DNA from: Pseudomonadota bacterium
GTDB lineage: Bacteria; Desulfobacterota; JAPLJL01
Direction of reading: 5' to 3'
Length of the DNA: 38,189 bases
NCBI GenBank assembly: GCA_026388655.1
Contig: JAPLJI010000065.1
Location: forward strand, 1-38,189
Shown: in pieces, positions 1 through 38,189 of the stretch
Position numbering within the stretch: the first letter of the stretch is position 1
Layout of the letters: each line of letters starts with the position of its first letter
The notes under the pieces: model-generated
What the model was told of the DNA's origin: nothing
What the model saw: only the letters and a program-made list of their open reading frames with translations
Database searches by the model: none
Position numbers and translations under genes: made by a program

Positions 1-400
1 TAATGAACAGGGTCAGGTAATGATCCGCCGCGTCCACCAGCGCTCCCACGAGGAGAACGGCGATCCCGTAGAAAATCAGGATGTGCATCAGCCCGGGGTA
101 AAGCTCCCGCAGGGGCCGAAGCTGGAGGGCGCCGTCCCGGATGAATCTCCAGAGGCGCTTGAAGTAGTTGCCCATGACGGAGGGGCTTTCTACCAGGAGG
201 AAGACATCCTCCAGCATCCCTTTCAACCCGGGCTTAAATGCGCCTTCCCGGCCTTCGATCTTCCCCATCCGCCAGATGTTGAAACGGCGGTAGATCCCAT
301 AAACCAGGAAGACGACCGCCAGGACCGAAAGGACATAATGTCCTATCTCCAGCGCGTGGGGGATATTCCCAAAAACTTCCCGATGTGCATTTTCAATCAT
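1..400 (-). CDS. ETF-associated membrane Fe-S oxidoreductase, N-terminal part (runs off left edge)
   Basis: Only the first 133 residues are visible; the gene continues past base 1. It starts with ATG at 400-398, preceded by an AGGAG ribosome site that overlaps the end of etfA. The visible part has one membrane segment near residues 15-38 (HALEIGHYVLSVLAVVFLVY) and another near residues 106-130, joined by a basic loop. This matches the nitrate-reductase-gamma-like N-terminus of the large membrane (Fe-S)-binding proteins encoded beside etfBA in anaerobes, which are thought to pass electrons between ETF and the quinone pool. The cysteine-rich Fe-S part would lie outside the window, so the call rests on the membrane domain and on position. 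The 8-bp gap to etfA indicates co-transcription. An unrelated two-helix membrane protein remains possible. Confidence 0.7.
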   Translation of the reverse strand, partial: MIENAHREVFGNIPHALEIGHYVLSVLAVVFLVYGIYRRFNIWRMGKIEGREGAFKPGLKGMLEDVFLLVESPSVMGNYFKRLWRFIRDGALQLRPLRELYPGLMHILIFYGIAVLLVGALVDAADHYLTLFI

Positions 401-407
401 TGTTTTT

Positions 408-1406
408 CTACTCCTGGGCTTTCAGTTTTTTAACCTCTTCGGTCAGGATCGGGACGACCTTGAACAGGTCGCCGACGATCCCGTAATCGGCTTTCTGAAA
501 GATCGGGGCATCCGCGTCCTTATTAACAGCCACGATGAACTTGGAGGTGCGCATCCCGGCCAGGTGCTGGATGGCCCCGGAGATTCCGCAGGCGATGTAA
601 AGGGTGGGGTTGACGACCTTGCCGGTCTGTCCGACCTGCATGTCGATCGGGGCAAAGCCGGAGTCGACCGCGGCACGGGAGGCGCCCACGGTGGTACCCG
701 ACCCGAAAGCCTCGGCCAGATCCCAGAGGATTTTGTAATTATCGGCCGCCTTCATGGCCCGGCCCCCGGAAATGATGATGGTGGCTTCAGTCAGGTCCAC
801 GGTTTCCTTGGCGCCCTTGACGATTTCTTTCAGGACGGTCTTCAGGTCCTTGGGGGCCTCGACGGACACCTTTTCGATCTGGGCCTGCTTGCCCTCCTGC
901 TTCGGGGCCACCGCCAGGACGTTGGGCCGGACGGTCGCCATCTGGGGCTTGGCTTCCGGGATGTTGGCTTCCACCAGCGCCTTGCCGGCGTACATCGGCC
1001 GGACCGGGCTCAGGAGTTTCTGGCCGTCCAACTGGATCTTGATGCAGTCGGAGGCCAGCCCGGTGCCGAGCTTGGCCGCCACCCGGGGGAAGAGGTCCTT
1101 GCCCTGGGCCGAGGCCGGTCCCAAAAGGATGACCGGCTGGTACTGCTTGGCCAGGTTCGCGATGACCTGGGCGTAACTAACCGCCAGGTAGCTTTTCAGG
1201 GCGTCGTTGTCGGCGATGATGACCTTGTCCGCCCCGTATCCACCCAGCTCCTTGACCATCGTTTCCAGGCCGCTTCCCAGGGTTATCGCCACCAGCTGGG
1301 CCCCCAGATCGTTGGCGATGGACCGGGCGCCGGAAAGGAGCTCCAGCGCGCTCTTTTTCAACTTTCCGTCTTTATGTTCGGCGTATATCCATACCTCGTT
1401 AGCCAT
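408..1406 (-). CDS. etfA: Electron transfer flavoprotein, alpha subunit
   Basis: 332 residues, a usual length for EtfA. The N-terminal alpha/beta domain opens with [20 protein letters not shown]. The C-terminal FAD domain carries ISGGRAMK near residue 212, then [19 protein letters not shown] and the family signature [17 protein letters not shown] near 270, followed by [12 protein letters not shown]. EtfA binds FAD and with EtfB carries electrons from acyl-CoA dehydrogenases to a membrane oxidoreductase. It lies between etfB (61 bp upstream) and the membrane Fe-S protein (8 bp downstream), so the three form one minus-strand operon. A GGAGGAA ribosome site precedes the ATG. No sign of damage. 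There is no extra ferredoxin domain at the N-terminus, unlike some bifurcating EtfA proteins. Confidence 0.95.
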
Positions 1407-1466
1407 GGTGTTATTCCTCCTTCTAATAAATAGTTCGGTCGCAAGTCATGGTTCGCCCTTGCGAGG

Positions 1467-2264
1467 TTAAACGACCTTTGCCTCTTCCCGAAGCATCTTC
1501 ACCAGCGCGCGGGCCGCGTCCTCCGGCTCGCCCGGGATGATCTTCCCCGGCGCTTTTTCCGCGGGCAGGAAATACTTTTTGACTTTCAGCTTGGCCCCTT
1601 TGGCCCCCACCTCTTCGGCCTTCAGGCCGAGGGCGCCCAGATTGATCTCTTTAAAGGGCTTGGACTTGGCTTTCATGATTCCGGGCAGAGAGGCATAACG
1701 AGGTTCGTTCAAACCTTTTTCCGCGGCGACGATGGCGGGCAGGTCCACTTCCAGGACTTCCTTGGCTCCGCCCTCGATCCGGCGGTAACAGGTGGCTTTC
1801 TTGCCGTCATCGGAGACTACCAGTTTGTCGATGACCATGGCCTGGGGCATCCCCAGGAACTCGGCGACCATCTGCGGGACCTGAGCGGAGTCGTCGTCGA
1901 TCGCCTGTTTCCCGCAGAGAATCAGATCGAAATTTTCCGGCTCCATGACCTTGGCCAGGGCCTTGGCCGTGGCGTAGCAGTCGGCTCCTTCCAGGGCCGG
2001 GTCGTCGATCAGGATCCCGGAGTCCGCTCCCATGGCCAGGCCGGTGCGGATGGTTTCCACCGAGCGCTTAGGCCCCATGGAAATGATGGTGACAGTGCTG
2101 CCGGCTTTTTTCTCCTTGATCCGGAGAGCCTCTTCAACCGCGTACTCATCGTATGGATTCATAACCCACTTGATTCCATCCACGACGATCCCGGAGGCAT
2201 CGTCCTTAATTCGGATTTTGGTTTCGGTATCCGGAACCTGCTTCATTAAAACTCCAATTTTCAC
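1467..2264 (-). CDS. etfB: Electron transfer flavoprotein, beta subunit
   Basis: I choose the GTG at 2264-2262, giving 265 residues that begin MKIGVLMKQVPDTETKIRIK. An AGGAGG ribosome site sits 5-6 bases upstream, and this start matches where EtfB proteins usually begin. The longer frame from an ATG at 2318 adds 18 residues unlike the family and would place the ribosome site inside the gene. Diagnostic pieces are NPYDEYAVEEALRIKE, MGADSGILIDD and the AMP/FAD-contact region AIDDDSAQVPQMVAEFLGMP near residue 120. EtfB pairs with EtfA to form the soluble electron carrier of beta-oxidation. It is the first gene of the operon; a promoter candidate is listed separately. Confidence 0.95.
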   Translation of the reverse strand: MKIGVLMKQVPDTETKIRIKDDASGIVVDGIKWVMNPYDEYAVEEALRIKEKKAGSTVTIISMGPKRSVETIRTGLAMGADSGILIDDPALEGADCYATAKALAKVMEPENFDLILCGKQAIDDDSAQVPQMVAEFLGMPQAMVIDKLVVSDDGKKATCYRRIEGGAKEVLEVDLPAIVAAEKGLNEPRYASLPGIMKAKSKPFKEINLGALGLKAEEVGAKGAKLKVKKYFLPAEKAPGKIIPGEPEDAARALVKMLREEAKVV

Positions 2265-2333
2265 CTTAACCCTCCTTTCTTTAAATTCAAATAATTTCTT
2301 AACTGCAAATGTATACAATTTTTTACTAGGCTA

Positions 2334-2362
2334 CTAATAATTTCTCCTAAAGTAAATGTCAA
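2334..2362 (-). promoter_or_regulatory. Candidate sigma-70 promoter of the etfBA operon
   Basis: On the minus strand a perfect TTGACA (2362-2357) is followed after 17 bases by TATTAG (2339-2334), four of six matches to the -10 consensus. It lies about 70 bases upstream of the etfB GTG, in an AT-rich leader. Seen directly; activity is inferred. Confidence 0.5.
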
Positions 2363-2406
2363 GGGTGTGCCTGGAACCGGCTTTTTTCAAAAATTAGCCG
2401 TTACTA

Positions 2407-3732
2407 TCAAGGAAGAATTCTAATGCCGGCATAATGTTTTTTTACCCATTCCAACTCCTGTTTTCGGGATCGGATCTCTCCATCCACCCTCTGGTCTAAA
2501 AGGCGGCCGAGGATTTCCTTGTAGATCGGCCCGGGAGGTATCCCCAATTTTTTCAGGTCGTTTCCATTGATTTCGGTTTTCCGGAAGGAGAGCCGGGAGA
2601 GGAATAGCCGGGCGGCTTTCCGGGCCGGTTCCTTTCCGCTTTGCGCCTCGAGAAAAAGCACGGCTTCCGGCGGGATACGTTCCAGCAGGCGGAAGACCCG
2701 GTGGTTGGCGGTCCGGCGGTCCTCCAGCCGGAGCAGAACCTCCGGCCCCGGCCTGCGGCCGCCGTCCACCTTCCCGGAAACCCGGGGGCTTAAACCCAGG
2801 CGTTTCCGCAGGCTTTCCCAGTCATTATTTTCCAACCCAGCGGTCAGCGCGGCCAGGTTTGCCACCCAGGGTTCAAACCCGGGAAACCTTTCCGTCAGGT
2901 TTTTATCCCTGAACCACTTGAGGCCGGATTGCAGGCGGGACATCACCCGGGAAAGTTCCGGATCGAATTTCAGGGAAGGATGGATCCCGGCCAGGACCCC
3001 GAGTTTCTCCATCCGGGAGAGAAGGGGGACCACGGCGGGGAGGGAAAGCGAGTGTCTGATTTCCGCAGTCAGCCGGGTTCCCGAAAGCCGGGAAATAATA
3101 TCTTCAGCCAGGGTTTTCTCGATCAAGCGCAGGTTATCGGGGGTGATCCGGAAACCCAGTCTCTGCTCAAAACGGAGAGCCCGGAAAATCCGGGTGGGAT
3201 CATCCTGAAAACTTTGCGGATGCAGGATCCTGAGCTTCCGGCTTTTCAGATCCGGCCCGCCTCCGAAGGGATCGATCAGTTTTCCGAATTCGGAAGGGCT
3301 CAGGCAAAGGGCCAGGCTGTTGATGGTGAAGTCCCTCCGGGAGAGGTCCTCCGCGATGCTCCCGGGCCGGACGCGGGGCAGGGCGGCGGGGTGAGGATAG
3401 GTTTCCTTCCGGGTGGTGGCCAGGTCGATCCGGTACTCGTCGGGGAGATACAGGGTGGCGGTGCCGAAACGGGGAAAAACCCGGATCCGGGTTTTTCCTT
3501 TCCGGGAGAATTCCCGGGCCAGCCGGACCGCGCCTCCCTGACCTTCCACGGCGATGTCCGCGTCCAGGTTTTCCCGGCGGAGGAGCAGGTCCCGGACAAA
3601 ACCACCCACGAGAAAAGTCCGGAGCCCGAGCTTCTCACCCACCCGTCCCAGACCGGAGAGGGTATTCCAGAGGGGTGGGGGCAAATCGCGTTTCCACCGC
3701 TGGCTCAGGCGCCGCTCCAGGTTGTTCTCCAT
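2407..3732 (-). CDS. tRNA nucleotidyltransferase / poly(A) polymerase family protein (CCA-adding type)
   Basis: 441 residues. The class II nucleotidyltransferase head is clear: LVGGFVRDLLL near residue 42, the metal-binding LDADIAVEG near 57, the arginine motif RRDFTINSLAL near 131, then DPFGGGPDL and DDPTRIFRALRFEQRLGF near 180, which leads into the RNA-binding neck. Enzymes of this family add or repair the 3' CCA of tRNA, or polyadenylate RNA; sequence alone does not separate the two. No HD phosphohydrolase motif is seen in the C-terminal half, which is arginine-rich and helical. The tRNA gene in this window already encodes its CCA, so a repair role would suffice for that tRNA. It is transcribed alone, 70 bp upstream of etfB and in the same direction. 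No strong ribosome site precedes the ATG. Confidence 0.85.
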   Translation of the reverse strand: MENNLERRLSQRWKRDLPPPLWNTLSGLGRVGEKLGLRTFLVGGFVRDLLLRRENLDADIAVEGQGGAVRLAREFSRKGKTRIRVFPRFGTATLYLPDEYRIDLATTRKETYPHPAALPRVRPGSIAEDLSRRDFTINSLALCLSPSEFGKLIDPFGGGPDLKSRKLRILHPQSFQDDPTRIFRALRFEQRLGFRITPDNLRLIEKTLAEDIISRLSGTRLTAEIRHSLSLPAVVPLLSRMEKLGVLAGIHPSLKFDPELSRVMSRLQSGLKWFRDKNLTERFPGFEPWVANLAALTAGLENNDWESLRKRLGLSPRVSGKVDGGRRPGPEVLLRLEDRRTANHRVFRLLERIPPEAVLFLEAQSGKEPARKAARLFLSRLSFRKTEINGNDLKKLGIPPGPIYKEILGRLLDQRVDGEIRSRKQELEWVKKHYAGIRILP

Positions 3733-4010
3733 ATATTGGATTTTTTCCGGGGTTATCGAGTCACCCTAACTAAAACTACTAGAAAGGGTTTGAGGGTTCA
3801 AGGGCGAAGAGCAAAGTGCAAAGCGCGGAGAGCAAAGTGAAAAATCAATATGCGATGAGTTTAAAGCAGCCGGTAACCGGTCGCCGTTCGTCATCGAAAA
3901 CAACGGATTTGGGGTCAAGCCCGGAATGGCAAATTAAGGGAAATTTCGACTAGACTCTGGAAGAGTTGGCCTTAACGGGTTACATTTTTGGCTGAAAAAG
4001 GAGAAGAGTT
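3733..4010. other. Intergenic gap between divergent genes, with a themed short-repeat tract
   Basis: No gene seen. Bases 3793-3840 hold a degenerate repeat on the theme GAGCAAAGTGCAAAG. The right end holds the AAAGGAG ribosome site (about 3997-4003) for the next gene. No convincing promoter was picked out for either gene. Confidence 0.6.
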
Positions 4011-4799
4011 TTGGCACGAGATCCGAAATTAAAGAAATACCTGGAGGTGGGGGTCAAGGCCGCGGAAGAAGCCGGGACGATTCTTCTCCGGGAACGGGGA
4101 CGGCGGCGGGAGATCCGGTACAAGGGCGAGATTAACCTGGTCACCGACGCGGATCTGAAGTCCCAGGAAGCCCTGGTCGGAACGATCAGCCGGGCCTTTC
4201 CCGGCCATGCTTTCCTGGTGGAGGAGAAGGATAAAAGTCTTTCCCGCCGGGAATCGGATTGCCGCTGGATCATTGATCCGCTCGACGGGACCACCAATTT
4301 CGTCCACGGTTACCCCTTTTTTTCGATCTCCATAGCCCTCGAGGTGAAAAACCGGGTGGAGCTGGGAATCGTGTATCTGCCGTTTTTACAGGAAATGTTC
4401 ACCGCCGTTCGGGGAGAGGGGGCTTTCCTGAATCGAAAGAAAATCCGGGTATCCCGGGCGGGAAAAATCGGCAAGAGCCTACTGGTCACGGGTTTCCCCT
4501 ATTACATTCACGAGCGCTCCCGGAGGGTGCTGGCGGAGTTTAACCGGGTGGTCCGGGCGGCCCGGGGCATCCGCCGGGACGGTTCGGCGGCCATCGACTT
4601 GGCCTTCGTGGCCTGCGGCCGTTTTGACGGTTTCTTCGAGCGGGATCTCAAGATCTGGGACGTGTCAGGCGGGGACCTGCTGGTGACGGAAGCGGGGGGA
4701 AGAGTGACCGATTACCGCGCGGGCCGCTCCGGGCTTCCGTCCGAGATCGTGGCGACCAATGGAAAAATTCATCGGCAGTTGCTAAATTTGGTGAAATAG
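4011..4799 (+). CDS. Inositol monophosphatase family protein
   Basis: 262 residues, the usual size for this Mg/Li-sensitive phosphatase family. The metal site is complete: VEEKD near residue 71, then WIIDPLDGTTNFVHG near 86-100 (motif A), and IWDVSGGDLLVTEAGG near 218 (motif B). Members hydrolyse myo-inositol phosphates, fructose-1,6-bisphosphate or related sugar phosphates, and the true substrate cannot be read from the sequence. The start is TTG at 4011, preceded by AAAAAGGAG at a normal distance; no ATG lies at a plausible position. It stands alone, divergent from the CCA-type gene and followed by a repeat tract, so it is probably monocistronic. Confidence 0.9.
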   Translation: MARDPKLKKYLEVGVKAAEEAGTILLRERGRRREIRYKGEINLVTDADLKSQEALVGTISRAFPGHAFLVEEKDKSLSRRESDCRWIIDPLDGTTNFVHGYPFFSISIALEVKNRVELGIVYLPFLQEMFTAVRGEGAFLNRKKIRVSRAGKIGKSLLVTGFPYYIHERSRRVLAEFNRVVRAARGIRRDGSAAIDLAFVACGRFDGFFERDLKIWDVSGGDLLVTEAGGRVTDYRAGRSGLPSEIVATNGKIHRQLLNLVK

Positions 4800-4805
4800 A
4801 AGCAG

Positions 4806-4974
4806 GGTTGCAGAGGTTCAAGGTTCACGGTTCAAAGGTTAAGAAGTTAAAGACGGGAGAAAAGAAGGTTCAAGGTTCACGGTTCACGGTTAAGAGGTTA
4901 AAAAGGAAGAAAAGTTGAAAAAAAAGGTTCCGGATTTTCTGAACCTTTGAACCTTGAACGGTGAACTTGGAACC
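4806..4974. repeat. Themed GTTCAAGGTTCACGG repeat, arranged as an inverted pair
   Basis: Direct degenerate copies of GGTTCAAGGTTCACGG occur at about 4815-4840 and 4866-4895. The reverse-complement theme (GAACCTTTGAACCTTGAACGG) occurs at about 4938-4973, so the tract can fold into a long imperfect hairpin. The same theme recurs at 26427-26573. Confidence 0.8.
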
Positions 4975-5007
4975 ATGAATTTGATAAGTTGAATAGTTAG
5001 AAATGAA

Positions 5008-5223
5008 ATGAAAGCCAAGGGTTTGATCCGGATTAATTCAGACGGGTGTAAAGGCTGCGCCTTCTGCGTGGAGTTTTGCCCCCGGAAGGCGATCAGGATT
5101 TCCGACCAGAACAACGCGGCCGGGTATTACCCCGCCATCTTTGACGAGGAGGCGGGTTGCACCGGTTGCGCCCAGTGCGCGGTGATGTGCCCGGAGGTGG
5201 TGATTGAAGTCTTCCGCGAATAA
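5008..5223 (+). CDS. korD: 2-oxoacid:ferredoxin oxidoreductase, delta (ferredoxin) subunit
   Basis: A 71-residue protein with two classical [4Fe-4S] motifs, CKGCAFCVEFCP near residue 14 and CTGCAQCAVMCP near 51. It is the small electron-accepting subunit that takes electrons from the thiamine-diphosphate centre of the beta subunit and hands them to external ferredoxin. It is the first gene of the operon and overlaps the alpha gene by 20 bases, which supports translational coupling. The ATG at 5008 is used; another ATG at 5003 is out of frame. No strong ribosome site is visible. The kor symbol is by analogy; valine- or indolepyruvate-type enzymes share this layout. Confidence 0.9.
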   Translation: MKAKGLIRINSDGCKGCAFCVEFCPRKAIRISDQNNAAGYYPAIFDEEAGCTGCAQCAVMCPEVVIEVFRE

Positions 5224-6292
5224 GGTGCTGCTCTCCGGCAACCACGCGGTGGCCGAGGCGGCCATCCGGGCGGGATGCCACCTTTACTTCGGCTACCCGA
5301 TCACGCCCCAGAACGAGATTCCCGAGTACATGTCGGAGCATCTGCCCAAGATCAAAGGCGGAGCCTTCGTCCAGGCCGAGAGCGAGCTGGCCGCGATCAA
5401 CATGGTTCTGGGCGCCGCCGCCACCGGCCGGCGGGTGATGACCACCAGCTCGAGTCCGGGGATCAGCCTGATGCAGGAAGGGATCTCATACCTCGCGGCG
5501 CTGGAGCTCCCTTGTGTCATCGCCAACATGGTCCGGGGCGGCCCCGGACTGGGGAACATCGCTACCGCCCAGTCGGATTACTTTCAGTCTACCCGCGGCG
5601 GGGGGCACGGCGATTACCGGACGATCACCCTGGCTCCCTGCACCGTCCAAGAGATCTACGATCTGACCCAGCTGGGTTTTTACCTCGCGGACAAGTACCG
5701 CGGCCCGGTCATCATCCAGGGCGAGGGTCTGCTCGGGCAGATGGTTGAACCGGTGGAGTTGAAGGAACCGGATAAAAAGGACCTGCCTCCCAAGGACTGG
5801 GCCCTGACCGGAGCCAAGGACCGTCCTGGCCGGATGCTCCGCTCCCTGATCCTCGAGGAGGGGATTCTCGAAGAGCACAACTGGAAGCTCAACCGGAAAT
5901 ACCTGGAGATCGAGAAAAAGGAAAAGCGTTTTGAGTCCTTCCGGATGGAGGATGCCAACCTGGCGGTGGTTGCTTACGGCTCGGTGGCGAGGATTGCCAA
6001 GGGGGCAATCAAGCGGGTCCGGGAGGAGGGGCTCAAGGTGGGGATGATCCGGCCGATTTCCCTCTGGCCTTTCCCGGGCGAGGCGATCCGCAAGGCGGCG
6101 GAAAAGGTCTCCCAGTTCCTGGTGATAGAGCTTTCCTGCGGCCAGATGATCGAGGATGTGCGCCTGGCCCTGGCGGGAAAGGCGGAAGTGAACTTTTACG
6201 GGCGTCCCGGGGGAGGGGTAATCCCCAATCCCGCCGAATTCGGAAGGGTGATCTCCCGGAACTATTACCAGAAGGTGAGGAAGGCGCGGTGA
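5204..6292 (+). CDS. korA: 2-oxoacid:ferredoxin oxidoreductase, alpha subunit
   Basis: 362 residues. The pyrimidine-binding domain begins GNHAVAEAAIRAGCHLYFGYPITPQNEIPEYM, followed by FVQAESELAAINMVLGAA near 55, TTSSSPGISLMQEGISYLAALELPCV and VRGGPGLGNIATAQSDY. The C-terminal transketolase-like part holds VVAYGSVARIAKGAI and IRPISLWPFPGEAI. With the beta subunit it oxidatively decarboxylates a 2-oxoacid to an acyl-CoA. The start is TTG at 5204, supported by GGAGG eight bases upstream and by overlap with the ferredoxin gene; the GTG at 5225 has no ribosome site. The substrate (2-oxoglutarate, branched-chain or aromatic 2-oxoacid) is not decided by the sequence. GTG of the next gene overlaps its stop by four bases. 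Confidence 0.93.
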   Translation: MKSSANKVLLSGNHAVAEAAIRAGCHLYFGYPITPQNEIPEYMSEHLPKIKGGAFVQAESELAAINMVLGAAATGRRVMTTSSSPGISLMQEGISYLAALELPCVIANMVRGGPGLGNIATAQSDYFQSTRGGGHGDYRTITLAPCTVQEIYDLTQLGFYLADKYRGPVIIQGEGLLGQMVEPVELKEPDKKDLPPKDWALTGAKDRPGRMLRSLILEEGILEEHNWKLNRKYLEIEKKEKRFESFRMEDANLAVVAYGSVARIAKGAIKRVREEGLKVGMIRPISLWPFPGEAIRKAAEKVSQFLVIELSCGQMIEDVRLALAGKAEVNFYGRPGGGVIPNPAEFGRVISRNYYQKVRKAR

Positions 6293-7047
6293 AGAAGGTT
6301 TTCGAACGCCCCCGCCTGCTCAAGCCGGCGACTTTTCATTTCTGCCCGGGCTGCGGACATAATATTCTGCATCGGGTGATCGCCGAGGTTCTGGAGGAAA
6401 GCGATTTTCGCGAGCGGGCGATCATGATCGCCCCAGTCGGGTGCGCGGTGCTGGCCTATTTTTACCTGGACATCGACGTGACCGAGGCCCCCCACGGCCG
6501 CTGCACCGCGGTGGCCACCGGAATCAAAAGGGCGATCCCCAACAGCCTGGTCTTTACCTACCAGGGGGACGGGGACCTGGCCTCGATCGGAGCGGGGGAA
6601 ACCCTCCACGCCGCGGGCCGGGGCGAAAAGGTGACCACGATTTACGTCAATAACGCCAATTACGGCATGACCGGCGGGCAGATGGCTCCCACCACCATGC
6701 TCAACCAGGTGACCACCACCTGTTCGGCCGGCCGCTCGGCGGAAAGGGAGGGCTATCCCCTGGATATGAGCAAGATCCTGGCTTCGCTGCCGGGCGTGTG
6801 TTACGTGGAAAGGGTGGCGCTGACCTCGCCGGCGAATGTCCAGAAGTTCAAGAAAGCCCTCCGGAAGGCTTTTCAATATCAGACCGAGGGTCTGGGTTTT
6901 TCCCTGATCGAGGTGCTTTCCACCTGTCCGACCAATTGGAAACTGACCCCGGTGGACTCCCTGAAATGGATTGAAGAGGTGATGACCAAGTCCTATCCCC
7001 CCGGGGTGCTGGTGGACCGGAAAGCGAATCGAGGCGATAGTGAATAG
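6289..7047 (+). CDS. korB: 2-oxoacid:ferredoxin oxidoreductase, beta subunit (thiamine diphosphate binding)
   Basis: 252 residues starting with GTG in a GTGA overlap with korA. Features: CPGCGHNILHRV near residue 17, where cysteines ligate an Fe-S cluster in related enzymes; PVGCAVLAYFY; HGRCTAVATGIKRA; and the thiamine-diphosphate/Mg motif GDGDLASIGAGE near 87, then VNNANYGMTGGQMAPTT near 122. It forms the catalytic core with the alpha subunit. SLIEVLSTCPTNW near 205 is typical of the family end. The gap to the gamma gene (94 bp) is larger than the other joins in the operon and contains short themed repeats (GACCAACGGACC, GAGCTGAAAGC), yet the direction and function remain continuous. Confidence 0.95.
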   Translation: MKKVFERPRLLKPATFHFCPGCGHNILHRVIAEVLEESDFRERAIMIAPVGCAVLAYFYLDIDVTEAPHGRCTAVATGIKRAIPNSLVFTYQGDGDLASIGAGETLHAAGRGEKVTTIYVNNANYGMTGGQMAPTTMLNQVTTTCSAGRSAEREGYPLDMSKILASLPGVCYVERVALTSPANVQKFKKALRKAFQYQTEGLGFSLIEVLSTCPTNWKLTPVDSLKWIEEVMTKSYPPGVLVDRKANRGDSE

Positions 7048-7125
7048 ACCAACGGACCAACAGTCCAGCAGATCAACGAAAAAAAGCCTCGAGCTGAAAG
7101 CTGAATGTTGAGAGCTGAAAGCTTT
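7048..7125. repeat. Two short themed repeat tracts inside the kor operon
   Basis: GACCAACGGACCAACAGTCC (7047-7066) is followed by GAGCTGAAAGCTGAATG and GAGAGCTGAAAGC (7090-7122). The CCAAC theme recurs at 9586-9612. Its place inside an operon suggests the tracts are tolerated in transcribed DNA. Confidence 0.65.
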
Positions 7126-7141
7126 ATAAGGTGAAACAAGA

Positions 7142-7690
7142 ATGCTGACCAAGATGGTTTTTTCCGGGTTCGGCGGGCAGGGAATAATGATGATGGGTTA
7201 TGCCCTGGCCAACGCGGTGATGAAGGACGGCCACGAGGTCACCCTCCTGCCCGCCTACGGCGCGGAAGTGAGGGGAGGATCGGCCAACTGCACGATCGCG
7301 ATTTCGGATGACGAAATCGCTTCCCCGGTGGCTTCGGCCCCGGAATTCATCGTGGTGATGAGCACTCCGGCTTTCCTCCGATTCCAGAATCACATCAAGT
7401 CCGGGGGAATGCTCATCCTGAATTCTTCCCTGATCGAGGGTGAAACCATCCGCGAGGATATCAAGGTGATTCCGGTCCCGGCCGGGAAATGGGCGCTGGA
7501 ACTCGGGGACCTGCGGGTGGCGAACTTCGTGATGCTGGGGGCTTTCGCGCGGCTCACCGGCTTGGTGGCGCTCAAGTCCCTGGAGGAGGCCCTCGTTTCG
7601 CTCTTCCCGGCGCGCAAGGCCAAACTGCTCGAATTGAATCAGCGGGCGCTCCGCTTCGGTTACCAGACAATTGAAAAGGAGGAAAAGTAA
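7142..7690 (+). CDS. korC: 2-oxoacid:ferredoxin oxidoreductase, gamma subunit
   Basis: 182 residues. The protein opens with MVFSGFGGQGIMMMGYALANAV, the glycine-rich start of the gamma domain, followed by LLPAYGAEVRGGSANCTIAIS near 37, a near-invariant block in this family. The subunit helps in coenzyme A binding and subunit contact. An AAGGTG ribosome site lies about nine bases before the ATG. The stop codon TAA shares one base with the ATG of the ACT-domain gene, so the two are probably coupled in translation. Confidence 0.93.
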   Translation: MLTKMVFSGFGGQGIMMMGYALANAVMKDGHEVTLLPAYGAEVRGGSANCTIAISDDEIASPVASAPEFIVVMSTPAFLRFQNHIKSGGMLILNSSLIEGETIREDIKVIPVPAGKWALELGDLRVANFVMLGAFARLTGLVALKSLEEALVSLFPARKAKLLELNQRALRFGYQTIEKEEK

Positions 7691-8118
7691 TGGCTCTGCT
7701 TCAGCTTTCCGTGGTTTTACCCAATAAGCCGGGCCGGCTTTCCCGGGTCAGCGAGCTTCTGGGCAAGGAGGGAGTCAATATCCGGGCCATCACGGTGGTG
7801 GAGGCCAGCGACTTTTCTTCCATCCGGATGATGCTGGATGATCCGAAGAAAGGAATCAACGTTTTGAAATCCGCAGGCTATGAGTTGGAGGAAAGCGAGG
7901 TGGTGGCGGTGGAGATCCCGGACCAGCCCGGAGGATTGAACGCCATCCTGAAACCCCTGCGGGAGGCCGAGGTTAATGTCCAGTATCTTTATCCCTACAT
8001 TGGAAGAATGAGCAAGGATGCAATCATGATCCTGGGGGTGGACAATATCGAGAAGGCCAAGCAGGTTCTGGGGAAGAACTGGATCCGGTTGCTGGGGGAA
8101 GAGATTTATAATCTTTAA
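7690..8118 (+). CDS. Tandem ACT-domain protein, likely amino-acid sensor
   Basis: 142 residues forming two ACT domains in a row: LSVVLPNKPGRLSRVSELLG (residues 5-24) starts the first, and VAVEIPDQPGGLNAILKPL (about 76-94) the second. Both show the usual hydrophobic strand followed by PGxL before a helix. ACT domains bind amino acids or similar small ligands and control neighbouring enzymes. Stand-alone tandem-ACT genes of this size often accompany 2-oxoacid oxidoreductase and phenylacetate-CoA-ligase-type genes. The one-base overlap with korC suggests that it senses an amino acid related to the enzyme's 2-oxoacid, but the ligand is unknown. No ligase gene follows here. Confidence 0.88.
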   Translation: MALLQLSVVLPNKPGRLSRVSELLGKEGVNIRAITVVEASDFSSIRMMLDDPKKGINVLKSAGYELEESEVVAVEIPDQPGGLNAILKPLREAEVNVQYLYPYIGRMSKDAIMILGVDNIEKAKQVLGKNWIRLLGEEIYNL

Positions 8119-8189
8119 GTCCGGAGTCGAAAAACATTGGGTTCGAGGGTTCCAGGGTCCAAGGGAAAACCAAGCGATGAAGAAAGAAA

Positions 8190-8220
8190 GTAGTTGCCCG
8201 ATTTATCGGGCTTGTTTTTA
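8190..8220 (+). terminator. TTYA-loop hairpin copy 1, placed as terminator of the kor operon
   Basis: GTAGTTGCCCGATTTATCGG and the next two bases fold as GCCCGA-TTTA-TCGGGC and are followed by TTGTTTTTAT. The hairpin core is repeated at 12360, 16868 (inverted) and 24744. It lies 70 bases after the last operon gene, so termination is plausible, although the repeat itself is dispersed. Confidence 0.6.
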
Positions 8221-8289
8221 TAGGCCGATAACCGAACATTGGCAGACGCGACTTGAGAATCTTATTGTAAGGCAGGCAGATATAAAAAA

Positions 8290-8366
<77 letters not shown>

Positions 8367-8415
8367 ACTTGAAGTCTATTATAAGGATTTCGTCCAAAAT
8401 TCGTCAAATCCTGGA

Positions 8416-8940
8416 ATGTATAAACTAATCATCTTTGCCGTCGCCACCCTCGGATTGACAATTTTTTCCTGGTCCTCGCTTCGTAATCCGCGTTCGCACG
8501 GTTTCTTCCGTTTCTTCGCTTGGGAAGCGATCCTGGGAATGATATTGCTGAACCTGGAAATCTGGTTTCGGAACCCGTTTTCAATCCTGCAGGTTATATC
8601 CTGGTTTTTGCTGGTCATTTCTCTTTTCCTGGTGGTCCATGGCGTACATCTGCTCAGGGCAGTCGGAAAACCGAGGGACGCGCTGGAGGATACCACCAAG
8701 CTGGTGTTACAGGGTGCTTACAGGTATATTCGCCATCCGCTTTATTCCTCGCTGTTTTTCCTGGCCTGGGGGGTGTTTTTTAAAAACCCTGATTTCCTGA
8801 ACAGCACGCTGGTAATAATTGCCACGTTGTTTCTGGCGGCCACGGCCAGGGTTGAGGAAGCCGAAAACCTGCAGAAATTCGGCGCTGAATATGCCGACTA
8901 TATGAAGAAATCAAAAATGTTCATTCCGTTCGTGCTGTAG
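8416..8940 (+). CDS. Isoprenylcysteine/phospholipid methyltransferase-like integral membrane protein
   Basis: 174 residues with about four to five membrane segments: residues 3-21, 32-48, 58-76 and a pair around 115-140. The C-terminal signature is GAYRYIRHPLYSSLFFLAWG near 101-120, followed by EEAENLQKFGAEYADYMKKS near 151. These RHPxY and E...YxxY blocks define the PEMT/ICMT methyltransferase fold that methylates lipids or prenylated cysteines at the membrane using S-adenosylmethionine. The substrate here is unknown, since bacteria of this type have no clear prenylated-protein partner. It lies divergent from the tRNA gene and upstream of queH, separated by 109 bp, so an operon is uncertain. 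Confidence 0.8.
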   Translation: MYKLIIFAVATLGLTIFSWSSLRNPRSHGFFRFFAWEAILGMILLNLEIWFRNPFSILQVISWFLLVISLFLVVHGVHLLRAVGKPRDALEDTTKLVLQGAYRYIRHPLYSSLFFLAWGVFFKNPDFLNSTLVIIATLFLAATARVEEAENLQKFGAEYADYMKKSKMFIPFVL

Positions 8941-8987
8941 ATGTAATTTTATATTTCAAGCCAGTGTCTTAATAAAGCCCTTTCCAA

Positions 8988-9030
8988 GTCCGAAACTCGA
9001 GACTCGAAACCAGAGACTAGAAACTGAAGT
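8988..9030. repeat. Themed CGAAACTCGAGACTCGAAAC tract
   Basis: Degenerate units of about 9-10 nt (CGAAACTCGAGACTCGAAAC, then CAGAGACTAGAAACTG). The same theme appears at 18535-18670 as an inverted pair. Confidence 0.7.
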
Positions 9031-9049
9031 AAGTCATTAGAAATTACCG

Positions 9050-9583
9050 ATGAAGGTAGTTCTTCACATCTGCTGCGGGGTGTGCGCGGCGGGGGCGGCC
9101 GAAAGACTCAAGGCCGAGGACCACGAGGTTATCGGTTTCTTCTGCAATCCCAATATCTACCCCGAAGAGGAATATCGCAAAAGACTGGAAGTGGCCCGGG
9201 AAACCTCCCGGCTGTTGAGCTTCCCATTGCGCGAGGGTTCCTACCTGCCGGAAGCTTGGCGGGAAAAAATCCGCGGATGGGAAGACGCGCCGGAAGGGGG
9301 AGAACGGTGCGAGATCTGCTTCCGGGTCAGACTGGAAGAAACCTTCAATTTCATGAAAGACCAGGGCGCGGACGCCTTCACCTCCACCCTGACGATCAGC
9401 CCGCATAAGTCCGCGGAGGCGATTTTCCGGATCGGGAAAACCATCGGTGGAGAAAAGTTTCTGGCCTGGGATTTCAAGAAAAAAGACGGGTTCAAGCGGA
9501 GCCAGGAGATCGCGAGGGAAAAGAATTTGTATCGGCAGGATTACTGCGGGTGCGTTTACAGTTTAAAAAGCGCAAAGAGTTGA
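9050..9583 (+). CDS. queH: Epoxyqueuosine reductase QueH
   Basis: 177 residues, the usual size. It starts MKVVLHICCGVCAAGA, the CC/C motif of the family, with CNPNIYPEEEYRKRL near residue 32, RCEICFRVRLEET near 85, TSTLTISPHKSAEAIFRIG near 110, and a C-terminal DYCGCVYSL near 165. QueH converts epoxyqueuosine to queuosine in the wobble position of tRNAs for Tyr, His, Asn and Asp, using Fe-S chemistry; it is the non-homologous counterpart of QueG. All the cysteine clusters are present. No other queuosine gene is in the window. No good ribosome site precedes the ATG. Confidence 0.93.
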   Translation: MKVVLHICCGVCAAGAAERLKAEDHEVIGFFCNPNIYPEEEYRKRLEVARETSRLLSFPLREGSYLPEAWREKIRGWEDAPEGGERCEICFRVRLEETFNFMKDQGADAFTSTLTISPHKSAEAIFRIGKTIGGEKFLAWDFKKKDGFKRSQEIAREKNLYRQDYCGCVYSLKSAKS

Positions 9584-9782
9584 AAGTCCAACAGTCCAAC
9601 AGACCAACAGGAGGCCGGGCATCCTGCCCGGCGAGGACAGAGAGCAAAGAGCAAAGAAGGTGGCTGGCCCAGACTTCGCCAACAACCTGTCCGACGACTT
9701 GTCCCGAGATCGGTCGAGGGAATCCTTGGCGCAGTCGGAAGCTACGGAGAACGATGGAGGCTACGTCGGGCTCGCGGAGCTC

Positions 9783-9824
9783 GGTAGCCGCAGCCTTCAG
9801 GCTGCGAAAGCAATGAGCAATGAG
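9783..9824 (+). repeat. 42-nt repeat with TTCA-loop hairpin, copy A
   Basis: GGTAGCCGCAGCCTTCAGGC and the next bases fold as GCAGCC-TTCA-GGCTGC (9790-9805). It matches 18681-18722 at about 38 of 42 positions; two of the differences fall on opposite sides of the same stem pair. Confidence 0.85.
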
Positions 9825-9873
9825 CGATGAGTAAACAAAAGGTAATCAGACGATCAGACGAATAGGATTCCGG

Positions 9874-9925
9874 ATCGTCATTCCTGTCCCGCATCAGAGT
9901 GCGGGATAAACTCCAGCGGGAATCC
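9874..9925. repeat. 52-nt dispersed repeat, copy A
   Basis: Begins ATCGTCATTCCTGTCCCGCA and contains the hairpin CCCGCA-TCAGAG-TGCGGG. The reverse complement at 19698-19749 differs at only about two positions. Ends carry GTCATTCC and GGAATCC, as in other dispersed units nearby. Confidence 0.85.
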
Positions 9926-10035
9926 AGTCCCACATCCGTCATTCCCGCGAAAGCGGGAATTCATCTTGAAAATACTGGATTCCGGATCAAGTCCGGAATG
10001 ACAATAAATATTGAAGGGATTTCCGACGCACTAAA

Positions 10036-10587
10036 CTACTTTTTGGGAGGGGGGCGGCGAAGCGGCCTTTTTTTCGCGGGGCGCTTTTTCGGTTTTTTGG
10101 CTTTCAGCTGTTTCAGCTTCAGGATTTTCTTTTCCCAATTCTGGACAAATTCAAGCTGATCGAGGCTCTGAGGCATCCGCCCGTCCTTGCGTAAAAGCTC
10201 AAGGGCTTCGGCGAGGGGGTAACCCGCGATTTCCATGAGGAGGACCGAGGTGATCGTGGCGGTCCGGCCGATCCCGCCCCGGCAGCAGACCACGCAAGCC
10301 TTGTTTTCGGAGAGGGCTTTCCGGGTGTGACGGAGGATCATGCGCATCTGGCCGTCGCTCGGGGGATAGCAGTCGAGAACGGATTCGTTGATCAGCTCGA
10401 GATGCTCGGCAAACTCAGGGGGAAGGGGAGGCAGGGGATCATTCAGGTTGATGATGACCCTGACTTTTTTTTCCTTTAGTTCGGCGAGGTCGGTTTCCAG
10501 CTTGCGGTAGCGGCCGGGATAGGCGGAAGCGGCCAGCTGGCCTTCCAGGTACCAGGAGAACCGCATGGGATTAAACTGGTAGCTCAT
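10036..10587 (-). CDS. Dual-specificity / tyrosine phosphatase-like protein with basic tail
   Basis: 183 residues. The phosphatase signature is VCCRGGIGRTATITSVLLM near residue 99: the CX5R loop is intact (Cys, then Arg six residues on), although the histidine that usually precedes the catalytic cysteine is a cysteine here. The general-acid loop is likely LDCYPPSDGQM near residue 71. The family removes phosphate from tyrosine or serine/threonine, or in some members from other phosphoesters. The last 25 residues are almost all Lys, Arg and Pro, which suggests binding to nucleic acid or acidic partners. It is monocistronic and convergent with queH. The substrate is unknown. Confidence 0.82.
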   Translation of the reverse strand: MSYQFNPMRFSWYLEGQLAASAYPGRYRKLETDLAELKEKKVRVIINLNDPLPPLPPEFAEHLELINESVLDCYPPSDGQMRMILRHTRKALSENKACVVCCRGGIGRTATITSVLLMEIAGYPLAEALELLRKDGRMPQSLDQLEFVQNWEKKILKLKQLKAKKPKKRPAKKRPLRRPPPKK

Positions 10588-11004
10588 CGGGGTAGAATGA
10601 TAGCAGAAAAAATTCCCAAGTCATCTGTGACCTCAAACCAAATTCTCAACGTATCCCCTCCTTGTCATTCTGAACCCTGAGCCTGTCGAAGGGTGAAGAA
10701 TCTCTCTTCCATCGGAGAAATCCGAAAAATCAGATCCTTCGCTTGCGTATACCCTGAGCGCCTTGAGATTCTTCACTTCGTTCAGAATGACATAAAGTGA
10801 AGGGCTCAGGCGCCGTCCTGAATGAAATGAAGGAATGACAAAAAGCGAAGGGATCGGGATGACATATCGAGGGATTTGCAAAGGTCTCATAGGGTAATTT
10901 GGACACGTATAATTCATTAAGAGCTTGCGGAAAAAGCGCGGGAGTTTTTTAATGAATTGGGTTGTAAATAAAAAACCAATAAATTATAGCGAGAGGAGGC
11001 AAAA
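10588..11004. repeat. Gap with GTCATTCTGAAC-type dispersed repeats
   Basis: No gene supported. One unit runs 10662-10709 (GTCATTCTGAACCC ... GGGTGAAGAATCTC), an inverted shorter unit lies at 10766-10793, and TTTGCAAAGGTCTCA is at 10875-10889, matching GTTTTGCAACAGTCTCA at 19845-19861 and 28745-28762. A GAGGAGG ribosome site for the thiolase lies at about 10993-10999. Confidence 0.7.
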
Positions 11005-12297
11005 GTGAGAGAAGTGATCATTCTGAGCGGGGCGAGGACCGCGATCGGAAACTTTGGCGGCGTATTGAAAGACATCCCGGCCATCCAGCTTGGAAGTCTG
11101 GTGATCCGCGAAGCGGTCAAGCGCGCCGGGATCCGGCCCAAGCCAGGCCAGGAATTGTTAAACATAGCCCCGGAGGCCATTCGCGCCGCGGGTTTGATTG
11201 AACTCGAGAAAAAGTATTTCCAGTGGAATGAATCATTGCCGGAGATGCAGGTGGACGAGGTAATCATGGGCAATGTGCTTACGGCCGGCCTGGGGCAGAA
11301 CCCGGCCCGGCAGGCTACGATCTACGCGGGGATGCCCAAGGAAACCAGCGCCTTTACCATTAACAAGGTCTGCGCTTCCGGCCTGAAGGCCGTGGCCCTG
11401 GCCGCCCAGTCGATCGCCCTGGGAGACGCCGAGGTGGTGGTGGCCGGAGGGATGGAAAACATGAGCCAGGCGCCCTACGCCCTGCCCAAGGCCCGCTGGG
11501 GTTACCGGATGGATCTCTCGACCAAGGGGGAGTTGATCGACCTGATGGTTTTAGACGGGCTCTGGGAAATTTTTTACGGTTACCACATGGGCAACACCGC
11601 GGAGAATATCGCGGAAAAGTGCGGGATCACCCGGAAGGAACAGGATGAGTGCGGGTTGCTTTCCCACCAGAGGGCGCGGGCGGCGATCAAGAACGGCCTA
11701 TTCAAGGAGGAGATCGTGCCGGTGGTAATGCCCCAGAGGAAGGGGGACCCGATCGTCATCGATACGGATGAACGGCCGATGGACACCACCATGGAGAAGA
11801 TGGCGGGCCTGCCGTCGGTTTTCCGGAAGGACGGGACGGTGACGGCCGGAAACTCCTCGGGGATAAATGACGGTGCCGCCGCCCTGGTTCTTTCCACCCG
11901 AGAGGTGGCGAAGAAACTCGGCCGGGAGCCCCTGGCGACGATCAAATCCTTCGCTTCCGGGGGGATTGACCCGGCCTACATGGGCCTGGGCCCGATCCCG
12001 GCGGTCCGGAAGGCTCTGAAGAAAGCCAATCTCACGCTCGACCAGATCGATGTGGTGGAACTGAATGAGGCTTTTGCGTCCCAGGCGGTGGCCTGCATGA
12101 AGGAACTCAAGCTCGGCTACGACAAGGTGAACCCCAATGGAAGCGGGATCTCCCTCGGCCACCCGATCGGAGCCTCCGGGGCCCGGCTGGCGGTCACCCT
12201 CTGCCACGAGATGAAGCGGAAAAACCTGAAACGGGGCATGGTAACCCTCTGCATCGGCGGCGGGCAGGGAATGGCGCTCATTCTCGAAAAATCCTAA
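11005..12297 (+). CDS. Acetyl-CoA acetyltransferase (thiolase) with N-terminal insert
   Basis: 430 residues, about 35 longer than typical biosynthetic or degradative thiolases. It starts with GTG at 11005 behind a GAGGAGG ribosome site. Catalytic parts are whole: nucleophile Cys123 in NKVCASGLKAVALAAQS, EAFASQAVA near 355, GHPIGASGARLAVTLCHEM near 391 (His), and CIGGGQGMALIL near the end (second Cys). The extra 34-37 residues lie at about 45-81, between the first helix and the VDEVIMGNVL strand, which in standard thiolases follow one another directly; this moves the nucleophile from the usual position near 89 to 123. The enzyme condenses or cleaves acyl-CoA units, consistent with the ETF and oxidoreductase genes. 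It appears monocistronic with a terminator at 12394. Confidence 0.93.
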   Translation: MREVIILSGARTAIGNFGGVLKDIPAIQLGSLVIREAVKRAGIRPKPGQELLNIAPEAIRAAGLIELEKKYFQWNESLPEMQVDEVIMGNVLTAGLGQNPARQATIYAGMPKETSAFTINKVCASGLKAVALAAQSIALGDAEVVVAGGMENMSQAPYALPKARWGYRMDLSTKGELIDLMVLDGLWEIFYGYHMGNTAENIAEKCGITRKEQDECGLLSHQRARAAIKNGLFKEEIVPVVMPQRKGDPIVIDTDERPMDTTMEKMAGLPSVFRKDGTVTAGNSSGINDGAAALVLSTREVAKKLGREPLATIKSFASGGIDPAYMGLGPIPAVRKALKKANLTLDQIDVVELNEAFASQAVACMKELKLGYDKVNPNGSGISLGHPIGASGARLAVTLCHEMKRKNLKRGMVTLCIGGGQGMALILEKS

Positions 12298-12339
12298 AGA
12301 AGGATTTTCAGGGTTCGAGGGTTCAAGGATTCGAGTAGG

Positions 12340-12381
12340 GCAAGGCTTTAGCCTTGCGAGTAGTTGCCCGATTCATCGGGC
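12340..12381 (+). repeat. Two adjacent TTYA-loop hairpins (includes GCCCGA element copy 2)
   Basis: GCAAGGC-TTTA-GCCTTGC (12340-12357) is followed directly by GTAGTTGCCCGATTCATCGG plus GC (12360-12381), which folds as GCCCGA-TTCA-TCGGGC. The second is copy 2 of the element also found at 8190, 16868 and 24744; its loop is TTCA rather than TTTA. Confidence 0.85.
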
Positions 12382-12393
12382 TTAATATCTTCG

Positions 12394-12423
12394 AGCCGCA
12401 GGCCAAAACCTGCGGCTTTTTTT
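12394..12423 (+). terminator. Rho-independent terminator after the thiolase
   Basis: AGCCGCAGG-CCAAAA-CCTGCGGCT followed by seven Ts. A nine-base-pair GC-rich stem with a T run, about 100 bases after the thiolase stop. Confidence 0.85.
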
Positions 12424-12515
12424 CGGCCGGTGTTTAATTGACATTTAGTACCAGTGGAATAAGATGATTTTATCGGTAGAAGAACTGATCTAGATTCTTC
12501 AATATTCCTCTGTGA

Positions 12516-12710
12516 ATGGAAAACTTACCGGAAGCGGGTGAGGGAAAAAAAGTTTTAAAGACCTTGGAAATAGCCGAAGCGGTGGCCGGTCTGAATAAAA
12601 ATATCCGCTGGCTGAAGAAAGATCCGGTGGTTCTAACCAAAAACGGCAAGCCCGTAGCGGCCTTAATAGCAATAAAAAAATACGAAAAAGAATACCAAAC
12701 GTCAAAGTAA
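12516..12710 (+). CDS. Phd/YefM-type antitoxin-like protein, orphan
   Basis: 64 residues. The segment DPVVLTKNGKPVAALIAIKKYEK near 41-62 matches the strand-helix core of Phd/YefM antitoxins, where GKPVAVL is the common form. Such proteins bind DNA as dimers and neutralise a toxin encoded just downstream. No Doc, YoeB or PIN toxin follows; the next gene is an unrelated AT-rich one. The first 20 residues are unlike the family and there is no ribosome site, so the gene may be truncated or start elsewhere. It probably marks the left edge of the accessory island; the stop lies inside the 22-bp repeat at 12703-12724. Confidence 0.55.
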   Translation: MENLPEAGEGKKVLKTLEIAEAVAGLNKNIRWLKKDPVVLTKNGKPVAALIAIKKYEKEYQTSK

Positions 12711-12724
12711 AGACCTGGCCCCGG
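12703..12724 (-). repeat. 22-bp repeat, left copy (inverted relative to those at 15216 and 15312)
   Basis: CAAAGTAAAGACCTGGCCCC plus GG. The reverse complement of 15312-15333 reads CAAGGTAAAGACCTGACCCT plus CG, matching at about 18 of 22 positions. The copies enclose the AT-rich segment 12725-15311. Confidence 0.6.
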
Positions 12725-12759
12725 AATTTAAAGTCAAACAAAATTAGTTAATAAACCAA

Positions 12760-13554
12760 ATGGATATTAATGAAGCTTTTGCAATTTTGGGATTACCGTC
12801 AACCGCATCTTTAGAAGAAATTACATTAGAAGAAATTATAAATGCTTTCCAAATTGCTTTGTTAGAAACACTTCCAAAAGATATAACTAAAAAAGAAATT
12901 CAAGAGGCATTTGAAGAAATAATTAATGAAAGTATTCCACTTATTAATATATCAGGAAAAGAGAAAGATATAGATCTTGAAAAAATATTCAAAATTAAAG
13001 AAGCATTCATTAAGTTACAATTTTATAGATATCTTAAGAAAACTGAAATTGCTAAAGAATTAAAAGAAGAAGATAAGTCAAAAAAAGAAAATATAAAATA
13101 TATTTATGAATTTGATTATAAAGAAATTTGCAGAGATTTAAAATTAGGAATCAAAAGATACTTTTATTTAGATAAAGGAGATATTGATGATATTTACCAA
13201 AATTCTAGAAAAAGATATTTAAAGGCTACTATCGCTTACAATTTTATTCGTAAAATACCAAGAGATCATTGGACCAACTGGATAAGCATAGAAAAAAAAG
13301 ATATAAAAAAATGGAAAAGAGCCTGCAAAACTTTAGGGATTCCCTATAACGGACAAGGATTCGAATATGCATATACTAATGCTAAAGAAAGTTTCAGGAA
13401 ATCTATTAGAGCCTACGGAACTCTTAAAAATGTTTTTCAAAAAGAATATCACTATCATATTAAAAAAGCTCGGTTTCAAGCTATTTTATCAATAATAGGT
13501 GTAACAGTTGCTTCTATGCTATTATTTTTCATTTTCAAATATTTTGACCAATAA
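12760..13554 (+). CDS. Unknown tail-anchored protein with a degenerate J-domain-like start
   Basis: 264 residues, very AT-rich and dominated by AAA, ATA and GAA codons, unlike the GC-rich neighbours; horizontal origin is likely. I do not recognise the family. The first 20 residues (INEAFAILGLPSTASLEEI) resemble the opening helix and turn of a J domain, and KIFKIKEAFIKLQFYRYLKK near 73 resembles its later helix, but the HPD motif needed to activate DnaK is absent. The middle is charged and helical. A single hydrophobic segment at about 243-261 (SIIGVTVASMLLFFIFKYF) sits at the extreme C-terminus, which suggests insertion by a tail anchor with the bulk in the cytoplasm. No clear ribosome site. 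Function unknown. Confidence 0.65.
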   Translation: MDINEAFAILGLPSTASLEEITLEEIINAFQIALLETLPKDITKKEIQEAFEEIINESIPLINISGKEKDIDLEKIFKIKEAFIKLQFYRYLKKTEIAKELKEEDKSKKENIKYIYEFDYKEICRDLKLGIKRYFYLDKGDIDDIYQNSRKRYLKATIAYNFIRKIPRDHWTNWISIEKKDIKKWKRACKTLGIPYNGQGFEYAYTNAKESFRKSIRAYGTLKNVFQKEYHYHIKKARFQAILSIIGVTVASMLLFFIFKYFDQ

Positions 13555-13609
13555 TTATGTAAAAAAATGGCTCTTCACCATTAACTGTGGTACTAACTAC
13601 CCTAAACCT

Positions 13610-13825
13610 AAATGTAAATTCTGGGGTCAGATAACATTAAAAACGGCGATCTCCTAAGACTCTGATAAAACCAGAGGTAGCCAAACAGAAAGGAGGCGCC
13701 GCATGATGCACGTAGGATTAGATTTTCATAAAAAGTACTCATTTGCAATCTCCGTTGATGAAAACGAACAAAATAGCAAGGAAAGCCGCATCGACGGAAA
13801 AACTCCCGCCGGGGCTGAAGATTGA
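13610..13825 (+). mobile_element. IS110-family left-end remnant with the first 40 codons of the transposase
   Basis: ATG at 13703 follows AGGAGG and encodes MMHVGLDFHKKYSFAISVDE, the start of the DEDD (RuvC-like) domain of IS110-family recombinases, with the first catalytic Asp in GLDFHKK. The frame continues 20 more codons and stops at 13823-13825, so about 90% of the transposase is missing. The leader 13610-13702 includes the small hairpin CTCTG-ATAAAAC-CAGAG. In IS110-group elements the left non-coding end holds the bridge RNA; whether this leader retains any is unknown. The next gene starts inside the fragment. Confidence 0.7.
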
Positions 13826-14684
13826 ATTTCCGAAGGGGCTGGTAGGGAATAAGTCTACGATGTATGATGCTTTCCTTGAATGCGCTGCCAAGCAAGGAGA
13901 TTTTAAAGATTATGCGATAGAGCTTATCCGGCTTCTCCTTCAAGATTTAAAGGAAACATCGGTATGGTTTGATAATTTGACGGAATTGTGGCGATACGAA
14001 TATGGAGTAACATATGATCGATTACCTGAAGAAACCTTCATTTCCGGTACCAATGTTTACTTCCCTGTGGATGAACTCTATGTATCGTTGAAAATTGCTG
14101 ATAAAAGGTTGAAGCGAGATCAATTATTAAAATTCCTTGAAAGGTTATCTAACAGGGAAAAACACTATGATGTTATATTCGAAATGAGACCTATTAAAAA
14201 CGTCAAGTCAAATCTCCAAATAAATTATGAGGTCAGTGGATTGGGGATAGGAAATACGAATTGTGATTGGCAAGTCAAAAAGAAGGTCATTAATATTGTG
14301 TTTGATGTAAAAAATCGCACAAAGAGCCTCATTGAACATATGAAGCAAATTATTCCAGGTTTGAATAGAGGCGTAGCCAATATTTTACCTTTACCTCCAA
14401 ATCCTGCGGATTTATTCAAAAACGTCGAAAACAAGCTGAAGGAAAAGTGCTTTTTAAGACAATTACAAGGGGTGTGGATTCATACAGATATAAAGGAAAG
14501 CGAAGATGAATTAAATCTTTTTTTCCAAAATAAATTAAACCGTAAAAAAGTACACTTCGCAATTCTGTCAGATTGGGAGGACGATGCATTTATCTTGGTA
14601 CGGAACATGCTGATAAAAAGCATACTAAAGAGAACCTTCTGTTTAACCGAATCCAAGCGCTTTGTCACACGGGAATATGTATAA
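13758..14684 (+). CDS. Unknown protein in accessory island (possible gene-cassette ORF)
   Basis: 308 residues from the ATG at 13758, which lies inside the IS110 remnant in another frame. The true start may be further in, for example ATG 13860 (MYDAFLECAAKQ). AT-rich, soluble, no membrane segment, and no family recognised. Visible blocks are YDAFLECAAKQGDFKDYAIE, FDVKNRTKSLIEHMKQIIPG and HFAILSDWEDDAFILVRNML near the end. No ribosome site was found before 13758, so the IS insertion may have removed the original start region. The stop lies 16 bases before an attC-like site at 14701, the arrangement expected of an integron cassette. The function is unknown. Confidence 0.6.
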   Translation: MKTNKIARKAASTEKLPPGLKIEFPKGLVGNKSTMYDAFLECAAKQGDFKDYAIELIRLLLQDLKETSVWFDNLTELWRYEYGVTYDRLPEETFISGTNVYFPVDELYVSLKIADKRLKRDQLLKFLERLSNREKHYDVIFEMRPIKNVKSNLQINYEVSGLGIGNTNCDWQVKKKVINIVFDVKNRTKSLIEHMKQIIPGLNRGVANILPLPPNPADLFKNVENKLKEKCFLRQLQGVWIHTDIKESEDELNLFFQNKLNRKKVHFAILSDWEDDAFILVRNMLIKSILKRTFCLTESKRFVTREYV

Positions 14685-14700
14685 GTTGTATATCTGGACG

Positions 14701-14819
14701 ATTTAACATAGCGCTGCAGCAGATTGCGAAATCTACATCCGTCGGGCAGCACGACTGCAATCACGGTTGATTCGATAGTCTTGCGGCGCGGCTGCTGAAC
14801 TTCACGTTCGGCGTTAATG
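14701..14819 (+). other. attC-like site (integron cassette recombination site), tentative
   Basis: The left end TTTAACATAGCGCTGCAGCA and the right end CTGAACTTCACGTTCGGCGT followed by TAATG resemble the outer parts of attC sites: TTAAC pairs with GTTAA, and GCAGCAG pairs with CTGCTG further in. The length of 119 nt is within the attC range. Central pairing is weak and the spacers differ in size, so this is a suspicion and not a firm call. It lies directly between two small unknown genes. Confidence 0.35.
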
Positions 14820-14842
14820 AAATAAAATATAAAAAGAGCATT

Positions 14843-15181
14843 ATGCCCATTATGCCAGGATGCCTTTTGATGCCCATTTTCATCGCATGTGGAATATTTT
14901 GGGTTTTTGGACCAGACTGGAGTTGTGTCCCATTTCTTATGGTTTTTGGGATATTAACTGCAATAATACTAATTGCAGGCTTCTCACGGATTACGATGCA
15001 AACTCCTTCAGCAGCTCAATCGACCTCAGGCACCTATTCTCTTATCATGCTATTAGCTATCGGAATCGGAGTTGGACTATTTTTTAAAGAAAGGTATTTG
15101 GAATTGATATTTTGTTTTGTCGTATTTTTAATTTCTGGTTTTATATGGCCTCGGCTTCGTACTCTTGGATCGCTATCATAA
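14843..15181 (+). CDS. Small hypothetical integral membrane protein
   Basis: 112 residues with about four hydrophobic segments: residues 5-21, 28-46, 66-80 and 86-102. The sequence MPIMPGCLLMPIFIACGIFW is not recognised. An AAAAAGAG purine run lies a few bases before the ATG, and the gene begins 24 bases after the attC-like site, so it could be the next cassette. Short membrane proteins without relatives are common in cassettes. The ORF could also restart at internal ATGs. No function can be given. Confidence 0.55.
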   Translation: MPIMPGCLLMPIFIACGIFWVFGPDWSCVPFLMVFGILTAIILIAGFSRITMQTPSAAQSTSGTYSLIMLLAIGIGVGLFFKERYLELIFCFVVFLISGFIWPRLRTLGSLS

Positions 15182-15215
15182 TAATTAATCGGCTTGGCCG
15201 AACCTGTCAGAGACT

Positions 15216-15333
15216 CCACGGTCAGGTTTTTACCTTGCTGTTTGGGGATTTTTTTCATTAAAAAATCAGATAGAAAAAGTCTCTCACTAAAGATCCCCAA
15301 AGCGCAAACTTCGAGGGTCAGGTCTTTACCTTG
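15216..15333 (+). repeat. Two direct copies of the 22-bp repeat at the right edge of the island
   Basis: GGTCAGGTTTTTACCTTGCT (15220-15239) and GGTCAGGTCTTTACCTTGCT (15316-15335) are direct repeats 96 bases apart differing at one position. Both are inverted relative to 12703-12724. Confidence 0.75.
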
Positions 15334-15365
15334 CTAGTTCGGAACCTTTTTTCTTCTTGTCCGCA

Positions 15366-15437
15366 TTCTCTGGATACACGAATCGAATAGCATTTAAATT
15401 CGAGGAGAGGGAGATCACCTTCGCGGAGAATAAAAGG
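15366..15437 (+). pseudogene. Fragment resembling the N-terminus of an acyl-CoA synthetase
   Basis: In one frame the stretch reads FSGYTNRIAFKFEEREITFA plus E, against FSRIPEKVAFYFEGREITFG plus E at residues 12-32 of the intact synthetase at 16905. The DNA shares a run of 15 bases (GGGAGATCACCTTCG). No start and no downstream domain are present, so if real it is a relic of a duplication. The match is short, and chance or a distant relic cannot be told apart by eye. Confidence 0.4.
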
Positions 15438-15566
15438 AAGGATCTGACCAAACTAACGACTGGCGTTAGAACGGTCGGAAGCCGGTTTGACCAAATCAAT
15501 ACGGGAAGAGTTTAATAGAACGGCACTTCCTTTATGAATATTTCTCCAACGAAGATTTCCAAATCT

Positions 15567-15643
15567 GTCGGTTAGTAACCGACAAAAACATACCAATTTT
15601 GTCGGTTAGTACTTGACAAAAATGGAAATATCCCTCGTAATAT
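15567..15643 (+). promoter_or_regulatory. Operator pair and promoter of the DUF4143-type ATPase gene
   Basis: GTCGGTTAGTAACCGAC (15567-15583) is a perfect palindrome of 8+1+8. GTCGGTTAGTACTTGAC (15601-15617) keeps the left half and a decayed right half. The second copy overlaps a TTGACA -35 (15613-15618), followed after 19 bases by TAATAT (15638-15643). Centres are 34 bases apart. The layout fits repression, probably by a product of this locus or by a nearby regulator. Confidence 0.65.
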
Positions 15644-15650
15644 ATTCAGT

Positions 15651-16826
15651 ATGATCTATCCAAGAAAACTGGGATCCCGGCTCATCCGGGAACTGGATTC
15701 ACCCCGGATAACCCTTTTGACCGGGATGCGCCAGACCGGAAAAACCACCTTGATCCGCCATATATTCGGGAAGGTTCAAAATGAAAACAAGCTTTTTCTC
15801 GACCTGGAAAATCCCCTAAACCAAAGTATTTTTGAGGAAAAAAACTTCGATAACATTCTCTCCAATCTCCGGGAACTCGGGATTGATCCGGAAAAGAAAA
15901 TATTTCTCTTCCTGGATGAGATTCAGCTCGCGCCCGCGATCACGCGGGCCGTCAAATACCTTTACGATCATTACCGGGTCAAATTCTTCCTGACCGGGTC
16001 AAGCAGTTATTATTTGAAAAATCTTTTTTCCGAGTCACTCTCCGGGAGGAAGATCATTTATGAACTTTTCCCGCTGGATTTCGAGGAATTTCTGATTTTT
16101 AAGGGGCAAGAGAAGAAATTTTCTCCCACCATCGAGAAAAAGGCCAAGGCCAAAAACCGGATCGCGTTTGAGAAACAAAATAAATATTATGATGAATACC
16201 TGAAATCGGGCGGATTCCCAGGGGTGGTTTTAGAGAAAAAGAATAAGCGATCCGTTTTGGAGGATATTTTCAGGTCTTTTTTCGAGAAGGACGTAAGAAC
16301 CCTTGCCGATTTTAAGGGCATAAGGGAGCTGCGGGATTTAATCATCTTGCTCGCCAATCGCATCGGATCAAAACTGGACGTGAGCAAGCTGGCGCGGGAG
16401 ATCGGGATATCCCGCGAAACGGTTTATTCGTATCTGGGTTTCCTGGAGAAAACTTATTTTATTTCGTTGATTTCCCCGTTTTCCCGGAGTCTTAACGGCG
16501 AGGTCAGGGGTGCGAAGAAAATTTATTTCTGCGATACCGGTCTGGTGAATTTGCTGGGAAAGACCGCCGAGGGGAATATTTTTGAAAACGCGGTATTCTT
16601 GAATTTGAGAGATCACGGGAAAATTAATTTCTACGAAAAATATAAGGGACCGGAAATAGATTTTATCTTGGACGGGAAGGCGGCCCTGGAAGCGAAAATT
16701 CATGGCGATTCCACCGATCTGAAAAAGTTGAAAAGAACCGCGACCGGTTTAAATCTGAAAAATTATTACCTGATCACCAAGAATTATTTCGATCACCCCC
16801 GGGCCATCCCGGCGGTGGATTTGTGA
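15651..16826 (+). CDS. AAA ATPase of the DUF4143 family (ATPase, winged helix, nuclease-like domain)
   Basis: 391 residues. Walker A is TGMRQTGKTTLIRH at 24-37, Walker B FLFLDEIQLAP near 85, and the sensor region FFLTGSSSYYLKNLFSESLS near 112. A winged-helix-like part lies near 240-275 (DVSKLAREIGISRETVYSYL). The C-terminal domain has GPEIDFILDG followed by ALEAKIHGD near 343, the E...ExK pattern of PD-(D/E)XK nuclease folds. Such proteins are widespread and often mobile, and their cellular role is not settled. Base composition is lower in GC than the thiolases. The ATG lies only seven bases after the proposed -10 box with no ribosome site, so the mRNA may be leaderless. Confidence 0.85.
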   Translation: MIYPRKLGSRLIRELDSPRITLLTGMRQTGKTTLIRHIFGKVQNENKLFLDLENPLNQSIFEEKNFDNILSNLRELGIDPEKKIFLFLDEIQLAPAITRAVKYLYDHYRVKFFLTGSSSYYLKNLFSESLSGRKIIYELFPLDFEEFLIFKGQEKKFSPTIEKKAKAKNRIAFEKQNKYYDEYLKSGGFPGVVLEKKNKRSVLEDIFRSFFEKDVRTLADFKGIRELRDLIILLANRIGSKLDVSKLAREIGISRETVYSYLGFLEKTYFISLISPFSRSLNGEVRGAKKIYFCDTGLVNLLGKTAEGNIFENAVFLNLRDHGKINFYEKYKGPEIDFILDGKAALEAKIHGDSTDLKKLKRTATGLNLKNYYLITKNYFDHPRAIPAVDL

Positions 16827-16867
16827 TCAAAGGAGACCGATCGAAAGATCATTGGGAATCGTTTGCA

Positions 16868-16889
16868 GCCCGATAAATCGGGCAACTAC
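16868..16889 (-). repeat. TTYA-loop hairpin element copy 3, inverted, in the leader of the acyl-CoA synthetase
   Basis: GCCCGATAAATCGGGCAACT plus AC is the exact reverse complement of the copies at 8190 and 24744. It ends 15 bases before the synthetase ATG. Confidence 0.85.
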
Positions 16890-16904
16890 AATTTTCATTT
16901 CTCT

Positions 16905-18476
16905 ATGTCACTGAATGAATTGTTCATGACCACGTTTTCCAGAATACCGGAAAAGGTGGCTTTTTATTTTGAGGGGCGGGAGATCACCTTCGGGGAGATT
17001 GAAAGGCGGGCCGGGGAGGTGGCGGCTTCCCTGCTTTCCCTCCGGGTGGAGCCGGGCAGCCGGGTAGCCGTCTTTCTGCCCAATGGTCCGGACCTCATTT
17101 ACGCCCACCTCGGGATCAATTTCGCCGGGGCGGTCCGGATCCCCCTCAACCCCGCCTACGGCGAAAGGGAGCTGAACCACATCTTCGAGGATTCCGGGGC
17201 GGAGGTGATCTTCACCTACCCGGAATACGTTCCCCGGCTGAAAAAGCTCCGGGTTTATCCCCGGGAGATTATCGCGGTGGGGGAGGAAAACTGGGTCAGG
17301 ATCGGGGGCAAGGGCATCGGCGATTTCCTGGTGGCCGGGGATGGGTTTTATGATGATGAGGTTAAAGATTCCGACCTGGCGATGATCGCCTACACGTCCG
17401 GCACCACCGGGCTTTCCAAAGGGGCGATGATCACGCATGGAAATCTCCGGAGCAACATTGAGACCCTGGTTCAATCCTGGGGGTGGACGGAAAACGAAAG
17501 GCTTCTGCTGACGCTTCCCCTTTTTCATATTCACGGTCTGGGACTGGGAATCCACGGGGTCCTGGCCACGGGCTGTTCGTGTATTTTGAAACCGAAATTC
17601 GACCCCGAAGAGGTTCTAAACATTTTGAACCGGGGGGAGGCGACGCTTTTCATGGGCGTCCCCACCATGTATCACCGATTATCGGAAGTCCAAGAGCCAT
17701 CCCGATTTGATTTATCCCGGGTCCGCCTGGTTATTTCCGGATCAGCGGCCCTTGCCCCCGCGCTCTTTCATAAGTTTGAGGAGCTTTACGGCCATAAAAT
17801 CCTGGAGCGCTATGGCCTGACCGAAACCATAATGAACACCTCCAATCCCCTGGACGGGGTTCGAAAACCCGGTTCGGTGGGGCTTCCGCTTCCCGGGGTC
17901 GAGGTCCGGGTTCTCGGGGAAAAGGGGGATTTTTTAAAGCCGGGTGAATCCGGAGAGGTGGTGGTCAAGGGGCCGAATGTCTTTCAGGGTTATCTCAACC
18001 AGCCCCAGGCCACGGAAGCGGCGTTTGTAAACAATTTTTTCCGAACGGGGGATCTGGGGTTTTTTGACGGGGACGGGTATCTTCATCTGGCCGGGAGAAA
18101 GAGCGAGCTGATTATCTCCGGAGGCTACAATGTCTATCCCAGGGAGGTGGAAGAAGTAATCAACACCCACCCGAAGGTTAAGGAGGCGGCGGTGGCGGGG
18201 CTCGCGGACCCGGAATTGGGGGAAAAGGTCTGGGCCTTTATCGTCCCCAAGCAAGAAGAAGAGAGTAATCAGCGATCTGATAATGGTCGTTTATCCTGTA
18301 AGGAAGCTTGCTCGACAAAGAAAGAAATCCTAGAGCTTTCCGAACTTAAGGCTTTTCTGCAGGGCCAAATCGCCGGCTACAAAATCCCCAAAGGAGTAAC
18401 GCTTGTCAGCGAACTCCCCCGGAACGCGATGGGGAAAATCCTCAAGAATAAATTGAAAGAAACCAGGGGAAGATGA
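16905..18476 (+). CDS. AMP-binding acyl-CoA synthetase
   Basis: 523 residues from the ATG at 16905 (MSLNELFMTTFSRIPEKVAF). An upstream TTG in frame would translate the hairpin repeat, so it is rejected. Adenylation motifs are complete: AYTSGTTGLSKGAMITHGNL near 162, YGLTETIMNTSNPLDG near 303, GDLGFFDGDGYLHLAGRKSE near 382, GGYNVYPREVEEV near 406 and the catalytic-lysine segment PRNAMGKILKNKL near the end. The enzyme activates a fatty or other carboxylic acid to its CoA thioester with ATP, feeding the thiolases and ETF. The substrate is unresolved. Residues about 449-479 (polar, with two Cys) interrupt the usual junction before LKAFLQGQIAGYKIPK and look inserted. No good ribosome site. Confidence 0.92.
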   Translation: MSLNELFMTTFSRIPEKVAFYFEGREITFGEIERRAGEVAASLLSLRVEPGSRVAVFLPNGPDLIYAHLGINFAGAVRIPLNPAYGERELNHIFEDSGAEVIFTYPEYVPRLKKLRVYPREIIAVGEENWVRIGGKGIGDFLVAGDGFYDDEVKDSDLAMIAYTSGTTGLSKGAMITHGNLRSNIETLVQSWGWTENERLLLTLPLFHIHGLGLGIHGVLATGCSCILKPKFDPEEVLNILNRGEATLFMGVPTMYHRLSEVQEPSRFDLSRVRLVISGSAALAPALFHKFEELYGHKILERYGLTETIMNTSNPLDGVRKPGSVGLPLPGVEVRVLGEKGDFLKPGESGEVVVKGPNVFQGYLNQPQATEAAFVNNFFRTGDLGFFDGDGYLHLAGRKSELIISGGYNVYPREVEEVINTHPKVKEAAVAGLADPELGEKVWAFIVPKQEEESNQRSDNGRLSCKEACSTKKEILELSELKAFLQGQIAGYKIPKGVTLVSELPRNAMGKILKNKLKETRGR

Positions 18477-18480
18477 ATGA

Positions 18481-18746
18481 CTAATTTCTAATGACGAATG
18501 TCTAAATAAACACCAATGACCAAGAAAACTGAAATAAGAAACAAGAAGCCAGAAACCGGTAACCTGAAAACGGAAACCAGTTTCGAGTTTCGAGTTTATA
18601 GTTTCGAGTTGAAACAAGGGAGAAAAACAGGTTTTAAGTTTTGAACTAGAAACCCGAAACCAGAAACTATGTGGGGAACAGGTAGCCGCAACCTTCAGGT
18701 TGCGAAAACAACGAGCAATGAGTGAAGCAAGCGATAAAAAAAGGTA
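18481..18746. repeat. Themed inverted repeat tract plus 42-nt repeat copy B
   Basis: Degenerate units GAAACCAGTTTCGAG and GTTTCGAGTTTATAG (about 18555-18612) face GAACTAGAAACCCGAAACCA (18644-18663), giving an imperfect hairpin. The 42-nt repeat copy B is at 18681-18722, with hairpin GCAACC-TTCA-GGTTGC (18688-18703). No gene seen. Confidence 0.8.
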
Positions 18747-19223
18747 ATGAAATATAAAGAGAAATTAAAAGTTTGTTTAGATACGTCGGTTTTGAATTTT
18801 TATTTTGCATTGGATTCCCCGGCTGAGATGGGAATAACCAAAAAATTTTTCGGGGAGCTTAGGAAAGGAAGTTTCGAAGCGTTTATCTCTGATGTAGTTA
18901 TTCGAGAAATTTATGAAGCAGGCGAGGCTAAGCGCGGCAAATTGATGAAGTTGGTGAGGAAGAATAGATTGTCGGTTATTCCGCTGGAATTAAAGTGCGA
19001 GGAGTTGGCAGATCAATATGTTAATGCAGGATTGGTACCGTTAAAATATCGGGACGATGCCTTGCATGTTGCGATAGCGGTTTTTGCAGATATTGATATA
19101 ATTTTAAGTTGGAATTTGACTCATCTGGTTAAGGTTAAAACGATAATAGGGGTGAACCAAGTTAATGAACAGTTAGGGTTGGGGCGAATTGATATTAGAA
19201 CACCAGGAGAGGTAATCCCATGA
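18747..19223 (+). CDS. PIN-domain protein, probable type II toxin
   Basis: 158 residues. The PIN nuclease acids are in place: Asp12 in VCLDTSVLNFYF, Glu in ISDVVIREIYEA near 54, KYRDDALHVAIAVFADIDII near 100-118 and the SWNLTHL motif typical of the family. PIN toxins cleave RNA and are held by a small partner. The stop overlaps the ATG of the next gene by four bases (ATGA), so the two are translated together. The order toxin then partner is the reverse of most vapBC pairs. Lower GC than the core genes, consistent with mobility. The RNA target is unknown. Confidence 0.8.
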   Translation: MKYKEKLKVCLDTSVLNFYFALDSPAEMGITKKFFGELRKGSFEAFISDVVIREIYEAGEAKRGKLMKLVRKNRLSVIPLELKCEELADQYVNAGLVPLKYRDDALHVAIAVFADIDIILSWNLTHLVKVKTIIGVNQVNEQLGLGRIDIRTPGEVIP

Positions 19224-19531
19224 AGTCAAAAGAACCGGCGGCAATGAGAGAAATTCACCGGATTCGAGAACGAAATTATTTAAGAACTAAAAATTTATCG
19301 GTGGAAAAAAGGATCGAACAAACCAGACGAATTGCGCAACGGGTTTTAAAAGAGTTCGATCTGATCTATTTATCCCAGGAGGAGAGGAAAACCGCCGGGC
19401 AAGATATTGCTGTTCCCTTTTTAAAAGATGCTTTCCGGGAGTCCAGGGGAATTTTCAAAGGGGTTTCCAGCTCGGATCTGTTGAAGGCGCGCCGAAAAGA
19501 GCGGATAAGGGAGCACAAAGAAAAACGCTAA
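19220..19531 (+). CDS. Probable partner (antitoxin-like) of the PIN-domain protein
   Basis: 103 residues, highly charged and helical, rich in Arg, Lys and Glu. AMREIHRIRERNYLRTKNLS at 8-27 is followed by KRIEQTRRIAQRVLKEF, a pattern seen in short proteins encoded with PIN toxins. No DNA-binding fold is obvious by eye. The C-terminal half (RESRGIFKGVSSSDLLKARR) is less typical. The four-base overlap with the toxin gene is the main evidence for function. The start ATG at 19220 follows AGGAGAGG inside the toxin gene. It could also be an unrelated coupled gene. Confidence 0.6.
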   Translation: MKSKEPAAMREIHRIRERNYLRTKNLSVEKRIEQTRRIAQRVLKEFDLIYLSQEERKTAGQDIAVPFLKDAFRESRGIFKGVSSSDLLKARRKERIREHKEKR

Positions 19532-19909
19532 CCACATACCTGCCTTTTGGGTAATCTTCTGCTTTAACTTGTAATTCCCCGTGGCCTGGCCACGGGGTTA
19601 CCTTATTCCGTCATTCCGCACTTGATGCGGAATCCAGAATTTATTGAACGACGACATCTGGATTCCCACTTTCGTGGGAATGACAAGCGAGGGGCACGGA
19701 TTCCTGCTGGAGTTTATCCCGCACTCTGATGCGGGGCAGGAATGACGATGGACGACATCGGATTCGTTTAAAGTTAGATACCCAGCGGTATTGCCGCGTC
19801 CGCCTGCGGCGAACTCGCAATGACCGGAAGCGGCTGAATTTATAGTTTTGCAACAGTCTCAATTAATAGGCTGTTGCCTGGATAACAATCTAAAAGGAGT
19901 GGGATCAGG
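19532..19909. repeat. Gap with GTCATTCC-type repeats and 52-nt repeat copy B
   Basis: No gene. Units: GTCATTCCGCACTTGATGCG (19609-19628), GGATTCCCACTTTCGTGGGA (19659-19678), the 52-nt repeat copy B (19698-19749, inverted relative to 9874-9925), and GTTTTGCAACAGTCTCA (19845-19861). An AAAAGGAG ribosome site for the next gene is at about 19891-19898. Confidence 0.8.
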
Positions 19910-22276
19910 ATGAAAACCATTGCCAGATTTCCGATGATCGTGGGTTTGCTTATTGTTACATTGGTCACCTGCCTCTGCGCCGCGGAAAAGGAAATTGATG
20001 TCTCGCCACTCCCCGGTCCAGGCAATCTGGCCGAGGCTTTTCAAAAGCATTACCAGCCGGTCCCGGAAAACTTCGTCATGAACATGCCTGAATATTCCCT
20101 TCCCCTTAATCCGGTGAAGATAAGCAATTATTCGTCGGTAGCGGGCCAATATCTGACCAATCCGGAGGATAAAGATTTACTCGGGAAGAATGGGTTCGTG
20201 ATAGTCAGGGGCGCATACATTGATGATATCGCTGCCGCCTACAAGAATATCCGCAGGCAGAACACCCCGATTTTTGTTACGGCCGATACCCCGCTGCACC
20301 TGTTTCACATCCAATTCGATGAGACCTTGAAGGAGATCGAGGAAACTAATTTTTATCCGGGGATCCTGGAAGTATCCAAGGTCCTGCTCAAGGCTTCCGA
20401 AGAAGATTATCGTGCTTTCAAGGGTGACTTAAAGGAAGCGGCCAAGCGAAACGTGGCCTATTTTTCAGTGGCCCTGAAACAGTTCGATCCGAAATTCTCC
20501 CCCCCTTCCTATGTCAAGGAATGGGTTAACTGGGAATGCGAACAAATTGAAGGACACGCGGGGGTGCCGGAATACGAAACCGCCCGGGCAAAAGCCCTGT
20601 TCCGGATTCCCGAGGATTACAGTCAATATGTCCCGCGCGGCCATTATACCCGGAGCGATACCCTGAAACGGTACTTTCTGGGGATGATGTGGTATGGGCG
20701 AATGGCTTTTCTGATGAAGGGGCACGAGAAAAATTTCGGGCCCATCTCTCCTCCCGCCGAAGCCTTGACCGACCGGCAAACCGCCCGGATTCAGACCCTC
20801 CAGGCGGCCCTGATCACGGCGAGAAGCGGGGAGCTTAAACTTCCCGACGGCCGGAGGGTTACGGAGGTTTGGGACCGGATTTACGCGGTGACCGCTTTCT
20901 ATGCCGGTTTTGCGGATGACCTGACAATTTACGATTACCGCCAAGCCCTGCAGGCGGTTTGGGGGAACAAATTCCCGGCCCGGGAATTGAACAAAGAAGA
21001 CAAACTCACCCGCTTCCTTTTGGAACTGGCCAAAGCGAGGCCTCCCGCGATTTTTTCGGGAACCGGCGGGGCCGGGATAGATCCGGGAGGGGTAGATGGG
21101 CACAAGCTCACCTCGGTCAAGGAGCTAGACGGGATTCTCGATTCCACCATGGGTTTCAGGTTCATGGGACAGCGTTATATTCCCGATTCCTATATCCTGG
21201 GCCAGCTGGTTTCCCCCGGCGCGGGGAGCATCCCTCGAAGGATTTCCGAGAGGTTCACGGTTGTCCATATCCCCGATGAACGAATCCAGCCGGATCTGGC
21301 TTATGCGATCAGGGGTTTTCCCCGGGGCCTGGATGTCTTCAGCGTTCTCGGGAGCGTCCGGGCGGAACAGATAATTCACGCGGATAAAGATGATGAGTAT
21401 CCCAAGTACGGCGAGCAGCTGCAGAAATTGCGGCAGGAGTTCGGAAAACTCACGCCCGGGGATTGGAACCGCAATTTATACTGGTCGTGGCTGTATTCAC
21501 TGAAAAGTTTGACCGGGATCAGGGGCAAAGGATATCAGACTTTTCAGCAGGGGGATGTCTGGTTGGACCGTCAGCTAAACTCCGCCCTGGCTTCCTGGGC
21601 GGCGCTCCGGCACGATACGATTCTTTACGCCAAGCAAAGTTACACCCCGCATTTCGTCGGGACCACTTCGGTCCAGCCGACTCCTGCGCCCCCGCCTCCG
21701 CCCAAGGGATTGGTGGAGCCGCTTCCGGAGTTTTACGCCCGGATTCTTTCGACCGCGAAAATGGCCTATTCCGGCTTGAAAGAGCTGGGGGTTTTAAATG
21801 ACAACTCGGAGTCCAGGCTTTTATCCTTGATCCAAACCCTGGAGCGTTTATACCAGATCTGCAAAAACCAGGCGGCCAATAAGCCCCTGGCCCCGGAAGA
21901 TAACCGATTCCTGGGTGGTTTTCCGGATGCCCTGAAGGCGGCCATCGGCAATGTAGATGACCGGGGATTGAAAACCACGATTATCAGTGATGTGCATACG
22001 GATCTCAATACCGAGCAATGTTTGGAAGAAGCTTCGGGTTATCTCGATTACATCGTGGTTGCCTACCAGCGGGCGGAGGGAGATATCATTCTCCTGGTGG
22101 GGCCGATGCTGTCTTACTACGAATTTAAACAACCGATAAAGAACAGACTGACGGATGAGAAATGGCGGGAACTCCTGGCCCAGGGCAAAGCCCCAGAGCG
22201 GCCCGGTTGGGTCAAGAGTTTCCTGGGTAAATCAACAGCGGCAGGTAACCCCCTGGATCAAATAGGGGAAGAATAG
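19910..22276 (+). CDS. Secreted DUF3160-family protein
   Basis: 788 residues with an N-terminal signal: basic MKTIAR, then hydrophobic FPMIVGLLIVTLVTCLCAAE. Cleavage after Ala-Ala is likely; LVTC is a poor lipobox, so lipoprotein status is doubtful. The mature part matches the family by SVAGQYLTNPEDKDLLGKNG, FVTADTPLHLFHIQFDETLK near 120 and PDSYILGQLV near 424, and its length is typical. These large periplasmic or extracellular proteins have no established function. A proline-rich linker (PTPAPPPPPKGLVEPLPEF) lies near residue 590 before the C-terminal part. GC-rich like the core genome. It stands alone between two toxin-antitoxin-like pairs. Confidence 0.85.
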   Translation: MKTIARFPMIVGLLIVTLVTCLCAAEKEIDVSPLPGPGNLAEAFQKHYQPVPENFVMNMPEYSLPLNPVKISNYSSVAGQYLTNPEDKDLLGKNGFVIVRGAYIDDIAAAYKNIRRQNTPIFVTADTPLHLFHIQFDETLKEIEETNFYPGILEVSKVLLKASEEDYRAFKGDLKEAAKRNVAYFSVALKQFDPKFSPPSYVKEWVNWECEQIEGHAGVPEYETARAKALFRIPEDYSQYVPRGHYTRSDTLKRYFLGMMWYGRMAFLMKGHEKNFGPISPPAEALTDRQTARIQTLQAALITARSGELKLPDGRRVTEVWDRIYAVTAFYAGFADDLTIYDYRQALQAVWGNKFPARELNKEDKLTRFLLELAKARPPAIFSGTGGAGIDPGGVDGHKLTSVKELDGILDSTMGFRFMGQRYIPDSYILGQLVSPGAGSIPRRISERFTVVHIPDERIQPDLAYAIRGFPRGLDVFSVLGSVRAEQIIHADKDDEYPKYGEQLQKLRQEFGKLTPGDWNRNLYWSWLYSLKSLTGIRGKGYQTFQQGDVWLDRQLNSALASWAALRHDTILYAKQSYTPHFVGTTSVQPTPAPPPPPKGLVEPLPEFYARILSTAKMAYSGLKELGVLNDNSESRLLSLIQTLERLYQICKNQAANKPLAPEDNRFLGGFPDALKAAIGNVDDRGLKTTIISDVHTDLNTEQCLEEASGYLDYIVVAYQRAEGDIILLVGPMLSYYEFKQPIKNRLTDEKWRELLAQGKAPERPGWVKSFLGKSTAAGNPLDQIGEE

Positions 22277-22519
22277 TAGCCGATACCTTTCCTTCGACAA
22301 GTTCAGGACACGTAAGTTGCGAGGTTTTTTGACTGGCTCAATTCTAAAAATTCTCCTCTACTCTGAGGTAAAAAATATGAGGGGATGGGGGTTCGGCAGA
22401 TTGACACAAATTCTTGTCTCGATTTAGATCGTAATGTACCCTAAGAAACGATATTCGCTTGTTGATTTGTGATTTATCAATGATAAAACGAAATTGGCGG
22501 AAAATGTTATGGGAGCCGT

Positions 22520-23107
22520 TTGTCGAATAGTGCTTTTAAAAATTATAAGAGCTTCGGTAAGATGACCAGCGAAATAGAGATATTTGAAATTGTCATTTCA
22601 AAATTGGAATCCGCCGGAATACCTTACATGGTTACGGGGTCGGTCGCGGCAAATTTTTTCGCAACTCCGAGAATGACGAGAGACTTGGATATCGTCATAG
22701 AAATTGGAGAAAAAGAAGTTAATAAATTGGTGTCAATTTTTTCGGAGGATTTTTACATAAATAACGGGGCCATAAGAGAAGCAATCAGAAAAAAGAAAAC
22801 CTTCAATATCATTCACAACGATGGGATAGTAAAAATTGATTTTATTGTTAGAAAAGGAGATGAATATCACAAAATAGAATTTGCCAGAAGAAGAAAGATT
22901 GCTTGGGGTAAAAAGGATGTATTCGTTGCCACACCGGAAGATATAATTATTTCGAAACTTTATTGGGCGAAAGATAGCTTTTCGGAAGTTCAGCTGAAAG
23001 ATGTGAAGAATATTTTCGGTTCGGTAGAAAGTCTGGAAATCGAATACATTAAGAAATGGGTTAAGGAACTTGGGCTTGAGAAGATATATCGAGAGGTAAA
23101 GAAATGA
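22520..23107 (+). CDS. Nucleotidyltransferase-fold protein (DUF6036/AbiEii-like)
   Basis: 195 residues if the TTG at 22520 is used, which has GGGAGC just upstream; the ATG at 22562 gives 181 residues and begins nearer the conserved part. The core is GIPYMVTGSVAANFFATPRM followed by TRDLDIVIEI near 44-68, the GS...DxD pattern of minimal nucleotidyltransferases. Later KIDFIVRKGDEYHKIEFARR and VATPEDIIISKLYWAKDS match AbiEii/DUF6036 proteins, several of which are toxins that modify tRNA. The stop overlaps the next ATG by four bases. AT-rich. Whether it acts as toxin, antitoxin or other enzyme is not shown. Confidence 0.75.
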   Translation: MSNSAFKNYKSFGKMTSEIEIFEIVISKLESAGIPYMVTGSVAANFFATPRMTRDLDIVIEIGEKEVNKLVSIFSEDFYINNGAIREAIRKKKTFNIIHNDGIVKIDFIVRKGDEYHKIEFARRRKIAWGKKDVFVATPEDIIISKLYWAKDSFSEVQLKDVKNIFGSVESLEIEYIKKWVKELGLEKIYREVKK

Positions 23108-23349
23108 ATGATACCAGTCCGGACATCGAAGCCCGCTTTCGAGAAATGATGATGAAGAAAAGCGGACAAGAGAGATTGAGAATGGGTTTTTCCATGTTTG
23201 AAACGGCCCGCAGTATGGTAATCGCGGGAATTAAAAATAAAAATCCGAATATTGGCGATAAAGAATTAAAAAAAGAAATATTTCTTCATTTTTACGAAGA
23301 GGACTTTTCCCCGGAAGAAGCGGATAAAATCATAAAAAGTTTGGCGTGA
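23104..23349 (+). CDS. Small unknown protein coupled to the nucleotidyltransferase gene
   Basis: 81 residues. Helical, with SPDIEARFREMMMKKSGQER and GFSMFETARSMVIAGIKNKN, then FLHFYEEDFSPEEADKIIKS. It lacks the R-x4-6-H motif of HEPN proteins, the usual partner of minimal nucleotidyltransferases. The ATGA overlap and similar composition say that it belongs with the gene before it, probably as the other half of a toxin-antitoxin-like pair. I do not recognise the family with certainty. Confidence 0.65.
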   Translation: MNDTSPDIEARFREMMMKKSGQERLRMGFSMFETARSMVIAGIKNKNPNIGDKELKKEIFLHFYEEDFSPEEADKIIKSLA

Positions 23350-23412
23350 CGAATTTCGGGCTTTCGGATTGGATGCGGGGGGAGAAGGGATAATTGAGGG
23401 GGATGACCGGTA

Positions 23413-23440
23413 TTGACCGTTCCCGCCCGACCAATAATAA
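23413..23440 (+). promoter_or_regulatory. Candidate promoter of the second thiolase
   Basis: TTGACC (23413-23418), 16-base spacer, TAATAA (23435-23440), about 70 bases before the thiolase ATG, which has GGGAGG as ribosome site. Confidence 0.45.
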
Positions 23441-23507
23441 TTGCCTTGGTTTTGCGGCGATTAATAATTTTATTTGTGATCACTAACTTTTAAGAAGGGA
23501 GGCTTTC

Positions 23508-24716
23508 ATGGCGGAAAACGTTTATATCGTGGATTACCAGCGGGTAGCTTTCTCCCGGTCGCGGCCGGCCGAGCCGGAAAAGGATGTTTATAACAAGATT
23601 TCGATGCCGGCGGCCCTGGGAAAGCTCCTGAAACTCCTGGTGGAGCGCACCAAGATCGATCCGCTCGAGATCGGGGACATCCTGATCGGGTGCACGATGC
23701 TGATGGGCGAGCAGTTCACCTTCGGCGGGCGCACCCCGGTCTTCCTGGCGGATTTCCCCTGGCAGATCCCCTCGGAAGCGATGGACCGGGTCTGCACCTC
23801 GGGGATGTCGGCCATCCACCGGGGAACGATGGAGATCATGTTGGGCTACTCCGATATCTGCCTGGCCGGAGGGATGGAGCACATGTCCCACCTGGCCCTG
23901 CAGCCCGAGCATAACCCCCACATGGGTTTCCCGCCGGAGTTGATGAATCCGCATTTCGGGCAGAAATATGACCTGATGACCGCGCTGACCATGGGACTCA
24001 CCGCCGAGAAGCTTTACGAGGAATGCAAGGCCAAGTTCGGCGTGACCCGCGAGGAGATGGACCATTTCGGGGTCCGGAGCCACAACCTGACCGAGAAGGC
24101 CATCGCCGAAGGCTATTTCAAGGGCGAGATCATGCCCCTCGAGGTGGAGAAGGAGGACGGCTCGAAGGTGGTAATCGCCGAAGACCAGGCGGTCCGGAAG
24201 GGCGCGACCTACGAGGCCACCGCCACCCTCAAACCCGCCTTCAAACCGGAAGGCGGGGTGACCGCGGGCAACTCCTCCCCGCTCAACGCCGGGGCGAGCG
24301 CGGTCATGCTCATGTCGGAAAAGGCCCTGAAGAAATACAAGCTCGAGCCGATGGCCCGGATCGTTTCGATGGGCTGGGCGGGGGTAGAGCCCAACATGAT
24401 GGGCAAGGGCCCGGTGCCGTCGAGCGAGATCGCCCTGAAGCACGCCAAGCTTCAGGCGAAAGACATGGATTTCTGGGAAATCAACGAGGCCTTCGCGATC
24501 GTGCCCATTTACGCGATTAAAATGCTCAAGATCGATCAGGAAAAAGTGAACGTGAAGGGCGGTGCGACCGCGATCGGACACCCGCTGGCTGCGAGCGGAC
24601 CCCGGATTACCGGCACCCTGGCCCGGATCCTGAAGGAGAAGAAGGCCAAGCGCGGGATTGCTACCCTTTGCGGGGGAGGCGGGCAAGGCACGGCCACGCT
24701 GATTGAAAGGGTCTGA
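23508..24716 (+). CDS. Acetyl-CoA acetyltransferase family protein (thiolase)
   Basis: 402 residues, a normal thiolase length. Nucleophile Cys96 lies in MDRVCTSGMSAIHRG; NEAFAIVPIYAIKM is near 325, GHPLAASGPRITGTL near 352 (His), and CGGGGQGTATLIERV at the end (Cys). The N-terminus MAENVYIVDYQRVAFSRSRP is of the FadA-like type seen in anaerobic fatty-acid degraders. It cleaves 3-oxoacyl-CoA with CoA. The protein differs widely from the thiolase at 11005, so the two are not recent copies and may serve different chain lengths. Clear GGGAGG ribosome site; own terminator at 24798. Confidence 0.93.
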   Translation: MAENVYIVDYQRVAFSRSRPAEPEKDVYNKISMPAALGKLLKLLVERTKIDPLEIGDILIGCTMLMGEQFTFGGRTPVFLADFPWQIPSEAMDRVCTSGMSAIHRGTMEIMLGYSDICLAGGMEHMSHLALQPEHNPHMGFPPELMNPHFGQKYDLMTALTMGLTAEKLYEECKAKFGVTREEMDHFGVRSHNLTEKAIAEGYFKGEIMPLEVEKEDGSKVVIAEDQAVRKGATYEATATLKPAFKPEGGVTAGNSSPLNAGASAVMLMSEKALKKYKLEPMARIVSMGWAGVEPNMMGKGPVPSSEIALKHAKLQAKDMDFWEINEAFAIVPIYAIKMLKIDQEKVNVKGGATAIGHPLAASGPRITGTLARILKEKKAKRGIATLCGGGGQGTATLIERV

Positions 24717-24743
24717 TCGCATAGCGCAAAGCGCAACAAAAAT

Positions 24744-24765
24744 GTAGTTGCCCGATTTATCGGGC
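24744..24765 (+). repeat. TTYA-loop hairpin element copy 4
   Basis: GTAGTTGCCCGATTTATCGG plus GC, identical over 22 bases to 8190-8211. Here no T run follows, so it does not act as a simple terminator. Confidence 0.85.
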
Positions 24766-24797
24766 GGTTAAATAGAATCAAGAGAAGAGAACCAATT

Positions 24798-24826
24798 AGC
24801 CCCGGAGAAATCCGGGGCTTTTTTTT
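24798..24826 (+). terminator. Rho-independent terminator after the second thiolase
   Basis: AGCCCCGGA-GAAA-TCCGGGGCT followed by a run of Ts: nine-base-pair stem with a GAAA tetraloop. Confidence 0.92.
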
Positions 24827-25097
24827 GATAGTGAGCAGCGTCTAACCCCCGCCCTTCAGGGCGGGATTCATCCCGAAGGAAAAAAGGCGCTGTCATGCGC
24901 GTCTAAATTTTGCCCCCTCACCCCCCCTCTCCCTCGAGGGGAGAGGGAATGGGAGAGGGTGAAATTATTCTTTTGGACAGCTATGAGGCGCTGTTAACTA
25001 TCAACCCTGAGCGCACCCCGGGCCAGAGATCGAGGAAGTCGAAGGGATGATTTCACGATTTGCAAAAACGCCGTTTTTGCATATCATATGAGGGATC

Positions 25098-26420
25098 ATG
25101 ATAAGTGAAAATTTATTAAAAGAAGCGACCGGTCTGCTTTCCGATTACCTGAAGATCGACACCACGAACCCCCCGGGCAACGAAGAGGCCGGGGCGGTTT
25201 TCCTGAAGTCGGTCCTGGAAAGAGATGGCTTTCCGGCCGTGATTTACCAGTCCGCCCACGGGAGAAGCAATCTTCTCGCCCGCCTGAAGGGGGACGGCTC
25301 GAAAGGATCGCTCCTTCTCCTTCACCATATCGATGTGGTGGGAGCGGTGGAGAAGGACTGGAAGTATTCGCCCTTCAGCGGGGCGGTCCAGGAAGGCTCG
25401 ATCTGGGGCCGGGGAGCCCTGGACTGCAAGGGCCTGGGAATCATGCAATTGATGGCCTTTGTTCTCTTGAAGAGGGAGCGGGTGCCCTTGAAGCGGGACA
25501 TCATTTATCTCGCGGTCGCGGACGAGGAAGTCGGCGGGGAGTACGGCGCCGGCTGGATGACCAAGCGTTACCCCGAGGAAGTGAAGGCGGATTTCTGCCT
25601 GAACGAGGGTGGGATGGGCGCCATCGGGATGCTGGGGAAGGGGCGGAAGCTCTACAGCCTGGGATTCGGGGAAAAAGGCGTGATGTGGCTGAAAGTGCGC
25701 GCCCGCGGGAAGGCCGGGCACGGTTCGATGCCTCACCGGGAAAATGCCAATGACCGCCTGGTCCGGGCGTTGACGCAGATCCTGGGCCACGAAACCCCCA
25801 TCCAGATCGGCGGGGGAATGCGGGAGGCCTTCCGGGAATTCGGCCAGGGTTCCATCTCCAAATCCCTTCTCATCCGGCTCCTGGTCAACGAGCCCGTCCT
25901 GAACCTCTTCCGGAAGAGACTCAAGGCCTACCCCAAGATCAACGCGATTTTGAGAAACACCATGTCCCTGACCAATCTCCGGGCGGGTTTTAAGGAAAAC
26001 GTGATCCCGAGCGAGAGCGAGGCGGTCCTGGACTGCCGTCTCCTGCCCGATACCGATCCCCGCGAATTCTTGTCCTGGGTGCGGGGGCTGGTCAAGGATG
26101 AGATGGTGGAAATCGAGATCATCAAGGAAGCCCGCTCCAGCCGGTCTCCCCTGAAAACCGAGTTCTTCCAGGCCATCTCCGAGGTGGTGAAAACGAATAC
26201 CCCGGGCGTGGATATCCTGCCCATGGTGGCGGCCGGTTTCACCGATTCGCGGTTTTTCCGGGAACTGGGCTCGGTGGCCTACGGGCTGATTCCCGCCTTC
26301 TATCATCCCGAGGAAATCGAGGCGATGCACGGGGTGGACGAACGGATCACGGTGGAATCGCTGGGATTGGGAACGAAAAATATTTACGATATAATTAAAA
26401 AACTAAATGAACAATCGTAA
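25098..26420 (+). CDS. M20-family metallopeptidase / deacylase
   Basis: 440 residues. Two-metal site: LLLLHHIDVVGA with His77 and Asp79, WGRGALDCKGLGIMQ near 110, VADEEVGGEYG near 140 (catalytic and bridging Glu), LNEGGMGAIG near 168 and the final His in FYHPEEIEAMHGVDERI near 400. The lid domain starts at VMWLKVRARGKAGHGSMP near 195. Members hydrolyse peptides, acylated amino acids or carbamoyl compounds, and the substrate is not given by sequence. A GAGGG ribosome site lies just before the ATG. It may supply amino acids for the 2-oxoacid and aldehyde oxidoreductases; this is inference. Confidence 0.9.
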   Translation: MISENLLKEATGLLSDYLKIDTTNPPGNEEAGAVFLKSVLERDGFPAVIYQSAHGRSNLLARLKGDGSKGSLLLLHHIDVVGAVEKDWKYSPFSGAVQEGSIWGRGALDCKGLGIMQLMAFVLLKRERVPLKRDIIYLAVADEEVGGEYGAGWMTKRYPEEVKADFCLNEGGMGAIGMLGKGRKLYSLGFGEKGVMWLKVRARGKAGHGSMPHRENANDRLVRALTQILGHETPIQIGGGMREAFREFGQGSISKSLLIRLLVNEPVLNLFRKRLKAYPKINAILRNTMSLTNLRAGFKENVIPSESEAVLDCRLLPDTDPREFLSWVRGLVKDEMVEIEIIKEARSSRSPLKTEFFQAISEVVKTNTPGVDILPMVAAGFTDSRFFRELGSVAYGLIPAFYHPEEIEAMHGVDERITVESLGLGTKNIYDIIKKLNEQS

Positions 26421-26426
26421 CTACCC

Positions 26427-26573
26427 AGGTTGTTAGGTTCAAAGTTCACTGTTCAAGGTTCAGAGATGTGGGAACCTCAGCAAATGCAAAAACGGGTTCG
26501 ATTCAATTCGTTACCTTTGGGATTTTACGCCTTTAACCTAATTAACTGTGAACCGTGAACCCTGAACCTTAGT
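26427..26573. repeat. Themed GTTCAAGGTTC repeat, inverted pair (second locus)
   Basis: GGTTCAAAGTTCACTGTTCA (26433-26452) and the next bases face GTGAACCGTGAACCCTGAAC (26547-26566), so the gap can fold back on itself. The same theme and inverted layout as at 4806-4974. Confidence 0.8.
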
Positions 26574-26608
26574 AATTATTAGTAATCAAAGAAAGGACGG
26601 GTATAAAA

Positions 26609-28585
26609 ATGGCGGGAGGATATACCGGCAAGGTTCTCTGGGTGGATCTTCCTTCCGGAAAAATCGAGGAAGAGAGCCTGGGCGAAGATACTTATCGGAA
26701 TTACCTCGCCGGGTACGGTCCGGCGGCCAAGATCATGATGGAGCGCCAGAAGGCCAAGATCGATCCCCTGGGGGAGGAGAACATCCTGGGGATGACCGCC
26801 GGCATCCTGACCGGAACCCCGGCGCTCTTTTCCGGCCGGTTCATGGTGACGGGGAAATCCCCGGCCACCGGCGGGTGGGGCGATTCGAACTGCGGTGGGA
26901 CCTTCGGGCCGGACCTCAAGCGGACCGGTTACGACGGGGTTTTCTTCAAGGGCAAATCGGACAAGCCGGTTTACCTTTTGATCGAGGGGGACAAGAAAGA
27001 GCTGAAGGACGCCTCCGATCTCTGGGGCAAGGACGCGGTGACCGCGGAGGAGGCCCTCTGGAAGAAGCATTCCGATAAGCACCGGGTGGCGGTGATCGGG
27101 GTCGCCGGGGAGAAGCTTTCCCGGATCGCCTGGGTGGTGAACGATCGGGGCCGGATCGCCGCCCGTTTCGGTCTGGGCGCGGTGATGGGTTCGAAAAAGC
27201 TCAAGGCCGTGGTGGTCCGGGGCAAGGGCCCCATCGCGGTGGCGGACAAGGACAAGCTGGTTGAGATCAACAAGAAATTCCTGGCCGGCTACCAGAAGGG
27301 TTTCGGCCTGGCCGAGAAGAATTTCAGCGCGATCCTCTCCCCGATGGGCCACACCGTCCGGATGATGAACATGGTGACCCGGATGGATCCCTTCCCTTAC
27401 AAGCTTCTGATGCGGCGCTGGGGCACCCCGGGCTTCACCCGTTTTTCCATGCTCTCCGGGGATTCCCCGATCAAGAACTGGAAGGGCTCGGCCCCGTGCG
27501 ATTTCACCACGAAGCAGGCCAAGAGAATCAGCGATGACAGCGTGCTCAAGCTCCAGACCAAGCGGTACGCCTGCATGAACTGCCCCCTGGGCTGCGGCGG
27601 CATCCTGGAGGTCAAGGACGGCGCTTATCCCCTCCCCGAGACCCACAAGCCCGAGTACGAGTCGCTGGCCTCCCTCGGGTGCATGAGCCTGAACGATGAC
27701 CTGCACGCTCTTTTGAAAATTAACGATCTCGCCAACCGGGCCGGGATGGACACAATCTCCCTGGGCCATGCCCTGGCTTTCGCCTGCGAGGCCTTTGAAC
27801 GCGGAATCCTGACGGAAAAAGATACCGACGGGCTGAAGCTCACCTGGGGCCACGGGCCCACCCTGGTCAAACTGACCGAGAAGATCATCAACCGGGAGGG
27901 CATTGGCGACCTGCTGGCCGATGGGGTCAAGGTGGCCGCGGCCAAGCTCGGGAAGGGATCCGAGGAATTCGCGATTCATGCCGGGGGCGTCGAACTGGCC
28001 ATGCACGATCCCCGGAACGATCCGGGCTACGGAGTGGGCTACAGCTGTTCGCCCACCCCGGGCCGGCATTCGACCGCCGTCATCTTCGGGGAGATGCAGC
28101 AGATCGAAAGGAAATTAAAGGGGGTCAAGCCCACCCCGATGCTCTACTCTAAAAACAAAAGGCTCAATCTGGAGCCGCTCGGGGCCAACAGCGCGATCGG
28201 GGAGGTTTACTGGGAGATCATTTCCTGCGCCGGGCTCTGCATGTTCGGCGCCCTGACCGCGGGGGCGAGCTACCCGGTGTTCGAGTGGATCAACGCGGCC
28301 ACGGGCTGGAAACTGGACCAGGATGAGTTCCGCATCGTCGGCGAGCGGATTCTCACCGCGAAGCACCTCTTCAACGTCCGCGAAGGGATCAAGCCCAAGG
28401 ATTTCAAGATGGCCGCGCGGGCTTCCGGACGGCCGCCCCTGAAAACGGGCGGGATGAAGGGGGTCACTGTGCCTGAAAAGCATGACTTGAATTATTACCG
28501 TTACCTGGGCTGGGATTACGAGACCGGCAAGCCCAATGTTCAGAGACTAAAGGAACTTGGCCTGGACAAAATCGCCGCGTTTTGA
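26609..28585 (+). CDS. Aldehyde:ferredoxin oxidoreductase family protein
   Basis: 658 residues. The N-terminal cofactor domain opens GYTGKVLWVDLPSGKIEEES, followed by LGMTAGILTGTPALFSGRFM, TGKSPATGGWGDSNCGGTFG and IGVAGEKLSRIAWVVNDRGR. The [4Fe-4S] ligands fit Cys322, Cys325 and Cys329 in CMNCPLGCGG, with the distal cysteine at Cys544 in CAGLCMFG. The cofactor is tungsto- or molybdo-bispterin. The enzyme oxidises aldehydes to acids, or reduces acids, with ferredoxin, and can work with acyl products of the 2-oxoacid oxidoreductase. Other members act on aromatic acyl-CoA (BamB) or other substrates, so specificity is open. Usable AAAGGA ribosome site; no pterin biosynthesis gene nearby. Confidence 0.92.
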   Translation: MAGGYTGKVLWVDLPSGKIEEESLGEDTYRNYLAGYGPAAKIMMERQKAKIDPLGEENILGMTAGILTGTPALFSGRFMVTGKSPATGGWGDSNCGGTFGPDLKRTGYDGVFFKGKSDKPVYLLIEGDKKELKDASDLWGKDAVTAEEALWKKHSDKHRVAVIGVAGEKLSRIAWVVNDRGRIAARFGLGAVMGSKKLKAVVVRGKGPIAVADKDKLVEINKKFLAGYQKGFGLAEKNFSAILSPMGHTVRMMNMVTRMDPFPYKLLMRRWGTPGFTRFSMLSGDSPIKNWKGSAPCDFTTKQAKRISDDSVLKLQTKRYACMNCPLGCGGILEVKDGAYPLPETHKPEYESLASLGCMSLNDDLHALLKINDLANRAGMDTISLGHALAFACEAFERGILTEKDTDGLKLTWGHGPTLVKLTEKIINREGIGDLLADGVKVAAAKLGKGSEEFAIHAGGVELAMHDPRNDPGYGVGYSCSPTPGRHSTAVIFGEMQQIERKLKGVKPTPMLYSKNKRLNLEPLGANSAIGEVYWEIISCAGLCMFGALTAGASYPVFEWINAATGWKLDQDEFRIVGERILTAKHLFNVREGIKPKDFKMAARASGRPPLKTGGMKGVTVPEKHDLNYYRYLGWDYETGKPNVQRLKELGLDKIAAF

Positions 28586-28949
28586 AAATTTCCCCCTCAC
28601 CCTACTTCGCTGAAGCTCCGAAGGGCAGGCCTCGATTCTCTCCCCCCCGGGGAGAGCCAGCGAAGAGTCTGGCTTTCCCGGCTTCTCCGACGGAAGTGAG
28701 ATTCTTCACCCCCGCCACAGGGGGGTTCAGAATGACAAAATAATGGTTTTGCAACGGTCTCAGAATATTTAACCCGAAAAATTCAAATAGTATTCCCAAA
28801 CATTATTTAGTCGTCCCGACGTAACGTTGGGGATAAGAAAATATCTCTACCGACAGGCTTCATAAATGAGGCAACCACTAAAGGCCTTTAAAATGGACCG
28901 TTTGACAGCCTCTCAAAGTCAGACCCCTTATTTTTAGGAGCCTAAATAA
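28586..28949. repeat. Gap with dispersed repeat units before the repeat-protein gene
   Basis: No gene. An inverted GTCATTCTGAAC-type unit spans about 28697-28736, and GGTTTTGCAACGGTCTCA lies at 28745-28762. The end is AT-rich and includes TTAGGAG as ribosome site for the next gene. Confidence 0.65.
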
Positions 28950-31130
28950 ATGGGAGCAATAACAAGCATAAAAGAAAATAATACTCAAATAAGAATCTCT
29001 CGAATTTTTATCGTCAAATCAATTAAAAATCTGCCAAGGAAGATAGAACTAAGAGACTCGACTAAATCATCAGCAGCGCAAAAATTAGGTATAAAAATAG
29101 ATCAATTAAAAGAACTAGGAATTTTTGAAAATTTTATTGATTTGCAGAAATTGGAAGTAGCTTTAAATAAAAATATGTCACTTGAAATTAAATTGCGTAA
29201 AGGAGAAAAGAGAACGAAAGATAATGTTGTTTCCGCCATAGTTGGAAGATTAGGCAAAGAAGAAATTGTTTTTAGAAAAAAATATGGCTTAAATATTTTG
29301 AATAGAATTCATCTAATTTTAGCATCTTATAAAGCACTTGGTCTTTATAATATTTTGGTTTCTGACATATCACAATTACCTTTTGCAACATTAGCTTTAA
29401 TAAAATTTATGGTAAGAATGACCACGGTTTTATTCTCTGATATTTTTTCTCGGCCTATGTTCATAGCAGATCTAGTTCAAGAATTGTATCCAGACAAGGT
29501 CCCATTACATAGCAAATTTGTAGCAGGAATAATTAAAACTCAATATTTTGACGTTTTTTCTCAAGGGAGATATTCAGCAAAAGTAGCTAAAGCGTTATAT
29601 TCTAACATTATTTCTCAAGGCAGCTTTGTTGGGAAGGCAACTAAATCTCTATATTTTGATACCGCATCTCATGTAAAATTTATGATAGGGGCAACCAGAG
29701 AATTATTCTCAGATGATATTTTTACTAATCCTGACAATATTCATTCTCAAGAAATGTTTATTGGCGAATTCATTAAATCACTATATTCTAATAATGTATC
29801 TTCTCAGCTAACATTTGTGACGGAGATTGCTAGAGTGCTATATCCTAGAGAAATTACTTCACAAAGTATATTTGTAGCCCATATAGTAAAAGGTATTAGC
29901 TTTAACGAAGTTACTTTTTATAACAAATTTAAAGAGAAATTTATAGTAGAATCAGCAAAAAAGCTCTGTCCCGATATCGCTTCTCAGGTGAAATTTTTAT
30001 TAGAAGCGAGCGGAGAAATACATTTTAACAATATTCAAATTAATTTTATAACAGAATCAGTAAAAATACTTTATTCTGATATGTCTTCGAGAATAAAAAT
30101 TATGGAAAAAGTAGTTAAGGAGTTATATCCAAATGACCTGTTTTCGAAAGTAAAATTTCTTGAAAAAGCAATAAAATATTTATATTCTGATATCCCCTCA
30201 CAAGGTAGATTTATAGGGGAAATGGCTAGAACTATGTATTCTGATAGATCCTCTGTTTTGGAATTCGCGCTCAAAATGATTAGAGAATCGTATTTCAGTA
30301 TTCCGGTTGAACTGATAGTTGAAATATCAAAAACATTGTCTCCCGATTTGCTTTCTCAAGTGAAAATTATTGTTGAGATAACTCAACATTTATATCCTGA
30401 TGACATTCATTCACAAGAAAAGATCTTAATTGAAACAACAATGAAGTATTTTTCTAATGATATATATTTTTTTGTTACAGAGGCATCAAAGGCAATATAT
30501 TCAGATGTTTCTTCTCAAGGAGGACTTGTCGCAAAGATTGCCGAAGCCTTATCATCTGATGTCTCATCTCAAATAAAATTTATAGAGAAAATAACCAAAG
30601 AACTTATTCCAAACGATATTTATTCTCAGGGAAAATATATAGGGGATATAGCCAAAAGACTAAATTCTGATTTTGCTCCTTCTTTATTCAGAATTAGATT
30701 TATCGTTGAATCAACCAAAACATTGTATTCTGACTCTTCTTCTCAAGCAAAATTTTTAGGGGGGATAATAGGAACAATGTCCGGTGATGTCTCTTCCCAA
30801 GGAAGGATAGTTGGAGAGGTGACAAAAATATTATATTCCGATCAACCTTCACAAAAAAAATTCATAAGAGAAATTTTGATGATTTTATGTATTGATATTC
30901 TTTCTCAAATAAAATTAATTGGGGAGGCAGCGAAGGTAATATGCTATGATATTTACTCATCATTGATATTTATAATTGAGGTTGGCGGTTTTATGCCAAA
31001 AAGCATTGAAAAAAATGCAGATTATTTAAATCAAATTGCGGAAGTTCTTGAAATCGAACCGGAAGAAGTTTTTGAGTTATATAATCAGATTACGCATTCA
31101 GGTGGAACTTTCCATCCATTCCGGTCATAA
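28950..31130 (+). CDS. Unknown protein with about 28 degenerate 18-residue repeats
   Basis: 726 residues, very AT-rich, with TTAGGAG before the ATG. Residues 1-152 form a non-repeated basic, helical part (SSAAQKLGIKIDQLKELGIF, then KYGLNILNRIHLILASYKAL). From 153 to about 690 the protein is a string of units that begin with F or I and follow F-I-x-E-x-x-K-x-L-Y-S-D-x-x-S-Q-x-K. Starts by count: 153, 171, 190, 208, 226, 244, 270, 289, 308, 331, 349, 366, 384, 403, 421, 439, 456, 473, 492, 508, 526, 544, 563, 584, 602, 620, 638, 656, 674. The tail (residues 690-726) has NQIAEVLEIEPEEVFELYNQ. No signal peptide or clear membrane span. The units have diverged widely, so this is an old array, not a fresh expansion. 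Each unit probably forms one short helix plus a turn, giving a solenoid. No known family recognised; horizontal origin likely. Confidence 0.8.
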   Translation: MGAITSIKENNTQIRISRIFIVKSIKNLPRKIELRDSTKSSAAQKLGIKIDQLKELGIFENFIDLQKLEVALNKNMSLEIKLRKGEKRTKDNVVSAIVGRLGKEEIVFRKKYGLNILNRIHLILASYKALGLYNILVSDISQLPFATLALIKFMVRMTTVLFSDIFSRPMFIADLVQELYPDKVPLHSKFVAGIIKTQYFDVFSQGRYSAKVAKALYSNIISQGSFVGKATKSLYFDTASHVKFMIGATRELFSDDIFTNPDNIHSQEMFIGEFIKSLYSNNVSSQLTFVTEIARVLYPREITSQSIFVAHIVKGISFNEVTFYNKFKEKFIVESAKKLCPDIASQVKFLLEASGEIHFNNIQINFITESVKILYSDMSSRIKIMEKVVKELYPNDLFSKVKFLEKAIKYLYSDIPSQGRFIGEMARTMYSDRSSVLEFALKMIRESYFSIPVELIVEISKTLSPDLLSQVKIIVEITQHLYPDDIHSQEKILIETTMKYFSNDIYFFVTEASKAIYSDVSSQGGLVAKIAEALSSDVSSQIKFIEKITKELIPNDIYSQGKYIGDIAKRLNSDFAPSLFRIRFIVESTKTLYSDSSSQAKFLGGIIGTMSGDVSSQGRIVGEVTKILYSDQPSQKKFIREILMILCIDILSQIKLIGEAAKVICYDIYSSLIFIIEVGGFMPKSIEKNADYLNQIAEVLEIEPEEVFELYNQITHSGGTFHPFRS

Positions 31131-31313
31131 CTTTCAAGCGAATTAATGGAAATATTACAGGAATTTCGCCAAGTTGAATTGTTTCCTGTTCCTGATAAAG
31201 CCTCACCGGAAAATTCCCCGTGATTCCTTGACATCAGGCTTTTAATGATTAGCTTTAAACCATGATGCGGATTTGCCTATATTATTATGGTCTAAAGAAA
31301 GGAGAATGAGATC

Positions 31314-33242
31314 ATGCCCAAGACAATAGGAATCGACCTGGGAACCACCAATTCCGTGGTGGCGATCATGGAGGGAGGGGATCCCAAGGTCATCATCAAC
31401 GAGGAAGGAAACCGGTTGACCCCTTCGGTGGTGGCTTTCACCAAGGATAACGAACGACTGGTGGGACAGGTGGCCAAAAGGCAGGCGGTCACCAACCCGG
31501 AGAACACCGTTTACTCGATAAAGCGGTTCATGGGACGGAGGTTTTCCGAGGTAGACCGCGAGATCAAGATGGTTCCCTACAAGGTGATGGCGAACCCGAG
31601 CGGAGACGTCATCGTGGATATCAAGGGCAAGCAATTTACCCCGCCCGAGATTTCTGCGGCCATCCTGCAAAAACTGAAAAAGGCGGCGGAGGATTACCTG
31701 GGCGAGAAGGTCAATGACGCGGTGATCACCGTTCCCGCCTATTTCAACGACTCGCAGAGGCAGGCGACCAAGGACGCGGGCAAAGTGGCCGGATTGAATG
31801 TCCTCCGGATCATCAACGAGCCCACGGCCGCCGCCCTGGCCTACGGCCTGGATAAGAAGAAAGACGAGACCATCGCGGTTTATGATTTCGGGGGCGGAAC
31901 TTTCGATATCTCCGTCCTGGAGGTCGGCGACAAGGTGGTAGAGGTGAAATCCACCAACGGCGACACCCACCTGGGCGGGGATGATATCGACCAGCGGATC
32001 ATCGAATGGCTGATAGATGAATTTAAGAAAGACCAGGGGATTGACCTTTCGAAGGACCGGATGGCCATCCAGCGCCTTAAAGAGGCGGCGGAAAAGGCCA
32101 AGATCGAGCTTTCCTCGGTTCCGGAGACCGAAATCAATTTGCCCTTCGTCACCGCTGACGCCTCCGGGCCCAAGCACCTGAATATCAAGCTTTCCCGGGC
32201 CAAGTTCGAACAGATGGTGGAGGACATCCTCCAGAAATCGGTGTCGCCCTGCAAGCAGGCGCTCAAGGATGCCGGGCTTGAGCCCCGGGACATCGATGAG
32301 GTGGTCCTGGTCGGGGGCACCACCCGGATCCCCCGGGTCCAGCAGCTGGTGCGGGAGCTCTTCAACAAGGAGCCCCACAAGGGGGTGAACCAGGACGAGG
32401 TGGTCGCGGTCGGGGCCGCCATCCAGGCCGGGGTCCTGGCCGGGGAGGTGAAGGATCTCCTCCTGCTCGACGTGACGCCCCTCTCCCTCGGGATCGAGAC
32501 CCTGGGCGGGGTGATGACCCGCCTGATCGAGCGGAACACCACCATCCCCACCCGCCGGAGCGAGATCTTCACCACCGCGGCGGACAACCAGACCCAGGTG
32601 GAGATCCACGTCCTCCAGGGGGAGCGGGAGCTGGCCCCGGCCAACCGCACCCTGGGAAAATTCCATCTGGTGGGACTGCCCTCGGCGCCGCGGGGTATTC
32701 CCCAGGTCGAGGTGACTTTCGATATCGATGCCAACGGGATCGTCAACGTCTCGGCCCGGGACAAAGCCACCGGGAAGGAACAAAAAATCACGATCACGGC
32801 CTCGAGCGGGATCTCCGAAGACGAGATTAAAAAGATGGTCAAGGACGCAGAGTCCCACGCGGAAGAGGATAAAAAGCGGAAACAGCAGATCGAGACCCGG
32901 AACCGCCTGGACACCCTGGTTTACAATACCGAGAAGATCCTCTCCGAGCACCGGGACAAAATCCCGGCGGATGAGGCCGGCCGGATCGAGGAGGCCCTGA
33001 AACGCGGCAAATCCGCCCTGGAGCGGGAGCAGGATGACGAGATGGAGCGGGTCACCAGCGAGATCACCCAGGCCTCCCACCGTTTGGCTGAGATCATGTA
33101 CCGGGATGCGGCCGGAGCCCAGGCCGGAGGGCCGGGTCCAGGCCCCTCGGGGGCGGGTCAGCCCGGACCGGGCCCCGGACCGGGGCGGAAAGGCGAGGGG
33201 GAGGTGATTGACGCCGAGGTGGAGGATTCGGGGAAGAAATAG
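31314..33242 (+). CDS. dnaK: Chaperone DnaK (Hsp70)
   Basis: 642 residues, full length. The ATPase domain has [18 protein letters not shown] near 5, [20 protein letters not shown] near 138, [31 protein letters not shown] near 190 and [17 protein letters not shown] near 332. The interdomain linker [19 protein letters not shown] is near 382, followed by the substrate domain and lid. The tail is Gly/Pro-rich and ends in [13 protein letters not shown]. DnaK refolds proteins in the cytoplasm with DnaJ and GrpE. An AAAGGAG ribosome site precedes the ATG. A TTGACA at 31228 is the only promoter-like box seen; no CIRCE element. grpE is not in the window. Confidence 0.98.
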
Positions 33243-33326
33243 AAAAAATGCAATTTTGATATATATTAATTTAGAACCTTGCGAAATATTGTATAATTTA
33301 CGCTGGCTGAGAAAGGAATTACGAAA

Positions 33327-33776
33327 GTGCCAATGAAACAGGTCCGGGACCTGAACCGTCTCCAGGAGAAGATCAACCGGGTATTCGAGGAAAACCTGCG
33401 TCTGATCCGGGCCCGGGTTCCCCGGGAAAAACCCGGGGTCGGGGCCTGGTCTCCCCCGGTGGATATTTACGAGACGGAAGACTGCGTCGTGGTCAAGGCG
33501 GAGCTTCCCGGGATGAAGGTGGAGGAGATCAAGATTGAAGTCAAGGGAAATGTCCTGAATCTCCGGGGGGAAAGAAAACTGCTCAAGTCGGACAAGGAAA
33601 ACACCTGCCACCTGGTCGAGCGTTTTTACGGCAGTTTTTCCCGGAATTTCAATCTCCCGATGGCCGTGGATCAAAGCCGGACCAAAGCCACTTATAAGAA
33701 CGGGGTGCTCGAAGTAAAACTGCCCAAGCGGGTGGAGGTGAAGACCCCGCCGATCAAGGTTGAGATTAAAACTTAA
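33327..33776 (+). CDS. Small heat-shock protein, Hsp20 family
   Basis: 149 residues from GTG at 33327, nine bases after AAGGA; the ATG at 33333 is the alternative. The alpha-crystallin domain starts WSPPVDIYETEDCVVVKAEL near 42, with LPGMKVEEIKIEVKGNVLNL near 61, HLVERFYGSFSRNFNLP near 95 and KATYKNGVLEVKLPKR near 121, the usual GVL strand end. These proteins hold unfolding proteins as oligomers until DnaK acts. The usual C-terminal I-x-I/V anchor is probably IKVEIKT (residues 143-149). TATAAT at 33292-33297 could serve as a -10 box. Followed by a terminator at 33879. Confidence 0.93.
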   Translation: MPMKQVRDLNRLQEKINRVFEENLRLIRARVPREKPGVGAWSPPVDIYETEDCVVVKAELPGMKVEEIKIEVKGNVLNLRGERKLLKSDKENTCHLVERFYGSFSRNFNLPMAVDQSRTKATYKNGVLEVKLPKRVEVKTPPIKVEIKT

Positions 33777-33878
33777 GTGTTCCGAAATTTGTTTCAAGCG
33801 CCCGGAAGATTTTGGTAAAAGAGAACCAATGGCCATTTGAGGGTTTTTTCCTGATAATAAAGAGCGGGTAAAGCCCGG

Positions 33879-33900
33879 AGCGGGCCGGCCCGCTTTTTTT
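33879..33900 (+). terminator. Rho-independent terminator between hsp20 and the dnaJ-like gene
   Basis: AGCGGGCCGGCCCGCT followed by T7; stem AGCGGG with a CCGG loop. It separates dnaK-hsp20 from the genes after it. Confidence 0.75.
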
Positions 33901-33985
33901 ACGGGGGAACGGGATATAAGACTAATAACATGGAAGAGGGATTGGGGAACCGAATCGACCTGAATGGCCCCCAGTTCCGGAATAT

Positions 33986-35020
33986 ATGGCGGGAAAAGAT
34001 TACTATCAGATTTTAGGGGTTTCCCGGAGCGCTTCGGAAGAAGAGATCAAGAAGGCCTACCGGAGACTGGCCCGGAAGTATCATCCGGATGTCAACCCCG
34101 GGAACAAGGAGATGGAGGAGCGCTTCAAGGAGATCTCCGAAGCCTACAGCGTTATCTCCGATGCCGAGAAACGCCGTCAGTATGACCTGGGCGGCTCGGA
34201 GAGGTTCCAGGGCTTCAGCCAGGGATTCGACCCGTTTTCCGCCTATGCCCGTTCCGGGGCCGGGTCCCCGGGGTCACAGGGATTCCAGGGTTTTCGGTTT
34301 GATTTCGGCGACCTCGGCGGGGGCGGTTCCGGCCTGGGGGATATTTTCCAGGAGGTGTTCTCGGGCAAGTCCGGTTCCGGTCCCTTCCGCAACCGGAACC
34401 GGCAGGGCGAGGATCTCGAATACAGCCTGGAGCTGGGATTGGAGGAAGCCGCTTCCGGGGTTACCACCCGGATCAATCTGGCCCGGGAGGCGAGTTGCCC
34501 CGCCTGTCTGAGTTCCGGGGGACAGGGGAATAAGCCCTGCCCGCAGTGCGGGGGATTGGGGCGGGTGAATCAGCCCGAGAACATCCAGGTCCGGATCCCG
34601 GCCGGAGTCAATGAGGGCTCCCGGATCCGGGTGCCGGGCAAGGGAAACGAGGGCTCGAGCGGGGGACCGCCGGGAGACCTCTTCCTCCTGATCAGGATGA
34701 GGCCCCATCCCAGTTTTGAACGCCAGGGAAGGGATCTGCATCTCGAGGTTCCCATCAGCCTTTCCGAGGCGATTTTCGGGGCCAAGATCGAGGTGCCCAC
34801 GGTGGGTGGGTCGGTGAAGATGACGATCCCGCCGGGTACTTCGAGCGGGCAGCAGTTCCGGCTCCGGGGTTATGGAATGCCCGACACCAAAAAAGGCAGC
34901 CGGGGCGATCAGCTCGTCCGGGTCAAGATCGTTCTCCCGTCCAAGCTGGACGAAAAGTCCAAGGAGCTGATCCGGGAATTTGAGCGGATGAATCCTTATG
35001 ATCCCAGGAAAGATAGCTAG
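33986..35020 (+). CDS. DnaJ-family co-chaperone with reduced zinc finger
   Basis: 344 residues. The J domain (4-70) starts [20 protein letters not shown] and holds HPD near 36 in [11 protein letters not shown] Gly/Phe-rich linker runs about 73-140. The zinc region has only two CxxC motifs, Cys171/174 and Cys185/188 ([20 protein letters not shown]), where classical DnaJ has four. Then come client-binding domains I and II ([60 protein letters not shown]) and a C-terminal dimerisation tail. It stimulates DnaK ATPase and delivers clients. The form is intermediate between DnaJ and CbpA. The ATG at 33986 lacks a strong ribosome site. Confidence 0.92.
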
Positions 35021-35339
35021 GTTGCTGGGTGGTTAGGTCGTTAGGTGGCTAGGTACTAGTGTAGTGTCTCAACCTTGGCTTTACAGTGATCAAGATCTTT
35101 GGTTTTAATAATGTAGGGGCGGCTTTCCATCGCCGCCCGAGGAGGGAGCCAGCCCCTCGATGTTACTCGGGATAAATGGAATGGTTTATCCTGAAGGGAC
35201 TCATCCTGAAGGACTCCCCTACGAAAGAGATATTCATTGTAAAGACTTTTCTGAAACAGAACACTAGGTAAAAATATATCCAGAACCCGAAATGATTTGA
35301 TTCGCAATTTTTCTTGGGATTAACAGGAGGGAGAAATAA
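35021..35339. repeat. Gap with a themed tract and a small MITE-like inverted-repeat unit
   Basis: No gene. 35021-35056 is a GGTTAGGTGGCTAGG-themed tract. 35113-35222 is bounded by GTAGGGG and CCCCTAC and contains hairpin GGGCGGC-TTTCCATC-GCCGCCC and a direct repeat ATCCTGAAGG(G)ACTC; about 110 bp with terminal inverted repeats. GGAGG before htpX serves as ribosome site. Confidence 0.6.
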
Positions 35340-36197
35340 ATGGGAAACCGGTTTAAAACAGTACTTTTACTGGGAGCGCTGACGGGCTTTTTCATCCTGG
35401 TCGGCGGAATGGCGGGCGGGAGGCAGGGAATCATTATCGCTTTTATCCTGGCCGTGTTCATGAACTTCTTTTCCTACTGGTTTTCCGACAAGATCGTCCT
35501 GGCCATCTACCGGGCCCAGGAGGTGACCGAAGCCCAAGCCCCCGAGCTCTACCGGATCGTGGCCAACCTGACCCAGAAGGCCGGGATGCCGATGCCCAAG
35601 GTTTACACCATCCCCAGCCAGTCGCCCAACGCCTTCGCCACCGGGAGAAACCCGGCGCACGCCGCGGTCGCGGTGACCGAGGGGATGCTCAAGCTCGTGA
35701 ATTCCGGCGAGCTCGAGGGGGTGCTGGCGCATGAATTGACCCACGTGAAGAACCGGGACACTTTGATTTGCGCCATCGCCGCCACCATCGCCGGGGCGAT
35801 CATGGTCCTGGCGAGCATGGCCCGGTGGACTGCGATCTTCGGGGGGCTCGGCGGCCGGGGGAACGAGCGCCGGGACAACATCGTGGGGCTTTTGTTCATG
35901 GCGATCCTCGCGCCCTTCGCGGCCATGCTGATTCAGATGGCGATCTCCCGCTCCCGGGAATACCTGGCCGATGACGGGGCGGCGGACCTGACCGGAAATC
36001 CCAACGGCCTGGCTTCCGCCCTCGGGAAGCTCTCGGCCTATTCCCAGCGGATTCCCCTCAACGCCAATCCCTCGACCGCGCACCTGTTCATCGTGAACCC
36101 GCTTTCGGCGCAGAGGATCGGCAGGTTTTTCTCCACCCATCCCCCGATCGAGGAAAGGATCGAGAGGCTGAGAAGGAAAACCGGGATGTTAGTTTGA
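35340..36197 (+). CDS. htpX: Membrane zinc protease HtpX (M48 family)
   Basis: 285 residues. Two N-terminal membrane segments at about 7-25 and 31-48, then zinc site His131-Glu132-x-x-His135 in [12 protein letters not shown] and third ligand Glu207 in [20 protein letters not shown]. Two more membrane segments lie between these (about 144-162 and 178-200). HtpX degrades misfolded membrane proteins from the cytoplasmic side together with FtsH. It fits the surrounding stress cluster. AGGAGG ribosome site. The family-typical end has [10 protein letters not shown] and [16 protein letters not shown]. Confidence 0.95.
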
Positions 36198-36219
36198 TTT
36201 TTAGAAGGCTTGAATCCTA

Positions 36220-38189
36220 ATGATTGACTTTTCTCATTACCGGGACCGGCTTTCGGACCAGGCCCGCGAGATAATCGAGCGGGCGGTGCAGGAATCCCAG
36301 CGGCGCCAGCATTATTTCCTGGGGGTGGAGCACATTTTCCTGGCCTTCACCATCGTGGAGGGCCCCCTGTTCGAGGAGGTGATGGGGGGGCTCGGGATCG
36401 ATCACCGCGAGGTGGTAGCCGCCCTGAAGGAGAAATTGAAGGTCGCCCGCCAGTACACCGGCGGGGGAATGAGCGTGCCGGCCTCAACCCGGGCGCTGTT
36501 CCAGAGCGCCTGGGAAAGGGTGCAGAGCTCCGGCCGCCAGCTGATCAAGCCGACGGATATCCTGGTGGCAATCTTCCTGGAGGGACATTGTCTCCCGGTC
36601 CAGATCCTGAAAAACATGGGGGTGGATCCCAAGAACGCCCTGGAGCGGGTGATCATCGAGGTCAAGCGGCGGGAGGAATATGAGCGGGAAAGCCAGAAGC
36701 GGTTCGAGCTTCCGCCCTTCCTCAAGCAGTTCGGGGTCAACCTCAACCGGCAGGTGACTCTGGGAAAGGTGCCGCCGGTGATCGGCCGCGAGGAAGAGAT
36801 CGCCCGCATGATTGAATTCCTCTGCCACAAGGATCGCCCCAATTCCGTCATGATCCTGGGGGAATCCGGGGTGGGGAAAACCGCCCTGGTCCTGGGACTG
36901 GCCCGGATCCTGGAATTGAAACCGGAAGCGGTTCCCGACCGCCTCCGGGGCCACCAGATCATCAATTTACAGATGAACAGCATGGTGGCGGGAACGATGT
37001 TCCGGGGGATGTTCGAGGAGCGGATCGAACGGGTTATCCGCGAGGTGAAGGAACGGGAGGAGCTGATTCTCTTCATCGACGAGGCGCACAATATCGTCGG
37101 GGCGGGCTCCGCGCTCGGGGTCCCGGCCGACGCCGCCAATATCCTCAAATCCAGCATGGCCCAGGGCGAGATCCGGATCATCGGGGCCACCACCCCTTCC
37201 GAGTACAAGCAGTATTTCCAGGATGACGAGGCCCTGGCCCGGAGGTTCCGGCTGGTTCACCTGGAGGAGCCGGACCCGGCCTTGACCCGGGAAATCATCG
37301 CCGGGGTCTCCCGGCAGATTGAAAAAAACTACTCCGTGACGATCGGGCCCCAGGCGGTCGAGACCGCCCTGGAGCTTTCCCCGCGCTACCACCGGGCCGT
37401 GCGCCTGCCGGAGAAAGTCATTGGCTGGCTGGATACCGCGGCGGTCCAGGCGGAAATCGGCAAGGCCGACCGGAGGGTGGAGCGGGAGGATATCATCCGG
37501 GTCATTTCCCAGGAAACCCAGATCCCCCGGGACATGGTTTTCCGGGACGTGAACGAAAGGTTCAACCGGCTGGAGGAGGCGCTCGCCCGCCGGGTGGTGG
37601 GGCAGCGGCAGGCGATCCAGACTCTCTCGGCCCGGGTCCGTCTCTCCAAGGGGCCGCTCAAGGAAAAATTCAACCGGCCGGACGGGGTCCTGCTTTTCCT
37701 GGGCCCGACCGGGGTGGGGAAAACCGAGCTGGCCAAGGCCCTGGCCGAGTTCCTCTTCGGGACCGAGGACCGGATCATCCGGGTGGACATGTCGGAATAC
37801 CGCGACGGGGTGCTGGCGGTAGACAAGCTGATCGGGATGCCCCGGGGCATCGTCGGCTCCGAGCGGGGCGGGATTCTGACCAACCAGCTCCGCGACCACC
37901 CCTATTCGGTGGTGCTTCTGGACGAGGTGGAAAAAGCCAGCCCGGAAGTCTGGAACCTCTTTCTCCAGGTCTTCGACGAGGGCTTCCTGACCGACGGGCG
38001 GGGCAAAAGGGTTTATTTCAGCGACGCCGTCATCATCATGACCTCCAACCTGGGCTCCGGGGAATTCCAGCGCCTGCAGAAACCGATGGGATTCCTTTCC
38101 GATTCCGCCGGGCTGGAAGGGGTCAAACAGGCGGTCATCCAGCTGGTCGAAAACCATTTCAACCTGGAATTTTTGAACCGGATCGACGA
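36220..38189 (+). CDS. Clp AAA+ ATPase without middle coiled-coil domain (runs off right edge)
   Basis: The first 656 residues are visible. ATG at 36220, 22 bases after htpX. The N-domain opens FSHYRDRLSDQAREIIERAV with HYFLGVEHIFLAF. The first AAA+ module has Walker A GESGVGKTAL near 215 and Walker B LFIDEAHNIVGAGS near 285. The second has GPTGVGKTELAKALAEFLFG near 497 and VVLLDEVEKASPEVWNLFLQ near 564, then MTSNLGSGEFQ. Between them, AAVQAEIGKADRRVEREDII joins directly to SQETQIPRDM; the coiled-coil M domain of ClpB (about 120 residues) or ClpC (about 50) is absent, as in ClpA. The tail that would show a ClpP-binding loop is not visible, so protease partner or disaggregase role is open. Confidence 0.92.
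   Translation, partial: MIDFSHYRDRLSDQAREIIERAVQESQRRQHYFLGVEHIFLAFTIVEGPLFEEVMGGLGIDHREVVAALKEKLKVARQYTGGGMSVPASTRALFQSAWERVQSSGRQLIKPTDILVAIFLEGHCLPVQILKNMGVDPKNALERVIIEVKRREEYERESQKRFELPPFLKQFGVNLNRQVTLGKVPPVIGREEEIARMIEFLCHKDRPNSVMILGESGVGKTALVLGLARILELKPEAVPDRLRGHQIINLQMNSMVAGTMFRGMFEERIERVIREVKEREELILFIDEAHNIVGAGSALGVPADAANILKSSMAQGEIRIIGATTPSEYKQYFQDDEALARRFRLVHLEEPDPALTREIIAGVSRQIEKNYSVTIGPQAVETALELSPRYHRAVRLPEKVIGWLDTAAVQAEIGKADRRVEREDIIRVISQETQIPRDMVFRDVNERFNRLEEALARRVVGQRQAIQTLSARVRLSKGPLKEKFNRPDGVLLFLGPTGVGKTELAKALAEFLFGTEDRIIRVDMSEYRDGVLAVDKLIGMPRGIVGSERGGILTNQLRDHPYSVVLLDEVEKASPEVWNLFLQVFDEGFLTDGRGKRVYFSDAVIIMTSNLGSGEFQRLQKPMGFLSDSAGLEGVKQAVIQLVENHFNLEFLNRID

Follow-up and report, generated by a model that had tools for sequence, protein, structure and literature searches.

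A putatively acquired orphan gene encoding 28 degenerate 18-residue repeats that are predicted to fold as a helical solenoid

The repeat gene and its insertion site

The window analysed here is a stretch of 38,189 nucleotides (contig JAPLJI010000065.1 of assembly GCA_026388655.1, lineage Desulfobacterota). On its forward strand, the ORF list and the codon composition delimit an AT-rich reading frame of 726 codons at 28950..31130 (GC3 0.22), encoding an orphan repeat protein. Direct reading of the sequence revealed a ribosome-binding-like AGGAG at 28936..28940, 9 bases 5' of the ATG. The N-terminal region (residues 1-150, from 28950 to 29399) carries a net charge of +13; unit scoring found no repeat unit in it (best score p = 0.81 against shuffles) and no fold was assigned to it, its pLDDT being about 22-38 in the full-length model. 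It is followed by the array of 28 units of about 18 residues (residues 151-671, 29400..30962), each predicted to form a single helix and together delimited by autocorrelation, an iterative profile and AlphaFold2 models. The C-terminal tail (residues 672-726, 30963..31127) is devoid of units by the same scoring, and its residues 691-726 are acidic by charge count (net −6).

In the congener G002, the genes for aldehyde ferredoxin oxidoreductase (a Pfam AFOR match) and dnaK lie next to each other with a 281-base spacer and without the ORF. Compared to this arrangement, the window contains extra DNA at approximately 28586..31155, made up of the ORF and dispersed intergenic repeats; the right edge is approximate, the alignment with G002 resuming on the dnaK-proximal side at about 31155. 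The GC3 of 0.22 in the repeat ORF compares with 0.76-0.83 in four neighbour genes. Judged from the sequence, the empty G002 site and the GC3 contrast identify the ORF as a genuine insertion and a horizontally acquired gene, which bears out the original prediction that this very AT-rich gene was probably acquired. In the second congener, G001, a fragment whose translation resembles the start of a group II intron reverse transcriptase lies upstream of dnaK (L004:3444-3651). The spacer between the two genes thus seems to accept insertions, with the intron-like fragment in one genome and the repeat gene in the other.

A foreign gene that is decaying or unexpressed and does nothing in its present host would likewise be of foreign composition, missing from both congeners and without relatives. 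However, all 726 codons are open, with no frameshift or stop and with the repeat pattern intact, and the AGGAG site stands 9 bases before the ATG. We consider decay very unlikely.

The dispersed repeats sit within 365 bases 5' of the ORF. One of them, at 28652-28772 of the window, is an intergenic repeat of about 100 bases that occurs with 70-86% identity in dozens of places in the genome (many contigs of G000) and looks REP- or MITE-like. Another dispersed intergenic element (...GAGAAAATATCTTTACCGACGG-GCCTCATAAATGAGGCAAC...) is found at 28815-28905 of the window as well as at L110:1670-1760 and L111:2085-2205; matches to parts of it occur at 40 or more genomic positions, and no Rfam match was found for it. 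A riboswitch upstream of the ORF was considered and rejected, Rfam giving no match near its gathering score. A likely selenocysteine tRNA is found at L111:3355-3448 (Rfam RF01852, 46.3 bits, just below the 47-bit gathering score). Elsewhere in the window, two more AT-rich ORFs (264 and 313 aa, GC about 0.33-0.37) lie amid GC-rich genes at 12760-14684; they have no Pfam or PADLOC match and are possibly another acquired stretch. An AAA_14/DUF4143 ATPase at 15651-16826 showed strong matches to the PADLOC candidate PDC-S01 (E 7e-67), and a 788-aa protein at 19910-22276 belongs to DUF3160 (E 1e-178).

The repeat array, its age and its relatives

BLOSUM autocorrelation of residues 141-695 gave a similarity peak at lag 18 (z 10.4), followed by lag 19 (z 5.7) and weaker peaks at 36/37 and 71/72. 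For residues 151-690 the lag-18 value was 0.144, whereas the highest of 20,000 shuffles reached −0.456. An iterative position-specific profile placed 27 units within residues 151-671, the first starting at 151 and the last at 654. One further degenerate unit (437) was found in the 34-residue gap at 419-453, bringing the total to 28. The ORF is thus as originally described, with about 28 degenerate units of 18 residues; the starts, claimed to fall nearly always 17-19 residues apart, do so for most units, with exceptions of 16, 16, 21, 23 and 26.

The consensus of the unit by column is [IGV]-K-F-[IV]-x-E-I-x-K-x-L-Y-[SP]-[DN]-x-x-S-Q. Its most constant positions are 14 (D/N, in 26 of the 28 units), 3 (F), 11 (L), 6 (E/K), 13 (S/P, with Pro in 7 units) and 9 (K), and its most variable ones 15, 10 and 1. 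A hydrophobic residue occupies positions 3, 4, 7, 11 and 12 in 79-100% of units, with the opposite face being polar. The net charge of the whole array is only +2, so that nucleic-acid binding is not specially favoured. No clear membrane helix was found in the protein; the highest 19-residue hydropathy, 1.73, lies within the array.

The DNA of the units had been thought to have diverged further than the protein pattern. Raw identities run the other way, with a between-unit mean of 49% for DNA and 27% for protein, neither identity exceeding 67% in any pair. The claim is supported, though, by a codon test, in which units sharing a residue use the same codon in 57% of cases, as compared to 52% expected from the codon usage of the gene. 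Synonymous positions are therefore almost fully scrambled, as expected of an old array, and Tandem Repeats Finder did not detect a DNA repeat in the ORF. On this codon evidence, the duplications took place long ago, and the protein pattern has persisted while the underlying DNA changed.

Pfam, NCBIfam, PHROGs, PADLOC and PDB sequences yielded no match worth following, in keeping with the earlier statement that no named repeat family has this consensus. In particular, Pfam searches with the whole protein and five segments did not match TPR, PPR, HEAT, ANK, Sel1 or PUF at E <= 10, and the PADLOC anti-phage defence profiles gave no match at E <= 0.1. No homologue was found by protein search in this genome and in 39 relatives, by protein and profile search in 395 genomes of the phylum, by profile search in 59 relatives, by tblastn in phage and plasmid records, or in about 700 genomes around G395, G399 and G401, the last search being run without a positive control. 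The sampled genomes amount to about 1,100 in all. Viral contigs and 85,000 species genomes were scanned more coarsely, by exact short peptide patterns or a strict three-unit motif that a diverged relative could escape, and revealed no relative either. In the literature, no paper was found describing an 18-residue helical repeat family.

The motif scan, which required three consecutive DxxSQ at exactly 18-residue spacing, matched 18 viral and 66 genomic stretches. Among those listed, most were low-complexity sequences, collagen-like repeats or out-of-frame, and profiles over all of them were unconvincing. One ORF of a 301-kb viral contig (L035, SDSISQDAYLQSEITNLN) has the D-x-x-S-Q spacing of 18 in common with the array, but it had been selected by that very pattern; its profile E of 0.012-0.014 within the selected set was treated as a chance resemblance. 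Four further weak matches were rejected: 59 residues in a cytochrome-biogenesis region (L018), a chemotaxis-receptor-like ORF (L021), a stop-containing sequence at a GTPase-like gene (L020) and, next to a transporter-like gene, a short ORF (L023). Over the named databases and sampled genomes covered, the best reading is that the repeat looks new as a sequence family, while being of a known structural kind.

Predicted structure of the array

The strongest period in the hydrophobicity spectrum, calculated without use of structure prediction, is 3.62 residues, the signature of an alpha-helix. AlphaFold2 was applied to residues 542-690 (8 units), the alignment consisting solely of three segments from elsewhere in the array; an earlier alignment of overlapping segments had paired identical stretches only and was dropped. 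The resulting model has a mean pLDDT of 85.4 and a pTM of 0.80, values to be read with the origin of the alignment in mind, since it was built from the protein's own repeats, without homologous sequences, and could favour a regular model. Helices are seen at model residues 16-30, 37-51, 55-69, 73-87, 91-105, 109-123 and 127-138, with a spacing of about 18. Each modelled unit contributes a 15-residue helix (positions 15-18 plus 1-11) and a 3-residue loop at positions 12-14 (Y, S/P, D/N). A repeated helical fold is hence what structure prediction, proposed as a check on the array, returned. The suggestion that each unit is a helix capped by the SD..SQ turn agrees with the model as to one helix per unit; in the model, however, D14 lies just before the next helix, so that SD..SQ would seem to cap the N-terminus of that helix and not the end of the one before it.

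A full-length run without alignment gave a mean pLDDT of 50.6. Residues 371-570 reached block means of 66-87 in this run, with a helix pattern matching that of the segment model, whereas confidence was low for the N-terminal region and for the first half of the array, and the superhelix shape of the whole array is not reliable. Independent agreement with the model comes from the nine units longer than 18 residues: in eight of them the extra residues, placed without using the prediction, fit best after position 13 or 14 and so coincide with the predicted loop; in the ninth (306) they fit well nowhere.

The original prediction had further proposed a 36-residue, two-helix step. A paired evolutionary unit would make units two apart more alike than neighbours, and over all unit pairs, the set used for the permutation test, the similarity is 16.9 at even and 16.6 at odd separation (p = 0.33). 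Within indel-free runs the values are 19.0 and 17.6, and the lag-36 signal is weaker than that at lag 18. The sequence thus gives no support for a 36-residue unit. The evolutionary unit looks to be one helix of 18 residues, with a small even/odd difference being possible; this leaves room for antiparallel pairing of the helices in the fold.

With units that are equivalent and lack an odd/even difference, as expected of a single layer, and with the strong amphipathicity at positions 3, 4, 7, 11 and 12, the array might instead coat lipid or membrane surfaces through its amphipathic helices, in the manner of apolipoproteins, perilipins or phasins. Eighteen residues are exactly five helical turns, so that the hydrophobic stripe of a continuous helix would run straight, and helices linked by hinges could rest flat against lipid. 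A continuous helix is, however, disfavoured by Pro at position 13 (7 units) and D/N at position 14 (26/28), and six units carry a one-residue insertion at their boundary, each of which would turn the stripe by about 100 degrees. AlphaFold2, moreover, packs the helices confidently, and the 11- or 22-residue periodicity of apolipoprotein- and perilipin-like coats is absent from the array, which has its period at 18 and no peak at 11 or 22. A lipid coat is therefore judged unlikely, and the protein is probably a helical solenoid, as the models predict.

Structural comparison with VIA-align gave generic alpha-alpha matches overall, at Z about 5-12. The top neighbours of the model are designed helical repeats, namely 6vfi (Z 12.3) and DHR4 (5cwb; Z 12.0, rmsd 4.5 over 141), followed by natural MIF4G/HEAT-like solenoids at Z about 7; as unrelated helical repeats commonly reach Z 12 without kinship, these matches support a class and not a family. 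Neither the PDB nor the viral models yielded a Foldseek match at E <= 0.001. DHR4 and the array model both appear to pack helices joined by short loops, but DHR4 is artificial, with about 10% identity to the array and no evolutionary relation to it.

In the familiar helical solenoids found in nature, the repeating unit comprises two or three helices and is roughly 30-45 residues long. As predicted, the array would resemble TPR, PPR and HEAT alpha-solenoids in stacking tandem helices into an elongated scaffold; these, in contrast, repeat a two-helix hairpin with distinguishable A and B helices, and the array one 18-residue helix with no odd/even difference. A HEAT unit has about 40 residues and a PPR unit 31-36 (PMC11514114). 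That the array belongs to such a family (TPR, PPR, HEAT, Sel1 or similar) and has diverged past profile recognition would fit the predicted alpha-alpha solenoid fold and its best natural neighbours, the MIF4G/HEAT-like solenoids. Against this, Pfam matched no such family at E <= 10, and the units of these families, about 31-40 residues long, contain two different helices, whereas the two helices of a would-be pair in the array are indistinguishable. Such an origin seems improbable to us.

A possible scaffold of single-helix units

Taking these data together, we somewhat favour an acquired orphan gene encoding a soluble alpha-solenoid scaffold. According to this proposal, a single-gene insertion gained horizontally would encode about 28 units, each consisting of one amphipathic helix of about 15 residues and a 3- or 4-residue loop. 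Successive helices would pack antiparallel around a core of F3, I4, I7, L11 and Y12, and D14 would cap the helix that follows. The long scaffold is proposed to bind another macromolecule via the variable surface positions 10, 1 and 5 together with the conserved lysine/glutamate face K2, E6 and K9, and the basic N-terminal region would be a separate module. The K2/E6/K9 face could also be explained by salt bridges within each helix, without a role in binding. Folds of the alpha-solenoid type most often serve as binding scaffolds, and in the present protein there is no clear membrane helix, several surface positions vary and the core is kept. That the protein is made, and that it may act as a binding scaffold, is our inference.

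In the PARCEL proteins, 25-residue amphipathic repeats have been spread by horizontal transfer (PMC2996958). They and the array have in common tandem degenerate amphipathic repeats, with function not known, in horizontally acquired ORFs. The PARCEL unit has, however, 25 residues and many of its ORFs contain membrane-targeting sequences, whereas the array has a period of 18 and no clear membrane segment.

It is only tentatively that we raise a further, rather doubtful possibility, that the array represents a natural alpha-solenoid family in which the evolutionary unit is a single 18-residue helix, all helices are equivalent, the sequence is unrelated to every catalogued repeat family and the gene travels as a lone horizontally transferred gene. 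With a single member, it may or may not prove important. If true, 28 equivalent one-helix units would come close to the simplest natural helical solenoid, which would be useful for asking how solenoids arise by duplication of one helix and as a scaffold for design.
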